Assembly (NCBI GenBank): GCA_023266095.1
Contig: JAHFRV010000004.1
Span: 1-64,000 of the forward strand
DNA length: 64,000 bases
Direction: 5' to 3'
Source: Gammaproteobacteria bacterium
GTDB lineage: Bacteria; Pseudomonadota; Gammaproteobacteria; DRLM01
The notes under the pieces are model-generated. The model was not told the origin of the DNA and did not search any database. It was given only the letters and a program-made list of their open reading frames with translations. This document shows positions 1 to 64,000 of this stretch, piece by piece (position 1 is the stretch's first letter; each line of letters begins with the position of its first letter). The position numbers and the translations under genes are program-made.

Positions 1-160
1 CGCGCAGAGGATTCCGCGCAACGCGCGGAACGCCACCGCCGGGCGGCTTTTTCTTTGGGTACTTTCTTTTGACCGCACAAGAGAAAGCACCTCGCCCGCG
101 AGGGCGAGACCCCGCATTCAATCTATGCTTGCCATCAAGGATGGCTTGAATGAATATTGG
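1..160. repeat. Palindrome-rich intergenic repeat, left edge cut by window
   Basis: Bases 63-92 hold a near-palindrome (CTTTCTTTTG, then accgca, then CAAGAGAAAG). A reading frame open from base 3 ends at the TGA at 147-149 and spells a tail containing FFFGYFLLTAQEK and ending NLCLPSRMA. I recall very similar peptides being translated from a dispersed intergenic repeat in many proteobacteria, so I read this as a repeat end rather than a gene. That recollection is not checked against any database. It lies just upstream of the lower-GC gene at 234. Confidence 0.4.
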
Positions 161-233
161 ACATTCAACTAGCCGAAGATAAACGTACATTTACCTCGTT
201 ATACGCTGTGATGCTCGAGAATGGGAAATTATC

Positions 234-1094
234 ATGCAAACACGTCTTAGCCTTCGTTATAGCGGCCCCGCGGTCGAGGCTGGTCTCATGGATGTATACG
301 ATGCCGCTGCAAACATGATCGCTTTCTCCGAGTTTGTAGTAGCGGCGGCGAAGGCAACTTATGGAGAAGAAGCGCGCGCACGAGCAGAGGTGGCAGGCTT
401 CGGGCGCGGTTCGTTCGTTACAGATTTAGTCATCAATGTGGGTGGCCCCATTGCCAACTTGCTAACCGCTGGGACAATGAAAGAGTTGTTTGGCACCATC
501 AATGAGGCAGTTAAGTTATGGAAGCATCTTGGTGGCGTCCCTCCGCAAAAGAGCGAACGCGGACAGAACAACACTATCAACGTCACCAACAATCACGGCC
601 AGATACTTACTGTCAACACACAAAGTCTGTCGCTAGTTTTTCAAGAAAAAGCTTCTGAAGCCGCCCAGCGTTTCATTCATGATGCTCTCGGAAAACAAGG
701 AATGGATTCAGTATCCGTAGATGCTGAACATGAACAAGGAGTAGAACGCATTATCGAGGTGTCGCAACGCGAAGCCAGCGCCTTTGTACCGGTCGCGCCT
801 GAAACCCCGCTGTTCGACAACACCATCAAGACAGCTCTTATCATTGAAGCGCCCGTCTTTAAGGATGGTAATAAATGGCGTTTTTCGGACGGGTCCAGTT
901 CGTTCCACGCGGATATCGCTGATGTGGATTTTATTTCCCGCGTCAACAATGGTGAGGCGTTTGCAAAAGGTGATTCCCTGATTGTGGAGATGCGCATTCA
1001 ACAAAATAGACAGGGCGAACGTCTGGTAACTGAGAAAACTATTCTAAAAGTCATCGAACACCGCAGCCGACCAATGCAAGGCGGGTTACTATAA
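234..1094 (+). CDS. Hypothetical protein, 286 aa, accessory-type
   Basis: I do not recognise this protein with certainty. It has no signal peptide and no convincing membrane segment. The N-terminal half is alpha/beta with a small hydrophobic Gly/Ala stretch near residues 60-85 (VINVGGPIANLL). An Asn-rich segment at about 112-120 (NNTINVTNNHG) is followed by a C-terminal part (about 190-280) with alternating hydrophobic residues that reads like a small beta-barrel. The layout resembles uncharacterised two-domain proteins found in mobile or defence-associated regions, but this is impression only. Base composition is visibly lower in GC than the neighbouring malic enzyme gene, which suggests acquisition. 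The stop codon lies inside a hairpin. Confidence 0.75.
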   Translation: MQTRLSLRYSGPAVEAGLMDVYDAAANMIAFSEFVVAAAKATYGEEARARAEVAGFGRGSFVTDLVINVGGPIANLLTAGTMKELFGTINEAVKLWKHLGGVPPQKSERGQNNTINVTNNHGQILTVNTQSLSLVFQEKASEAAQRFIHDALGKQGMDSVSVDAEHEQGVERIIEVSQREASAFVPVAPETPLFDNTIKTALIIEAPVFKDGNKWRFSDGSSSFHADIADVDFISRVNNGEAFAKGDSLIVEMRIQQNRQGERLVTEKTILKVIEHRSRPMQGGLL

Positions 1095-1100
1095 CCCGCC
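1080..1100 (+). terminator. Hairpin overlapping the stop codon of the first gene
   Basis: Perfect 8-bp arms GGCGGGTT (1080-1087) and AACCCGCC (1093-1100) around a 5-nt loop. The TAA stop of the preceding gene is at 1092-1094, inside the right arm. Only scattered T residues follow, so this is a weak intrinsic terminator or a stabilising 3' hairpin. It also lies 32 bases beyond the 3' end of the convergent malic enzyme gene. Confidence 0.5.
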
Positions 1101-1131
1101 TAAGAATTCTTTATTCCTTCCCCCGGAGCAC

Positions 1132-2376
1132 CTACTTTGGATAATGCCCCGGATACCCCTGCCGCGCCACGCCACTCGCCACCGCCGCGCGCGCCACGGC
1201 GGGGGCGATGTGATCGATCAGGCGCGGGTCCAGGGGTTTGGGGATGATGTAATCGGGGCCGAAGGCCAGGTGGTCGAGCTTGTAGGCCTTGAGCACGTCG
1301 GCCGGCACCGGCTCGCGCGCCAGTGCGCACAGCGCATGGACGGCGGCGATTTGCATGGCGGAGTTGATGCGGCTGGCGCGCACGTCGAGCGCGCCGCGGA
1401 AGATGAAGGGAAAGCCCAGCACGTTATTCACTTGATTGGGGTAGTCGCTGCGGCCGGTGGCCATGATGAGGTCGCGACGCACGGTGTGGGCGAGCTCGGG
1501 GCTGATTTCGGGATCAGGATTCGATAACGCGAAGATCACCGGTTTGGAGGCCATCGAGGCGAGCATGGCCTCGTTCACCAAATTCGGGCCCGACAAACCG
1601 ATGAAGGCATCAGCGCCTTGCATGGCATCGGTCAGGGTGCGCCGTTCGGTGTCGATGGCAAACTCGCGTTTGTAGACGTTCAAATCGTCGCGGCCGCTGT
1701 GGATGACGCCGCTGCGGTCCACCAGGGCAAGGTTGCTTTTCTTCGCGCCCAGCGCCACCAGCAGATGCATGGAGGCGATGCCCGCCGCGCCGGCGCCGAG
1801 ACAGACGATGCGCGCGTCTTGCAAACGCTTGCCTTGCAGTTCCAGCGCGTTGAGCAGGCCGGCGGCAACGATGATGGCGGTGCCGTGCTGGTCGTCGTGA
1901 AAGACCGGGATATCCAGGCGGCCGATCAACTCCTCCTCGATCATGAAACAATGCGGCGCGGCGATGTCCTCGAGATTGATGCCGCCGAAGGTGGGGGCGA
2001 TGGCCGCCACGGTTTCAATGAAATGCTCGGGGCTGGTGGCGTTCACCTCGATATCGAACACATCGATGTCGGCGAATTTTTTGAACAACACGCCCTTGCC
2101 TTCCATCACCGGCTTGGCGGCCAGCGCGCCCATCTTGCCGAGACCCAGCACCGCGCTGCCGTCGGTGATCACCGCCACCAGATTGCCCTTGGAGGTGTAG
2201 CGATAGGCGGCCTCGGGGTCGGCGTGGATGGCGCGCACCGGTTCGGCCACGCCCGGGGTGTAGGCCAGCGACAAGTCCTCTTGGGTGAGGCAGGACTTGG
2301 TGATGGCGATGGCGATTTTGCCCGGCTGCGGCTGGGCGTGATAGTCGAGGGCGGCTTGCTTGCGGTCTTTGCTCAT
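1132..2376 (-). CDS. maeB: Malic enzyme (oxaloacetate-decarboxylating)
   Basis: Oxidative decarboxylation of malate to pyruvate with reduction of NAD(P)+. The protein is about 414 aa with the malic N-terminal domain ([11 protein letters not shown] near residue 38, then [19 protein letters not shown] and DDQHGTAI) and the NAD(P)-binding domain ([12 protein letters not shown], then ALSNPDPE and [13 protein letters not shown]). It has the short form and lacks the C-terminal phosphotransacetylase-like domain of E. coli MaeB, so the symbol is used for the family. The frame is open 30 codons further upstream, but the ATG at 2376 (MSKDRKQ) matches the family start. NADP preference is likely for this form but not provable from sequence. 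Confidence 0.93.
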
Positions 2377-2547
2377 GATGTATCCTGCTTCAGTTTCGGT
2401 GGCAACTTGCTCTGGCGCGCGGCGGGATCGCGCCCATGAATGAACTAGGCGCGCATTATGTACCAAGGGGTGGGATGGCGGCCACGTCGTGTGCTGTCTT
2501 TACTTAATCGGTCTGAATACTATACCGCTAAAGCGCCGAGCGCCCGG

Positions 2548-3378
2548 TTACTCACGATGCCGCCAGTTGAGGTGGGCAGGGTGGCGCAGCTTGATATGCA
2601 GTTCATCGCCCACCGGGTATACCCAACCGCCCACCTCCACCTCGCGCCGCGCCAAATCGTTTAGCGGGACCTTGGCGAAATAGGCCAGATCATGCTGGTC
2701 GATGCGCACCGCGACCTTGTTGTCCAAGATCAACCAGCGCGCATCTCGACCCTCGCGCACCCGCAGGACGCTGCCGTACACAATCCGATAGCCGTGCGCG
2801 GTGCGGGGCAGGCTGGCGGCGGCGATGGGTTGATAATCTGGCAGCGCCCAGACGCCCAGTCTTTGCTGGCGGGCGCGCCGTTCGGCGGCGGCGTAACAGT
2901 CGGCGTTCCAAAGATCGGGGGGAATGACGAGCAGAGTCGCCAGACCCTGTTCCAGTAACCAGGCGGTGACGCTGGCGCCGTCGGCGAAAAACAGGTGGGC
3001 GAGGGTGCGGCCGTGGGCGTCTTGCCGCTCCGCGTCGTAACGCAGACGTACCATGGCAGCGGCCGGTAAACGGTGACGCAGCACGTCGCGCGCCGCCAGC
3101 GCCAAAGGCTGATCGGCTTGGCCGTCGCGGCTCAGCTCGGGGGTGTCGAGACCGATCAGCCGCAGACGGCGGCCGTCGCGCAGACGCAGGGTGTCGCCAT
3201 CGTGCACGGAAGCCACCCGCGCCGTTTCATCGACGCGGTCGGCGCGACAGTCCGTGGCCGCGGCGATACCCGGCCAGCAGAAGAAGAAAACAAAATAGGG
3301 GGAAAATCGCCGGGCCCAGGCCTGGAAACGAGCAAGGGCGCCCGGATCAGGCGCCCTTGCTCCGCAGCCGTCCGCCAC
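2548..3378 (-). CDS. Secreted thermonuclease-like (SNase domain) protein
   Basis: Staphylococcal-nuclease-fold protein, 276 aa, expected to cleave nucleic acid outside the cytoplasm. The active-site pattern of the family is present: VHDGDTL (D60, D62), RLIGLDTPE (R73, D78, E81) and DAHGRTLAHLF (R124). A hydrophobic stretch at 28-41 ending in an Ala-rich site followed by TDC looks like a signal peptide. The C-terminal part (about 165-276) is an extra beta-rich region of unknown role. The only in-frame start I can find is GTG at 3378. Its first codons run through the rpmE terminator hairpin, so the leader before the signal peptide is unusually long and the true start is uncertain. Confidence 0.82.
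   Translation of the reverse strand: MADGCGARAPDPGALARFQAWARRFSPYFVFFFCWPGIAAATDCRADRVDETARVASVHDGDTLRLRDGRRLRLIGLDTPELSRDGQADQPLALAARDVLRHRLPAAAMVRLRYDAERQDAHGRTLAHLFFADGASVTAWLLEQGLATLLVIPPDLWNADCYAAAERRARQQRLGVWALPDYQPIAAASLPRTAHGYRIVYGSVLRVREGRDARWLILDNKVAVRIDQHDLAYFAKVPLNDLARREVEVGGWVYPVGDELHIKLRHPAHLNWRHRE
3330..3362 (-). terminator. rpmE terminator hairpin
   Basis: Perfect 13-bp arms GAGCAAGGGCGCC (3330-3342) and GGCGCCCTTGCTC (3350-3362) with a 7-nt loop, 23 bases past the rpmE stop. No T-run follows on the minus strand. The hairpin lies inside the first codons of the downstream nuclease gene, so it would act as an attenuator between a highly expressed ribosomal protein gene and the nuclease. 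Confidence 0.7.
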
Positions 3379-3385
3379 CGGCGGA

Positions 3386-3592
3386 TTACTTGGTCAAACC
3401 GTACTTCTGACGGAATTTGTCGACGCGGCCCGCGGTGTCCACCAGCTTTTGCTTGCCGGTGTAAAAGGGATGGCAGGCCGAACACACGTCCAGATGCAGG
3501 TCGTGGCCGAGCGTGGAACGGGTGTTAAAAACATTGCCACAGCTGCAAGTGACCTTGATCTCGCTGTAGGCGGGGTGTATATCCGCTTTCAT
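3386..3592 (-). CDS. rpmE: 50S ribosomal protein L31 (zinc form)
   Basis: Ribosomal protein L31, 68 aa, a late-assembling protein of the large subunit that contributes to the intersubunit bridge. It starts MKADIHPAY and ends QKYGLTK as usual. Four cysteines (C16, C18, C37, C40) form the zinc site of the C+ type, which is used when zinc is plentiful; a zinc-free paralogue may exist elsewhere under Zur control. It has its own promoter (3673-3701), a 5' leader with a stem-loop, and a strong terminator downstream. Confidence 0.97.
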
Positions 3593-3639
3593 GGTGAACC
3601 TCTTTGCCTTGCTGACTGCCGGGGCTAGATCCGCCGGCG

Positions 3640-3664
3640 CTCTCTACGGGGCCCCCGTACAGAG
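3640..3664 (-). promoter_or_regulatory. 5' stem-loop in the rpmE leader
   Basis: Bases 3640-3643 pair with 3661-3664 and 3645-3650 with 3654-3659, giving ten base pairs with one C/C mismatch and a short loop. The predicted transcription start is near 3666, so the stem-loop sits at the very 5' end of a roughly 75-nt leader. Gammaproteobacterial L31 genes are known to carry autoregulatory leader RNAs; whether this one matches that motif needs a covariance-model search. Confidence 0.4.
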
Positions 3665-3672
3665 AACGCGGA

Positions 3673-3701
3673 ATCATACGCAAAAGGCGTCGGCTAGGCA
3701 A
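3673..3701 (-). promoter_or_regulatory. Sigma-70 promoter of rpmE
   Basis: On the minus strand, TTGCCT (3696-3701) and TATGAT (3673-3678) are separated by exactly 17 bases. The -10 box matches the consensus at five of six positions and the -35 box at four of six. The spacing to the rpmE start leaves a leader of about 75 nt. Confidence 0.6.
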
Positions 3702-3763
3702 GGGAGTGACATGAACCGTCTTCTTCAGTAAATGAGGTGGCGGGCCGTAAACAGGCTTATCGT

Positions 3764-3780
3764 GAATCCCGCCGGGATTC
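3764..3780. other. Short palindrome upstream of glgP
   Basis: GAATCCC, gcc, GGGATTC: perfect 7-bp arms around three bases, 17 bases before the glgP ribosome-binding site. It could be a regulator site or an mRNA hairpin near the start; nothing in the sequence decides between them. Confidence 0.3.
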
Positions 3781-3809
3781 AAAGGACGACCAGAAGGGGT
3801 AAAGGACTT

Positions 3810-6305
3810 ATGACCCAGCAACGCGCTAATCCCAAACTCAAATACGATTATCTCGGCCTGGATACCGAATCCATCAAACACTCTCTGGCCAACCGTCTGG
3901 AGTATTCCGCCGGCAAGGATATGTACACCGCCACCGACCGCGACTGGTATCACGTCGCCGCCTACGTGGTGCGCGACCGGCTCATGGAACGCTGGATGGA
4001 GACCCAACGCACCTATTACCGGCAAAACGCCAAGCGCGTTTATTACATGTCCCTGGAATTTCTGATCGGCCGCACCCTGACCAATAGCGTGCTCAACATG
4101 GACATCGCCGATGAATTCGCCGAGGCCTTCCGCGCCATCGGTCTGGATATGGAGACCATCCGCGAGCTGGAACCGGACGCGGCGCTGGGCAACGGCGGAC
4201 TGGGCCGGCTGGCGGCCTGTTTTCTCGACTCCATCGCCACCCTCGGTCTGCCCGGCTACGGCTACGGCATCCGTTATGAATACGGCATGTTCAACCAGCG
4301 CATCGAAAACGGCTATCAAGTAGAGCACCCGGAGAACTGGCTGCGCTACGGCAATCCTTGGGAATTCCCGCGCCCGGAAGTGTTATATCCGGTGAAGTTT
4401 TACGGGCGAGTGGTGGACTATCCCGACGAGCGCGGCCGCAAACGTTATCACTGGATCGGCACCGAAGATGTGATGGCCATGGCCTATGACACCCCCATCC
4501 CCGGTTTCGGTACCAACACCGTCAACAATATGCGGCTGTGGTCGGCGAAAGCCAGCCGCGATTTCGACCTGCGTTACTTCAACGAAGGCAATTACATCAA
4601 AGCGGTGGAGGTGAAGAACGAATCGGAGAACCTGTCCAAGGTGCTCTATCCCGACGACACCACCCTCATGGGCCGCGAACTGCGGCTGAAACAGCAATAT
4701 TTCTTCGTCAGCGCCACCTTGCAGGACATCATCCGCCGTTACCAAAAAACCCACGACAACTTCGACGCCTTGCCCGACCAGGTGGCGATCCAGCTCAACG
4801 ACACCCATCCGGTGCTGGCCATCCCCGAATTGATGCGTCTGCTGGTGGACATTTTTCACCTCGACTGGGACAAAGCCTGGGACATCACAGTCCGCACCTT
4901 TTCCTACACCAACCACACCCTACTGCCGGAGGCACTGGAAACTTGGCCGGTGGCCTTGCTCGAACAAATCCTACCGCGGCATTTGCAAATCATCTACGAG
5001 ATCAATCATCAGTTTTTGAAGAACGTCGGCCATTTGTTCCCGGGTGACTACGCGCGGATGCGGCGGATCTCGCTGATCAACGAAGACGGCGAACGACGGG
5101 TACGGATGGCGCATTTGGCGGTGGCCGGCAGTCATGCGGTGAACGGCGTGGCCGCCATTCATACCGAGCTGATGAAATCCACCATCTTCCACGATTTCAA
5201 CGAAGTTTATCCCGGCAAGATTTCCAACAAGACCAACGGCATCACGCCGCGGCGGTGGTTGCATCTGGCTAATCCGGGCCTGTCCAAACTCATCAGTTCC
5301 CGCATCGGTGGTGAATGGCGCAAAGACCTCGACCAGTTACGGCACCTCACACCGTTCGCCGCCGATGCGGGATTCCGCGCCGAGTTCGCCGCGGTGAAAC
5401 GCGCCAATAAGGAGCGGCTGGCCGGCTTCATCCGCCAGCAGCTGGGTGTGCAAATCGACCCCGACAGCCTATTCGATGTGCACGTCAAACGCATCCACGA
5501 ATACAAACGGCAGCTGCTCAATCTGCTGCACGTCATCACCTTGTACAACCGTATCCGTCAAGGCAGCGCCGCACCGCGGGTTCCGCGCACGGCGATCTTC
5601 GCCGGCAAAGCCGCGCCGGGTTATGTGCTGGCCAAAAAGATCATCAAACTGATTAACGACGTCGCCGACGTGGTCAACAACGACCCCGCGATCGGCGATC
5701 AACTCAAGGTGGTGTTCATTCCCAATTACAATGTCTCGTTGGCGGAACTGATCATCCCCGCCTGCGAACTGTCGGAACAAATCTCCACCGCCGGCACCGA
5801 GGCCTCGGGCACCAGCAATATGAAGTTCGCACTCAACGGCGCGCTCACCATCGGCACCTTGGACGGCGCCAATGTGGAAATCTGTGAAGAAGTGGGCAAG
5901 GAAAACATTTTTATTTTCGGCATGAATACCCCCCAGGTGACGGAGACGTACGCGCGCGGCTACAACCCTTGGGATTATTACCACGGCAATCCCGAGTTGA
6001 AACAGGCCTTGGACATGATCAGCAACGGTTATTTTTCACCGGGCGGTGCCGATCTGCACCGGCCTATCGCGGATAAGCTGACCCACGGCGGCGACCACTA
6101 TTTACTACTGGCCGATTATGCCTCGTATATCACCAGCCAGGAGGCGGTCGCAGCTTTATACACACAGCGCGAGGAATGGACGCGCAAGGCGATATTCAAC
6201 GTCGCGCACATGGGGAAATTCTCATCGGATCGTACTATCCGTCAGTACGCCGAAGAAATCTGGGATGTAAAACCGATGGACATCAAACTGCCGACGGCGG
6301 GGTGA
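3810..6305 (+). CDS. glgP: Glycogen/starch/alpha-glucan phosphorylase
   Basis: Pyridoxal-phosphate enzyme that releases glucose 1-phosphate from the ends of alpha-1,4-glucans. The protein is about 831 aa, the normal family length. Recognisable signatures are [17 protein letters not shown] near residue 115, [12 protein letters not shown] and [19 protein letters not shown], with the likely PLP lysine at residue 672. The ATG at 3810 (MTQQRANPK) is preceded by AGAAGGGGTAAAGG, whereas the open frame further upstream has no such site. It is divergent from rpmE and converges on rho. No other glycogen genes are in the window. Confidence 0.95.
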
Positions 6306-6332
6306 TATTTTCCCCGCGCCGGCGGCGCAACA

Positions 6333-7589
6333 TCAACGCTTCATGGAATCGAAAAAGCTGGCGTTGGTCTTGGTGGCCTTGAGTTTGTCGAGCATAAACT
6401 CCATGGCCGCCAATTCATCCATGGGGTGCAAGAGCTTGCGGAGTATCCACATCTTCTGCAGCTCATCGGGGTGGGTGAGCAACTCTTCGCGGCGGGTGCC
6501 GGAACGATTGATGTTAATGGCCGGATAAATGCGTTTCTCGGCTATTTTACGGTCGAGATGTATTTCGTTGTTGCCGGTACCTTTGAATTCTTCGTAAATC
6601 ACATCATCCATGCGCGAGCCGGTTTCGACCAGCGCGGTGGCGATGATGGTCAACGAACCGCCTTCTTCAATATTGCGCGCCGCGCCGAAAAACCGCTTGG
6701 GTTTATGCAAGGCATTGGCGTCCACACCACCGGTCAACACCTTACCCGACGAAGGAATCACCGTGTTGTAAGCGCGAGCCAAGCGGGTGATCGAATCCAA
6801 CAAAATGATGACGTCGCGCTTGTGTTCGACCAGACGCTTGGCCTTTTCGATCACCATCTCCGCCACTTGCACATGGCGGGTGGCCGGCTCGTCGAAGGTG
6901 GAGGAAATCACTTCGCCGCGAACCGAACGCGACATCTCGGTAACTTCCTCGGGACGCTCGTCAATGAGCAGAACGATGAGATAACACTCAGGATGATTGT
7001 GGGCGATCGACTGGGCGATATTCTGCAGCATCATGGTCTTGCCGGCCTTGGGCGGCGAGACGATCATACCGCGCTGGCCCTTGCCGATCGGCGCCACCAA
7101 GTCGATGATGCGCGCGGTGATATCTTCGGTGCTGCCGTTGCCCTGTTCCATGCTGAGCCGCTTATTGGCGAACAGCGGCGTCAGATTCTCGAACAGGACT
7201 TTGTTCTTGGCGTTTTCCGGCGGCTCGTAGTTGATCTCATCGACCTTGAGCAGCGCGAAATAACGCTCGCCTTCTTTGGGCGGGCGGATTTTGCCGGACA
7301 CCGTGTCGCCGGTGCGCAAGTTGAAGCGGCGGATCTGGCTCGGCGACACGTAGATGTCATCGGGTCCCGCGAGATAGGAACTGTCGCCCGACCGTAAGAA
7401 GCCGAAGCCGTCCTGGAGGATTTCCAGCACACCGTCACCAAAAATGTCCTCGCCTTTTTTGGCGTGGGCCTTGAGTATGGCGAAGATGACATCCTGCTTG
7501 CGCGAGCGCGCCATGCCTTCGATGCCCATTTCGTCGGCGATACCCAATAAATCGGTCGGGCTCTTTTGCTTAAGTTCGGTGAGGTTCAT
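6333..7589 (-). CDS. rho: Transcription termination factor Rho
   Basis: Hexameric RNA-dependent ATPase that terminates transcription. The protein is 418 aa, essentially the E. coli length. The N-terminal RNA-binding domain starts [15 protein letters not shown] and has the RNP1-like DGFGFLRS (60-67). The ATPase domain has Walker A SPPKAGKT, Walker [16 protein letters not shown] and the arginine-rich region after GTRREELL. The ATG at 7589 is the standard start; upstream codons of the open frame belong to the leader. A 219-base gap separates it from trxA, as expected for the autoregulated rho leader. Confidence 0.97.
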
Positions 7590-7808
7590 CGTCGCTGCTT
7601 TCGGATAGACTCGGATCAAAGGCGTAATTGTGGAAATGTGCCGGCCAGAATGACCGGTGGGGCTAGAACCAACGTAAACGCACAAACTTTAATTAATCGG
7701 GGAAATGCCCGTTAAGGCAATAGACCAAACTGGGATATTGTAATTTTTTTACACGCTACCACCACACATCGGCCGCGTCCAGTAATTTTTAACACGGCCG
7801 GGCGAAGA
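7590..7808 (-). promoter_or_regulatory. trxA-rho intergenic / rho leader
   Basis: This 219-base gap between trxA and rho contains poly-A/T runs (7745-7752, 7785-7791) and short inverted repeats, including CGGCC arms at 7772-7776 and 7796-7800 just past trxA. In E. coli the corresponding leader mediates Rho-dependent autoregulation. I found no convincing sigma-70 promoter here. Confidence 0.35.
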
Positions 7809-8135
7809 TCACATATTGCTATCGATGAACGCGGTCAATTGCGACTTAGAGACAGCGCCCACCTTGGTCGCCTCGACATTGCCGTTTTTGAACAGCATCA
7901 AAGTCGGGATGCCGCGAATTCCGTATTTGGGCGGAGTGGCCGGGTTTTCGTCAATGTTCAACTTGGCCACCGTGAGTTTGCCGCCATAATCTTTGGAAAT
8001 ATCGTCCAAGATGGGGGCGATCATTTTGCAGGGACCGCACCAGTCTGCCCAAAAATCCACCAGCACGGGACCGTCCGCTTTGAGCACCACCTCGTCAAAT
8101 GTCGCGTCGGTGACATGAACAATTTGATCGCTCAC
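7809..8135 (-). CDS. trxA: Thioredoxin 1
   Basis: Cytoplasmic protein-disulfide reductase, 108 aa, keeping ribonucleotide reductase, PAPS reductase and other proteins reduced. The active site WCGPC lies at residues 32-36, and the cis-proline loop RGIPTL and the FW(A)DWC strand are intact. The order trxA-rho with divergent rhlB is the classical gammaproteobacterial arrangement. A good promoter is visible 117 bases upstream (8252-8280). Confidence 0.97.
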
Positions 8136-8251
8136 TATGGGTATTCTCCGTCAGGAAGTAATTCTTTAGTTTCAAAGATGTCGCCGTAGGACACCGCTGC
8201 GAACTGCCATTAGAACCAGCGCGGAAGACCTTGTCTAGCGTTGTGGCGGCT

Positions 8252-8280
8252 AAGATAGCCTATCCCGATTGCCTTCGCAA
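8252..8280 (-). promoter_or_regulatory. Sigma-70 promoter of trxA
   Basis: On the minus strand TTGCGA (8275-8280) and TATCTT (8252-8257) are 17 bases apart, each matching four of six consensus positions. It reads toward trxA and implies a leader of about 110 nt. Confidence 0.5.
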
Positions 8281-8344
8281 CGCGCTGAATTTAGATTCAA
8301 GCGCAAACCAGCGCGGATTGCAAGCCCGTAGCGTATTCAAGCAT

Positions 8345-8364
8345 TTCTGATATGCTTTGCCCGC
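8345..8364 (+). promoter_or_regulatory. Extended -10 promoter abutting rhlB
   Basis: TGaTATGCT (8348-8356) is an extended -10 element whose start point would fall about two bases before the rhlB ATG at 8365. No Shine-Dalgarno sequence is present in between, so the transcript from this promoter would be nearly leaderless. Confidence 0.35.
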
Positions 8365-9660
8365 ATGAGCAAACGACATCTTACCGAGACTTACCTCGCC
8401 AGCTTCGATTTCCCCGAACCCTTGCAGCGAGGCATCAAAGACGCCGGTTTCAGCGAATGTACGCCGATCCAAGCGCAGACTTTGCCGCTAGCCTTGGCCG
8501 GGCAGGATGTGGCGGGGCAGGCCCAGACCGGCACCGGTAAAACGGCGGCCTATTTATTGGCGATCATGACCCATTTGCTGCGCCGCACGCCGCACCTGGG
8601 CAAATCGCCGCGGGCCCTGATCATCGCCCCCACCCGTGAACTGGCGGTGCAAATCCATAAAGACGCCGAATTGTTGGGCAAATATACCGGGCTGCGACTC
8701 GCCCTGGTTTATGGCGGCGCCGGTTATGACACCCAGCGCAAACAGCTGGAAGAGGGCGTGGACATCGTCATCGGCACGCCTGGCCGGCTCATCGATTACC
8801 ATAAACAACACGTGTTTGATCTGCGCGAAGTGGAAGTCGTGGTGATAGACGAAGCCGATCGCATGTTCGATCTCGGCTTCATCAAGGACATCCGCTACAT
8901 GCTGCGGCGCATGCCCAAACCGGAGAAACGCTTGAGCATGTTGTTTTCCGCCACTCTCTCGTTCCGGGTCACCGAGCTGGCCTATGAGCACATGAATAAC
9001 CCGCAACTGGTGAAGATCGAAACCGATAAGGTCACCGCGGAGCGCATCCAAGAACTCACTTATTATCCGGCCAATGAAGAGAAGATGCCGTTGCTGATCG
9101 GTCTGCTGCGCGCCATGGACGCCACCCGCACCATGCTGTTCGTCAACACCAAACGCACCGCCGAGGATGTACACGCCTCTTTGGAGTGCAATGGTTTTCC
9201 CGCCGCCATGTTGTCCGGCGACGTGCCGCAGAAGAAGCGCCTGCAGTTTTTATCCCAATTCGAACGGGGCGAGATCCCGATCCTGGTGGCCACCGACGTG
9301 GCGGCGCGCGGACTCCACATCCCCGGCGTGACTCACGTCATCAATTTCGACCTGCCGCAGGATGCCGAAGATTACGTGCACCGCATCGGCCGCACCGCCC
9401 GCGCGGGCGCGAGCGGCGATGCCATCAGCTTCGTCTGCGAAACCTACGCTTTTTCTTTACCGGAGATCGAAAAATACATCGGCCATCCCATCCCCAGCGC
9501 GCCGGTCGATCCCGCGCTCCTGGCGGAGATCAGCCGGCCGGCCCACACCCCGCGCCATCGCCCCGACCCCCCACGCCGCGGCGACGGTCGCGATCAGCGC
9601 CCCCGCCGCGCGCGACCGCAGCGCGGTTCCAAAGCCATTGCGCGACCCGGCCAGTCGTAA
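8365..9660 (+). CDS. rhlB: DEAD-box RNA helicase RhlB
   Basis: ATP-dependent RNA helicase, 431 aa, associated with the RNA degradosome. The Q motif (F14 to IQAQ near 35), Walker A AQTGTGKT (53-60), DEAD (162-165), SAT (LFSATLS), and motif [10 protein letters not shown] are all in place. The last 40 residues are basic and Pro/Arg-rich, typical of an RNA-binding tail. The divergent position next to trxA-rho supports RhlB over other DEAD-box paralogues. No ribosome-binding site is visible before the ATG. Confidence 0.95.
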
Positions 9661-9692
9661 GATAGCGCGTACTTCCGAGGATCATCCCCAGC

Positions 9693-10328
9693 GTGTCTCG
9701 CTCATTCGACGACTTGGAACCCTGCCAGGCCCTGGCGGAGATGGCACGCGACTTTCACGGCCGGGGCTGGATGGCTGGCACCGCCGGCAATTTGAGCGCG
9801 CGCGACCGCGCCGATCCGAACAGTTTTTGGATCACCGCCAGCGGACAGGCCAAAGGCCGCTTGGACAGCGGGGATTTCCTGCGCATGGCTGTGGCCGGTG
9901 ATCAGGTGCTGGAGCTGGGACGGCCCGGCATTAAACCCTCGGCGGAGACATCGATACACCGGGCGATTTACCGGTTGTTCCCGGCGGTCCGCGCCTGCCT
10001 GCACGTGCACACGGTCGATGCCAGCCTGGCGGCGAGCCGGAACGGAGCACACGCGACGGATTTGCCGCTGCCGCCTCTGGAAATGATCAAAGGTCTGGGG
10101 ATTTGGGAGGAAAACCCGCGGGTGACGCTGCCGCTATTCACCAACTGGCTGGACGTGCCGGCCATCGCCGCCGAGATCGAGGCCCGCTTTCGCGCCGCGC
10201 CGCCGCCGGTGCCGGCGCTGATGATTCATCACCATGGAGTCACGGTGTGGGGTGAATCGTTGCAAGAGGCCTACAACCGGGTCGAGATCGTCGAATTCTT
10301 GATGAGCTATCTCGCCCGTCGCGTTTAA
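9693..10328 (+). CDS. mtnB: Methylthioribulose-1-phosphate dehydratase
   Basis: Class II aldolase-fold zinc enzyme of the methionine salvage pathway, 211 aa. The family features are FHGRGWMAGTAGNLSAR near residue 21, KPSAETSIH, the zinc-binding HVHTVDA, and HHHGVTVWG. The start is GTG at 9693 (MSRSFDD). It follows rhlB by 32 bases. The other mtn genes (mtnA, mtnC, mtnD) are not in the window, so the pathway cannot be confirmed from here. Confidence 0.88.
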   Translation: MSRSFDDLEPCQALAEMARDFHGRGWMAGTAGNLSARDRADPNSFWITASGQAKGRLDSGDFLRMAVAGDQVLELGRPGIKPSAETSIHRAIYRLFPAVRACLHVHTVDASLAASRNGAHATDLPLPPLEMIKGLGIWEENPRVTLPLFTNWLDVPAIAAEIEARFRAAPPPVPALMIHHHGVTVWGESLQEAYNRVEIVEFLMSYLARRV

Positions 10329-10339
10329 TCCGGCACGCG

Positions 10340-11314
10340 TCAGCCGCCCGGTTGCGCTGTTTTGGCGGGCACTTCTTTCACGCAGCGGAAACCCACGTCA
10401 TCCAGCGTCGCGTCCGGCGGCAGATAAAACCGGTAGGCGGCGCGCTGAAACTGGTGCATGGCGTAATGGCCTTCCCGACCCCAGCCCGCGCCGCGCACCA
10501 CCTTGAATTTTTCCCCGAAATCCTTGCTCTGATATTCGGCCCCCGGATAGGGCTGATACCACTCCTGCACCCATTCGGCCACATTGCCCGCCAGGTCATA
10601 CACGCCGTAGGGCGATTTGTCGCTGGGATAAGAGCCCACCGGCGCCACGCCGTCGTCCCACATCTCTTCGCCGGCATTGCTGCGGCCGGCCGCCCACTGA
10701 TTACCCCAGGGGAATTCCAGACCCTCGCGGCCCCGCGCCGCCTTTTCCCATTCCGCCTCTTTGGGCAGACGCTTGCCTGCCCAGGCGCAATAGGCCTCTG
10801 CATCCTGCCAACTCACGTTGGTCACCGGTTCTTTATCCAGCTCATGCAGCCGGGCGTCGATCGCGGCCAATAACTTCTTTTTATTCATGGTGCGGGTGTC
10901 CGCATCCACTTTGAAGGTCTTCACCGCCAAGCGGCGCAGCCGTTCGATATCCAATTGGGCGAGTTCCTGGCGGCGGGAGTTGAGCAGGTAACCGTTTTGC
11001 ATCCACGACAAAGGCGGCGTGTGCCCCGATGCGACCACGAATTGCAAATACTGGGCGCTGGTCGTTTCATAACGATCGATGAGAAAGGCCGGCACTTCCA
11101 CCGAATGAGCGGGGCGCTCGTCCGCATACCAGGGTTTATTGGTACCCACCCCGGCACTTTCATCGGCGCTGGCCACCCGGTCGCTGCCCATGGTGAAAAC
11201 GCCGCCGGCCACCAAGGCCATGTCGTCACCCGCCGCCGCGCCCTGCATCACGCCGCAGTAAGACACCCACACCAGCCCCGCCCACAACCACCCATGGGAT
11301 TTATTCCGCTTCAC
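10340..11314 (-). CDS. Exported FGE/SUMF1-like protein lacking the copper cysteines
   Basis: Formylglycine-generating-enzyme-like (SUMF1/FGE-sulfatase) fold, 324 aa, with an N-terminal hydrophobic signal segment (9-27). Family landmarks are GGVFTMGSD (37-45), VSWQDAEAYCAWAGKRLP (167-184), EWEKAARG, SPYGVYDLAGNVAEW (234-248) and DVGFRC (306-311). Where catalytic FGEs have the copper-binding cysteine pair, this protein reads GAGWGREGHYAMHQ (275-288) with no cysteine, so it is unlikely to make formylglycine. An insertion of about 60 residues (100-165) is unusual. The GTG start overlaps the upstream gene's TGA (GTGA), so the two are translationally coupled. Confidence 0.85.
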   Translation of the reverse strand: MKRNKSHGWLWAGLVWVSYCGVMQGAAAGDDMALVAGGVFTMGSDRVASADESAGVGTNKPWYADERPAHSVEVPAFLIDRYETTSAQYLQFVVASGHTPPLSWMQNGYLLNSRRQELAQLDIERLRRLAVKTFKVDADTRTMNKKKLLAAIDARLHELDKEPVTNVSWQDAEAYCAWAGKRLPKEAEWEKAARGREGLEFPWGNQWAAGRSNAGEEMWDDGVAPVGSYPSDKSPYGVYDLAGNVAEWVQEWYQPYPGAEYQSKDFGEKFKVVRGAGWGREGHYAMHQFQRAAYRFYLPPDATLDDVGFRCVKEVPAKTAQPGG

Positions 11315-12336
11315 GGCAAACTCTCCTCAACCTTGGCAACTTTTTGTTTATCCTGCGACGCCGCGTCTTTCGCACAGCGAAAACCAAAACTCTTATTGTG
11401 GGTACCCCGCAAAAAGAAACTGCGGTTGAACACCGGTGCCGATATCCCACATTTATAGAACGAACAATCCCACCACGAACCACCCTTGAGGGTCTTGTAC
11501 TGCTCCCCATAATTTTCACTGGGATGGGTGTTGCCAGGATAGGCCTGATACCAGGAAGCGGTCCATTCCCAGACATTGCCGGACATGTCATACATGCCAT
11601 ACGGGCTCACCCCGGCCGGGAACGAACCCACCGGCAGGGTATCACCCTCTTGCTTGAGCTTGACCCAACGCAGCGGGGTGTTGGCCTTTTCGGTGTCGAA
11701 CTCATCGCCCCAGGGAAACATCCGGCCGTCGCTGCCGCGCGCACCCTTCTCCCATTCCTGATCGCTGGGCAGGCGCTTGCCCGCCCAGCCGCAATAGGCC
11801 TCGGCGTCATACCAGGTCACTTCAGTGACCGGATGATCGGCTTTACCCTGCGGATAAGTACGGTTACGGAAGTGGCTGGGGGAACGCCGCCCGGTCTCGT
11901 CGATGAATTTTTTATACTGTGCATTGGTGACTTCATACACATCCAGCCAATACGCGTTCAAAGTCACCTTGTGGCGCGGCCCCTCGTCGGGCAAACGGTC
12001 GTCGCTGCCCATCACGAACTCGCCGGCGGGGATCAGCACCATCGGGCCGGGCTCGGCGCTCACCGGGGGTTTGGGTTTAGCCGTCGCCGGGTGAGGCCGG
12101 TCGCCCGCCGCCGCCCGCCGCAGATGGCCCGCTGATCGGGGCGTGGCGAGAGTGGCTGGTCTGGCTCTGGCCACGCCTTGATGGCAACTGACACACTCGC
12201 TCCCTGCCGTCACCTGCAAGCGGCGGTGATCCATACCGGTATGGCACTGCGCGCAGTCCGACACCGGCACCGCGGCGGCCGCGCCCATGCCCACTCCCAT
12301 CACCCAACCTGCCAACAGCAAAACCCGCGACTCCAT
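11311..12336 (-). CDS. FGE/SUMF1-like protein with two N-terminal haem-c motifs
   Basis: A 341-aa exported protein. After a signal-like segment (6-22) come two CxxCH motifs, CAQCH (28-32) and CVSCH (48-52), then a Pro/Ala-rich linker to about 97 and an FGE/SUMF1 domain (98-323: IPAGEFVMGSDD, VTWYDAEAYCGWAGKRLP, SPYGMYDMSGNVWEW, SFGFRCAKD). C291 and C296 are spaced C-x4-C after GGSWWD, matching the copper-binding cysteine pair of authentic FGE except for one extra residue. The FGE domain could therefore be catalytic, or could serve as a binding module as in NirV-like proteins. It forms an operon with the cysteine-less paralogue and diverges from a cytochrome c gene. Confidence 0.85.
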   Translation of the reverse strand: MESRVLLLAGWVMGVGMGAAAAVPVSDCAQCHTGMDHRRLQVTAGSECVSCHQGVARARPATLATPRSAGHLRRAAAGDRPHPATAKPKPPVSAEPGPMVLIPAGEFVMGSDDRLPDEGPRHKVTLNAYWLDVYEVTNAQYKKFIDETGRRSPSHFRNRTYPQGKADHPVTEVTWYDAEAYCGWAGKRLPSDQEWEKGARGSDGRMFPWGDEFDTEKANTPLRWVKLKQEGDTLPVGSFPAGVSPYGMYDMSGNVWEWTASWYQAYPGNTHPSENYGEQYKTLKGGSWWDCSFYKCGISAPVFNRSFFLRGTHNKSFGFRCAKDAASQDKQKVAKVEESLP

Positions 12337-12661
12337 TTTGCAACACCTCTCACGCCGACATCCCCTGGCAATACGCCATGCAACTTTTAACTCTAAACCA
12401 ATTCATTCCTGACATGCTATGGTCCCTTTTAACGCTGCCCCTACTGCCATACCTTGACACCCTCACCAAGCCCGTGGCATAAAGCCCCGGCAAGCCGTCC
12501 ATAAAGGCTTGGACGAGGGAGCATGGGGAGGACGTGCTACCGACTGGAATTCACTGTCCCTAATAATCCCCAAGACCATACCAAGCGCTCATATAAGGGG
12601 CAAAGTTCCCTACGGGGCGCGGTTTTATGTTGGTACCACAATACGAGTGAAGGAGAAAACG
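12337..12661. promoter_or_regulatory. Divergent intergenic region with promoter of the cytochrome c gene
   Basis: 325 bases separate the FGE operon from the cytochrome c gene. On the plus strand TTGACA (12454-12459) and CATAAA (12478-12483) are 18 bases apart. Downstream the leader of about 170 nt includes a hairpin with CAAGCC and GGCTTG arms (12491-12496 and 12506-12511). The ribosome-binding site AAGGAG precedes the ATG at 12662. No clear promoter toward the FGE genes was recognised. Confidence 0.45.
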
Positions 12662-13000
12662 ATGAAATCACGTTTGTTGAGCATCTCCGCTGCAGCGGTG
12701 TTGACCTTGGCGGCCGCTCAGGCGAACGCCGAAGAGGGTCTGGACTTAGCCAAGAAGAGTGGTTGCTTGGCCTGTCACGCCGTTGACAAGAAAGTCGTCG
12801 GCCCCGCCTGGGGTGACGTCTCCAAAAAATACAAAGGCGATGCCGGTGCCAAGGCTGCTCTGGTAGCCAAGGTTAAGGCTGGCGGTAAGGGCAACTGGAC
12901 CGAAGTCACCGGCGGCGTGCCGATGCCTCCGTACTCGCCCCGCGTTGCTGACGCCGACATCGAGAAGCTGGTCGATTTCGTGCTCGGCCTCGCCAACTAA
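12662..13000 (+). CDS. Periplasmic class I cytochrome c (c551/c552 type)
   Basis: Small soluble electron carrier of 112 aa. A signal peptide (1-23, ending ANA) is followed by the haem motif CLACH (35-39) and the distal methionine M88 in GVPMPPYSP, as in cytochrome c551/c552. The ATG at 12662 has AAGGAG nine bases upstream; the longer open frame before it has no support. It is transcribed away from the haem-motif FGE pair and closed by a strong terminator. It may donate or accept electrons for periplasmic reductases or oxidases, including possibly the neighbouring FGE-like protein. Confidence 0.92.
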   Translation: MKSRLLSISAAAVLTLAAAQANAEEGLDLAKKSGCLACHAVDKKVVGPAWGDVSKKYKGDAGAKAALVAKVKAGGKGNWTEVTGGVPMPPYSPRVADADIEKLVDFVLGLAN

Positions 13001-13021
13001 TCTCGTTTCATCTGAGATGCT

Positions 13022-13055
13022 CAAAAGCCAGCCCCCGGGCTGGCTTTTGTTTTTG
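13022..13055 (+). terminator. Intrinsic terminator of the cytochrome c gene
   Basis: Arms CAAAAGCCAGCCC (13022-13034) and GGGCTGGCTTTTG (13037-13049) are perfectly complementary and are followed by TTTTT. The stem starts 21 bases after the stop codon. Confidence 0.9.
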
Positions 13056-13216
13056 CGGTCCATCCAGCAATCAGATCGACTCCACGCCGGACACTTTCAT
13101 TAAACATACGCTGCAAGCTACCGCGGTGCATTGCCAGGCGAGCGCCTGCGACACAGGTAGCTGTTGTCATTTTCAATCGCGGTTAGCGATTGAAAACGGC
13201 ATGTTTCGCTTTCCGG
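13056..13216. other. Gene-free segment packed with inverted repeats
   Basis: No coding frame is supported here. The arms AGCTACC (13116-13122) and GGTAGCT (13156-13162) enclose CAGGCG/CGCCTG (13135-13140 and 13143-13148). They are followed by a perfect 11-bp hairpin, TTTTCAATCGC (13170-13180) with GCGATTGAAAA (13186-13196). The arrangement could be a structured RNA or a degenerate mobile element. Confidence 0.4.
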
Positions 13217-13258
13217 GCCCTGAAAATTCCAGGATGAAATAATGCAGAGCTTTCTTAA
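13217..13258 (-). repeat. Truncated copy of a small palindromic repeat (copy 1 of 3)
   Basis: Bases 13222-13257 match the reverse complement of the left end of the element at 35229 at about 30 of 36 positions (core AATTCCAGGATG, then CAGAGCTTTC). The copy overlaps the TAA stop of the rubredoxin gene (13255-13257). Confidence 0.55.
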
Positions 13259-13446
13259 ATCTCTACCATCTCGAAGTCATCCTTGATGGCGCCGCAATCG
13301 GGGCAAACCCAATAAATGGGCACGTCTTCCCAACGTGTACCCGGCGGAATGCCTTCTTCGGGCCGCCCCATCGCCTCATCATAAATAAAACCGCAGATGA
13401 GACACATGTACTTCTTGTAGTCCGCGCCGGACTGATCGGATTGCAC
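13255..13446 (-). CDS. Rubredoxin
   Basis: Small iron protein, about 63 aa, that carries single electrons to partner reductases. The Fe(Cys)4 site is formed by CLIC (C15, C18) and CPDC (C48, C51), with the usual [12 protein letters not shown] and GTRWEDVP segments. I chose the GTG at 13446 because GGAGG lies five bases upstream; a TTG four codons earlier is in frame but lies on that ribosome-binding site. Rubredoxin next to thiD-thiE-hemL is common in gammaproteobacteria. The 3' end runs into a repeat copy. Confidence 0.93.
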
Positions 13447-13574
13447 TGAAACCTCCAAATGACTATTTCAAAAACAGGGTGTCGATTGTCGCACGCTCCC
13501 CGCGCCGGTAAAAGCACGGAAGTGCTACAATCGCCCGCATCGCCCGAGGACGCGCAGCCGCTGGAGACTGAAAT

Positions 13575-14390
13575 ATGAATGAACAGGAAGGGATACCCGT
13601 CGTCATGTGTTTCGGCGGCAGCGATGCCACCGGCGGCGCCGGCATCCAGGCCGACATCGAGGCCATCGCCAGCATGGGCTGCCATGCCGCCCCGGTCATC
13701 ACCGCCATCACCGTGCAAGACACCGAAAACGTCAAAGGGTATTCGGCTATTGATCCCACATTGGTGATCGAACAGGCGCGCGCGGTGCTGGAAGACATGT
13801 CGGTCGCCGTCATCAAAATCGGCATGCTCGGCAGCGTGGAAAACGTCGAAGCGGTCCACACCATTTTGTCCGACTACCCCGACATCCCGGTAGTGCTCGA
13901 CCCCATCATCTTTGCCGGCGGCGGCGGCACGCTCTCCGACGACGACGTGGTGGATGCCCTGGTCAACCTGCTATTCCCCAACACCACCCTGCTGACTCCT
14001 AACAGCCACGAGGCGCGGATACTGGCACCGGAAGCCGACAGCCTGGAGGCCTGCGCTCAAGAGTTACTGGAAGCGGGTTGCGAATACGTGCTGATCACCG
14101 GTACTCACGAACGCACACCGGACGTGGTCAACACGCTCTACGGTAATCGCCGTCAACTGGAAACCTACAGCTGGGAGCGTCTGCCCGCCCATTACCACGG
14201 TTCGGGTTGCACCCTGGCCGCCGCCATCGCGGGTCTGCTGGCACAGGGGCTGGACCCGCTCTCCGCGGTGCGCGAGGCCCAGCAATACACCTGGGACGCG
14301 CTGCGTCACGGCCACCGTCTCGGCATGGGCCAACATCTGCCCAACCGTTTTTTCTGGGCACAATCGTCGGAGGAGGACGAGGAGACGTGA
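13575..14390 (+). CDS. thiD: Hydroxymethylpyrimidine/phosphomethylpyrimidine kinase
   Basis: Ribokinase-fold kinase of thiamine synthesis that phosphorylates HMP and HMP phosphate; 271 aa. Signatures are CFGGSDATGGAGIQAD near residue 12, KIGMLGS, LDPIIFAGGGG, LTPNSHEA and the catalytic-loop region HYHGSGCTLAAAIA. The C-terminus carries a short acidic tail (SSEEDEET). The gene ends in GTGA, overlapping the thiE start, so the two are coupled. Divergent from rubredoxin. Confidence 0.94.
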   Translation: MNEQEGIPVVMCFGGSDATGGAGIQADIEAIASMGCHAAPVITAITVQDTENVKGYSAIDPTLVIEQARAVLEDMSVAVIKIGMLGSVENVEAVHTILSDYPDIPVVLDPIIFAGGGGTLSDDDVVDALVNLLFPNTTLLTPNSHEARILAPEADSLEACAQELLEAGCEYVLITGTHERTPDVVNTLYGNRRQLETYSWERLPAHYHGSGCTLAAAIAGLLAQGLDPLSAVREAQQYTWDALRHGHRLGMGQHLPNRFFWAQSSEEDEET

Positions 14391-15043
14391 ACGCCGCCTG
14401 GCAGCGGGGCCTTTACGCCATCACCGATCCCGCCCTGACACCGCCCGAGCGCATGGTCGAAGAAGTGCGCGCTGCGCTCGCCGGCGGTGCGGTGCTGATT
14501 CAATACCGTGACAAGCGCAGCGACCCCGCGGATCAGCGCCAGCTGGCCGCCGCGCTGCTGCGCCTGTGCCGTGCCACGCGGGTGCCGCTGATCATCAACG
14601 ACGATATCGAACTCGCCGCCGACATCGGCGCCGACGGCGTGCACCTCGGCCGCGACGACACGGCATTCGTCGCCGCGCGGGCCCGGCTCGGCGCGACGGC
14701 CATCATCGGCGTGTCCTGCTACAATGATTTTTCGCGTGCGGCCGCCGCCGCGCGGGTCGGCGCCGATTACGTGGCCTTCGGGCGTTTTTTTGCGTCGCAC
14801 ACCAAACCGGCGACGGCAACGGCCGACCTGGAATTATTACAACGCGCCCGGCGGGAACTGGCTGTACCGGTCGCCGCGATCGGCGGCATCACCGCCGCTA
14901 ACGGCGCCGCGCTGATCGCGGCCGGCGCCGATCTGCTGGCGGTGATCCACGGCGTGTTCGGCCAGGCCGACGCGCGAAGCGCTGCAACGGAAATCGCGCG
15001 GCTGTTCGCGCCGCCGCCGCAGCGCGCAGTCCGCAATAAATAA
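14387..15043 (+). CDS. thiE: Thiamine-phosphate synthase
   Basis: Joins HMP-PP and the thiazole phosphate to give thiamine phosphate; TIM barrel of about 218 aa. Seen here: GLYAITDP at the N-terminus, ADGVHLGRDD, IIGVSCYND, ADYVAFGRFFASHTKP and the phosphate-binding IGGITAANG. The start is the GTG at 14387, overlapping the thiD stop (GTGA). The frame is open upstream inside thiD, but those codons are not family-like. The next gene, hemL, follows 26 bases later with its own ribosome-binding site. Confidence 0.94.
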   Translation: MNAAWQRGLYAITDPALTPPERMVEEVRAALAGGAVLIQYRDKRSDPADQRQLAAALLRLCRATRVPLIINDDIELAADIGADGVHLGRDDTAFVAARARLGATAIIGVSCYNDFSRAAAAARVGADYVAFGRFFASHTKPATATADLELLQRARRELAVPVAAIGGITAANGAALIAAGADLLAVIHGVFGQADARSAATEIARLFAPPPQRAVRNK

Positions 15044-15069
15044 TTACTCAAGTTTGTTGAGGAGCCTCG

Positions 15070-16350
15070 ATGACCCGCTCACATGATTTATTTTTACAGG
15101 CGCAGCGCCACATTCCCGGCGGCGTCAATTCACCGGTGCGCGCTTTTCGCGGTGTCGGCGGCGATCCGCTGTTTTTCAAGCGCGGTGAAGGCGCCTATCT
15201 CTACGACGAGGACGACCGGCAATACATCGATTACGTCGGCTCATGGGGACCGATGATTCTCGGCCATGCTCATCCCGCGGTTATCGCCGCCGTGAAGGCG
15301 GCGGTCGACAACGGCCTCGGCTTCGGCGCGCCGACCCGCATCGAGACCGAGATGGCGGACAAGGTCTGCGCGCTGGTGCCGTCGATCGAGATGGTGCGCA
15401 TGGTGAGTTCGGGTACTGAGGCGACCATGAGCGCGATCCGTCTCGCGCGCGGCTACACCAGCCGCGACAAAATCGTCAAATTCGAGGGCTGCTATCACGG
15501 CCATTCCGATTCACTGCTGGTGAAGGCCGGTTCCGGCGCGCTGACGCTGGGCGTGCCGTCGTCGGCCGGCGTGCCGGCGGCGCTTGCCGAGCACACCATC
15601 ACCCTCGACTACAACAACCTCGACCAGGTACGCGACACCTTCGCGCGGGTCGGCGGCCAGATCGCCTGCATCATCGTCGAACCGGTGGCCGGCAATATGA
15701 ATTGCGTGCCGCCCAAGCCCGGCTTCCTCGAAGGCCTGCGTGAAATCTGCGACGACTACGAGAGCGTGCTGATCTTCGACGAGGTGATGACCGGTTTCCG
15801 CGTCGCCCTCGGCGGCGCACAGGAATATTACAAAGTGACGCCCGACCTCACCACGCTCGGCAAGGTGATCGGCGGCGGTCTGCCGGTCGGCGCCTTCGGC
15901 GGCAAACGCAACATCATGGAAAAGATCGCGCCGCTCGGGCCGGTGTATCAGGCCGGCACGCTGTCGGGCAATCCGGTGGCGATGGCGGCGGGCCTCGCGA
16001 TGCTGAAAGAGCTCGAAAAACCCGGCTTTTTCGCTGAACTCAGCGACCGCACCGCGCAACTCACGCAAGGCCTGGTGACGCGCGCCAAAGCCTTCGACAT
16101 CCCGCTCACCACCAACCAGGTCGGCGGCATGTTCGGCCTGTTCTTCACCGAGGAAAAAGAGGTGCGGGATTATTATCAGGCAACCAATTGCAACGTCGAG
16201 CGTTTCAAGCTGTTCTTCCACGCCATGCTGACGCAGGGCGTGTATCTCGCGCCCTCGGCCTACGAAGCGGGTTTCGTTTCCGCCGCGCACGGCTCGCGCG
16301 AAATCAAGAACACCTTGATCGCGTCGGAACAGGTATTCTCGCAACTCTAA
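15070..16350 (+). CDS. hemL: Glutamate-1-semialdehyde 2,1-aminomutase
   Basis: PLP enzyme that makes 5-aminolevulinate in the C5 haem pathway; 426 aa, the normal length. Signatures include [11 protein letters not shown] near residue 15, [36 protein letters not shown] and the PLP lysine K265 in [14 protein letters not shown]. The start ATG at 15070 has GAGGAG just upstream. It is the usual partner of thiE in this cluster. Confidence 0.97.
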
Positions 16351-16370
16351 ACCCGCAATGGAGGTGTGCC

Positions 16371-17411
16371 ATGGAATACCGTCATTTGGGTCGCAGCGAG
16401 ATCAAGGTCAGCGCAGTGGGTCTCGGCACCATGACTTTCGGCGAGCAGAACAGCGAGGCCGAAGCCCATGAACAATTGGATTACGCCTACGAGGCGGGCA
16501 TCAATTTCATCGATACCGCCGAGATGTACCCGGTGCCACCCAAGGCCGAGACCTACGGCCGCACCGAGGAATACATCGGCACCTGGCTGAAGCAACGCGG
16601 CCGCCGCGGCGAAGTGATTCTCGCCACCAAGGCGGCCAGCCGCGCCACCGATCTCACTTGGATCCGCGACGGCAATCCGCGTCTCAACCGCGAGCACCTC
16701 ACCGCCGCCTTGGACGCCAGCCTCAAACGCCTGCAAACCGATTACATGGATCTCTATCAACTGCACTGGCCCGATCGCAAGACCAATTTCTTCGGCCAGC
16801 TCGGCTACGAATATCAGCCCGCCGACGACGACGTGCCCATCGCCGAGACTTTGCAGGTGCTGGGCGAACTGGTGCGCGCCGGCAAGATCCGCCACATCGG
16901 CGTCTCCAACGAGACCCCGTGGGGGGTGATGCATTTTCTCCAACTCGCGAAGGAATACAATCTGCCGCGGGTGGTGAGTATTCAAAATCCCTACAACCTG
17001 CTCAACCGCAGCTTCGAAGTGGGCCTGGCGGAGATCGCCCACCGCGAACACGTCGGCCTGCTGGCCTATTCACCTTTGGGCTTTGGCGTGCTCTCGGGCA
17101 AATACCTTGAGGGTCAGCGTCCGGCGGAGGCGCGGCTCACCCGCTTTGAACGCTTTCGCCGCTATACCGGCCCACGCGGTCAGGCCGCCACCGGGGCCTA
17201 CGTGAAACTCGCCCGCGATCACGGTCTGGATCCCGCGCAAATGGCGTTGGCCTATGTGATGCGCCGCTCTTTCATGACCAGTACCCTGATCGGCGCCACC
17301 AGCCTGGAACAACTAGGCCGCAACCTCGCCAGCCTCGAACTCGAACTGCCGCCGGCGGTGTTGAACAGTATCGAGGCGATCCACCAAAACAATCCCAACC
17401 CCTGTCCGTGA
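16371..17411 (+). CDS. tas: Tas-like aldo/keto reductase
   Basis: NADP-dependent aldo/keto reductase of 346 aa, strongly similar by eye to E. coli Tas: GLGTMTFGEQNSEAEAH at 15-31, FIDTAEMYPVPP, LKRLQTDYMDLYQLHWP, GVSNETPWGVMHFLQLA, and NPYNLLNRSFEVGL. The catalytic tyrosine (AEMYP) and lysine (ATKAAS) are present. The ATG at 16371 is preceded by GGAGGTG; the frame upstream overlaps hemL and is not used. The physiological substrate is unknown. The last codon overlaps the next gene (GTGA). Confidence 0.9.
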   Translation: MEYRHLGRSEIKVSAVGLGTMTFGEQNSEAEAHEQLDYAYEAGINFIDTAEMYPVPPKAETYGRTEEYIGTWLKQRGRRGEVILATKAASRATDLTWIRDGNPRLNREHLTAALDASLKRLQTDYMDLYQLHWPDRKTNFFGQLGYEYQPADDDVPIAETLQVLGELVRAGKIRHIGVSNETPWGVMHFLQLAKEYNLPRVVSIQNPYNLLNRSFEVGLAEIAHREHVGLLAYSPLGFGVLSGKYLEGQRPAEARLTRFERFRRYTGPRGQAATGAYVKLARDHGLDPAQMALAYVMRRSFMTSTLIGATSLEQLGRNLASLELELPPAVLNSIEAIHQNNPNPCP

Positions 17412-20320
17412 AACGACTGCCCATGTTCAACTATACCGCGCGCCGCGCGCTTACCCTGCTGATCTCGGCGTGTTTGACACCGGCCGTCCACGCCGCGGAC
17501 TTGAGCGTGGAACCGGCCAGCGTGCCCTACGGCAAAGCCGCCTTCATACAAATAACCGCACCGGGTCCGGGCCAGGTGATGCTCGTCCCTGGCGGCCCGC
17601 ATCTCACGGCATCCTTACCGCTGCCGAACCATCGCATCCTCGGTCTGGATCCGCAGCGCGGTCTGGCCTATCGCGTCGAGCACGATACGCTGGAGGTGCT
17701 AGACCTTCGCGCACCCGGCGAGGCGCTGGGCCGCTACCGGGCGGGCGCGCCTATCGCCGGTCTGCAGCGGCACGCCGGCGATGTCTTGCTGCGGTTGAAC
17801 GACGGCCAAGTCCTCGGTCTGGATCTCAGCGAACCGCGCCTGCCCAAACTGGGCTGGCGCTTCACCCTGCCGGAAGCGGGCGCCGGCGTCGCCATCGCCG
17901 GCCAATATGCCTTGCAGGCCACCGGCCGTGATGAATTACTGATCTGGGACATCAGCGATCCCGCTCGCGCCAGCCTCGCCGTTCGCTACCCGACTAGCGG
18001 CGCAACTTACGACGTGGCGGTCAGTGAAGGCCGCGTCTACGTGGCGCAACACCGCGCCGGCCTGTTGATACTCGACGTGCAGGACGCCGCCCATCCCTTG
18101 TGGCTGGGCAGCACCGGCCAGCTCGGCAACGTCGTCAAAGTCGCGGCGCGCGGCGACAGTGTGTGGGTCGCCAGCGACGACGGCGCCGTCAGCCGGGTGG
18201 ACGTGTTCAACGCGGCTCAACCTTCCTTCAGCGCGAAACACACCTTGCCCGAACCGCGTATTCAAGCACTGGCTGTGGCGGGCGACGAGGCCTGGGTGGC
18301 GACGCCCGACGCCATTTCGCTGATCGGCTTTGACGCCGAACCGCCGCAAACCGGCAACGTCGGCCTGGACGTCGGCCGCGGCGTGAATTTCGGCGGCCAG
18401 CGGCGCGCCGACCTGGCGGGTGACCGGATCTACGTCGCCGACTGGTTTTCCGGCCTGCACATCTACGACGTCGGCGATCCGCGGCAACCCCGCCTGCTGT
18501 CCAGCCTGCACACGCCGGGTTCGGCCAAAGGCGTGGCGGTGCGCGGCGCTCACGCCTACGTCGCCGACGACGACCACGGCCTGCAGGTGGTGGACATCGG
18601 CGATCCCGGCCGGCCGCGCATCGTCGCGAACCTGGCGACGCCCGGCCTTGCCTACACGCCCAAACTCGCGGGCGATTTGTTGTATCTCGCCAGTCATCGC
18701 GGCGGTTTTCAGATCATCGACGTCCGCCAACCCACCGCCCCCACACTCATCGCCGACGTCGCGACCCCGGGCATGGCCTGGTCGCTGGCGATCAGCGGCA
18801 CTACGCTCTACGTGGCCGACGATGCGGCCGGGCTGTTGATCTACGACGTGAGTGACCCGGCGCAACCGCGCGCCATCGGCGCCTACGATTCCGGCGGCCG
18901 TCTGGAAGAGGTGCTGGTGCGCGACGGCATCGCCTATCTCGCCTATTTCGATCAAGGCCTCAAACTCGTCGACGTGAGCGCGCCCGCCGCGCCGCGCGTG
19001 CTCGCCGAACTCGCCACCCCCGGCAACGCCCGCGGCCTCGATCTGCACGGCGACGACCTCTATCTCGCCGACTGGCTGGCGGGCGTGCACGTGGTGAACG
19101 TCGCCGACCCGGCACGGCCGGTAGTGAAATACAGCTACGACACCCCCGGCGCGGCATGGGGCATCCGCGCCGGCGGCGACGGCCAGGCCTATGTGCTGGA
19201 TTGGTGGGGCGGCTTCGCGGTGCTGAATCCGCGCGAGCGGGATAAACCCAGACTGGTTCGTTACGCCGAACACGGTTCGCCGCAACAGGATGCGGCGCAG
19301 GGTGATTACCTCTACATCGCCCACGGCGTAGGTGGGCTGCAAATCTTCGACATCAAAAATCCGCTCAATCCCACCTGGGTCACCGACGTGGAGCTGCCGG
19401 CGGCGGCACTTAGCGTCACCGTCGACGGCGACGCCGCGTATGTCGGTCTGGCCCAGGGCGGCATCGCAGTCATCGACATCCGCCGCCCCAGCGAGGCACG
19501 GCTGGCGACACAGCTGAAGACCGAGCACGAAGTAGCCACGCTGCGCGCAGACGGCACCCGTTTGTACGCCCTTGCCGACGATCGGGGCCTGGTCTTCGAT
19601 CTCACCCAGCCGCTGCAGCCGCGCCTGACCGGCAGCACGGCGGATAAAGCCGGCGAGCCGTGGCCGCAAAACGGGCAACTCTATGTGGGTTACGGCGCCG
19701 AGGCCTGGCGCGCGGCGGGAGTCGCCGCGCTGGAGCCGCCGCGCGCCGCCGCCTTACTGCGCGGCCAGGGCGACTTGCTCGCCGCGCTCGACCAAACCCG
19801 CCGCCATCAACTCAGCGTTTATCGCACCGGCGGTGGAAAAATGGAATTGCTCGCCGATCTCGACCTCGGCCGGCCGCTGCTCGATCTGGCCTGGGGCGAA
19901 AACGTGTTATACCTTGCCACCGCGCAGGGGCTGCAGACCGTGGACCTCAGCGATCCGCGCCGACCCCAAGCCGTGCCGCTGCAAGAAGGTATGGACGCGA
20001 GCACCAACCTGATACTGCATCGCGGCGTGTTGTATGCTGGCCTGACGGCGTTGCGGCCGCCGCCCTTGCTCAAGGCCGCGCTCGATGACCAAGGCCAGGC
20101 GCAACTCACGCTTCCGGCGAATCTGGCGATCGGCGGTTATGATTTACTTTACCGGCCGACGCAAGGCGCACCGCGGATTGCGCACAACGCTCTCCAGGTG
20201 CAAATGCCGCGTTTCTCCAAACCCAAAATCACCCCCGAGGAGTTCCAGCGTCTGCTGCAGGAATATCGCAAAACGGAAAGCCCATCCGCCGCGCCCGCCG
20301 TTCCGCTGAACCGCGAATAG
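17408..20320 (+). CDS. Exported LVIVD-repeat beta-propeller protein, 970 aa
   Basis: A long exported protein with a signal peptide (about 1-29, ending VHAA) and a short beta domain. From about residue 75 come many repeats of 40-45 residues. Each has a core like YVADxxxGLxIxDVxDPxxP, followed by a loop such as LATPG, which is the LVIVD pattern. Repeats are clearest at about 335-710 and decay before and after. The C-terminus is a charged tail with no membrane anchor. These proteins form large beta-propellers that probably bind partners at the surface or in the periplasm; no enzymatic motif is visible. The GTG start overlaps the tas stop; an internal ATG at residue 6 is an alternative. Confidence 0.88.
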   Translation: MKRLPMFNYTARRALTLLISACLTPAVHAADLSVEPASVPYGKAAFIQITAPGPGQVMLVPGGPHLTASLPLPNHRILGLDPQRGLAYRVEHDTLEVLDLRAPGEALGRYRAGAPIAGLQRHAGDVLLRLNDGQVLGLDLSEPRLPKLGWRFTLPEAGAGVAIAGQYALQATGRDELLIWDISDPARASLAVRYPTSGATYDVAVSEGRVYVAQHRAGLLILDVQDAAHPLWLGSTGQLGNVVKVAARGDSVWVASDDGAVSRVDVFNAAQPSFSAKHTLPEPRIQALAVAGDEAWVATPDAISLIGFDAEPPQTGNVGLDVGRGVNFGGQRRADLAGDRIYVADWFSGLHIYDVGDPRQPRLLSSLHTPGSAKGVAVRGAHAYVADDDHGLQVVDIGDPGRPRIVANLATPGLAYTPKLAGDLLYLASHRGGFQIIDVRQPTAPTLIADVATPGMAWSLAISGTTLYVADDAAGLLIYDVSDPAQPRAIGAYDSGGRLEEVLVRDGIAYLAYFDQGLKLVDVSAPAAPRVLAELATPGNARGLDLHGDDLYLADWLAGVHVVNVADPARPVVKYSYDTPGAAWGIRAGGDGQAYVLDWWGGFAVLNPRERDKPRLVRYAEHGSPQQDAAQGDYLYIAHGVGGLQIFDIKNPLNPTWVTDVELPAAALSVTVDGDAAYVGLAQGGIAVIDIRRPSEARLATQLKTEHEVATLRADGTRLYALADDRGLVFDLTQPLQPRLTGSTADKAGEPWPQNGQLYVGYGAEAWRAAGVAALEPPRAAALLRGQGDLLAALDQTRRHQLSVYRTGGGKMELLADLDLGRPLLDLAWGENVLYLATAQGLQTVDLSDPRRPQAVPLQEGMDASTNLILHRGVLYAGLTALRPPPLLKAALDDQGQAQLTLPANLAIGGYDLLYRPTQGAPRIAHNALQVQMPRFSKPKITPEEFQRLLQEYRKTESPSAAPAVPLNRE

Positions 20321-20419
20321 GCCGCTGTTTAACGGTTCTGAGCGCGCGCGTGTTTCAACCAACCTGAACACGGCCCGTCCCACCGGGTCGAAATTCCTTC
20401 TTCTATCGAGGTAACTCAC

Positions 20420-20962
20420 ATGAAAATACGACACTGGCTGACCCGTGGTGTGGCGGTAACGGCGCTCGCGGCAGCGCTGCCGGCGCTGGCCATGAATTTC
20501 GTGATCGAGCTCGGGCAAGCGGACTTGCAACGCAAGGTCGAACGCCTCTTTCCCGTTTCCCACCAAGATCCGCTGTATCAGGTTAATCTTAGCGAACCGC
20601 GGGTGGTGTTGCGCGAAGGCGGCGACCGAATCGGCTTGGGTTTAAAGTTGTCGGGCACGCTGCTGCAGCAATTGCCGGTGTCCGGCCAGATGCAGGTGAC
20701 GGGTGGTTTGCGTTTCGAACCTGCAAGCGGCGAGTTTTATCTGCGCGACGCCAACGTGGAAGAGCTGTCCATCGACGGCGTGCCCGAACAATACATCGGT
20801 GAGATCCGCCGCCTCGCCGAACACACGGCGCGCGAAGTCCTCAACAACCATCCCATTTATGTACTCGGTCAGCTGGGCGAATCCAAACAGCTGATGGGCC
20901 GCGAGATCAAAGCCATCAGCGTGCGCGACGGCAAGCTGGTGCTGGAGCTGGCGATGTTTTAA
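20420..20962 (+). CDS. DUF1439-family exported protein (YceB-like)
   Basis: A 180-aa protein with a signal peptide (1-24, ending ALA) and one alpha/beta domain that I assign to DUF1439 on the pattern QADLQRKVERLFPV, then VNLSEPRVVL, GDRIGLGLKLSG and QYIGEIRRLAEHTAREVL. E. coli YceB of this family is a lipoprotein of unknown role, but no lipobox cysteine is present here, so this version is probably periplasmic. It has GAGGTAA eight bases before the ATG. Confidence 0.8.
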   Translation: MKIRHWLTRGVAVTALAAALPALAMNFVIELGQADLQRKVERLFPVSHQDPLYQVNLSEPRVVLREGGDRIGLGLKLSGTLLQQLPVSGQMQVTGGLRFEPASGEFYLRDANVEELSIDGVPEQYIGEIRRLAEHTAREVLNNHPIYVLGQLGESKQLMGREIKAISVRDGKLVLELAMF

Positions 20963-20995
20963 CAACGTTGCATGGGTTCGGACAGTAAACGGGAG

Positions 20996-21616
20996 TCAAC
21001 TCGCCCAGGCGCTGCGCAGGCCGTCCAAAATGTATTGGACGGCGAGGGCGGCCAGAATCAAACCGAACAACCGGCTGACGACATTGGTGCCGGTCTGCCC
21101 CAGAAACTTCAGCAGAGTCGCGGCCCATAGTAAAGACAACAGGGTCATGCCCAGCACCAATAGCAGCACGCTCAACATCCCGGCGAACATCATCGGCTCT
21201 TTCCAGCTCGACGACATCAGCAGCACGGTGGTAAGCGCGCCGGGTCCGGCGATGAGCGGAAACGCCAGCGGGAATACCGAAATGTCTTCCTTGTGCTCCG
21301 CCTCTTCCTGCTCGCGAGTGGTGGTGGAACGCAGGCCCGACTGGCGGGCGAACACCATGTCGATGGCCAGCAAGAACAGCAGCGCACCGCCGGCGATGCG
21401 GAAAGCGGGCAGACCGATGCCCAACGCGGTGAGCAAGCGATCACCGACGAAAAAAAACACCAGCAACATTCCGCTGGCCAAGGCCGTACCGCGGAGCGCC
21501 ATCTTGCGCTGATAGGCGACCGTGCCGCCGTGGGTCAGCCCTAAAAACATCGGCGCCAGACCCACCGGATCGATGACGATGAATAACACCACAAAGGTAT
21601 TGAATAGAACTTCCAT
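20996..21616 (-). CDS. MarC-family integral membrane protein
   Basis: Inner-membrane protein of 206 aa with about six hydrophobic segments, of the MarC/UPF0056 family. Landmarks are VLFIVIDPVGLAPMFLGLT near the N-terminus and FPLAFPLIAGPGALTTVLL in the middle. A soluble loop (about 88-108) is charged. The function of the family is unproven; the old link to multiple antibiotic resistance was withdrawn. It is convergent with the DUF1439 gene. Confidence 0.9.
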   Translation of the reverse strand: MEVLFNTFVVLFIVIDPVGLAPMFLGLTHGGTVAYQRKMALRGTALASGMLLVFFFVGDRLLTALGIGLPAFRIAGGALLFLLAIDMVFARQSGLRSTTTREQEEAEHKEDISVFPLAFPLIAGPGALTTVLLMSSSWKEPMMFAGMLSVLLLVLGMTLLSLLWAATLLKFLGQTGTNVVSRLFGLILAALAVQYILDGLRSAWAS

Positions 21617-21843
21617 GGCCTCACTCTATCATGCCCGCCCAAGCGCCATGGGCTTGCTAAGCGGATCGGCCACTTAATAATAATGCTTAGCTTGCCTTGC
21701 GTTTTGCTGTACAACACATCGTCATGCTGGCTATCGCCGCCATGACGGCCTCGGCGGACATTCCACGGATTTGGGCGGCGGGCCGCCTCGCCCTCCATGA
21801 TTTAATTACTTGTGATCCCACTGCCGTTGAGTAAGCTATAAAC

Positions 21844-22422
21844 ATGACCGCCATATTCCGCCACCCCTTCTTTCGCTGCGCCTTGGTCGGTGTGGCGGCC
21901 TTGCTAATGGCCATGCCGGCCGGCGCGCTCAGCGTCGTGCAACGTTCCTTCGATGAACTGGTGTCCCTGTCGGAGCTGGTACTGGTGGGCACGGTCAGAG
22001 AACTACACAGCGGTTACGATACGCCTGACCGGAACATCATCCACACTCAAGTCATTCTCAGCGATTTGGAGGTAGTGAAAGGCCGGCTGGACACGGCGCA
22101 ATACACTTTGCGGATCACCGGCGGCCAGGTGGGTGACCGGATCGATGTCTATCCCGGTCTGCCGCAATTCCATCCCGGTCAGCGTTATGTATTATTCATC
22201 CGCGGTAACTTCCGGGATTTCTTTCCGGTGGTGGGCATCCAGCAAGGGGTCTATCAGGTGCTGAAAGACGGCGCGGGCCGCGAGGTGGTGTTGCCCGCCA
22301 CCGGTGATGAAACCCGTCCCGCTCTATCCGCCGCCCAGTTGCTCGATGCCCATCCCGAAACCCTGGCGGCATTCCTGCGCCGGGTACGTTCACAATTAAT
22401 CACGCCGGCCGTCACACCGTGA
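21844..22422 (+). CDS. Exported hypothetical protein coupled to a matrixin protease
   Basis: A 192-aa protein with a signal peptide (about 1-29, ending AGA) and a beta-rich body: SELVLVGTVRELHSG, LSDLEVVKGRL, GGQVGDRIDVYPGLPQF and GQRYVLFIRG. I know similar small exported proteins next to metalloproteases, but no function is established. The 3' end overlaps the protease start (GTGA), so the two are translated together and may act as a pair, for example inhibitor or chaperone and protease. Confidence 0.8.
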   Translation: MTAIFRHPFFRCALVGVAALLMAMPAGALSVVQRSFDELVSLSELVLVGTVRELHSGYDTPDRNIIHTQVILSDLEVVKGRLDTAQYTLRITGGQVGDRIDVYPGLPQFHPGQRYVLFIRGNFRDFFPVVGIQQGVYQVLKDGAGREVVLPATGDETRPALSAAQLLDAHPETLAAFLRRVRSQLITPAVTP

Positions 22423-23234
22423 GGCCTGCACGCGCACCGTTTTACATCGCCCTGGTGGCCACGTTGGTTCCGGCGCTGGCCTCGGCCTTTGCCTACACCA
22501 TACATGACGGTAAAGGCAAGGCGCTGCCCAACCAAACCAGCGGGACACCCGTGACCTGGCGCGAGAACTCGGCGGCCTTTACCCTCAATTTCGGCGGCGA
22601 CTTCAACACCAGCGCCGAAGTGGCGCTGGCTGATTGGAATGAAGTAGGCACGCGTTTCCAATGGCAAGTGGGCACTGCCGCGGCTCAGCCCTGCAATTCC
22701 GGCGATCACATCAATGCGGCGGGTTGGGCCTACACCACCTGCGCCGGCGAGCCATTTGGCGATGTGCTCGCCATCACGTCGCGCGTCTATCGCCTGAGCG
22801 GCAACACGCTGCAGCACGTCGATACCGACATTGTGGTCGACCGCAGCCGCACATGGAGCGCCCATTTACCCGGCGAGCTGACGCCGAATGGCGCCGGTGG
22901 CGTGGTGAGCTACGATTTTCGCCGCGTGCTCCGTCACGAGTTCGGTCACGCCCTGGGGCTGGATCATCCCGACCAGACGACCCCGCCGCAAGCGGTCACC
23001 GCAATTATGAATTCCACAGTCGGTGACGTCGAATTTTTGCAGCCTGACGATAAATTGGGGATGGTGACGCTGTACACGCTCACCGACACCAGCAACGCCG
23101 CTCCGAACAGCGACACTCCCAACAACGTCAGCACAGCCGCCAAAGAGGGCGGCGGCGGCGCGGACCTAGGCTGGGGCATATTGTTACTGGCCGCCGTTAC
23201 GCGCGCGGCGCGGCGTTTTTATCTGGATCGATAG
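22419..23234 (+). CDS. Matrixin-type zinc metalloprotease with C-terminal sorting-like tail
   Basis: Secreted protease of 271 aa. A signal peptide (1-23) precedes a catalytic domain with the zinc motif HEFGHALGLDH (173-183) and a likely Met-turn at M197 (AIMNS). The C-terminus has a Ser/Thr/Pro-rich linker, then GGGG (244-247), a hydrophobic segment (249-260) and basic residues. This tripartite tail resembles GlyGly-CTERM-type sorting signals, suggesting membrane anchoring and later processing by a rhombosortase encoded elsewhere. It starts with GTG overlapping the upstream gene. Confidence 0.85.
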   Translation: MRPARAPFYIALVATLVPALASAFAYTIHDGKGKALPNQTSGTPVTWRENSAAFTLNFGGDFNTSAEVALADWNEVGTRFQWQVGTAAAQPCNSGDHINAAGWAYTTCAGEPFGDVLAITSRVYRLSGNTLQHVDTDIVVDRSRTWSAHLPGELTPNGAGGVVSYDFRRVLRHEFGHALGLDHPDQTTPPQAVTAIMNSTVGDVEFLQPDDKLGMVTLYTLTDTSNAAPNSDTPNNVSTAAKEGGGGADLGWGILLLAAVTRAARRFYLDR

Positions 23235-23335
23235 CCTGCAACACAGCGCCGCGCTTGGCCACTGCCCGCCGAATGTCCGCGGAGTTTCATTCATCACGTG
23301 AGGTTTCTAAAGAAAAGAAACGGGTTCTTCCCTGA

Positions 23336-23368
23336 ATCGTCCGCGAGGATAGCCGCCTCACGGACGAT
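23336..23368. terminator. Hairpin between convergent protease and slyD genes
   Basis: ATCGTCCG-c-GAGG (23336-23348) pairs with CCTC-a-CGGACGAT (23356-23368), giving 12 base pairs with one mismatch around a 7-nt loop. There is no T-run on either side. It is well placed to stop transcription from both directions. Confidence 0.5.
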
Positions 23369-23385
23369 CCGCTGTTACTCAACGC

Positions 23386-23868
23386 TTAATGATCGTGGCC
23401 GCCCGGGCCATGCACATGGCCGTGGCTGAGTTCTTCGTCGGAGGCATCCCGCACCTCGGTGATGGTGACGTCGAAATGCAGGGTCATACCGGCCAGCGGG
23501 TGATTGGCGTCAATGGTGACCTCATTGCCTTCCACGCTCACCACGCTGACCACTTGAGGACCGTTTTCGCTCATGGCGTGAAAACGCATGCCCACCGTAA
23601 TTTCCTCATCGGTATCGAACACCTCGCGCGACAATTGCTGCACCCGGGCCTCGTCGCGCACGCCATAAGCCTGCTCGGGTGGGATCACCGCGTTGACGCG
23701 CTCACCGGCCTGTTTACCCTCCAGCGCGGTTTCCAAACCGGGAATGATATTGCCCGTGCCGTGAATATATGAGAGTGGCTCATGGCCATTGGAGCTGTCG
23801 ATTACCGTTCCCTGCCCATCGGTCAAGGTATAATCTATGGAAACCACTTTGTGACTGGCGATGCGCAT
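23386..23868 (-). CDS. slyD: FKBP-type peptidyl-prolyl isomerase SlyD
   Basis: Cytoplasmic peptidyl-prolyl cis-trans isomerase and chaperone, 160 aa. The FKBP core (DYTLTDGQGTVIDSS, GNIIPGLETALEG) encloses the insert-in-flap chaperone domain (PPEQAYGVRDEARVQQLSRE to HPLAG). The His-rich tail (HGHVHGPGGHDH) is a short form of the nickel-binding tail that links SlyD to hydrogenase maturation in E. coli. The ATG at 23868 (MRIASHK) is the family start. It is divergent from a Sel1 protein. Confidence 0.95.
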   Translation of the reverse strand: MRIASHKVVSIDYTLTDGQGTVIDSSNGHEPLSYIHGTGNIIPGLETALEGKQAGERVNAVIPPEQAYGVRDEARVQQLSREVFDTDEEITVGMRFHAMSENGPQVVSVVSVEGNEVTIDANHPLAGMTLHFDVTITEVRDASDEELSHGHVHGPGGHDH

Positions 23869-23961
23869 TGGGGAATCTCTCGTAAAATTCGAGCCCGCAG
23901 TGTACGCCTTTACACCCCGTCCGCCAAGGGAGCCGCCTTTAGCAGGCATGGCTAGCAGCAG

Positions 23962-24297
23962 ATGTCTTCTCGCGATGATCAACAAAAACTCCGCGTATTG
24001 ACCGAAGACGCGGAGCGGGGCATCGCCCGCGCCCAACGCCTGCTGGCGTTGCGGTTTTTGCGGGGGCGGGGCGTACCTCGCGATCTCGGACTAGGCCTGG
24101 AATGGCTGCGCCGCGCGGCGGAACAAGGCCACCCCCAAGCGCAACGGGATTTGGGTGAATTCCTGGAACACGGCGAGGGCCTTCCCCGCAACGACGCGGA
24201 GGCCCGGCGTCTTTACCACCTGGCGGCGCACCAGGGCGACCCCATCGCGCTAAACCATCTGCGGCGTTTGCGCCGCGCCGACGGCGAGACCGACTAA
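23962..24297 (+). CDS. Small Sel1-repeat protein
   Basis: A 111-aa soluble protein made of about two to three Sel1-like helical repeats: ARAQRLLALRFLRGRGVPRD, LEWLRRAAEQGHPQAQRDLG, and ARRLYHLAAHQGDPIAL. Such repeats mediate protein-protein contacts. No signal peptide is seen. It is convergent with the next gene and separated from it by a single base or less, so their 3' ends touch. Confidence 0.8.
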   Translation: MSSRDDQQKLRVLTEDAERGIARAQRLLALRFLRGRGVPRDLGLGLEWLRRAAEQGHPQAQRDLGEFLEHGEGLPRNDAEARRLYHLAAHQGDPIALNHLRRLRRADGETD

Positions 24298-24603
24298 TCA
24301 ATCGTCGTCCAAGCGCTCATCGTCGTCTTGCATGTATTTACGGATCAACTGCATCTCGGCGGCATTGAGATATTTGGCCTGACACTCGCGCAATTTCTCC
24401 GGCGCGCGGAGGATATCGCCGACTCGCTGTATCCAGGCGTCGAGTTGCGGGTCACGGTAACGAAAGCGGGCAAACGGAAAATCCAGCCAGCCATAGCCAT
24501 CCCGAGCCGCGAATTCTTCCGGCGCTTGCTCGATGGGAAACGTCTCTCTCACGCGTCCTTCCGTTTCCTCGGACGCCATGGGTCGCTCCGCTGAGTCGGA
24601 CAT
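24298..24603 (-). CDS. Hypothetical protein, 101 aa
   Basis: I do not recognise this protein. It is hydrophilic, has an acidic C-terminus (YMQDDDERLDDD) and an aromatic middle segment (GYGWLDFPFARFRYRD), and lacks a signal peptide. AAGGAG lies nine bases upstream of the ATG at 24603, which supports translation. It sits downstream of the VWA/coiled-coil operon on the same strand with a 125-base gap and may be co-transcribed. Confidence 0.6.
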   Translation of the reverse strand: MSDSAERPMASEETEGRVRETFPIEQAPEEFAARDGYGWLDFPFARFRYRDPQLDAWIQRVGDILRAPEKLRECQAKYLNAAEMQLIRKYMQDDDERLDDD

Positions 24604-24728
24604 GCGGCCTTCTCCTTCTTAAGGAATGTTCTAATTTTACTAAGCGGCTGAGTATATACAGATTCACGGCGCGGACACAGCGCGCCAAGCAGTTTAGCAT
24701 CTCCGGCCGTCGCTTAGCCGCACAGTGA

Positions 24729-25571
24729 TCAGCCGGCATTATCGGCGTTGCGTTTCGGTCGGTCGTCTTCCGCGATCAATTCACTCAAATCCAAATCCGC
24801 GAGTAAGCCGCGCTCTTGATTTTCCTGTTCTGGCTGCACCTGGTTGTTGTCATATGGCTTTTCTTCGAGATCATGCCAATCTGCTTTAGCGATAGCGTCC
24901 TCCACAGAACTATCGGCTGTGGGCGGTGATGTAAACAACGCGTCGAAATTTTCTTCGATCATCAGCCCGGCAGTCGGCGTCATGCCCCCTTGCTCCGCAT
25001 TCGAATTTTTGTCTTTATTGAAGGCCGATATATACTCGCGACCGAGGTGATCCAACTCCTGTTCCGCGGCTTTGAGCTGGCGTTGCAAGTCGGCATTCTC
25101 GCCGCGGAGACCTTCGATATTTTTAGTGAGCTGGCCGATCTCATTGGACAATTGCTCCAACGCCGCTTTGTCGACTTCGGGTAATCCCGGCTTGGCCTCG
25201 GATTGATCCGTGTTCACGAAAATAGAATATTGCTCCATCAGGTCTTCGAGACGAAGATCGAGCTGGCTCAGCACTTGGTTATTGCGGTTGAAATAAAGAT
25301 CGATCGCGTCCTGATAAAAGCGGTTTTGTTTTTTGATGAGTTCGCCGGCTTTGGCCAAGGCATCGGCATCGTCGAGATGGGCGCTGTCTTTCAAGCGGCT
25401 GGCCAATTTTTCCGCGCGGGCCGCCTGGTTGTCGTTGATGCTCTTGACCAGAGTGTTCACCGCGCTACGTTCCCGCGCCCGTTTACGCAGCGCCTTCCAC
25501 GCCATCACACCCAACACGGTCAGCAATAGCAGAGTAACTTCGCCAAGCACGATCAACCAAGTCATCATCAT
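24729..25571 (-). CDS. Membrane-anchored coiled-coil protein, 280 aa
   Basis: An N-terminal membrane helix (about 4-26) is followed by a basic stretch and long helical coiled-coil regions (about 33-90 and 130-180, for example QLSNEIGQLTKNIEGLRGENADLQRQL). The C-terminal third is acidic and low in complexity. I cannot name the family. The ATG overlaps the stop of the VWA gene (ATGA), so both proteins are made together and probably act as a membrane complex. Confidence 0.8.
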   Translation of the reverse strand: MMMTWLIVLGEVTLLLLTVLGVMAWKALRKRARERSAVNTLVKSINDNQAARAEKLASRLKDSAHLDDADALAKAGELIKKQNRFYQDAIDLYFNRNNQVLSQLDLRLEDLMEQYSIFVNTDQSEAKPGLPEVDKAALEQLSNEIGQLTKNIEGLRGENADLQRQLKAAEQELDHLGREYISAFNKDKNSNAEQGGMTPTAGLMIEENFDALFTSPPTADSSVEDAIAKADWHDLEEKPYDNNQVQPEQENQERGLLADLDLSELIAEDDRPKRNADNAG

Positions 25572-27391
25572 GGTTCCGTTGCCTCCAACGTCACCACCGG
25601 TGGTCGTTGCATGCGGCGCCAGCGCTTATAGGCGAAGAAACCGGCGACGATCAGCACTGCATTGATCGCGAGGGTTTGCCAGACTACCGTTAACCAGTCG
25701 ATAGGCTCGGCGGTGTGCGTTTCGGCGACTGCAGCGACATGACGGTCTTCGACCTGTGCTTCGGCGATCGGCGCTGCTGCCGGTTCCGCCGCGGGGGCGG
25801 CCGGTGGCGATACGATCTGCACACCGTCGGCGCCGAAGGAAATCACCTCGAGTTTTTTCATGATGGGTTTGCCGTCGGGACGCATGCCCTGCACGGTAAA
25901 CTCGGCGCGGGAACGACCGGCGCCGTCATCAACCGTGATTTCGCGCCGCCATTCCGCGGGCCCGTTCTGGGCCAAAGCGGTTTCAGTGGTGTTGCCGTCG
26001 GGACCGGTGATCACGGCGGTGACTTGCATGGTCTGGGTGTCGATCAAGCCGGCATGTGGGATGACCGTCAATATATAACGTCCGCCGCCTTCCGAGTGCG
26101 GGCTCACGCTGGCGGCGGCCGGTTGCGAATAGACATTGACCACTTGACGCTGTTCGCGTTGGAAAGTCGTGCCGTCTGCCATTAGGGCCAGCTCATACCG
26201 GCCTTCACCCAGGGATTTGCCGAAGCGATAACTGAAGGTGCCGTCACCCGCGGCGATATCCGGCGTTTGGCCATCATCCAATAGCGGCGACTCCTTTAGC
26301 TGGCCGGATTGGTCACGCTGCCGCAAGCTGATTTTAACCAGATCAAGAAACGCTTTTTGGTTGATCACCGTGCCGTCCTGGGTCAGCTGCACGAAATAAT
26401 AAGGCGCATCGTCGATGCTCAAATTATTGGGCAAACCGGTGACGCGTACTTTTAAATTGGTGACCACCATCACCCGGTTGTCGCTGTCCTGCGTGCCGCG
26501 AATGCGCCACTCGCCCGGCTCGGGTTTGTTGAGAGTGATAAGATCGTAGCCGGCATCACTGTGCCAACGCGCTGACGCGGGCGGCGCGACGGCGTTATAG
26601 GTTTTATTGCCGGGCGCGATCAATTCAATGGGTATTTCCGCGTCGCGGAACACTACCAAAGTCATCTCTTCGATACTGGCATCCACTTGCACGGTATTAT
26701 CCTTGATCGGCAAGCTGTCCGGCTTGGTGGCTTTTTCAAACATCCGCAGGAATACCCGCTGCAAAGCGTCGGCATTGTCGACCTGTTCGTACCAGCCGTC
26801 ACTGGCGGCGGCCAATTGCCGTAACAAGGCGTGATCCGCTTCTTTGGAGAGGGCCACGGTGTGGATTTTGACGTTGGCGTCGTGCAACCGGGGCAGTATC
26901 TCGTTGACGATGCGATGGCGCGAAGCCGCGTTGAGGGCGGTGTCTTTCGAAATATCCACGAAGCCATCGGTGAGCATGATGAGGCTGCGCTGAGAAGCGG
27001 GGTCGGCGCTTTGCCAATCCTGACTGGCCTTGACCAAGGCATCTTCGATATTGGTGTATAAACCCGTGGAGCTGATCTTGGCGGCGGCCTGTTGCGCCCG
27101 GTCTTTCCACGGCTGGTTCACCGCACCGTGCGGGACCAGCATGTTCACCTCTTGGCCATAGGTCCAGACCCCGGCGCGCGAACCATTGGGCAACAGACCG
27201 GTCAGCAGCCGCAGCGCGGGGGCCCGCAGATTATTAGGGTCGTTGCGCTTCATGCTGCCGGAGATGTCGATCAAGATGCGCACATCGTTGGCTGCTTCAC
27301 TGGCGGCGGCCAAGCTGGCTGCAGGGTATGCAAAAGACCAAAATAGGCCCGCCGCTATGATCAGAAGCAGGGGATTACGCCTTGATTCCAT
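25568..27391 (-). CDS. Exported VWA-domain membrane protein (TIGR03503-like)
   Basis: A 607-aa protein with a signal peptide (about 1-30), a von Willebrand factor A domain whose MIDAS begins DISGSMKRND (42-51), and a later NxTD-like region (IMLTDGFVDISKD). Beta-rich domains follow, with an Ala/Pro-rich linker near 535-560. A single membrane helix near 572-590 is followed by basic residues. The layout is type I: a large periplasmic metal-dependent adhesion domain anchored in the inner membrane. I believe it matches the uncharacterised TIGR03503 family. It overlaps the coiled-coil gene. Confidence 0.85.
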   Translation of the reverse strand: MESRRNPLLLIIAAGLFWSFAYPAASLAAASEAANDVRILIDISGSMKRNDPNNLRAPALRLLTGLLPNGSRAGVWTYGQEVNMLVPHGAVNQPWKDRAQQAAAKISSTGLYTNIEDALVKASQDWQSADPASQRSLIMLTDGFVDISKDTALNAASRHRIVNEILPRLHDANVKIHTVALSKEADHALLRQLAAASDGWYEQVDNADALQRVFLRMFEKATKPDSLPIKDNTVQVDASIEEMTLVVFRDAEIPIELIAPGNKTYNAVAPPASARWHSDAGYDLITLNKPEPGEWRIRGTQDSDNRVMVVTNLKVRVTGLPNNLSIDDAPYYFVQLTQDGTVINQKAFLDLVKISLRQRDQSGQLKESPLLDDGQTPDIAAGDGTFSYRFGKSLGEGRYELALMADGTTFQREQRQVVNVYSQPAAASVSPHSEGGGRYILTVIPHAGLIDTQTMQVTAVITGPDGNTTETALAQNGPAEWRREITVDDGAGRSRAEFTVQGMRPDGKPIMKKLEVISFGADGVQIVSPPAAPAAEPAAAPIAEAQVEDRHVAAVAETHTAEPIDWLTVVWQTLAINAVLIVAGFFAYKRWRRMQRPPVVTLEATEP

Positions 27392-27530
27392 CCTTTTACC
27401 CTTGGGCTGTGGCCGGCGGGGTCATTACCCGCGGCGGCTGATCCGTACTAAACCTTTATTAAGTATCGGACAAATTAAGGGGGGACTTTACCCAGGGTGG
27501 TGAGCGCAGCGTCGAATTATCGGGGGGCAC

Positions 27531-27571
27531 TAAAAAAACAAACCCCCGGCCTCTGTTCGAGACGCGGGGGG
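27531..27571 (-). terminator. Intrinsic terminator of fbp
   Basis: On the minus strand CCCCC (27566-27570) pairs with GGGGG (27543-27547), extended by inner pairs around a short loop, followed by TTTGTTTTTTT (27541 down to 27532). It lies about 36 bases after the fbp stop and separates fbp from the VWA operon. Confidence 0.8.
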
Positions 27572-27606
27572 ATAAGGCCAAACGCTACTGACCTGCCGAG
27601 ACGCGG

Positions 27607-28617
27607 TTAATCGCTTTCCTTGTGATAGGCCACGACGCGCTCCACCTCGTTTTTGGAGCCGAGGATGACCGGCACACGCTGGTGCAGGCCGTTGGGTTTG
27701 AGGTCGAGCATGCGCTCGCGGCCGGTGGAGGAGGCGCCACCAGCCTGCTCGATGATAAAGGACATCGGATTGGCTTCGTACATCAGACGCAGCTTGCCGG
27801 CCTTGGAGGGGTCTTTGGTGTCGCGGGGATACATGAAGATGCCGCCGCGCACCAGGATGCGGTGCACTTCCGCCACCATCGACGCCACCCAGCGCATATT
27901 GAAATCCTTGCCGCGCGCGCCTTCTTTACCGGCCAGGCACTCGCTGATGTAACGTTGCATCGGCGCTTCCCAGAACCGACTGTTGGAGGCGTTGATGGCG
28001 AATTCCTTGGTGTCGGCCGGCACCTGCATATTGGGATGGGTGAGGTAATACTCGCCCACATTGCGGTCGAGGGTGAAGCCGTTGACCCCGTGGCCGGTGG
28101 TGAGCACTAGCATGGTGGACGGGCCGTAGAGGGCGTAACCGGCGCACACCTGGCGGGTGCCGGGTTGCAGAAAATCGTCGGCGGTGATGTCTTTTTTACC
28201 TTCGGGCGCCTTTAAGATCGAGAAGATGGTGCCCACCGAAATATTGATATCGATATTGGATGAGCCATCCAAAGGATCAAACAGCAGCAGATATTTACCT
28301 TTGGGGAACTGAGGAGGGATGGGCAGGATTTCCTCCATCTCCTCGGAGGCCATGGCCGCCAAGTGGCCGGAGCGTTCGCTGGTGCTGATCATCACGTCGT
28401 TGGAGATCACGTCCAGTTTCTTTTGATCTTCGCCCTGCACGTTCTCGGTGCCGGCCCCGCCCAGCACGCCCGCCAGCGCGCCCTTGTTGACGTCGTTGGC
28501 GATGATCTTGGTGGCGGTCACGATGTCGTTGAGCAAGAGGGTGAACTCACCGGTGGCGCCGGGGATGCGGCGCTGCTCTTCGATAATAAACTGGGTAATG
28601 GTGGTGCCCGTTATCAT
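27607..28617 (-). CDS. fbp: Fructose-1,6-bisphosphatase class I
   Basis: Gluconeogenic (and, in autotrophs, Calvin cycle) phosphatase that converts fructose 1,6-bisphosphate to fructose 6-phosphate; 336 aa. The metal and substrate signature [18 protein letters not shown], the later [21 protein letters not shown] and the AMP-site-like N-terminal region place it in class I. AAGGA lies upstream of the ATG at 28617. A strong terminator follows the gene. It is divergent from the glycolipid cassette. Confidence 0.96.
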
Positions 28618-28934
28618 GCTGCTGATTCCTTAAGGTTGAGATGAGCCGTGGGTGCCCGTCGACGGGGCCGCCGGCCCGTGAGCGGCGCGGCGTGCACGCT
28701 GAGAAAGTGCTTGCCCGCTGCCGGCAAAAAGTCCGGCGCTGTTCCTCAGCGTCTAGTGTGGGCGGTATTATCCCGGTTTGGATTGACAAAATACAAGCTG
28801 GACACCTTCTTGCCGGTTTACCCCGGCCGCCGCAGGCCCTACCATGGCGCCGGTGGCAAGGCAGGATGACAACGCGGTCCCTCTATCATTTTTTTCGCCA
28901 CCAAGCCCGGTATTTAATGTTGACAGGAGTGCCT
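28618..28934. other. Divergent gap between fbp and the YbhN-like gene
   Basis: This 317-base region is the 5' flank of both fbp (minus) and the glycolipid cassette (plus). A TTGACA at 28784-28789 reads to the right, but no good -10 follows at the right spacing. AGGAG at 28925-28929 is the ribosome-binding site supporting the TTG start at 28935. No other feature was seen. Confidence 0.3.
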
Positions 28935-29846
28935 TTGAAACAGTTGTGGCGACCGCTCACCGGCGCCGTGATCTTGGTCGGCTTCGCCGTCTTCGTCGAA
29001 CGCTATCTCGGCTGGGCCGCCTTGCTGGCGCCCTGGCGGGAACTGCCATGGTGGGAAACTCTGCTCGCGTCGGGGCTGGCGGTGTTCAGCTATTGGGTGA
29101 GAACGGCGCGGCTGTTCGACTATTTCCACGCCGAAATGCGCGGCGGCTTCGCGTTGTGTTTCAAACTCACACTCCAGCACAACCTGCTCAATAATCTACT
29201 GCCGATGCGCAGTGGCGAGTTGAGTTTTCCGATGCTGATGTCTCGCTACTTCAGTGTGCCCGCGCGGCGTTCGGTGCCGGCGCTGTTGTGGTTCCGCGCC
29301 CTCGACCTACACACCCTGGCCATTTTCGCGCTGCTGGCCCTCCAGCCCGTCGGCGGCGCGACTCCCTACATTGTAGTGGGTCTGCTGGTATGGCTGCCGT
29401 TGCCGCTGCTGACCTTTATCTATGCGCAACGCTTGCGCGAGGCGCTGAATAAACATGATGCCGGCGGCTGGCGGCACCAGCTTGGCCAATTGCTCACCGG
29501 CTTGCCGCAGGGGCGGGGCGCTTTTTGGCGGGCCTGGGGCTGGACCTTGGTTAACTGGGCGGTGAAACTGGCGGCCTTCGCCTGGGTACTGCGGTTTTTC
29601 ATCGGCATCTCCGTGCCCGCGGCGTGGATGGGCGCCATCGCCGGCGACCTCACCAGCGTGTTGCCGGTGCACGGCATCGCCGGCGCCGGTACTTATGAGG
29701 CGGGGGTGGTGGCGGGCTTAGTGCCCTACGGCGTGGAACCGGCGGCCGCCTTGGCGGCGGCAGTGAATCTGCATTTGTTTTTACTGGGCACGACGCTGGC
29801 GGGCGGTGCGGCCAGCTTGCTGATAAAAGGTGGACGACGTGGATGA
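28935..29846 (+). CDS. YbhN/LPG-synthase-like multi-spanning membrane protein
   Basis: Integral membrane protein of about 303 aa with roughly seven to eight hydrophobic segments, of the lysylphosphatidylglycerol synthase TM-region/YbhN group. The family pattern NLLNNLLPMRSGELSFPML near residue 85 and GDLTSVLPVHGIAGAGTYEA in the second half is clear. Such proteins are flippase-like or lipid-modifying partners in lipid-linked sugar pathways; no soluble synthase domain is fused. The start is uncertain: TTG at 28935 has an ideal AGGAG five bases away, while an ATG at 28866 would add 23 residues. It overlaps the next gene by 17 bases. Confidence 0.85.
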   Translation: MKQLWRPLTGAVILVGFAVFVERYLGWAALLAPWRELPWWETLLASGLAVFSYWVRTARLFDYFHAEMRGGFALCFKLTLQHNLLNNLLPMRSGELSFPMLMSRYFSVPARRSVPALLWFRALDLHTLAIFALLALQPVGGATPYIVVGLLVWLPLPLLTFIYAQRLREALNKHDAGGWRHQLGQLLTGLPQGRGAFWRAWGWTLVNWAVKLAAFAWVLRFFIGISVPAAWMGAIAGDLTSVLPVHGIAGAGTYEAGVVAGLVPYGVEPAAALAAAVNLHLFLLGTTLAGGAASLLIKGGRRG

Positions 29847-30429
29847 GATGTTGTTGTTGTGGATCAATCAAAACTGGGCCCATCCGGTGCTGGACGGTGT
29901 ATTCAGTTGGCTGTCGTCGCGCACCGGTTTCGCCTTGCCCTTCGCGCTGGTGTTGCTGGCGCTGTTCGCCTGGCGCTGGCGCAAAATCGGCATTCAATTG
30001 TGGCTGCTGTTGATCTTCGTGGTGGGTGCCGGTGATTTCCTCGGGAACCTGCTCAAAGGGATGCTGGCCGAAGTCCGGCCCTGTTATGCGCTGGCCGCGC
30101 AGCTGCGGCAATTGGATCGCGCGCCCGGCGTCGGCTGCGGCCCCAGCATGACCGGTATGCCTTCCAATCACGCGCTCAATGCCTTCGCCACCGCGACCTT
30201 TCTCAGCCTGGTGCTGGGCGGACGCGCCGCCTGGCTGTTCGTCATTGCCACGCTGGTGGCGCTGTCGCGGGTCTATTTAGGCAAACATTATCCCAGCCAA
30301 GTCGGAGCGGGGGCGTTGATCGGCCTGTTTTGGGGGCTCGCGAGCGCATGGCTCGGGTTAAACTATCTCCCTTTTGTAAAACGCATCCGCTCCCTCGCCG
30401 CAGCAGGACATTCTCGACATGCAAATTGA
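29830..30429 (+). CDS. PAP2-family membrane phosphatase
   Basis: Lipid phosphatase of about 199 aa with several membrane helices. The three PAP2 motifs are seen as KGMLAEVRP, GMPSNH and SRVYLGKHYPSQ. In the third motif the usual aspartate after the histidine is glutamine, a substitution also familiar from dolichyl-diphosphatase-type members. A role in dephosphorylating undecaprenyl pyrophosphate or another lipid phosphate fits the cassette. Start codons GTG 29830, GTG 29839 and ATG 29848 are all possible, since AAAGGTGG lies at 29826-29833. It overlaps both neighbours. Confidence 0.88.
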   Translation: MDDVDEMLLLWINQNWAHPVLDGVFSWLSSRTGFALPFALVLLALFAWRWRKIGIQLWLLLIFVVGAGDFLGNLLKGMLAEVRPCYALAAQLRQLDRAPGVGCGPSMTGMPSNHALNAFATATFLSLVLGGRAAWLFVIATLVALSRVYLGKHYPSQVGAGALIGLFWGLASAWLGLNYLPFVKRIRSLAAAGHSRHAN

Positions 30430-31429
30430 ACAAACCGATCGGCCGCATCGCCTCTCGCTGGTGGTGCCGATGTACAACGAAGAAGACAACGTGGCGCCGC
30501 TGGTTAACCAAGTCCATGAGGCGTTGGCCGATTACCGCCATCCCTGGGAATTGGTGCTGGTCAACGACGGCAGCGCCGACGCCACCGAACAACAGATGCG
30601 GCTGGCCATTCAGCAATGGGGCAACCATGTGCGCCTGGTCGACTTGCAGCGCAACTTCGGCCAGACCGCCGCCATGCAGGCGGGCATCGACGCGGCGCGC
30701 GGCGATGTGATCGTCACCATGGACGGCGATCTGCAAAACGACCCCGTCGATATTCCGCGCATGGTGAAACGCCTCCTGGAAGAGGATTTGGATTTGGTGG
30801 CGGGCTGGCGCCAAAACCGTCAGGACACCTTGCTGCGCAAGATACCGTCGCGCATCGCCAACCGGCTGATCGGCCGTATCACCCAAGTGGAACTGCACGA
30901 CTACGGCTGCAGCCTCAAGGTGTTCCGCGCCAACATCATCAAAAGCGTGCGGCTTTACGGCGAGATGCATCGCTTCATCCCGGCCTGGATGGCGGCCAGC
31001 ACCTCGGCGCGCCGCATCAAGGAAGAAGTGGTGCGCCACCATGCCCGCCAGTACGGCCAATCTAAATACGGCATCGGCCGTACCTTCCGGGTAGTACTCG
31101 ATCTGCTGGTGGTGTATTTCTTCATGCGCTTCCGCAGCCGGCCCGGCCACTTCTTCGGCCGCATCGGCCTGATCTTCGGCGCACTGGGCATGTTGGGTCT
31201 CGGCTATCTCGCCTTCATCAAACTCATCGTGGGTGAAGACATCGGCACCCGGCCCTTGCTGCTCATCAGCGTATTGCTCATGTTTATGGCCGTGCAGTTT
31301 CTCACCACCGGCGTGTTGAGCGAAATGATGACGCGGACCTATTACGAATCCAGCCAGACCCGTTCTTATGTGGTACGCGACGATGGCAACGGCGGACCCA
31401 AGGACATGGATTGGAAACTACCGGAATAA
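30419..31429 (+). CDS. GT2 glycosyltransferase, polyprenyl-phosphate sugar synthase type
   Basis: A 336-aa family 2 glycosyltransferase. The catalytic domain (about 1-240) has VVPMYNEEDNV, VLVNDGSADAT, the metal-binding MDGDLQND and the QYGQSKYGIGRT motif. Two membrane helices follow (about 245-275 and 280-305). The layout is that of DPM1/ArnC/GtrB enzymes, which load a sugar from a nucleotide onto undecaprenyl phosphate. It overlaps the PAP2 gene by 11 bases and the GT39 gene by 19 bases, so the product is probably passed straight to the GT39 enzyme. Confidence 0.92.
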   Translation: MQIEQTDRPHRLSLVVPMYNEEDNVAPLVNQVHEALADYRHPWELVLVNDGSADATEQQMRLAIQQWGNHVRLVDLQRNFGQTAAMQAGIDAARGDVIVTMDGDLQNDPVDIPRMVKRLLEEDLDLVAGWRQNRQDTLLRKIPSRIANRLIGRITQVELHDYGCSLKVFRANIIKSVRLYGEMHRFIPAWMAASTSARRIKEEVVRHHARQYGQSKYGIGRTFRVVLDLLVVYFFMRFRSRPGHFFGRIGLIFGALGMLGLGYLAFIKLIVGEDIGTRPLLLISVLLMFMAVQFLTTGVLSEMMTRTYYESSQTRSYVVRDDGNGGPKDMDWKLPE

Positions 31430-32880
31430 CGCCGCATTCAACACACCGCGACGGCCTGCGGCTGGCGGCGCTGGCCTTGGCCCTGGTCGCGGTGAAGGCC
31501 GTCCTCACTCGCGCCGCCGGTGTCGAGCCGCATTACGACGAGGCCCAATATTGGGAATGGTCGCGGCAGCTGGATTGGAGTTACTACTCCAAGGGTCCGC
31601 TGGTGGCGTGGCTGATCGCCTTGTCCGAATCCCTCTTCGGCCACGGCGAGTGGCAAGTGCGCCTGCCCGCCTGGCTGGCTCACGGAGCGCTGCTGGCCGT
31701 GGTATTCCACTTCGCCCGCGATGTGTGGCAAAGTCGCGCCGCCGCCTGGTGGGCGGTGTGGCTCACCTTGTTCACCCCAGTGTATTTCACCCTCGGCCTG
31801 GTGATGACCACCGACATCTGGCTGTTCCTCTGCTGGACTTGGGGTTTGTGGGCGGTGTATCGCGCGCTGATATTCGAATGGCCCCGCGCCTGGTTTGAAG
31901 TGGGCGCGGCGGTGGGCATCGGCGCGCTCACCAAACTCAGCATCGGCCTGTTGCCGGCGGCGGTGGGCATCGCCGTGTTGCTCCATCCGCGCTGGCGGGC
32001 GCAGCTGAAATTGCCGCAGTTGTGGGGCGGACTGCTGCTCATGCTCATCATCATGAGTCCGGTCCTGGCATGGAACGCCACCCACGATTGGGTGATGTTC
32101 CGCCATGAAGGCGGCCACGTCGGCCGCGCCGACTGGTCGGTGTTGCGCGCCTTGTCTTTTCTGCTGGAGCAGGCCGTCGCGCTGTCACCGGTGGTAGTGC
32201 TGATCGCGCTCGGCGTGTTGTGGCGGCCGCCTAAAGAAAGCGGCCCGCGTTTAATATGGAGCCTGTCGCTGGCGTGGCTCGCCTTTTTTGTCTTCAAGGC
32301 GCTCAGCGCCAAAGTGCAAGTGAATTGGCCCGCCGCCAGCTATATCGGTTTGCTGATTTTATTCGCCGGCCACGTCCCCGCACTGGCGGCTTGGCAACGG
32401 CGCGCCTTGTTCGGCGGCTTCGCCCTGGCCTTGGCGCTGATGTTCGCCGCCTATTTTCCTTATGCCCTGGGTTTGCACCAAGATCCCTTTAAAGACACCA
32501 AGGCCTGGCGCGCGCCCGTCGCCGCCTTGAGCGCGCAAACGCCGCCGGTGCAATTTATTCTCACACCCAACTACAAACTCGCCGCCGAAGTCGCGTTTTA
32601 CTGGCCGGACTATTTACCGGTGTATGTGGCGGGCGACAGCGCGCGCCGTTTCAATCAGCACGACTTGTGGCCCAGTATAGCTCGCGAGGCCGGCCGCGAC
32701 GGTCTGTGGGTCAGCACCTCGCCCGATACACCGTCGGAACTGACGCGCGCCTTCGCTCGGTGCACGCCATTAACTGCCATTCCGGCGCGTGCTCCGGATG
32801 CTACGACTCTGCGCACTTTGTATGCGCGTCATTGTCGTGAGTACCGGCCGATCGTATGGCCGAGGCCGGGGAGTTATTGA
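31411..32880 (+). CDS. ArnT/PMT-type (GT39) membrane glycosyltransferase
   Basis: A 489-aa multi-spanning enzyme of the ArnT/dolichyl-phosphate mannosyltransferase superfamily. The first periplasmic loop has the acidic motif HYDEAQYWEW and the downstream KGPLVAWLI, and about ten to twelve hydrophobic segments follow. A soluble C-terminal portion begins near residue 375. It would transfer the sugar from polyprenyl phosphate to a periplasmic acceptor such as lipid A, another lipid, or a protein. The acceptor cannot be told from sequence, and no other arn genes are present. Confidence 0.88.
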   Translation: METTGITPHSTHRDGLRLAALALALVAVKAVLTRAAGVEPHYDEAQYWEWSRQLDWSYYSKGPLVAWLIALSESLFGHGEWQVRLPAWLAHGALLAVVFHFARDVWQSRAAAWWAVWLTLFTPVYFTLGLVMTTDIWLFLCWTWGLWAVYRALIFEWPRAWFEVGAAVGIGALTKLSIGLLPAAVGIAVLLHPRWRAQLKLPQLWGGLLLMLIIMSPVLAWNATHDWVMFRHEGGHVGRADWSVLRALSFLLEQAVALSPVVVLIALGVLWRPPKESGPRLIWSLSLAWLAFFVFKALSAKVQVNWPAASYIGLLILFAGHVPALAAWQRRALFGGFALALALMFAAYFPYALGLHQDPFKDTKAWRAPVAALSAQTPPVQFILTPNYKLAAEVAFYWPDYLPVYVAGDSARRFNQHDLWPSIAREAGRDGLWVSTSPDTPSELTRAFARCTPLTAIPARAPDATTLRTLYARHCREYRPIVWPRPGSY

Positions 32881-33058
32881 TATCGGTATTAATCCGGCAA
32901 TTAACAAGATGAAACGAATGGCTCCCTCCCTCTGGAAGGGGAGGGGATTTACTGCAATCAGTGCATTCATCATTTCAATTGCAGGTTTGATAGTAGAGAT
33001 GAGACAAATCAGGGCCGCGTTCGGATGAACGTCTGCACACTGCGCCTATAATTAATAC

Positions 33059-33721
33059 TCAGCCGCTCAGCTTGCGTTGATAATTCAACACCCGTCCCTT
33101 GAAGGCTGCGCCTTTGGCTTCTTGCGGTGTCGGTTTCGCGGAGGAATGGCCGTAACCCAGCGCGGTCATTTCCCGCGTGAATCTGCCGTGATGGCCGCGG
33201 CCGGGATCGACGATGATCACTTCCACCTCGGCGCTGGAATGGCGGGCGATGAAGCGCGACAACAAACCGGGATGGGCCGATTCGTACAATACGTCACTGC
33301 CGATGATCAGATCGAACTTGCCGAGCCGGGGATTTTCCGTCAGCCAATTGCCGCTTTGAAACTTGATGGGCGGGAAATGATTGAGCGCGATGTTCTTCAC
33401 TAAAAACGGACCGGCCAAGGGATGGATATCGCTGGCGGTGATGTCGCCGCCTTGTTGATGAATCACGATGCTGGCCACCGCGATGCCGCAGCCCACTTCC
33501 AGAATTCGTTTCCCCGCGATGGGGAAGCGGCTCATGATCTCGGCGAGGATCAATCCCGACGGCCACACCACGCCGAACAACGGCCAGGTCGCCGATGAGA
33601 TGCCCAGCCGTTCCGCTACTCCCGCGGGATCGGCGTATTGCTGCTTATCCAGCAGGGAGCGGATTTGAAAATCCACCCGGCCGATGGCGTGGGTCGCGAA
33701 TTTGACTTGGTAATCCGGCAT
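33059..33721 (-). CDS. SAM-dependent methyltransferase (Nnt1/METTL21-like)
   Basis: A 220-aa class I methyltransferase. The SAM-binding motif I is ILEVGCGIAVASIVI, preceded by VWPSGLILAE and followed by ASDIHPLAG and DLIIGSDVLYE. This pattern matches the COG3897/METTL21 group, whose members methylate lysine side chains of proteins. The target here is unknown. The ATG at 33721 (MPDYQVKFA) fits the family; codons upstream in the same frame are not supported. It is divergent from the RlmI-like gene. Confidence 0.85.
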   Translation of the reverse strand: MPDYQVKFATHAIGRVDFQIRSLLDKQQYADPAGVAERLGISSATWPLFGVVWPSGLILAEIMSRFPIAGKRILEVGCGIAVASIVIHQQGGDITASDIHPLAGPFLVKNIALNHFPPIKFQSGNWLTENPRLGKFDLIIGSDVLYESAHPGLLSRFIARHSSAEVEVIIVDPGRGHHGRFTREMTALGYGHSSAKPTPQEAKGAAFKGRVLNYQRKLSG

Positions 33722-34033
33722 GGTGAACCCGCCTCGGCGGTCGAACTCTGTTTGGGGTAAACCCCCGCTCCATTCATCGGGAAGATAGCCGCGCCGGGGG
33801 ATGAGGCGCTTAGCGCAAGGTGTCCGCAACGATGACGCCATCACGCCTTGAGGTGATGCAGGGGGTGGCGCCATGGTACACGCTTTGCGGTTTCTCCGGA
33901 GATAACGTGGTTTGGCGGCGGCGTAACCGCGGGCCGGTCTCACCGCGTTGCGACACTGCCCGGCCGCCGGCGTTGCCTGGCGGCCGGGAATTCACTAAGC
34001 TTGCCCCCCACCCCGCCGCATGAAGGACACCCT
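33722..34033. other. Divergent gap with a perfect 10-bp hairpin
   Basis: This 312-base stretch separates the two methyltransferase genes and has no supported gene. It contains CCCGGCCGCC (33959-33968) and GGCGGCCGGG (33979-33988) around a 10-base loop, and GAAGGA (34022-34027), seven bases before the rlmI GTG. No promoter pair was convincing. Confidence 0.4.
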
Positions 34034-35227
34034 GTGGATCTCGCCCCCCTCCGTTTGAAGCAGCAAGAAGACAAACGCCTGCGCGCCGGCCATGTCTGGG
34101 TATTCAGCAACGAAGTGGACATCGCCGCGACGCCGCTCACCGCCTTCGCAGCGGGCCAGCCGGTGGAGTTTCAAGACCACGCCGGCAAGAGTCTGGGCAG
34201 CGGTTATGTGAATCCGCATTCGCTGATCTGCGGCCGCCTGGTGAGCCGCGACGCGAAATATATCCTCAACAAATCGCTGCTGGTGCACCGCCTCAATATC
34301 GCCTTGTCACTGCGCGAACGGCTGTTCGCCAAACCGTATTACCGGCTGGTGTTCGGCGAGGGCGACGGCCTGCCCGGACTGGTGGTGGACCGTTACGGCG
34401 ACACCCTGGTGGCGCAGATCAACACCGCGGGCATGGAACGCATCAAAGACGAGGTGGTGGTCGCCCTGCAGGAAGTGCTGCAACCGGCCCGCATCGTGTT
34501 CCGCAATGACAGTTCGAGCCGCGCCCTGGAAGGTTTGGAGAATTACGTTGAAACCGCCTGGGGCGAGCCGGCGGACGAGGTGGCGCTGGAAGAAAACGGC
34601 GTGCGCTTCGAGGCGCCCATCCTCAGCGGCCAGAAGACCGGCTGGTTTTACGATCACCGCATGAACCGCGCCCGCATGCAGCAGTATGTGGCCGGCAAGC
34701 GGGTGCTGGACGTGTTCAGCTATATCGGCGGCTGGGGGGTGCAGGCCGCGGCGGCAGGGGCCGAACAGGTCATGTGCGTCGACAGCTCGGAACAGGCCTT
34801 GGCGCGGGTGAGCCGCAACGCCGCGCTGAACGGGGTGGAGGGACGGGTGAATACCAGTCACGGTGAGGCCTTCGAGGCGCTCAAGCAATTGCGCGAAGAG
34901 CGCGAGCGTTTCGACGTGGTCATCCTCGATCCGCCGGCCTTCATCAAACGCAAAAAGGATTTTCATGCCGGGTTGGCCGCTTATCAGCGCCTCAATCAAC
35001 AGGCCATGCAGGTGCTGGCGAGGGACGGGATATTGATCTCGGCCTCCTGTTCCTACCACCTGTCGGCGGCCAATCTGCGCCAGGTTTTGCAACAGACCAG
35101 CCGCCACGTCGACCGCAACCTGGTGATCCTCGAACAAGGCCAGCAGGGGCCGGACCACCCCATTCTGCCGGCAGTGGTTGAAACCGAATATCTCAAAGCC
35201 TTGATCTGCCGGGTGCTGCCCAATTAA
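34034..35227 (+). CDS. rlmI: 23S rRNA (cytosine) methyltransferase, RlmI-like
   Basis: A 397-aa enzyme expected to methylate a cytosine of 23S rRNA at C5. It has the N-terminal PUA-type RNA-binding region (LRAGHVWVFSNEVD), then GEGDGLPGLVVDRYGD, SGQKTGWFYDHRMNR, the SAM site VLDVFSYIGGWGVQAA, VILDPPAFIKRK and the cysteine motif SCSYHLS. The length and order match YccW/RlmI. The GTG at 34034 (MDLAPLRLK) is chosen because GAAGGA lies before it; an upstream in-frame ATG at 34001 lacks a site. Confidence 0.9.
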   Translation: MDLAPLRLKQQEDKRLRAGHVWVFSNEVDIAATPLTAFAAGQPVEFQDHAGKSLGSGYVNPHSLICGRLVSRDAKYILNKSLLVHRLNIALSLRERLFAKPYYRLVFGEGDGLPGLVVDRYGDTLVAQINTAGMERIKDEVVVALQEVLQPARIVFRNDSSSRALEGLENYVETAWGEPADEVALEENGVRFEAPILSGQKTGWFYDHRMNRARMQQYVAGKRVLDVFSYIGGWGVQAAAAGAEQVMCVDSSEQALARVSRNAALNGVEGRVNTSHGEAFEALKQLREERERFDVVILDPPAFIKRKKDFHAGLAAYQRLNQQAMQVLARDGILISASCSYHLSAANLRQVLQQTSRHVDRNLVILEQGQQGPDHPILPAVVETEYLKALICRVLPN

Positions 35228-35228
35228 T

Positions 35229-35308
35229 GGAAGCTCTGAATAATTCCATCCTGGAATTCTCAAAGCCCATCTCTGCGCCGCAGGAACCATCGATTAATCA
35301 GAGGCTCC
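35229..35308. repeat. 80-bp palindromic repeat with imperfect terminal inverted repeats (copy 2 of 3)
   Basis: The element starts GGAAGCTCTGAATAAT and ends ATTAATCAGAGGCTCC, whose reverse complement is a close match to the start. Near the left end a palindrome AATTCCATCCTGGAATT lies between the arms. Copies with the same left end and the same right end occur at 54534 and, truncated, at 13217. The structure is like a small non-autonomous transposon end pair, possibly derived from an IS5-type element. Confidence 0.55.
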
Positions 35309-35500
35309 CTAACTGGTTGGGACGGCCTGGGTCAGGCCGCTCAAGCCATGGCCTGAATTACCCGCTATACTTTACAGGCCCCGCGGGAGGGTGGGGATAG
35401 GGGCGGTTCAGGCCGCCACTGTTAATGGGCAGCGGGTGCGAGGGGTTGCACCAATTCTGCCGAAACACAGACAGGTACCAATAACAGAACAACTTACCTT

Positions 35501-36151
35501 ATGAGAGCAGCCAAACCCCTGCACTGTATTTTGCTCGGACTGGCCTTGACGGCCAGCAGCGGGCTGGCCCTGGCCCAATCGGACATCTACGTCTACCGCG
35601 ATGAGAGCGGCGTGCTCAATTTCACCAACATCCGCAGCCATGACCGGCGCGACACCTTGGTGGAAGTGAAGAAATACCGCTCCGCCGGACCGCGCGCCAG
35701 CAAAGTGACGTATAGTCCGGGCCGCCAGATCAGCGCGCCGCTGCGAGCCATGGAGCCGCCCGCCCACCTAGACAGCATCGTGACCCGCGCCGCGGCAGAT
35801 TATCAAGTGGACAAGGCCCTGGTACACGCGATTATTCAGGCCGAGTCCGCCTTCAACGACCGCGCCATTTCCGCCAAAGGGGCCTCGGGCCTGATGCAGT
35901 TGATGCCGGCCACCGCGCAACGCTTTGGCGTGCGTAATGTGTTCGACCCCACTCAGAACGTTACCGGCGGAGTGCGTTATATGCGCGCCTTGCTCGAACA
36001 GTTTCGCTTCGACATCCGCTTGGCGCTGGCCGCTTATAACGCCGGTGAGAACGCCGTGTTGCGTTACGGCGGCATTCCGCCTTATCCGGAAACGACCAAT
36101 TACGTCAATAAAGTAATGCAGCTGCACACCCTCTACCGCAATCGCGGTTGA
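35501..36151 (+). CDS. Exported lytic transglycosylase (SLT domain)
   Basis: A 216-aa exported murein hydrolase that cleaves glycan strands. A signal peptide (1-26, ending ALA) is followed by a small N-terminal domain with the DUF4124-like start ([17 protein letters not shown]) and an SLT domain from about 88. The catalytic glutamate is E115 in [10 protein letters not shown], followed by [13 protein letters not shown] and the AYNAGENAV motif. It is upstream of lgt-thyA-folA and could share transcription. Confidence 0.93.
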
Positions 36152-36231
36152 GCTCCCCGCACCGCCGCAAAGGTTTTACCCGGCGCGCCGCAAATCGTTA
36201 CAATACCGGCCATTCAGCCGCAGGCGCCCGC

Positions 36232-37044
36232 ATGTTGACTTACCCGAATATCGATCCCGTCGCCCTTCAGCTCGGCCCGCTCAAAATCCATTGGTATGGA
36301 TTGATGTACCTGGTCGGCTTCAGTGCCGCCTGGTGGCTGGGCCGCCGGCGGGCGCGCCGCCCCGCTTCGGGCTGGTCGGATCAGCAGGTGGCGGATCTGA
36401 TTTTTTACGGCGCGATGGGCGCGGTGCTGGGCGGCCGTCTGGGTTACGTCCTCTTTTACGACTTCCCGGCCTTTCTCGCCGAACCCTTGCGCATCTTCAA
36501 GGTGTGGGAGGGGGGCATGTCGTTTCACGGCGGGTTAATCGGCGTGATCATCGCCATGTGGCTGCTGGGCCGTCACTGTCACAAAAGTTTTTTCCAGGTC
36601 GCTGACTTCACCGCGCCGCTGGTGCCTATCGGTCTCTGTGCCGGCCGTATCGGTAATTTCATCAACGGCGAGTTGTGGGGGCGGGTCAGCGATGTGCCGT
36701 GGGCCATGGTGTTCCCGACCGGCGGACCGCTGCCGCGCCATCCCTCGCAACTTTACGAAGCACTGCTCGAAGGCGTGCTGCTGTTCATCATCCTCTGGCT
36801 GTATTCCAGCAAGCCGCGGCCGGCGATGGCGGTGTCGGGACTGTTTCTGCTGGGCTATGGCAGCTTCCGTTTCAGCGTCGAGTTCGTGCGTGAGCCGGAT
36901 ATTCAATTGGGCTATTTGGCCTTCGATTGGCTGACCATGGGCCAAGTATTGTCGGCGCCGCTGATCGTCGGCGGCGCAGCGCTGTTGTGGTGGGCGTACC
37001 GGTCGGCGCCCCGAAAAATCCATGACGAAGGATCGCGGCGATGA
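36232..37044 (+). CDS. lgt: Prolipoprotein diacylglyceryl transferase
   Basis: Inner-membrane enzyme that attaches diacylglycerol to the lipobox cysteine of preprolipoproteins; about 270 aa with seven membrane segments. The signature [14 protein letters not shown] and the HGGLIG and RHPSQLYEA motifs are present. The ATG at 36232 (MLTYPNIDP) is the standard start; the longer open frame reaches back into the transglycosylase gene. It overlaps thyA by ATGA. Confidence 0.96.
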
Positions 37045-37835
37045 AGCAATACCTGGAACTGATGCGTCACGTCCAACAACACGGCGTGCGCAAGGAAGAC
37101 CGCACCGGTACCGGCACGCTGAGTGTGTTCGGTCATCAGCTGCGTTTCGATCTCGCCGCCGGCTTTCCGGTGGTCACCACCAAGAAACTGCACCTGCGTT
37201 CCATCATCCACGAGCTGCTGTGGTTCCTCAAAGGCGACACCAATATCCAATATCTGCGCGATAACGGCGTAAGCATTTGGGACGAGTGGGCCGACGCCGA
37301 CGGTGAACTCGGTCCAATCTACGGTTACCAGTGGCGCTCGTGGCCGGCACCGGACGGCCGGCATATCGATCAGATCAGCCAGGTCATCGAGCAGATCAAA
37401 AAAAATCCCGACTCGCGGCGCCTGATCGTCAGCGCCTGGAACGTCGCCGATATCGAGCATATGGCACTGCCGCCCTGCCACGCCTTTTTTCAGTTCTACG
37501 TGGCGGAGGGGCGTTTGTCCTGCCAGCTCTATCAGCGTAGCGCCGATATCTTTCTCGGCGTGCCGTTCAATATCGCCTCCTATGCCTTGCTGACGTTAAT
37601 GATCGCGCAAGTCACCGGCTTGCAGCCCGGCGAATTCGTGCACACCCTCGGCGACGCCCACCTCTATCTCAATCACCTCGAACAGGCGGCGCTGCAATTG
37701 TTGCGCACACCGTACGCCTTGCCGCGCATGCAGCTCAATCCGGCGGTGAAGTCGATCTTCGATTTCCATTACGAGGACTTTGAATTGCTGGATTATCAAT
37801 CTCACCCCGCCATCAAGGCGCCGGTGGCGGTGTAG
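37041..37835 (+). CDS. thyA: Thymidylate synthase
   Basis: Converts dUMP to dTMP using methylenetetrahydrofolate; 264 aa, identical in length to E. coli ThyA. The catalytic cysteine C146 lies in [12 protein letters not shown], with [17 protein letters not shown] and [11 protein letters not shown] downstream. Overlaps lgt by ATGA and lies four bases before the folA start, the common lgt-thyA-folA arrangement. Confidence 0.98.
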
Positions 37836-37839
37836 GGCG

Positions 37840-38331
37840 GTGATCATCTCCCTCATCGCCGCCATGGGCGAAGGCCGGGTGATCGGTATTGAAAACCGTT
37901 TGCCCTGGCGCCTGCCCGCCGATATGCAACACTTCCGCCGCGTCACGATGGGCAAGCCGGTGCTGATGGGACGCAAAACCTTCGACTCTATCGGCAAACC
38001 GTTGCCGGGGCGGCTCAATATCGTCGTCAGCCAAGACCGCGCCTTTCATCCCGAGGGGGTGGTGACCGCTCATAGCATTGAAGACGCCCTCACTGCGGCG
38101 GGCGACGCCGACGAAATCATGGTAATCGGCGGCGCTTCGTTTTATGAACAGCTGTTGCCGCGCGCGCAACGTTTGTACCTCACCGAAATCCACCACAACT
38201 TCGTCGGCGATGCCTTTTTCCCGGCGATGAATCCTCAAACGTGGCGCGAAATGGCCCGCGAAGACCACGCGCCGGACGCCAACAATCCTTACGCCTATAG
38301 TTTCGTGACCTTGGAGCGACGGAACTCTTAA
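37840..38331 (+). CDS. folA: Dihydrofolate reductase
   Basis: Regenerates tetrahydrofolate, including the dihydrofolate released by the neighbouring thymidylate synthase; about 163 aa. Recognisable are IISLIAAMGEGRVIG, LPWRLPADMQHFR with the catalytic aspartate, MGRKTFDSIGKPLPGR and VIGGASFYEQLLP. The GTG at 37840 lies right after thyA with GGGCG-type spacing and no clean Shine-Dalgarno, suggesting coupling to thyA. A small terminator follows at 38412. Confidence 0.96.
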   Translation: MIISLIAAMGEGRVIGIENRLPWRLPADMQHFRRVTMGKPVLMGRKTFDSIGKPLPGRLNIVVSQDRAFHPEGVVTAHSIEDALTAAGDADEIMVIGGASFYEQLLPRAQRLYLTEIHHNFVGDAFFPAMNPQTWREMAREDHAPDANNPYAYSFVTLERRNS

Positions 38332-38642
38332 ATTCCCCGACGGGTTTCAGCGGAGGCGCCCGCGTCTCGCCCTAAACAGCGGCTACGTTAATTTTTTCAG
38401 CTTATTTCGATAAAGGCCACTCTAGGCCTTTTCTCGCGGCCTACCGCGGCCGTTAACTTCTACAGCCCCCCTTGCAATTAGCGCAGGGCATGGCGCTGAA
38501 GATGGTTAAAAAATGCATCTCCCTGCGCGCCGGATTAGTTAATAGCCTTAACGGCGATCATTCGAAAACTATTTCTGAATGGGCTATTAATAGACGCGCA
38601 GCGTTGTGCCGTGATATCAGCAGTCCGAGGTTAGCTAGTAAA
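38332..38642. other. Gap between folA and the HDOD gene
   Basis: This 311-base stretch holds the folA terminator and a 9-bp inverted repeat TTAATAGCC/GGCTATTAA (38539-38547 and 38582-38590). The reading frame of the next gene is open through part of it, but the family-like sequence starts only at 38643. No promoter was convincing. Confidence 0.35.
38412..38432 (+). terminator. Weak intrinsic terminator after folA
   Basis: AAAGGCC (38412-38418), loop actcta, GGCCTTT (38425-38431), then TC. It is short but perfect and lies 80 bases after the stop codon. Confidence 0.5.
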
Positions 38643-40400
38643 ATGAAAAAGGATACTTCATTACCTACAGGTAGCAGTCATCTTGACTTGCTAAGCCACA
38701 ACGCCACCATGGCACGGCTCAAAGCCGGCATGGACCGGCTCGGTGATCTACCCATCTTCAGCACCAGCATCAATAAAGTGCGGCGGGTCAGCTCCGATCC
38801 GCAGGCTGATGCCATGGCCGTGGCCCAGGAGGTGTTGAAGGACGCGAACTTGAGCAGCAAACTCTTACGCCTCGCCAACTCGGCTTATTACAACCGGGGC
38901 CTCGGCAAAATCTCGGTGATCTCGCGCGCAGTGATCATGATGGGTTTCGAGACCGTGCGTAACCTCACCCTCACCTTGAAACTGATCGAGAGCTTTCAAA
39001 AATCCAACACCGCCGTCGATATGAGCCGCTTGCTGGTACGCTCTTATCTGGCGGCCGGCTTGGTGCGGAATGTGGCGACCAAATGCGGCGTCAAGGATAT
39101 TGAAGAGAGTTATGTGTGTGCGTTGTTGCACAATCTGGGCGAGATCATCGTGGCCTATGTGCTGCCGCACGAATTCATGAAGATACAGGAACAACAAAAG
39201 CTCGCGAAGGTGATCCATAGCCAGGCTCAGCATAATGTGCTCGGCACCAGCTTTGACGCCATCGGTCAGGATTTGGCGGGAACCTGGGAATTTCCGCCGC
39301 TGGTGGTGAGCTCGATGTCACGCACGTCGATCAAGATCAGCGGCGTCGTGCACGATCGCTTGCAGATCAATCGCGCACTATCCTTTTTCGCCAACGACTT
39401 GGTGGGTGCCTTGTATGTCGAGGCCAGCGATTCCGCTGAGCGCTTTTCTAGCTCCATGCGCAACCTCGCGGCGGTTACCGGCTCGGAGTCCGGCCTTATC
39501 GAACACAGCCTTGGTGAATCCTTCCGCATGTCCTGCGCGCTGGCCCACGATTACGGCTTAGACAAAAATCTGCTCAAACCCCTGTTAGGCGAAGGCGACG
39601 ACACTGCTCGCGATAAATGGGCCCGGCAATTTTCTTATCTCGCCTCCACCGGTAAGGAACAGCCCGCCTCTCCAATCATGGTGGCGGATGATACAAATTC
39701 ACTTGCCGAGACTGGCAATCCGTCTCTGAAAAATGCCGCACTGGCCACTCCGCTCGCGGCCGCTGTCAAACCCGTTGCGGCGGTTGCGCTAGTGCCGATT
39801 TCCGCGTCGGATACGACAACCAGCGCCGCCGCGCAGCCGGTTGCGACGGCGCCGTCCTCGGCCGTTACCGAGCCCGCTGCCGCAACGATACATGAGGCGC
39901 AGTTACAATTAACCTTGATTCAGGAAATCAGCAATTTGATTGCGCAAGGCGCGCGCTTGAATCAAGTGTTCGTCAAAGCGCTCGAAGGCATACAACGCGG
40001 CGTGGGATTTGATCGTGTCATTCTGTGTCTGGTTACGCCGGACCGGCGCAATTATGTCGCCCGGCTGGCGGTAGGACAAGGCCGTGAACAAATGAAGGAA
40101 TTTTTTGCATTGCCCATCGAACCGCAGCGTGATTTTTTTTCCAAGGTGCTTATAGAAGGGGGAGAAGTGTTAGTGGCAGATACCGCCCATCCCGCTTACG
40201 CGGCGCTGCTGCCCAAGGACTTTCTCCGCGTCGCCGCCGTTAAGAGTTTCATCGTCGTCGCCGTGAGCTATGAGGGTAAACCGGTCGGTTTTTTCTACGC
40301 GGACCGGTCGGTTTCACAACGGCTGATCGACGCCGGGGATTTGCGCAACATGGTGAACTTCGTCACTCAGGCCCGCTTGGCCTTGCGTTTATGCAGTTAA
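38643..40400 (+). CDS. HDOD-domain signalling protein with C-terminal GAF domain
   Basis: A cytoplasmic protein of about 585 aa. The HDOD domain (about 25-230) has LPIFSTSINKVRRVSSDP, LSSKLLRLANSAYYN and ALLHNLGEIIVAYVLP. A middle helical region and an Ala/Pro/Thr-rich linker (about 345-410) lead to a GAF domain (about 420-585: LNQVFVKALEGIQRGVGFDRVIL and VVAVSYEGKPVGFFYADR). HDOD proteins act in bacterial signalling, often linked to c-di-GMP or stress pathways, without hydrolase activity of their own. The ATG at 38643 has GAGG 12 bases upstream. Confidence 0.85.
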   Translation: MKKDTSLPTGSSHLDLLSHNATMARLKAGMDRLGDLPIFSTSINKVRRVSSDPQADAMAVAQEVLKDANLSSKLLRLANSAYYNRGLGKISVISRAVIMMGFETVRNLTLTLKLIESFQKSNTAVDMSRLLVRSYLAAGLVRNVATKCGVKDIEESYVCALLHNLGEIIVAYVLPHEFMKIQEQQKLAKVIHSQAQHNVLGTSFDAIGQDLAGTWEFPPLVVSSMSRTSIKISGVVHDRLQINRALSFFANDLVGALYVEASDSAERFSSSMRNLAAVTGSESGLIEHSLGESFRMSCALAHDYGLDKNLLKPLLGEGDDTARDKWARQFSYLASTGKEQPASPIMVADDTNSLAETGNPSLKNAALATPLAAAVKPVAAVALVPISASDTTTSAAAQPVATAPSSAVTEPAAATIHEAQLQLTLIQEISNLIAQGARLNQVFVKALEGIQRGVGFDRVILCLVTPDRRNYVARLAVGQGREQMKEFFALPIEPQRDFFSKVLIEGGEVLVADTAHPAYAALLPKDFLRVAAVKSFIVVAVSYEGKPVGFFYADRSVSQRLIDAGDLRNMVNFVTQARLALRLCS

Positions 40401-40606
40401 TCATCAACCGATTGATGGTCGTGATCCGCCGCGCAGGACATGCGTTCGACAGCGAACGCTTCTTCATCGACATCATGGCGAAAACCCAAAATTACCGGTT
40501 ATTCTGGCGTCATGATTATTTAAATCATCCGCCCTCTCGCACTTGGTTGCAGGCTGGTTATAATGAACATACCGCTTAGCGTCACCAAAATCAGGGAGTG
40601 CCGAGC
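40401..40606. other. Gap between HDOD gene and pgl
   Basis: A 206-base region with a short open frame (40391-40579) that has no ribosome-binding site and no family-like sequence. AGGGAG (40593-40598) belongs to pgl. Confidence 0.3.
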
Positions 40607-41362
40607 ATGATCATGGGTGATTTGCGCCTATTCGCCGATAGCGATGCGCTGAGTTACGCCGCCGCGCAACGCTGGGTGCAGTTGGCGGAAGCGGCCATTT
40701 CGGCGCGGGGGAAATTCCATGTCGCGCTCTCGGGAGGTTCCACACCTCGCGCTTTGTATCGCCGGCTCGCTAATCCAGACTTCGCCGATCGCATCGCCTG
40801 GGACCGGGTGCATGTCTATTTCGGCGATGAGCGCCAGGTGCCGCCGGATCATGCCGACAGCAATTACCTCATGGCCAAAGACGCCTTGCTCAATCATGTG
40901 CCCATTCCGCCCGCGCAGATTTACCGCATGGAAGGGGAGCGCGAGGATATACACGAAGCCGCGACCAAATACGCGCAACTGCTCAGTTCTCGACTGCCGA
41001 TGTCGGCGCAAGGCGTCGTGCAATTCGATCTGTTGCTGCTCGGCCTCGGCCAGGATGGTCACATCGCTTCGCTATTTCCCGGCACGCCGGTATTACACGA
41101 ACGAGCGCGCCTGGTCGAGGCGGTGTTCGTCGAAAAACTGCAAACCTGGCGCATCACATTCACCTTGCCGGTCATCGATCACGCCCGTCACGTATTGATT
41201 TTGGTCGACGGTGAAAAGAAAGCGCCGATTTTGCGTGATGTGTTCAGCGCGCGCACCACTCTACCTCCTTATCCGGTGCAGCTCATCACTCCGCATGGTA
41301 TTTTAGAGTGGTATGTCGATAAGGAGGCGGCCGGTCTGCTTCCGGAAAGTTTACGTTCATGA
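40607..41362 (+). CDS. pgl: 6-phosphogluconolactonase (DevB type)
   Basis: Hydrolyses 6-phosphogluconolactone in the oxidative pentose phosphate or Entner-Doudoroff route; about 251 aa. Signatures are ALSGGSTPRALYRRLA, VYFGDERQVPPDHADSN, LLGLGQDGHIASLFPGT and RITFTLPVI. ATG 40607 is eight bases from AGGGAG; GTG 40598 and ATG 40613 are less well placed. It overlaps glk by ATGA. A zwf gene, the usual partner, is not in the window. Confidence 0.93.
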   Translation: MIMGDLRLFADSDALSYAAAQRWVQLAEAAISARGKFHVALSGGSTPRALYRRLANPDFADRIAWDRVHVYFGDERQVPPDHADSNYLMAKDALLNHVPIPPAQIYRMEGEREDIHEAATKYAQLLSSRLPMSAQGVVQFDLLLLGLGQDGHIASLFPGTPVLHERARLVEAVFVEKLQTWRITFTLPVIDHARHVLILVDGEKKAPILRDVFSARTTLPPYPVQLITPHGILEWYVDKEAAGLLPESLRS

Positions 41363-42375
41363 AGGTGTTGGCCGGCGACATCGGCGGCACCAAAACTTTA
41401 TTGCACATCGCCCATGTTGAGGACCGTCGATGCGACGTGCTACATCAGCGAAGTTATCGCAGCCTAGACTATGCTGATTTCGACGGTTTATTAACCGACT
41501 TTCTCGAGCACGCGCCCATTACGGCGCGCAGCGAGCTCAATTATGCCTGTTTCGGAGTCGCCGGGCCGGTGAGCGGTCCGGAGCACGGTCACCGCCATGC
41601 CAAGATCACTCAGTTGCCATGGCGCATGGACAGCCTCGCTTTGCAGGCCACCCATCGCTTGACCCGCGTCCGTTTGATCAACGACTTCCATGCCGTCGCC
41701 GCCGGTATCGATGCGCTCGGCCCGGACGATCTCGCCCCACTCAACACTATGCGGGCGCAGGCGCAGGCGCCGCGGCTGGTGGTCGGTGCGGGCACTGGTT
41801 TGGGTGTGGCCCAGCTGATGTGGGCGGACGGAGCTTATCGCATCTTTCCTTCGGAAGGCGGCCACATTCATTTCGCCCCCACCGATACCGTGCAGATGGA
41901 TCTGTTGAAACATCTGCAGCATGTGTATGGCCGCGTTTCCTGTGAGCGGGTAGTCTCGGGGCCGGGCTTGGTGGATATATTCCGCTTCCTTGGCATGGCA
42001 CAGCGCGAGGCGGCCGCACCCTTACTCACCAACGCGACCAACCCGGACCCGGCGGCGGTCATCGCGGCGCGCGCCGAGGCCGGCGATCCGCTGGCCCGGC
42101 GGGCCATACAACTTTTTATTTCGATTTACGGCGCGATTACCGGTGATCTTGCGCTGGTGAGCTTGGCATATGGCGGTATTTATCTTGCCGGCGGCATCGC
42201 GCCTAAACTCCTGCGCGCCTTTACTCTGGATGACTTCATGGCGGCTTATCGCGAGAAAGGCCGCATGAGTGGCTTAGTGAACAATATGCCGGTATCGGTG
42301 ATACTCAATCCCCACGTGGGCTTATTTGGCGCAACCTTACTGGCGGCGGATTTGAGCGAGAGCGCGGTTGATTGA
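41359..42375 (+). CDS. glk: Glucokinase
   Basis: ATP-dependent glucose phosphorylation, 338 aa, of the proteobacterial Glk family. The ATP site begins AGDIGGTKTLLHIA, followed by NYACFGVAGPVSG, RLINDFHAVAAGI, GAGTGLGVAQL and SEGGHIHFAPT. It overlaps pgl (ATGA), so the pair feeds glucose into the 6-phosphogluconate route. A bidirectional terminator separates it from the convergent gyrB. Confidence 0.95.
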   Translation: MKVLAGDIGGTKTLLHIAHVEDRRCDVLHQRSYRSLDYADFDGLLTDFLEHAPITARSELNYACFGVAGPVSGPEHGHRHAKITQLPWRMDSLALQATHRLTRVRLINDFHAVAAGIDALGPDDLAPLNTMRAQAQAPRLVVGAGTGLGVAQLMWADGAYRIFPSEGGHIHFAPTDTVQMDLLKHLQHVYGRVSCERVVSGPGLVDIFRFLGMAQREAAAPLLTNATNPDPAAVIAARAEAGDPLARRAIQLFISIYGAITGDLALVSLAYGGIYLAGGIAPKLLRAFTLDDFMAAYREKGRMSGLVNNMPVSVILNPHVGLFGATLLAADLSESAVD

Positions 42376-42463
42376 GTCTGCTCGGCGGCATGCTTTGCGT
42401 AAGCTTCGCCGATTAATTTAATGCCTGATACCAACCAGGTGCTGACGATCGGCCATGCTAACT

Positions 42464-42487
42464 AAAGGGGACTTGAACTTCCCCTTT
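42464..42487. terminator. Bidirectional terminator between glk and gyrB
   Basis: AAAGGGGA (42464-42471) and TCCCCTTT (42480-42487) with an 8-base loop. The A-rich left side and T-rich right side give a short U-tract in both directions, in the gap between convergent genes. Confidence 0.65.
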
Positions 42488-42512
42488 GCGTTTAACCGGC
42501 CCGGCCTAAATG

Positions 42513-44930
<2,418 letters not shown>

Positions 44931-45021
44931 CTATCACAATCGGGCGATTATAGCACCTCTGGCCGTAAAACAGCAGCTGATAATCTGGAATAACAATAAG
45001 ATAGAGCATATATCCGGGGAT

Positions 45022-46083
45022 TTAAGCTTGTGGCTTTATCTCGCCTTGTTCCACGTGAAACACGGTAAGCTCGGCATTAAATTCATGCGGTAGAGTTAAT
45101 TGCTCAGTCGCGGTCATAAACACCTGGCAGTTCATTTCAGCCAATAACTGCAATAATTTAAAACGGTGTTGTTGATCCAGTTCCGAAGCGAAATCATCAA
45201 CCAGAAAAACGCTGGGGTTGCTGTTGCAGTCGTTCACTACCATAGCCTGTGCCAACATCAATGCACACATCAGTAATTTCTGTTGGCCTCGCGAGACCAC
45301 ATCTTTAGCGGGTTTGCCGGCGGTTTTAATGATCAAGTCTGCACGGTGCGCGCCGTAACGGGTATAGCCAAATACTCGGTCCTGCTCTTGTCCCGTGCGT
45401 AGCACGTCGAAATAATCGGCATCCTCTCTCCACCCCGGCGCTAAGTTGAGCGAGATCGCTTCCAAATCACAAAGTCGTTTCAGATAGTATTCGATACGTG
45501 GGATCAGCCTGGTTAAATAAGCCAGCCGAAAACGGGTAATCCCCTGGGCTGATCTCACTAATTCATCATCCCAGGAACTGAGCTCATGGCCGGTGCGCAA
45601 TGCCATATTGCGTTGTTTAAGCGCCCGCTGATGACGTCGCCATAATGGAAGAAATTGGGGTTCCACGTGGAACACACCCCAGTCTATGAAGCGGCGGCGT
45701 AATTGCGGACCGTCTGAAAGTAGGCGATGGCTATCGGGACCGAGGAAAATCACCGGTAAACGCTCGGATAAAGCCGCACGGTTAGCAGCCAGATTACCAT
45801 CAATGCGATAATTGGCCCCATTACGATCAAATTCCGTGCCCAACGCCATACCAGAGCCTGCTAATTTACCTGTGACCACGCAGGTTTCAACGCCTGGTGG
45901 TAATAGATGACGCAAATCGACGCTCCGGAAGGAACAGCCGCGGCCTAAAAGATGAACTGCTTCAAGTATGCTGGTTTTACCCGCCCCATTGGCGCCCCAG
46001 AACAGATTAAATTGGGCACCCGGTAGCAGGCGGGCGGTACGGAGATTACGAAGGTTGTTTATATCCAGCCGGCTCAGCGCCAT
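45022..46083 (-). CDS. recF: DNA replication and repair protein RecF
   Basis: SMC-like ATPase that loads RecA at gaps together with RecO and RecR; 353 aa. The Walker A motif is WGANGAGKTSILEA, the signature motif SRGQQKLLMCALMLA, and Walker B VFLVDDFASELD. Positioned between dnaN and gyrB in the classical order. A 60-base gap separates it from dnaN. Confidence 0.97.
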   Translation of the reverse strand: MALSRLDINNLRNLRTARLLPGAQFNLFWGANGAGKTSILEAVHLLGRGCSFRSVDLRHLLPPGVETCVVTGKLAGSGMALGTEFDRNGANYRIDGNLAANRAALSERLPVIFLGPDSHRLLSDGPQLRRRFIDWGVFHVEPQFLPLWRRHQRALKQRNMALRTGHELSSWDDELVRSAQGITRFRLAYLTRLIPRIEYYLKRLCDLEAISLNLAPGWREDADYFDVLRTGQEQDRVFGYTRYGAHRADLIIKTAGKPAKDVVSRGQQKLLMCALMLAQAMVVNDCNSNPSVFLVDDFASELDQQHRFKLLQLLAEMNCQVFMTATEQLTLPHEFNAELTVFHVEQGEIKPQA

Positions 46084-46144
46084 GACCTTCTTCCCGGCAA
46101 GAAATATAACAACCGAAGACCAGTCGCCTTATCAACGACTATGG

Positions 46145-47245
46145 TCACAACCTCATTGGCATCACGACGTATTTACAATGCATATCGCCTTGGGCCTGGA
46201 TCAGACAACAGCTATTGGCGTCCGATAAACGTAACTCCACCGTATCGTCAGTGATTGCCGCCAGCGCATCTAAAATATAGGTAGAGTTAAAACCAATCTC
46301 TAGTCCACTACCTTGATAATCGACGGATATTTCTTCTTCCGCTTCTTCTTGCTCGGGATTGTGTGCCAAGACTTTCAGTGTGCCCGGCTCCAACTGTAGA
46401 CGGATACTACGGTATTTTTCATTGGTGAGAATCGAAGTGCGTTGAACGGCATGGCGCAGGGTATCCCGCGCAGCAACCACTAATTTATCCGGATTTTGTG
46501 GTATCACCCTTTGATAATCAGGAAAACGGCCGTCGATAAGTTTAGAGGTGAATTTCAATTCATTGGTTATGACGCGAATATGATTCGTCCCGATTTGAAC
46601 CTGAACAGGCAAATCTACGTCTAGAAGTAGACGCTGTAATTCGCTTATGCCTTTTCTAGGAACTATAACACTATGATTCTCATCTATTTTAATACTATTT
46701 TGAATGGCGCAGTAAGCCAGCCGGTGACCATCGGTGGCGACCGCCCGCAATTCATTGGCGTCGACTTCCAACAATAATCCATTCAAGTAGTAACGTACAT
46801 CCTGATTCGCCATAGCGAACTGGGTACGTTCAATCAACCGTTTCAACACCGCTTGAGGAATGGAAAATTCCAGGACAGGGCGCATTTCCTCTACGTTGGG
46901 AAATTCAGCGGCCGGCAGGGTGGAAAGCACGAAACGGCTCTTCCCGGATTTGATGACCGCCCGATCCTTTTCCACGGAAATAGCCAATTGAGCGCCTTCC
47001 GGCAGGGCTTTGCAAATGTCCATAAATTTTCGAGCTGGCAATGTCGTTCTACCACTTTCCGAGGTATCCAACGAGGTGAAGACTTTCATTTCGACCTCAA
47101 GATCGGTCGCCGTCAACGCGATGCCCGCGAGTGAAACATCAACAAGCACATTGGACAGAATGGGCAAGGTCTGCCGACGTTCTACGACGCCATTCACAGT
47201 CTGTAAAGGTTTTAATATGGCTTCGCGCTGTATAGTAAATTTCAT
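46145..47245 (-). CDS. dnaN: DNA polymerase III sliding clamp
   Basis: Ring-shaped processivity factor of replication, 366 aa, the E. coli length. Recognisable segments are TLPILSNVLVD, LPARKFMDICKALPEGA, QDVRYYLNGLLLEV, ATDGHRLAYC and the C-terminal YVVMPMRL, which contributes to the partner-binding groove. The region upstream, toward dnaA, carries DnaA boxes. Confidence 0.98.
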   Translation of the reverse strand: MKFTIQREAILKPLQTVNGVVERRQTLPILSNVLVDVSLAGIALTATDLEVEMKVFTSLDTSESGRTTLPARKFMDICKALPEGAQLAISVEKDRAVIKSGKSRFVLSTLPAAEFPNVEEMRPVLEFSIPQAVLKRLIERTQFAMANQDVRYYLNGLLLEVDANELRAVATDGHRLAYCAIQNSIKIDENHSVIVPRKGISELQRLLLDVDLPVQVQIGTNHIRVITNELKFTSKLIDGRFPDYQRVIPQNPDKLVVAARDTLRHAVQRTSILTNEKYRSIRLQLEPGTLKVLAHNPEQEEAEEEISVDYQGSGLEIGFNSTYILDALAAITDDTVELRLSDANSCCLIQAQGDMHCKYVVMPMRL

Positions 47246-47289
47246 AATCTTTAATACCTAAGATATAAACTTATTACTGTAATTAGGCC

Positions 47290-47454
47290 TGTGGGCAACT
47301 ACCATAATGCAGGTTATAAATTTAAAAATCAAAAAGTTAAACTGTGTATAACCCTATTGAGATGTCGTCTTGATCCCACTTAATTACCTGTGTACGAATT
47401 GTGGATAAGTAGAGTGCCTTTAATCCAGGGCTATTTATCCACAGGTTATACAGA
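47290..47454. promoter_or_regulatory. DnaA-box cluster between dnaN and dnaA
   Basis: Three perfect TTATNCACA boxes are found: 47343-47351 (minus), 47400-47408 (minus) and 47435-47443 (plus). A weaker TTATACAGA-like site is at 47446-47454. The AT-rich stretch at 47311-47342 precedes the boxes and could unwind. Together they look like an origin or an autoregulatory dnaN operon region. Confidence 0.6.
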
Positions 47455-48822
47455 TTACGTAGTCAGGGTTCTCAACAGGTTTGAATAGTCTTCCTGTATA
47501 CGACTTTCCTGGTCTTTCAACTCGCGAATTTTTCGGCAGGCATGCAAGACCGTGGTGTGGTCGCGACCGCCAAAAGCATTACCGATTTCCGGCAAGCTGT
47601 GGTTAGTAAGTTCTTTCGACAAAGCCATCGCCAATTGCCGGGGCCGCGCCACAGAACGACTACGACGTTCCGATAGCAGATCTGCCACCCGAATTTTGTA
47701 ATATTCGGCCACAGTTTTCTGAATATTTTCTATAGTGACTAATTTGTCCTGTAAGGCAAGTAAATCTTTAAGCGCCTCTTTGGCAAAATCCACGGTAATG
47801 TTGCGGTCGGTAAACCGCGCATTAGCCACCACACGGCGCAGGGCGCCTTCCAACTCACGGATATTGGAACGGATACGCTTGGCGATAAAGAAAGCCACCT
47901 CGGGCGTGAGCTCGGTCTTCATCTGCTCGGCTTTACTCATCAAAATGGCGACCCGGGTCTCCAGTTCCGCCGGTTCAATGGCGACGGTGAGACCCCAGCC
48001 GAAACGGGATTTCAGGCGTTCTTCTAAACCATCCACTTCTTTCGGGTAACGATCACAGGTCAAGATGATCTGTTGTTGGCCTTCTAAAAGGGCGTTGAAA
48101 GTGTGAAAAAACTCTTCCTGGGAACGTTCTTTGCCGGCGAAGAATTGAATGTCGTCGATTAATAACGCATCCACTGAACGGTAATAACGTTTGAATTCAT
48201 TGATAGTGTTGTGTTGCAGGGCCTTGACCATATCCCCGACAAAACGCTCGGAGTGAAGGTAAACGATTTGCGCCGAAGGCTTACGCTTCAACATCAAATT
48301 ACCGACCGCATGCATCAAATGAGTCTTGCCCAAACCTACGCCACCATAAATAAATAAAGGGTTATAAGCCGTGCCCGGGTTTTCCGCGATCTGTACCGAG
48401 GCCGCGCGGGCCAACTGGTTGGATTTGCCCTCAACGAAATTATCGAAAGTGAACTCTGGGCGCAGATTCATCACGGCGGCCGGGCTGCGGTCGGTATCGG
48501 ATTTGCGGCGAAAGCCGGAGTGGGAACTCTGCACCGAGGGTTTTTCGCTGGGGGCGACAGTCGGCGCTAGCAGCGCGCGGGCTGTTCCCACCTCCAGGGT
48601 CACCTGGGCAGAATTGCCTTCTTTAAGGGAGCAGACCAGTTGGCTGATCTGGCCTAAAAAGCGGTCGTTCACCCAATCGAGCACGAAACGGTTGGGGGCG
48701 AGCAGGCGCAATAATTCGCCATCTTCCACGGCGTGCAAAGGCCTGATCCAGGTGTTGAACTGCTGCGGTGTCAACTCGCTCTCGAGGTGATCTATACACT
48801 TTTGCCACAACGAGGTTTCCAC
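47455..48822 (-). CDS. dnaA: Chromosomal replication initiator protein DnaA
   Basis: Initiator ATPase, 455 aa, starting at GTG 48822. Domain I begins [14 protein letters not shown], a variable linker (about 90-120) follows, then domain III with Walker [14 protein letters not shown] and Walker [13 protein letters not shown], and domain IV with the DNA-contact motif [15 protein letters not shown]. First gene of the minus-strand replication operon. Confidence 0.98.
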
Positions 48823-49114
48823 GCACTAGCTCCCCTTCGCCTCACGAATTTACCAAACCACATTCAACCGCGAGCGAAGCAGTCTATACCTCTTAATCTA
48901 AGTTATCCACACCCCTCGAGGCCGCTAATCCGACGGTTACTATTGACAGTCTTCGGCCAAACTCGTTACCCTAGCGCGCTTTCCGCTCGGCCCCTATTGG
49001 CATTGGCATTGACTCGGCAAGCTGGTGTTTACCAGTGCGTTGAACCGAATGAGTCCAATGCAATCATTCCGCCGGGCGGCGTGTTGTAAACCTCGATTTT
49101 AGACGGACAGAGCT
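48823..49114. promoter_or_regulatory. dnaA-rpmH divergent region, candidate origin side
   Basis: A 292-base gap between divergent dnaA and rpmH, where many gammaproteobacteria place oriC or the rpmH promoter. It holds one perfect DnaA box TTATCCACA (48903-48911). On the plus strand a TTGACA (48943-48948) lies 18 bases before a weak TACCCT. No AT-rich cluster like the one at 47311 is present. Confidence 0.5.
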
Positions 49115-49249
49115 ATGAAAAGAACCTTTCAACCCAGCGTGATTCATCGCAAACGCACCCACGGTTTCCGTGCCCGCATGCGCACCGCCAAGGGCCGCCA
49201 GATTTTGAAAAACCGCCGGGCAAAGGGGCGGGTACGTCTTACCCCCTGA
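49115..49249 (+). CDS. rpmH: 50S ribosomal protein L34
   Basis: Ribosomal protein L34, 44 aa: begins [18 protein letters not shown], contains [18 protein letters not shown] and ends RLTP. It is highly basic and of the universal length. The stop TGA is at 49247-49249. First gene of the rpmH-rnpA-yidD-yidC-mnmE run that diverges from dnaA. Confidence 0.97.
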
Positions 49250-49266
49250 TAACACTGCGCGAAACG

Positions 49267-49632
49267 TTGGGTGGTGACCGTCGATGTTTTTCCCGGCGCA
49301 ACAGGCTGGTCAAAGCCAGCGAATACCAGCGGGTTTTTGATCAGGCGTACCGCAGCGGTTCCAGCGGATTCACGGTATTGGCGCGCGCCAATACCGGCGA
49401 TGCCCCACGGCTCGGCCTGGTCATCTCGACCCGTTGCGCGCGTAGGGCCGTCGATCGTAACCGGTTAAAGCGTCTCATCCGGGAAAGTTTTCGCCATCAC
49501 ACGACAGACCTCGCCGGCTTGGACATCGTGGTAATAGGCAAGGCCGCCGCGATTCAGCAAACCAACCCGCAGCTGCGGGCCAAGCTGGAAGAACATTGGA
49601 AGAAACTGGAGCAATGGGCAAGAAGGTCCTGA
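49267..49632 (+). CDS. rnpA: Ribonuclease P protein component
   Basis: Protein subunit of RNase P that helps the RNA bind precursor tRNA; about 121 aa. The RNR signature is seen as [17 protein letters not shown], with [11 protein letters not shown] and FTVLARAN before it. The only plausible start in frame is TTG at 49267, so the exact N-terminus is less certain. The 3' end overlaps yidD by 19 bases. Confidence 0.93.
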
Positions 49633-49847
49633 TCATCCTCATCCGCGCCTATCGTTACGGCCTCAGCCCCCTGATGGGCAATCATTGCCGTTTTTATCCC
49701 AGCTGCTCCTCGTATGCCGAAACCGCCATCGCCGAACATGGCTTCATCAAAGGCAGCTGGTTGACCATGCGCCGCTTGTCACGCTGCCATCCCTGGCATC
49801 CCGGCGGTTGCGACCCCGTCCCTGAAAAAACTCACCGGCACGCCTAA
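49614..49847 (+). CDS. yidD: Membrane protein insertion efficiency factor YidD
   Basis: Small inner-membrane-associated protein, 77 aa, that assists YidC-dependent insertion. The family core is [29 protein letters not shown] and [22 protein letters not shown], with the conserved cysteines. The ATG at 49614 lies inside the end of rnpA, typical of the cluster. yidC follows after two bases. Confidence 0.95.
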
Positions 49848-49849
49848 AA

Positions 49850-51529
49850 ATGGAAAACAAACGTCTTATTTTATTCGCTGCCCTCAGTGTGGTCGTGATC
49901 CTGCTCTGGGACGCGTGGCAAGCCGATTACAATAAACAACCCGCTGCGCCAACCACCACCACCCAAAGTGGCGCGCCGGCTGCCAGCGACGTGCCGAGTG
50001 CCGCCGCTACCGCGGGCGCTAGTGCTCAGGCGACGGCCGATGTTCCCGCCGCCACGGCGAACGTGACGGGCGTGCCCGGCGAGGAATCAGTGCTGAAAAA
50101 GGGTCAGCGTGTCCGTGTCGTCACCGACCTCTATACGATAGAAATCGATACCGTCGGTGGCGATCTCCGGGTAGCCGATTTGACCGCCTACCCGGCGGCG
50201 GCGGACAAACCCCAGGAACCTTTCCGTCTATTGACGGACAGCGGTACTCATGTCTTCGTGGCGCAATCGGGCTTGTTAGCCTCGTCGGCCGCGCCGGACC
50301 ACCACGCGTTGTACAGCGCCGAGCAATCAGAGTATCGCCTGGCGGAAGGCGCCGTCGAGTTGCGGGTGCCACTGCACTGGATCGGCGATAACGGCGTCAC
50401 CGTCACCAAGACCTATGTATTTCATCGTGGCGACTATGTGATAGATGTTAATCATGCCGTGGTGAACGGCGGCGCCGAGCCGTGGAACGGACGCTTTTAT
50501 CGTCAATTCCAACGTAGTCGCACCGACCGAGAATCGGCATTCATCTACACCTACACCGGCGGCGTGGTGTCGAGCGAAGACAACAAATATCTAAAAGTCT
50601 CGTTCGACGATATGGACGGCAACAATTTCAATCAAGCAATCAAAGGCGGCTGGCTGGCCATGATCCAGCATTATTTCGTCGCCGCCTGGATCCCGTCATC
50701 CCAAGATCAGGTCAATCAGGCCTATAGCAAGGCGCTGGGCGAAGGCCGTTACGTATTGGGTATGGTGACCCCGGTGACTACCCTCGCCGCGGGCGCCAGC
50801 GGTAACTTCAGCTCGAAACTGTTCGTCGGCCCCAAGCTGCAAGACCGGCTGGAAACCGTGGCGCCGCGCCTCGAACTGACCGTCGACTACGGCTGGTTGA
50901 CCATCATCGCCAAACCGCTGTTCTGGGTGCTGGAGTTCGTGCATGGCATCGTGAACAACTGGGGCTGGGCCATCATCATTCTTACCCTGCTCATCAAGCT
51001 GGTGTTCTACAAGTTGTCCGAGGCCAGTTACAAATCCATGGCGAATATGCGCCGCCTCGCACCCAAGCTCACGCAGTTGAAAGAACGTTACGGCGATGAT
51101 CGCCAGCGCATGAGCCAGGCGATGATGGAGCTCTACAAAAAAGAGAAGATCAATCCGCTCGGCGGTTGCTTGCCCATTCTGGTCCAGATCCCGGTGTTCA
51201 TTGCTTTGTATTGGGTGTTGCTGGAAAGCGTGGAGATGCGCCAGGCGCCGTTCATCTTATGGCTGCAAGACTTGTCCGCCAAAGACCCCTATTATGTGCT
51301 GCCCTTGATCATGGGCGTCACCATGTTCATCCAGCAAAAGCTCAATCCGCCGCCGCCGGATCCCTTACAGGCGAAGATCTTCATGGCGTTGCCTTTCGTG
51401 TTCACGCTGTTCTTCGCCTTCTTCCCCTCGGGCCTGGTGCTGTACTGGGTGGTGAACAATATCTTGTCCATCGCGCAGCAGTGGTACATTACCCGCCGCG
51501 TCGAAGCCGCCGCCAACGCCAAGGCCTAA
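49850..51529 (+). CDS. yidC: Membrane protein insertase YidC
   Basis: Inner-membrane insertase and chaperone, 559 aa. An N-terminal membrane helix (about 5-22) and an Ala/Thr-rich linker precede the periplasmic beta-domain. The conserved C-terminal five-helix core follows (from about 355: LLIKLVFYKLSEASYKSM, NPLGGCLPILVQIPVFIALYW, and VFTLFFAFFPSGLVLYW). Gram-negative size and layout. A GC-rich hairpin follows before mnmE. Confidence 0.97.
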   Translation: MENKRLILFAALSVVVILLWDAWQADYNKQPAAPTTTTQSGAPAASDVPSAAATAGASAQATADVPAATANVTGVPGEESVLKKGQRVRVVTDLYTIEIDTVGGDLRVADLTAYPAAADKPQEPFRLLTDSGTHVFVAQSGLLASSAAPDHHALYSAEQSEYRLAEGAVELRVPLHWIGDNGVTVTKTYVFHRGDYVIDVNHAVVNGGAEPWNGRFYRQFQRSRTDRESAFIYTYTGGVVSSEDNKYLKVSFDDMDGNNFNQAIKGGWLAMIQHYFVAAWIPSSQDQVNQAYSKALGEGRYVLGMVTPVTTLAAGASGNFSSKLFVGPKLQDRLETVAPRLELTVDYGWLTIIAKPLFWVLEFVHGIVNNWGWAIIILTLLIKLVFYKLSEASYKSMANMRRLAPKLTQLKERYGDDRQRMSQAMMELYKKEKINPLGGCLPILVQIPVFIALYWVLLESVEMRQAPFILWLQDLSAKDPYYVLPLIMGVTMFIQQKLNPPPPDPLQAKIFMALPFVFTLFFAFFPSGLVLYWVVNNILSIAQQWYITRRVEAAANAKA

Positions 51530-51536
51530 GTTCACG

Positions 51537-51557
51537 GCGCCCCCGTCCGCGGGGCGC
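51537..51557 (+). other. GC-rich hairpin between yidC and mnmE
   Basis: GCGCCCC (51537-51543) and GGGGCGC (51551-51557) with a 7-base loop and no T-run. It could pause transcription or protect the yidC message. Confidence 0.4.
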
Positions 51558-51575
51558 GCCGTTGCAGGGTGAACC

Positions 51576-52925
51576 ATGGATCATCCCAGCGATACCATCG
51601 CCGCCGTGGCCACCCCTCCCGGTAGAGGGGGTGTGGGCATGGTGCGCGTCTCCGGTCCCCGGGTGACCGCCATCGCCACGGAATTGTTGGGCCACCTGCC
51701 GGTACCACGTTACGCCGATTACCGCGCCTTCCGCGCCGTCGACGGCGGCGCCATCGATCACGGCCTCGCCCTGTATTTTCCCGCACCCCATTCCTATACC
51801 GGCGAACACGTGCTGGAATTGCATGGCCACGGCGGCCCCATGGTGATGGACTTGTTGATGCAACGGGTGCTGAGTCTCGGCGCGCGGCTGGCGCGGCCCG
51901 GCGAATTCACCGAGCGTGCCTTCCTCAACGGCAAACTGGATTTGGCTCAGGCCGAGGCGGTGGCCGACCTCATCGACAGCGCCTCCCACGCCGCGGCGCG
52001 TTCCGCGTTGCGTTCCCTGGAAGGGGTGTTCTCCGCGCAGGTGCGCAGCCTGGTGGAAGGGCTAATCCGTTTGCGCATGTACGTGGAATCCGCCATTGAT
52101 TTTCCCGAAGAGGAAATCGATTTTCTTTCCGACGGTCACGTCGCCGGTACCTTGCAAAGCCTCAGCGCCGACGTGAACACTTTATTAAAAACGGGTGAAC
52201 AAGGCCGTTTGCTGCGTGACGGCATGACCGCGGTGATCGCCGGCCGTCCCAATGCCGGCAAGTCGAGTTTGCTCAATCAACTCGCGCAGCGCGATACCGC
52301 CATCGTCACCGATATTGCGGGCACCACCCGTGACGTGTTGCGCGAACACATACACCTCGACGGTCTGCCGTTGCACATCGTCGACACCGCCGGCCTGCGC
52401 GAAAGCACCGACCCGGTGGAGACGCAAGGCATCCAGCGCGCCTGGGCTGAAATCGCGCGCGCCGACCGGGTATTGCTGGTGGTGGACGATCAATGCGGCG
52501 TGGACGACGAGGCGCGAGGGATCTTGCAGCGTTTACCGCAGAATTTGCCGGTGACCGTGGTGCACAACAAAATTGATTTGAGCGGCCGCGGCGTGGCGTT
52601 GTGGGACGACGAATTCGGCAGTCATGTCGCTCTCTCCGCCAAACACGGTGCGGGCGTGGAGCTGCTCAAACGCCATCTTGTCCAGCAAATGGGTTATCAA
52701 GGCGGTGAAGGGGTCTTCATGGCCCGCCGCCGTCACCTCGACGCCTTGCGCCGCGCCGATGATTTTTTATTACAAGGCCAATATTCATTGCACGACCGCC
52801 GCGCCGGCGAATTACTTGCCGAAGATTTACGTTTGGCGCAACAGGACTTGAGTGAGATCACCGGCGAATTCACCAATGAGGATTTATTGGGGCGCATCTT
52901 CGCCGAATTTTGCATCGGAAAATAG
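51576..52925 (+). CDS. mnmE: tRNA modification GTPase MnmE
   Basis: GTPase that with MnmG makes the 5-carboxymethylaminomethyl group on wobble uridine of certain tRNAs; 449 aa. The N-terminal formyl-THF-binding domain ([21 protein letters not shown]), G-domain motifs [25 protein letters not shown] and NKID, and the invariant C-terminal FCIGK are all present. mnmG does not follow here; the cluster ends at this gene. Confidence 0.97.
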
Positions 52926-53256
52926 TTTTTCCGCCACCAGCATCCAATACCATCCGCTGACTCGATCTATTCTCCCACAACTCCGAGAGTTATCGTCCGA
53001 TAGCGTCCTTGCTCCTCCAACAAAAGCCGCCTATTTTTGTGCCCAAAGCTGTGTCCATTATGAGAAGATCCGCTATGCCACATAGCAGATACTTATTCTC
53101 GCCGGGTTAATAATGTAAAACGTAAGGCCATGATTATTTCACTGACGGCGACGGAATTGGAAGCCATCGAACCCGCAGTGCGCGGTTTGACAAAAGAAAA
53201 ACGCCTTACCTGAGGGCGCTGCCTTAATCCGCGCAAGGGCTGTGTCTATCGAGTGG
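52926..53256. other. Gene-poor gap after mnmE with degenerate repeat
   Basis: This 331-base, lower-GC stretch has no supported gene. A 27-codon frame at 53130-53213 has a weak AAGG site but runs into the bfr terminator. Bases 53037-53057 and 53083-53091 resemble bases 54417-54437 and 54467-54475 beyond bfd, giving a partial direct repeat around the bfr-bfd genes. Confidence 0.4.
53191..53220 (-). terminator. Intrinsic terminator of bfr
   Basis: On the minus strand AGCGCC (53215-53220) pairs with GGCGTT (53200-53205), with one G-U pair, followed by TTTTCTTTTG. It lies 37 bases beyond the bfr stop. Confidence 0.7.
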
Positions 53257-53721
53257 CTACATCATCGACTGCTGATAATTCTCCACGCCCACGCGCTTGA
53301 TGAGATCGAGCTGGGTTTCCAGCCAGTCGATATGTTCTTCTTCGCTTTCGAGGATTTCCTCGAATAATTCGCGGCTGCCATAGTCGGCGACCTGCTCGCA
53401 ATGGGCGATGGCTTCGCGCAGCAAGGGCAGGCCGGCGAGTTCGAGCTTGAGATCGCATTCGAGTATTTCCAGGGTGTGCTCGCCGACCATCAGTTTGCCC
53501 AGGTCTTGGAGATTGGGCAGGCCTTCGAGGAACAGGATGCGTTCGATGAGCTTGTCGGCGTGTTTCATCTCATCGACGGACTCGTGATATTCCTTCTCAT
53601 TCAGCTTGTGCAGGCCCCAGTGCTTGAATATGCGGGCGTGCAGGAAGTATTGATTGATGGCGGTGAGCTCGTTGGTGAGTGCCTGATTGAGATATTTGAT
53701 GACCTTTGCATCGCCCTTCAT
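53257..53721 (-). CDS. bfr: Bacterioferritin
   Basis: Haem-containing 24-mer iron storage protein, 154 aa. The ferroxidase residues E18, E51, H54, E94, E127 and H130 and the haem ligand M52 (DEMKHADK) are in place. AAAGGAG precedes the ATG at 53721. It lies downstream of bfd on the same strand with a 180-base gap, which fits the common bfd-bfr iron store and release pair. Confidence 0.96.
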
Positions 53722-53901
53722 GGCCTGGTCTCCTTTTAATTGGTGGTATGTGGGTACGCGGAATCCCGTAAGAATTCTTATAGCACATCCGTTGTTCGTT
53801 GGAGCTGGGTCGCTCGCGAATCATTGGCCAGGGTCCTGACTCCGGCGGACAGCAACCCAAAGAAAAATTGCGTTACTTATCGCCTATGCCAACAGTTTCC
53901 T

Positions 53902-54108
53902 TCAGGCGGCCGCTGAGCTGAGCGTGTTGTCGTCCGCTTCGCTGGACAGGATTTCGTCACGGATGATGCGCAGCGCGCATTGTCCGCACTTGCCGCATTG
54001 GCTGGCCACATTGAGGCTCTGTCTGACGTCGCGCAATGACCGAGCGCCGCTTTCCACGGCGAGACGGATTTGGCTGTCGGTGACGTTGTTGCAGATACAC
54101 ACGTACAT
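53902..54108 (-). CDS. bfd: Bacterioferritin-associated ferredoxin
   Basis: Small [2Fe-2S] protein, about 68 aa, that reduces ferric iron in bacterioferritin to release it. The four cysteine ligands are in MYVCICNN and QCGKCGQC. The ATG at 54108 gives the standard N-terminus; an ATG four codons earlier (54120) is also possible, because AAGG lies directly before it. A promoter overlapped by a likely Fur box lies about 50 bases upstream. Confidence 0.92.
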   Translation of the reverse strand: MYVCICNNVTDSQIRLAVESGARSLRDVRQSLNVASQCGKCGQCALRIIRDEILSSEADDNTLSSAAA

Positions 54109-54148
54109 GGTGGGGCGCATCCTTCAGGTGATCGTAGGTTATCCGTGT

Positions 54149-54177
54149 ATTTAATGCAAATGCGAATGATTGTCAAT
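54149..54177 (-). promoter_or_regulatory. Fur-box-like site over the bfd promoter
   Basis: On the minus strand TTGACA (54171-54176) is followed, 16 to 17 bases later, by TTAAAT/TAAATA. The spacer and -35 contain GACAATCATTCGCATT, which matches the Fur consensus GATAATCATTATCATT at most positions (by eye 12 of 16). Iron-replete Fur would block this promoter, so bfd and perhaps bfr would be made under low iron. Confidence 0.6.
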
Positions 54178-54180
54178 AAT

Positions 54181-54683
54181 ATTACCGGCCTGTGGGGTGA
54201 AAACTTTAGTCGGCCTTTTGTGGATCACGACAATTCATCGATCATTAATCGCATCATCCTTGAGTGGGCGAAGGACAGGAATTTTCCGACCCCATAAAGA
54301 AGCAATCTGCTAATTATCATCGTCAATCTTTCCGGAATTACGAGACATGTACGCGCGCGTAGCTTGCGGAATCGTTTGCGCTCATTGTTTGTGAATCTGC
54401 ACCGGTTTTAGAAAAAATGTTCCCAAAACTGTGCCCACTGCTATCTAGTCGGCCCTTGCTTTTGCTTAGCAGATAGTTACTTAAGAGCGAATTCAATCTT
54501 CCATCAAAGCGGGCTGTCTAAGCTAGAATCTAAGGAAGCCCTGAGAATTCCAGCCTGGAATTCTCAGGGCAAGGCAAGCCAAAAAATGGGATTTTCGCTT
54601 CCCTTCGTTTTCAATGGCGGTGCATCCCTGTGCCGCAGCAACCTCTAAAGCAGAGGCTTCTCAATACGATTTTGAGAGGGGCG
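54181..54683. other. Lower-GC gap with degenerate repeats
   Basis: A 503-base region between the bfd promoter and the first sugar dehydrogenase gene. It holds the second half of a partial direct repeat (54417-54475; shared with 53037-53091) and the 127-bp palindromic element below. A frame translating to FPKLCPLL, and CPKLCPL in the other copy, may be the tail of a lost integrase-like gene; this is speculative. Confidence 0.4.
54534..54660. repeat. 127-bp palindromic element (copy 3 of 3)
   Basis: It starts GGAAGCCCTGAGAATTCC and ends AAAGCAGAGGCTTC, sharing both ends with the 80-bp element at 35229 but with about 47 extra internal bases. Its left part is a perfect palindrome: GCCCTGAGAATTCCAG (54538-54553), one C, then CTGGAATTCTCAGGGC (54555-54570). 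The element ends 24 bases before the 3' end of the sugar dehydrogenase gene and could also act as its terminator. Confidence 0.55.
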
Positions 54684-56555
54684 CTAGTCTATTTGCCCGC
54701 GGATTTCACCTGGCCGATGCTCGCTGGTGTGGACATTAAAATAGGTATTGCCGTTGCGCATGGCATCAACCAAGGCTTTCATCCGCTGACCGGCGAGAGG
54801 ACCGAGCAAGTCAGCGGCGGTAATCGTGCCGCGCACCAGCACCCCTTGCTTGTTGATCGGTTGCGTGACAAACGGCCCGTCACCCAGAAAGTCTGCCGTA
54901 TCCGGGACAAAGCTCGCGACGATGGGACCGTTGGCACCCGCGGCCGCCATGTGAATATGGGCGCCGATCACGTCCACGATATTACTCACAACCACCTGCA
55001 CCTTGAGTTCGGCTCCGTCTCGACTGAGCTGAAAGTGCGCGTGCCCCTTGGCCCGGGTTTCCACCGGTGTCGGCACTTGCTCAGCGCCGAGGAGTCGGGC
55101 CCGGAAATGACGTGTTTGCTTGTTGCGCGCCAGCGAATCGATGCGCATGACCACACCCGTCTCGCCGGACGGCACCCCGGTCATATTGGCCAACACGTAC
55201 ATCTCGCCCTTGGCGTCGGTTGCGAAACCGAGCACTGACATTCCTAATCCGTCCTGACCGTGGATGCGGAGCTCGGAGATAGCGCTTTTCTTGATATTGC
55301 CACCGCGCACGACATTGCGTTTATCGAGGTATAACAGCCTGCCGTTGTTACCGCCGAAATTGCGATTGTAATCACCGAACACATAACGATTCATCAGCTC
55401 CGGGACTTGATTGCCGCGATAGACAAAACCGCCAATGACCGAAATGCCTTCATCGTGATCATATTCGGCCACCGGATCGATCAGCATCGGCGGCTCATTG
55501 GGGCAGGGCTGCTCGTCGGTGACGAAACCGCGATCGGTCCCATTGGCATCGAAACAGAAAGAACCTTCTTTGACGGGCCAGCCGTAGTTGCCGCCCGCAA
55601 CGACGACATCCACTTCTTCGATGTCGTTCTGCCCCACGTCGCCGACATACAGATCACCCGTCGCGGTATCGAAAGAAAAACGGAAGGGATTACGAAAACC
55701 CCAGGCATAAATTTCGTCACAGGCGCCATCCGCGCAGCCCGCTGCGCCGCCTGCAGCTTGCGTATTGCCGGGTAACAAGGGGTTGTCGGCTGGGATGCCG
55801 TATTGTCCGTTGGGCGCATCATTCCCCAAGGGATCGATGCGCAATATCTTGCCGAACAGATTGCTCAGGTCTTGCCCGTTGCCGTTGGGACTGTGACCCG
55901 GGCCTTGGTCGTCGGCGGCGCCGCCATCACCTATGGCGATATACAGCATCTGGTCACGACCGAAGTTAAGCGCGCCGCCATTGTGATTGAACTGGGGGTC
56001 AGCAATACGCAGCAAGACGCGTTGGCTGGCCGGGTCGACCACGGAGTCATCGTCTTGCGGATCAGGCACGTGCCATTCGGTGATCACGATATGGTTATTG
56101 GCGGGCGCGCCAAAGGGCACGGGAAAATCCGGCTCGCCAGCCACCGGTTCTGAGGTGTAGGTATAGAGCAAGCCGTTGCTCTGATAATCAGGATGAAAGG
56201 CCAGGCCCAAAAATCCGCGTTCGTCAAAGGTGCCCGGGCCACCGACACCCAAGGGGACCAGCAAGGCGCTGAGATCGGCGAACACGCTCATGTCGCCCGA
56301 TTCGAGATCGATCGCCCCCAGGATGCCCGTTTGATCGACCACGAAGAGTCGATCATCGTCACCCGGCGCGGACGTACCCCAATTGGGCGAAACAAGTCCA
56401 CTGGCGACCAGTTCCAACTTGACCATGGCACCAGTGGGGATGGATTGAGGAATCGGGTTAACCAGTTCAGCGGCGGCTGAGGTCGGTAGCACAACGTTCA
56501 AGCTTGCAACAGTCAGGAAAACGGCGATCATCAACCGGCAAAATAACCTGTTCAT
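54684..56555 (-). CDS. Exported PQQ-type soluble sugar dehydrogenase with CHRD domain
   Basis: A 623-aa exported protein. A signal peptide (about 1-29, ending AAA) is followed by a six-bladed beta-propeller of the glucose/sorbosone dehydrogenase family (about 50-480). Recognisable parts are RGFLGLAFHPDY, HNGGALNFGRDQMLYIAIGDGG, YAWGFRNPFRFSFD, VGQNDIEEVDVV and NYGWPVKEG. The C-terminal part (about 485-623) is a CHRD domain (HFRARLLGAEQVP, AHIHMAAAGANGPIV, TYFNVHTSEHRPGEIRG). The first catalyses PQQ-dependent aldose oxidation in known members; the role of CHRD is unknown. RBS AGGAGGGG is strong. Confidence 0.9.
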   Translation of the reverse strand: MNRLFCRLMIAVFLTVASLNVVLPTSAAAELVNPIPQSIPTGAMVKLELVASGLVSPNWGTSAPGDDDRLFVVDQTGILGAIDLESGDMSVFADLSALLVPLGVGGPGTFDERGFLGLAFHPDYQSNGLLYTYTSEPVAGEPDFPVPFGAPANNHIVITEWHVPDPQDDDSVVDPASQRVLLRIADPQFNHNGGALNFGRDQMLYIAIGDGGAADDQGPGHSPNGNGQDLSNLFGKILRIDPLGNDAPNGQYGIPADNPLLPGNTQAAGGAAGCADGACDEIYAWGFRNPFRFSFDTATGDLYVGDVGQNDIEEVDVVVAGGNYGWPVKEGSFCFDANGTDRGFVTDEQPCPNEPPMLIDPVAEYDHDEGISVIGGFVYRGNQVPELMNRYVFGDYNRNFGGNNGRLLYLDKRNVVRGGNIKKSAISELRIHGQDGLGMSVLGFATDAKGEMYVLANMTGVPSGETGVVMRIDSLARNKQTRHFRARLLGAEQVPTPVETRAKGHAHFQLSRDGAELKVQVVVSNIVDVIGAHIHMAAAGANGPIVASFVPDTADFLGDGPFVTQPINKQGVLVRGTITAADLLGPLAGQRMKALVDAMRNGNTYFNVHTSEHRPGEIRGQID

Positions 56556-56694
56556 GATTTACCCCTCCTTAGGCCTAATACAAGCGTAGGCAATGAAATG
56601 AAGCTTGTCTAACCATTCACCCTACCGACATAGAGCAAGCTTGGAATTTACTCGTAAGGTCTACCCTATCCCGCTTACTCGGGGCGGAAGTCAT

Positions 56695-58032
56695 TCAAGG
56701 CCGCGCCGCGGCCGTCACGGCGGGCGTCACCCGCCAGAGGGTATTGCCCACATCGTCGGCGACCAGTAGCGCGCCGGTTTTATCAACGGCGACACCGACC
56801 GGGCGGCCCAGTGCGTCGCCGTCGGCGTTGACGAAGCCGCTCAGCACGTCCACCGGCATGCCGGCGGGGCGGCCGTCGCTGAAGGGCACGAACACCACTT
56901 TATAACCACTGCGCGGTTTGCGATTCCAGGAACCGTGTTCACCGATGAAGGCGCCATTGTTGTAGAAATCCGGTAATAAATTGCCTTGGTAGAATACCAG
57001 TCCGAGCGGCGCGACGTGGGCGCCCAGCGCGTAGTCCGGGGCAATCGCTGTCGCGACCAGCTCAGGACGCGGCGGTTTGACACGATCATCGACATGCTGG
57101 CCGTAGTAACTGTCAGGCCAGCCGTAAAAGCCGCCGTCTTTTACCGACGTAAGATAATCGGGAACGAGATCGCTGCCCAGTTCGTCGCGTTCATTGACCA
57201 CCGTCCACAGTTCGCCGCTCTGCGGCTGCCAGGCCAAGCCGTTGGGATTGCGCAAACCGGAGGCGAAGAGCCGCGTCTGTCCGGTGGCGGGATCGACCTC
57301 GAGTATCGCGGCGCGATTCACCTCCTTGTCCATGCCGTTCTCGCCCACATTGCTGTTGGAACCGACCGTCACGTACAAACGTGTACCGTCGTGGTTGGCG
57401 ATGACATTTTTGGTCCAATGATGATTGAGCGGACCGGCGGGCAGGTCGGCGACTTTGACGCCGGCCGCCTTGATCTCCGTCTCGCTGCCCTGATAGGGGA
57501 AACGCAGAATGGCGTCGGTGTTGGCGATGTAAAGATCATGGCCGACCAGCGCCATGCCGAACGGCGAATTCAATCCGTTCAGAAAGATCGAGCGGGATTC
57601 CACGACGCCGTCGCCGTCGGCATCGCGCAGCAGCGTAATGCGATTGGCGCTGGGAACGGCCGCGCCGGCCCGTTTCATCACCCGCTTCATCACCCAACCC
57701 TTAATGCCTTTGCCGTCTTCCGGCCGGGGCGGCGCATTGGTCTCCGCGACGAGTACATCGCCATTGGGCAACACGTAAAGCCAGCGCGGGTGATCCAACT
57801 CGTTCGCATACATCTTCACCGCGAGGCCGTTGGCCGCGGTCGGCGTCGCGCCGGCCGGCCAGGACTTGGCCGGGGCGATATGCACGGTGGGTAGCAGCGT
57901 GGTGTTGGGTGGCGGCAACGTCGGTTGCGGACCCAGGCCCGCTTCTTCCGGCAACGTGGCCTTTTCACCGCAGGCGGTGAGCGTCAGGCTCACCAAGGCG
58001 GCGATCAATGGCGTAGCAATCATAGCGCGCAT
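56695..58032 (-). CDS. Lipoprotein PQQ-type sugar/sorbosone dehydrogenase
   Basis: A 445-aa protein with a lipoprotein signal (LTLTAC with the cysteine near residue 21), then a beta-propeller of the sorbosone dehydrogenase type: [84 protein letters not shown] and [15 protein letters not shown]. It would be membrane-tethered in the periplasm, unlike the upstream secreted paralogue. GGAGG lies five bases before the ATG at 58032. It lies downstream of the quinone reductase-UbiA gene on the same strand and could be co-transcribed with it. Confidence 0.9.
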
Positions 58033-58102
58033 GGCGACCTCCAAATGGTTTGAAAATAAACGGATGAACGACGAAGCCAACAGGCGTGATTCCGCGATCG
58101 CT

Positions 58103-59662
58103 TCACCAAACGACCAGCAGTGGCACCAGTACGAACCACAAGACGTAAGTGAGGGACCCCAGCATGAGATCATCTATGGGCCGGCAGGGCGCACCTTCCT
58201 GATAAAACCGCCGCAAGCGGCGCATCAGCCACCCGGCGTGGGGCAAGACCAGATAAATCAGCCAGCCGCCGAGACCGGGCAGAAATCCCGTCCAATGTAA
58301 AAGCACGGCGGCCAGCGCCGCGCCGGCGGTGCTGGCCATTGCCGCGGCCACCGCGCCCCGCGAACCGAGGACCACCACCGCGGTGCGTTTACCGGCCGCG
58401 AGGTCGGCCTCATAATCGGGGATGGCAGATAAAATGATCGAGGGCAGAATCGCGAAGAACAGCGGCAAACTCACCAGCCACGGAAAAGGGTCGGTCCAAC
58501 TCCCCGACTGCAATGCGTAACCGCACGCCACGACCAGCGCACTATGGGTGGCGGCCACCGTGAGCTCGCCCCAGCCGCGATAAACCAACTTCAACGGCGG
58601 CACGGTGTAACTCACCGCCAGGAGTGCGATGGCGCCGATGGCCGCGGCGTCCGCCGACGTCAGCGCAGTGTTGCCGCGAAATAAAAAATAACCGAGCGGC
58701 AACAGGCCGAGCGCCAACATGACTATCGCGGTGCGCACCGCGCCGAAGCTCAACTCGCCTTTGACCAACACCCGCGAACCGCCGTTGAACGGTCCGGGGT
58801 TTTGGTTGAGCTTGTCGCTGGGATAGTCGAAGTATTCATTGCTGAATACGGTGATGACCTCGACCACAAAAATAAATAAATAACCCAGCCAAAACGTGGC
58901 CGCGTCAAAGTGTCCGGTCGTTGACGCAGCGGCCAGCGCGCCGATCCCGTAGGCGAGAAAGGTCATCGGATAAAATTGCAGGCGCATCAATTTCACCCAG
59001 GCGGCGCGGCGGGCCTTGCGCCGCGCCTTTTCCAAACTTATGAAAATTTCTTCACCCGCCTTATAGGCCTCTTGCAGCCATTGCTCGCGTTGCACGGGCG
59101 AGGCCGGTTTTACCGGGCCAAAATGACGGGCGTGCAGTGTGCGTATTCCGCAAAAGCCCAGAGTGGCGTGCCGCATCGCCTGGTCGCCGGGGGCATGAAA
59201 CAAATAACGGAACACCCACGGCGGCGTATCCATGGTCACCAAGAGTTCCGCGCTGCGGCCGTCGAGATGAGAGACGTAACGCCCCGGCTGCCGTTCATCC
59301 TCATGGAAGGCGAAGCCGGGCGCCAAGATCCGGTCGAGAAAGCCTTTCAGCAAAGCCGGCATCGTCCCCCACCAATTGGGATAAACAAAGACCAGATGCG
59401 TGGCTGCGAGAATACTGGCGCGCGCGGCAAGGATATCCGACTCCGTTTTTTGTTGATTGGGCGACGCGGAACGCACGTGGGGGTCGAATTGTAGATCCGC
59501 CACATAGAGCAACTCGAGGTCCGCACCAGCGCGGCGCGCGCCCAGCGCATAGGCCTGAGCCAGCCCGGCACAGAAACTGTCCTTACGCGGATGACCACAG
59601 ATGACTAATATTTTCGCTATCGTCGTCCTGTCCTCTTGGGTGGCAAAACCGTCACTGTGCAT
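58103..59662 (-). CDS. Flavodoxin-like quinone reductase fused to UbiA prenyltransferase
   Basis: A fusion of two enzymes, about 519 aa from ATG 59662 (TTG 59674 adds four residues; numbering below uses the longer form). Residues 20-215 are a flavodoxin-like NAD(P)H:quinone oxidoreductase domain ([43 protein letters not shown]). A basic linker joins a UbiA membrane domain (231-523) with about eight hydrophobic segments, the first aspartate motif NEYFDYPSD (279-287), a [12 protein letters not shown] loop and the second motif [12 protein letters not shown] (420-431). The UbiA half looks closest to MenA-like enzymes. The fusion suggests prenylation and reduction of a quinone in one protein; substrate unknown. 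Confidence 0.88.
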
Positions 59663-59674
59663 GCGCCAGATCAA

Positions 59675-60233
59675 ATAGCGCCATAGGTAGACCGTGATCT
59701 TGGGCCATTAAAGCAAACGTGAATGCGGCTCGGGTATTTCAAAAACAGTGGCTGTGTGATTGGGTTCAATTAAACGCCACCTTGCTCTGTTCCACCCTGC
59801 TCACGCTGTCCAGTCTGCGGTGGAGAAACAGTCCGGCGGTTTTCCGTACCTGTTTCCATAGAGACCTTACTTCGGCCGCCTCCGCTGCGTGTAAAAATTT
59901 CCATCTGTGTCCAACTTTTTCTTAAGTTGGAGAGGATCCTTCTCATGTCAACCGCAACGGACGAAAGACCGCGAATCCATAAAATCATGAATATTCAATG
60001 CTTGCTCTATATAAAAGCAGGACTGTTCGGGATGGTTTCTTGACTGCCCAGCTTCGTGGCGTACACGGTGCGGGAGATACTGCATTTCTCTTGCCGCTAA
60101 TAATGACGTGACTGGGAAAGGAGGAGAGGGTGCGGGGTTGATAAAGGAATTAACGTGCAAACCGCCGTCTCCGGCGTGACTGTGAATGTTTAGCTAGCGT
60201 TGGACTCCATTCCCGGCGCGCGTTAGAAACGAT
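59675..60233. other. Gene-free gap with a small hairpin
   Basis: A 559-base stretch with no supported gene. CCAACTT (59911-59917) and AAGTTGG (59924-59930) form a 7-bp hairpin. Short frames on both strands (59719-59925 and 59770-59988) have no clear ribosome-binding site and no recognised family; they may be remnants of an insertion element. GGAGGAG at 60121-60127 has no start codon downstream at good spacing on the plus strand. Confidence 0.35.
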
Positions 60234-60611
60234 TTAATCGACCTTGATGGTTCGGAAACTCGCCAGCGTGGAATCGGGTCCTTGTAAATCGCAGCTTTTC
60301 GAAGCGCCCTCGCGCGCGTCGCCGCCAAAGACGTTCGATGCAATCGTAAACCCGTCCGGCAATCCGCCCTCGTCCAGCAAAGTGGCGGTTGTTTCGCAAG
60401 CGGTTATCGGCCTGGCGCTGCCCGTAGCCTTCTTTTTAGTGAAATTCATCACCGCCGCCGAGCCCAGTGTGCCCGCCAGCGACTCCGTGGCGGCCATTTG
60501 CGATTCGCCGGACAAGGGCGTAAAACGCGGCACGGCGAAGGCGACTAAGATGCCGAGGACGGCGATCACCAGCACCAATTCAACCAAGGTGAAGCCGGAA
60601 TAAACCCGCAT
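60234..60611 (-). CDS. Type IV pilin-like protein (prepilin)
   Basis: A 125-aa prepilin with a short leader MRVYSG, cut after G6, then FTLVELVLVIAVLGILVAFAVPRF. Mature F1 and E5 are conserved. The hydrophobic helix continues to about residue 30; the C-terminal globular part contains two cysteines (ACETT and SCDLQG) that could form the D-region disulfide. It resembles MSHA or type II secretion pseudopilins. AAGGA lies six bases before the ATG at 60611. No assembly genes are nearby. Confidence 0.88.
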   Translation of the reverse strand: MRVYSGFTLVELVLVIAVLGILVAFAVPRFTPLSGESQMAATESLAGTLGSAAVMNFTKKKATGSARPITACETTATLLDEGGLPDGFTIASNVFGGDAREGASKSCDLQGPDSTLASFRTIKVD

Positions 60612-60967
60612 AAGTGTCCTTGCTCCCGGGCGATATAAATATAAATGTTCAATCCGGTTGCCGGGGCTAGCCGCCGTAGGCCGGGCCGCTTGCTGAATGT
60701 CGCCCGGTACCGCAAGCCGAATTTCACTCCATGCCGCGCGCATACATCCCCCTTAGTGATCTGTAATAACGCCCAATCCGACCTCGATGCTGTCGGCACG
60801 TTAAAAACCATCCTTTAGGGTAAAAAAATCGCGCTGTTCACTCAGTATTTTGCGGAGGGTACGGTTTGGTGCGCGGGTAGGCGACGCGGCGCGCCGGCCG
60901 ATGCCTGGTGCGAGCTCGGGTGGTTTGGGGCGGAGCCACCAGGCAAACGATTAAAAGCGGTTTCGTG
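60612..60967. promoter_or_regulatory. Upstream region of the pilin gene and 3' flank of the GGDEF-EAL gene
   Basis: A 356-base gap. On the minus strand TAAAG (60813-60817) and GCCGACAG (60790-60797) are 15 bases apart and resemble a sigma-28 (FliA) promoter, though spacing is one base longer than the usual form. Near the GGDEF gene end, TGCCTGGTG (60902-60910) pairs with CACCAGGCA (60937-60945). The 170-nt leader of the pilin has no coding frame that I support. Confidence 0.3.
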
Positions 60968-63835
60968 TCAGTTCACTGAATACATCGAGTCTAGCAAGAC
61001 AGTCAAATCCGGCGCCGAGAGGGGCTGGCTGAACAGGAATCCCTGGCCGATGTCGCAGCCCTGCCCTTGCAGGAACTGCAATTGTTCCGCGGTCTCGATG
61101 CCTTCCGCCACCACGTTCAACTCCAAGGCTCGCGCCATGGCGATCACCGCGGAGATGATGGCCTCGTCGTTTTTATCCTTGGTCACGTCGCGGATGAAGG
61201 AGCGGTCGATTTTTAAGGTGTCGATCGGGAAGCGTTTGAGATAACTGAGTGATGAATAGCCGGTGCCGAAATCATCGATGGCGAGGCGTATGCCCATTTC
61301 CTGTAATTCCTGCAGACTGCGCTCGGTGACAGGATCGTTCTGCATCAGCACGCTCTCGGTTACTTCCAGCTCCAGCCAGTGAGCGGCCAGATTGTTTTTC
61401 GCAAATATCGTCTGCAGGCTGGCAGTCAAGCTGGCTTGCTGGAATTGCCGGCCGGAGACGTTGACCGACAATCTCAACGGCGTGCCATTGCTGCTGCGCC
61501 AACCCGCGGCCTGTTGGCAGGCGTGGTGCAACACCCACTCACCCACCGCCACGATCAGGCCGGTGTCTTCCAGGGTGGTGATGAACTCGATGGGATTGAC
61601 CAGGCCGCGCTCGGGGTGTTGCCAACGCAGCAAGGCTTCCGCGCCGATCACCAATCCGCTGCGCAAATCGACCTGCGGCTGGAAGCACAGATAAAACTCT
61701 TCACGTTCCACTGCGCGGCGCAAATTGGTTTCGAGATCCAGACGTTTGAAGGCAATGCTGCTCAGGTCCGCTGAATAAAACTGAAAACAGTGGCGGCCTT
61801 GTTCCTTGGCCCGGTACATGGCCGTGTCAGCGTGTCTCAGCAAGGTGTACGCATCGTCGCCGTCGGTCGGGGCCAGAGCGATACCGATGCAGGTGGTGGT
61901 ATAGAGTTCGCGGCCATCGATGTGCAAGGCATGGGACAACGCATCCAGAATGTTACTCACCCTGTGCGACACGGCACTGTCATCGGTGATGTTTTCCAGC
62001 AACACCGCGTATTCGTCGCCGCTCAAGCGCGCCACCGTGTCGCCCGGGCCGGTTTGCGCGGACAACAATTCCGCAATGACTTTCAACAGCCGGTCGCCGA
62101 ATTCATGGCCGAGCGTGTCGTTGATGATCTTGAAGCAATCCACGCCGAGGCATAACACCGCGAGTTGCCGCTCGCTGGCGTGCGAGAGGGCCAGGGCGTG
62201 TTCGAGGCGTTCCATGAACAGCTGGCGGTTGGGCAAGCCGGTCAACACGTCGTGATAAGCCAGGTAGTGCAAGCGCTCCTGGGTCTGCATGCGCTCGGTG
62301 ATGTCTTTGCCGGTGGAGATGTAATGGGTGATTTCGCCGTCCGCGCCTTTCAGCGGCGTGATGGTCTTTTCCTCATAGTACAACTCGCCGTTTTTTTTGC
62401 GATTGATGAGGATGTCGCGGAACGGTTGGTCGGCCAGCAGCACCGACCACATGTTGCGGTAGAACGCCACGTCGTGTTTACCGGATTTGACGATGCTGGG
62501 TTTATTGCCCAAGGCCTCGCCGGCCGGGATGCCGGTCATCGCGGTGAAGGCGGGGTTGGTGTATTCGATCACGCCGTCGCGATCGGTGATTATCACCGCG
62601 TCGGCCGTCTGTTCCAAGGCCAGTGACAGCTTGCGGTTTTTTTGATTGTCGCGCTGGTGGATCAACTCGGCGGCGATGCGTGCCGCGAAGATCTGCAGAA
62701 TCGCTTCGGCGGGTTGCGGCTCACTCAGCGCCTTGCGATGGGCGATGGCCACCAGCCCCAAGGGTTGGCCGCCGGTGTCGCAGAAGGGCGTCGCGAGAAA
62801 ACTCTCCAGCCCGAACTGACCCGCCAAGGCGCCGTTGGGAAAGTGCTGGCGCAGCTCACGGGGAAAATAATTCGGGCGGCCCTTCAGGACAGCTTGGCAG
62901 GGCGTGCCGGCGAGGAGGTAATGGTAATTGCTGATGATGGTGCCCCGGTCGCATAAGGCGATGATCTCGGCCAAGTCCGGTTCGCCGGTTTGCACGCTGA
63001 TGAAGGCCATGTCCACCCGCAACACGTGGGTGAGCGCCTCCACCAGCGAACGATAGAATTGATCACCGGTGCTGGCGGAGACCGCCGCCGCCACATCGCG
63101 CAGGGCCGCTTCCAGCCGTTGACGCTCTTTGACTTCTCTGCGTAATTTTTTATTGCCGTCCCGCAGCTCGCGGGTTTGCGCGGTCAGTCGTTCCTGCAAG
63201 GACGCTTGTGTTTCCAGCAAGTTGTTTTCCGCCACGTCGTGTTTAACTTGATCGTCATAGGCCTTGATCAGGGTGGCGGTGGTTTCCAATAACGGGGCGA
63301 GATAATCGATCAAGGCTTGGTCGTAATCAGTCGGCCGATTGGCTACACCCACCATACCGATGAGCTGACCGCCGCAGGACAAGGGCAGTCCCAGAAAATT
63401 GTCCATGTCCGGGTGACCCGGGGGTGTGCCGCCACGGCGCGGATCATGAGCCGGGTCGTTGGCGATCAGCGCTTCGCCGCGGGTGAGCACCGCGCCGAAC
63501 AAGGAATCGAGTTTGCGGAATTCCATGCCTTGCAAGGCATGGCGTTGATATGGCTCGCGGGTGGCTCTATTCCAGGCGATGTTGCTGAAGGCGCGGGTCT
63601 TGAGGTAGGGCGCGTCGCCCTCATCGTGGCCGATTTCGCCGATGAAACCGAAGCCGCTCTCGGTCAGTTCCAGAAAATTGTTGAGCAACTCACTAAACAG
63701 GGCGCGTGCATCGAGGGCATCGATATATTGTTGTTGTGCGCGCCGGATGCACTCGAACAAAAGGTGCTCGGCGGCTGAGGGTGTGCTGTGATCTGGCTGT
63801 GGCGAGCGTTTACCACGATTTACCATTGTTATCAT
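60968..63835 (-). CDS. GAF-GAF-PAS-GGDEF-EAL signalling protein
   Basis: A cytoplasmic c-di-GMP signalling protein of 955 aa. Two GAF-type sensor regions (about 25-200 and 260-400) flank a coiled coil. A PAS domain follows (about 405-520: TADAVIITDRDGVIEYTNPAF), then GGDEF (about 530-700) with a changed signature LSGDEY, and a complete EAL domain (about 705-950: EALLRW, NVSGRQF, LEVTES, IDDFGTGYSSLSYLKRFP, DTLKIDRSFI, VVAEGIET). The intact EAL suggests phosphodiesterase activity, while the S-G-D-E-Y signature suggests a weak or regulatory GGDEF. No membrane segment is present. Confidence 0.93.
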   Translation of the reverse strand: MITMVNRGKRSPQPDHSTPSAAEHLLFECIRRAQQQYIDALDARALFSELLNNFLELTESGFGFIGEIGHDEGDAPYLKTRAFSNIAWNRATREPYQRHALQGMEFRKLDSLFGAVLTRGEALIANDPAHDPRRGGTPPGHPDMDNFLGLPLSCGGQLIGMVGVANRPTDYDQALIDYLAPLLETTATLIKAYDDQVKHDVAENNLLETQASLQERLTAQTRELRDGNKKLRREVKERQRLEAALRDVAAAVSASTGDQFYRSLVEALTHVLRVDMAFISVQTGEPDLAEIIALCDRGTIISNYHYLLAGTPCQAVLKGRPNYFPRELRQHFPNGALAGQFGLESFLATPFCDTGGQPLGLVAIAHRKALSEPQPAEAILQIFAARIAAELIHQRDNQKNRKLSLALEQTADAVIITDRDGVIEYTNPAFTAMTGIPAGEALGNKPSIVKSGKHDVAFYRNMWSVLLADQPFRDILINRKKNGELYYEEKTITPLKGADGEITHYISTGKDITERMQTQERLHYLAYHDVLTGLPNRQLFMERLEHALALSHASERQLAVLCLGVDCFKIINDTLGHEFGDRLLKVIAELLSAQTGPGDTVARLSGDEYAVLLENITDDSAVSHRVSNILDALSHALHIDGRELYTTTCIGIALAPTDGDDAYTLLRHADTAMYRAKEQGRHCFQFYSADLSSIAFKRLDLETNLRRAVEREEFYLCFQPQVDLRSGLVIGAEALLRWQHPERGLVNPIEFITTLEDTGLIVAVGEWVLHHACQQAAGWRSSNGTPLRLSVNVSGRQFQQASLTASLQTIFAKNNLAAHWLELEVTESVLMQNDPVTERSLQELQEMGIRLAIDDFGTGYSSLSYLKRFPIDTLKIDRSFIRDVTKDKNDEAIISAVIAMARALELNVVAEGIETAEQLQFLQGQGCDIGQGFLFSQPLSAPDLTVLLDSMYSVN

Positions 63836-64000
63836 TTCCGAACTATCAGCACAATGTCGGTTACCAAGCCGGCCTGGTTTAACATGACATCACATCGATT
63901 TCTAAGGACGCGGATTAATTTTTATTTTTGCACCAAGTTCATTAAACACGACACGGCGAGCAAACTGCAATAGTTAATTTAAAACCCTGCTGATGGCCGC
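63836..64000. other. Right-edge segment
   Basis: 165 bases upstream of the GGDEF-EAL gene, moderately AT-rich at the end. No complete gene is seen before the window ends. Confidence 0.3.

Follow-up and report, generated by a model that had tools for sequence, protein, structure and literature searches.

The fusion gene and its two domains

The window analysed here, a 64,000-nucleotide stretch of a gammaproteobacterial contig (JAHFRV010000004.1), carries on its minus strand an open reading frame in which a flavodoxin-fold quinone reductase is followed by a membrane prenyltransferase of the UbiA family. The gene, its recognisable parts and the two genes behind it are listed below; residues are numbered in the 519-residue form that begins at the ATG.

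58103..59662 (-): Flavodoxin_2/NQO-like plus UbiA fusion gene, 519 residues from the ATG at 59662; open reading frame with two Pfam domains
59069..59614 (-): flavodoxin-fold quinone-reductase domain of the FMN-binding type, residues 17-198, including an 18-residue stretch whose letters are not shown
58106..58984 (-): UbiA prenyltransferase membrane domain, approximately residues 227-519, with nine predicted transmembrane (TM) helices
58814..58840 (-): first Asp-rich motif NEYFDYPSD, residues 275-283 (N275-EYF-D279-YPS-D283)
58403..58417 (-): second Asp-rich motif DYEAD, residues 416-420 (D416-YEA-D420)
58604..58609 (-): catalytic Tyr352-Thr353, equivalent by profile alignment to Y139/S140 of AfUbiA and Y174/T175 of UBIAD1
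56695..58032 (-): GSDH-family putative lipoprotein, a probable operon mate, 70 bp after the fusion stop and with a good ribosome-binding site, GGAGG, before its ATG
54684-56555 (-): second GSDH protein, with a C-terminal CHRD domain, the next GSDH gene in the row behind the fusion

A TTG at 59674 offers an alternative start (58103-59674, 523 residues); the frame contains no internal stops, and the plus strand over it contains many. Both domains, which the earlier note had recognised from the letters, score above their Pfam cut-offs: Flavodoxin_2 (PF02525) matches residues 17-198 (E 4.7e-32, 111.7 bits against a cut-off of 27) and UbiA (PF01040) matches residues 242-488 (E 1.1e-24, 87.6 bits against 34.2). 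The 15-residue NAD(P)H quinone reductase signature that the note had placed in the first half was located at residues 94-108 and is fully conserved, and the two aspartate-rich motifs it described are present as N275/D279/D283 and D416/D420. These residues, together with Y352 and T353, are invariant across 26 aligned fusions and display the superfamily pattern of NxxxDxxxD plus DxxxD plus a catalytic Tyr. Five residues essential in E. coli MenA are the equivalents of AfUbiA N68, D72, Y139, D198 and D202 (PMC4106721), and their counterparts in the fusion are N275, D279, Y352, D416 and D420. One annotated record names the fusion gene only 'NAD(P)H-dependent oxidoreductase', the membrane half having been overlooked.

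An AlphaFold2 model of the whole fusion, computed from an alignment with 26 natural homologues (mean pLDDT 87.9, pTM 0.77), is of good confidence and consists of two parts, a flavodoxin fold and, joined to it by a linker helix, nine TM-length helices; the membrane half modelled alone reached a pLDDT of 89.4 and a pTM of 0.86. By sequence and fold, the nearest PDB entries to the flavin half are the quinone oxidoreductases Smu.1420 (3lcm, Foldseek E 6e-10), NQO2, NQO1 and 4r81. NQO1/NQO2, Smu.1420 and the MdaB-type reductases of PF02525 share the fold and signature of the N-terminal half but are soluble, single-domain proteins, whereas the fusion's domain is tethered to a membrane prenyltransferase. 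The UbiA half matched UBIAD1, MjDGGGPS, AfUbiA and ApUbiA (8djk, 6m31, 4tq4, 4od5) in Foldseek with E < 2e-4. Its two Asp-rich motifs come directly after TM2 and TM6 in the model, as they do in the UbiA fold, and in AfUbiA they lie on the cytosolic side (PMC4106721). From this correspondence we infer that the flavin domain and the N-terminus of TM1 face the cytosol, the side of prenyl diphosphate binding. The reductase domain, which the earlier note had placed next to the prenyltransferase, would thus be on the same side of the membrane as the UbiA active site.

Distribution, origin and gene neighbourhoods

Thirty other full-length two-domain homologues were found; with that of the window they make 31 distinct sequences, approximately 40-84% identical. 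Twenty of the others come from haloarchaea, two from Gemmatimonadota and eight from Pseudomonadota, the last being the window's sister gammaproteobacterium, Litchfieldella, Lutibaculum, a Burkholderiaceae MAG, a Roseinatronobacter plasmid and the genomes G024, G190 and G260. An additional copy, in a Rhodovibrio MAG (L045), is cut by the contig end. The fusion is rare: in an even sample it was found in 4/369 genomes of the window's class, after which scores drop from ~340 to 125 bits, and in 17/244 genomes of the haloarchaeal class (a drop from ~410 to 117 bits). Going by record titles, the carriers with names stem mostly from saline or alkaline sources, with the exception of the window's sister, which comes from Hainich groundwater.

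That an assembly, frameshift or annotation error joined two separate genes, an outcome the earlier note had named as fatal to its reading, is a possibility we consider negligible. Identical architecture recurs in all 31 distinct sequences, including those in the complete genomes of Natrinema, Halovivax and G024 and one on a complete plasmid. The sister genome (L020), a separate assembly, encodes a fusion 84% identical to the window's and keeps a matching gene order of GGDEF/EAL, pilin, fusion, GSDH and MnmE, with an extra FG-GAP gene. Nor did literature searches for a flavodoxin-UbiA architecture find a description, so that the other objection anticipated there, a well-studied family with this architecture, fails here too. 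The two-domain architecture is real, is undescribed as far as literature searches show, and varies on enzyme types that are already known.

In maximum-likelihood trees computed separately for the two halves, the 31 fused sequences come out as a single clade both times (SH-aLRT 95 for flavodoxin, 98 for UbiA), and no standalone sequence falls inside the fused clade of either tree. Within the UbiA-half tree, the haloarchaeal fusions cluster together (98), and their sister is a Gemmatimonadota sequence (99). Since both halves are monophyletic, the simplest account of these trees is one fusion event, probably in bacteria, followed by horizontal spread that would have included one transfer into haloarchaea. 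Comparison with standalone proteins covered four fusions: identity to the best bacterial matches was 45-55% for the flavodoxin half, and no standalone relative exceeded ~37% for the UbiA half. Split pairs were sought from both sides: no standalone flavodoxin lies within ~1.4 kb of the nearest UbiA relatives, and the loci around the nearest standalone flavodoxins contain no UbiA-family ORF.

The two genes downstream of the fusion had been described in the earlier note as PQQ-type sugar dehydrogenases that, like the fusion, depend on quinone chemistry. Both do lie on the same strand and are members of the Pfam family GSDH (glucose/sorbosone dehydrogenase), but with 17 and 60 bits they fall far short of the 434 bits set as cut-off for TIGR03606, a PQQ-dependent family, a result that does not support PQQ dependence. 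The suggested link to the fusion did not survive comparison, because the adjacency is local to the window's genus: in the sister genome only the nearer of the two GSDH genes stands next to the fusion, a GSDH gene beside the fusion was not found outside the genus, and the linkage is therefore not a conserved one. In ten haloarchaea a small cupin gene adjoins the fusion (L034:5617-5982 and nine other loci), and in L029 it overlaps the fusion start by 4 bp, as called; the cupin protein is a possible partner of the haloarchaeal fusion. On the Roseinatronobacter plasmid (L111:11385-20000) the fusion stands directly behind a gene for a sigma-70-family factor, with PRC-barrel, P450, catalase and superoxide dismutase genes nearby, an arrangement that suggests stress control. 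The neighbours in other carriers include phasin, TRAP-transporter, PPDK and further unrelated genes. Across lineages the neighbourhoods are not conserved and point to no quinone pathway; we considered gene neighbourhood as a guide to the substrate and rejected it, since order is not conserved beyond close relatives.

Placement of the prenyltransferase half and quinone pathways of the carriers

Phylogeny of the UbiA half, another check proposed in the earlier note, placed it on the MenA side of the family in a clade that is not MenA. The tree comprised UbiA-family proteins of ~20 fusion-bearing or related genomes together with E. coli UbiA, MenA and CyoE; its deep supports are weak, and the fused clade is separate from those of E. 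coli UbiA and CyoE and of the PRK12875 prenyltransferases. Against the NCBIfam MenA models the UbiA half scores at best 50.3 bits, for a cut-off of 277. Natrinema is itself a carrier, and its two MenA proteins reach 375-403 bits (402.8 for L139, a true MenA), with the cut-off at 264. On these sequence comparisons, the UbiA half belongs to the MenA/UBIAD1 side of the family and is not MenA. A side observation concerns Natrinema zhouii (G056), whose genome contains 14 UbiA-family matches, many of them in branches that our tree did not assign to a named family.

Among solved structures, the profile of the UbiA half matches UBIAD1, the animal menaquinone-4 synthase, best (E 6.4e-9), followed by DGGGP synthase (5.6e-6), and its highest TM-score is likewise to UBIAD1, at ~18% identity in that fold match. 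UBIAD1 differs in having no reductase domain, and its Lys181 is not kept: profile alignment shows no Lys at this position in the fusion, with an invariant Arg362 (R362) close by. These best matches are not evidence of membership of the UBIAD1 group, as an ordinary MenA gives the same result (the genuine MenA L139, used as a control, also matches UBIAD1 best).

No MenD scored above cut-off in eight fusion-bearing Pseudomonadota genomes, and no MqnA, the marker of the futalosine route, in the six of these eight that were tested. Among the eight, the window's genome (96% complete) and its sister (75%) are incomplete drafts, and G024 and G260 are rated ~100%. The ordinary UbiA of the ubiquinone pathway is present in the five fusion-bearing Pseudomonadota checked. 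MenD was present in the haloarchaea and Gemmatimonadota tested, as was a true MenA distinct from the fusion. These gene inventories indicate that the fusion is an extra prenyltransferase and no substitute for menA or ubiA. With MenD and MqnA not found in the Pseudomonadota, and MenD and MenA separately present in the other carriers, the acceptor is probably not self-made 1,4-dihydroxy-2-naphthoate (DHNA), and self-made DHNA is unlikely in Pseudomonadota in particular.

The earlier note had also raised the question of whether menA and ubiA occur elsewhere in the genome. The window's own assembly contains no PF01040 match besides the fusion, but the sister genome carries ubiA alongside the fusion. 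A ubiA gene is present in all five relatives and, in the three that were read out, lies within a block of the recG-ubiC-ubiA-kdsD type. RecG and KdsD are missing from the window's assembly (G000) as well, so the loss of this block is most likely an assembly gap. Replacement of ubiA by the fusion, a reading that the missing UbiA genes might invite, was rejected on the same grounds.

Could the fusion nevertheless be its host's DHNA prenyltransferase, carrying an extra domain? The best NCBIfam matches of the UbiA half do include MenA models, at ~50 bits, and the tree puts it near MenA, with which it shares the UbiA fold, both Asp-rich motifs and the catalytic Tyr. However, its score lies far under the MenA cut-off (~50 against 277 bits for TIGR00751 / PRK06080), it forms a separate clade and carries a reductase domain, it coexists with a separate true MenA in archaeal carriers, and it occurs in Pseudomonadota in which MenD, and MqnA where tested, were not found. 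DHNA is, moreover, already reduced, being a hydroquinone, and would require no reductase. We consider this reading very improbable.

Possible reduction and prenylation by one protein

NQO-type flavoproteins perform two-electron reduction of quinones to hydroquinones. We propose that the fusion is a self-contained 'reduce-then-prenylate' enzyme that makes a membrane quinone from a quinone that is probably not self-made DHNA, and rate this proposal at about even chances of being right. Here we infer the order of steps, the substrate and the physiological role alike. The cytosolic NQO-like domain, with its presumed flavin, would take a hydride from NAD(P)H and reduce a free, tail-less quinone to the hydroquinone in one two-electron step. 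The electron-rich hydroquinone, the sole form that could be alkylated, would then be attacked by a prenyl carbocation from the UbiA domain, so that the MenA/UBIAD1-type membrane half would add a polyprenyl tail in its active site on the cytosolic side, yielding a membrane quinone. A candidate acceptor is a menadione-like naphthoquinone, obtained from the surroundings or from quinone breakdown. Tethering of the reductase would deliver hydroquinone at the point of use and leave it less exposed to re-oxidation by air, and the host might benefit from an extra lipoquinone or from safe membrane storage of a redox-cycling quinone.

Several observations on characterised enzymes bear on this proposal. 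The mechanism proposed for UbiA enzymes has them form a prenyl carbocation, which then attacks an electron-rich ring (PMC4106721); this implies that a quinone must first become a hydroquinone. Human UBIAD1 formed no MK-4 without DTT, and its authors concluded that menadione needs reduction before prenylation (PMC4398444); the coupling of ring reduction to prenylation suggested in the earlier note is chemically sensible and is backed by this need for a reductant. Free menadione is prenylated by human gut microbes in culture (PMC7928036). MenA of M. tuberculosis, however, rejects menadione (PMC6461227), and MenA-like placement alone is therefore no predictor of menadione use. Further points against the proposal are that proteins of the Flavodoxin_2 type act on azo dyes, nitro compounds and flavins as well, that UBIAD1's Lys181 has no lysine counterpart in the fusion, and that the neighbourhoods vary between lineages. 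The mechanism is plausible, and no neighbouring gene names the substrate.

A different pairing of a flavin-type domain with a UbiA domain occurs in gammaproteobacteria, where a PNPOx_N (flavin split-barrel) domain is fused to a MenA-like UbiA domain (L196:1321-2997, minus strand, and L201:784-2523, plus strand; 61% identical). It shares with the present fusion a flavin-type N-terminal domain and a MenA-like UbiA domain, but its N-terminal split-barrel fold is unrelated and its UbiA domain belongs to a separate branch. MenD is absent from both genomes tested with this second fusion. Its independent origin argues, by analogy, that the pairing of flavin and UbiA domains is functional, and supports the coupling of reduction to prenylation. 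A possible further case (G112:C292:4396-5100) resembles these proteins in open-frame length only. Separately, five haloarchaeal UbiA-family proteins (L115-L118, L123) have a COX15/CtaA-type N-terminal part, examined with Pfam on L117 only, an arrangement of the CtaA-CtaB (heme A/heme O synthase) type.

Two other functions would account for the same protein. Flavodoxin_2 proteins such as KefF and KefG also serve as regulatory subunits of membrane proteins, and the fusion has weak matches to both; its flavin domain could accordingly be a redox sensor, an anchor or a separate quinone-protecting enzyme, with the UbiA half prenylating a carotenoid, lipid or heme, given how varied the acceptors of UbiA members are. 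We think this unlikely, as the quinone-reductase signature is fully conserved, a second flavin-domain/UbiA fusion exists, and the UbiA half sits on the MenA side, away from the E. coli UbiA, CyoE and PRK12875 clades. Similarly doubtful, in our judgement, is a role in specialised metabolism, in which a host-made aromatic or polyketide quinone, a pigment or protectant instead of a respiratory or salvaged quinone, would be reduced and then prenylated. The patchy, horizontally spread distribution would fit such tailoring, as would the oxidative-stress and P450 genes near the fusion on the Roseinatronobacter plasmid, but no polyketide or other biosynthetic cluster appeared among the neighbours examined, and the protein is strongly conserved across hosts that differ greatly, which suggests that they share an acceptor. 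A membrane-bound flavin prenyltransferase that prenylates its own FMN was also considered and found no support.

Most respiratory quinones receive their tails from UbiA-family enzymes. A natural reductase-prenyltransferase fusion would solve by design the problem of how the acceptor quinone of enzymes such as UBIAD1 stays reduced, and would offer a one-gene test system. More tentatively, and with the odds against it, the fusion might be a prokaryotic counterpart of animal vitamin K remodelling with its own reductase built in, turning free naphthoquinones or similar compounds into membrane quinones and thereby giving ubiquinone-only bacteria a lipoquinone for which they have no de novo synthesis, and providing haloarchaea with an alternative route in addition to MenA. 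If a salvaged quinone is indeed used, bacteria without a menaquinone pathway could still gain a second membrane quinone, and the prediction of quinone content from genomes would change.
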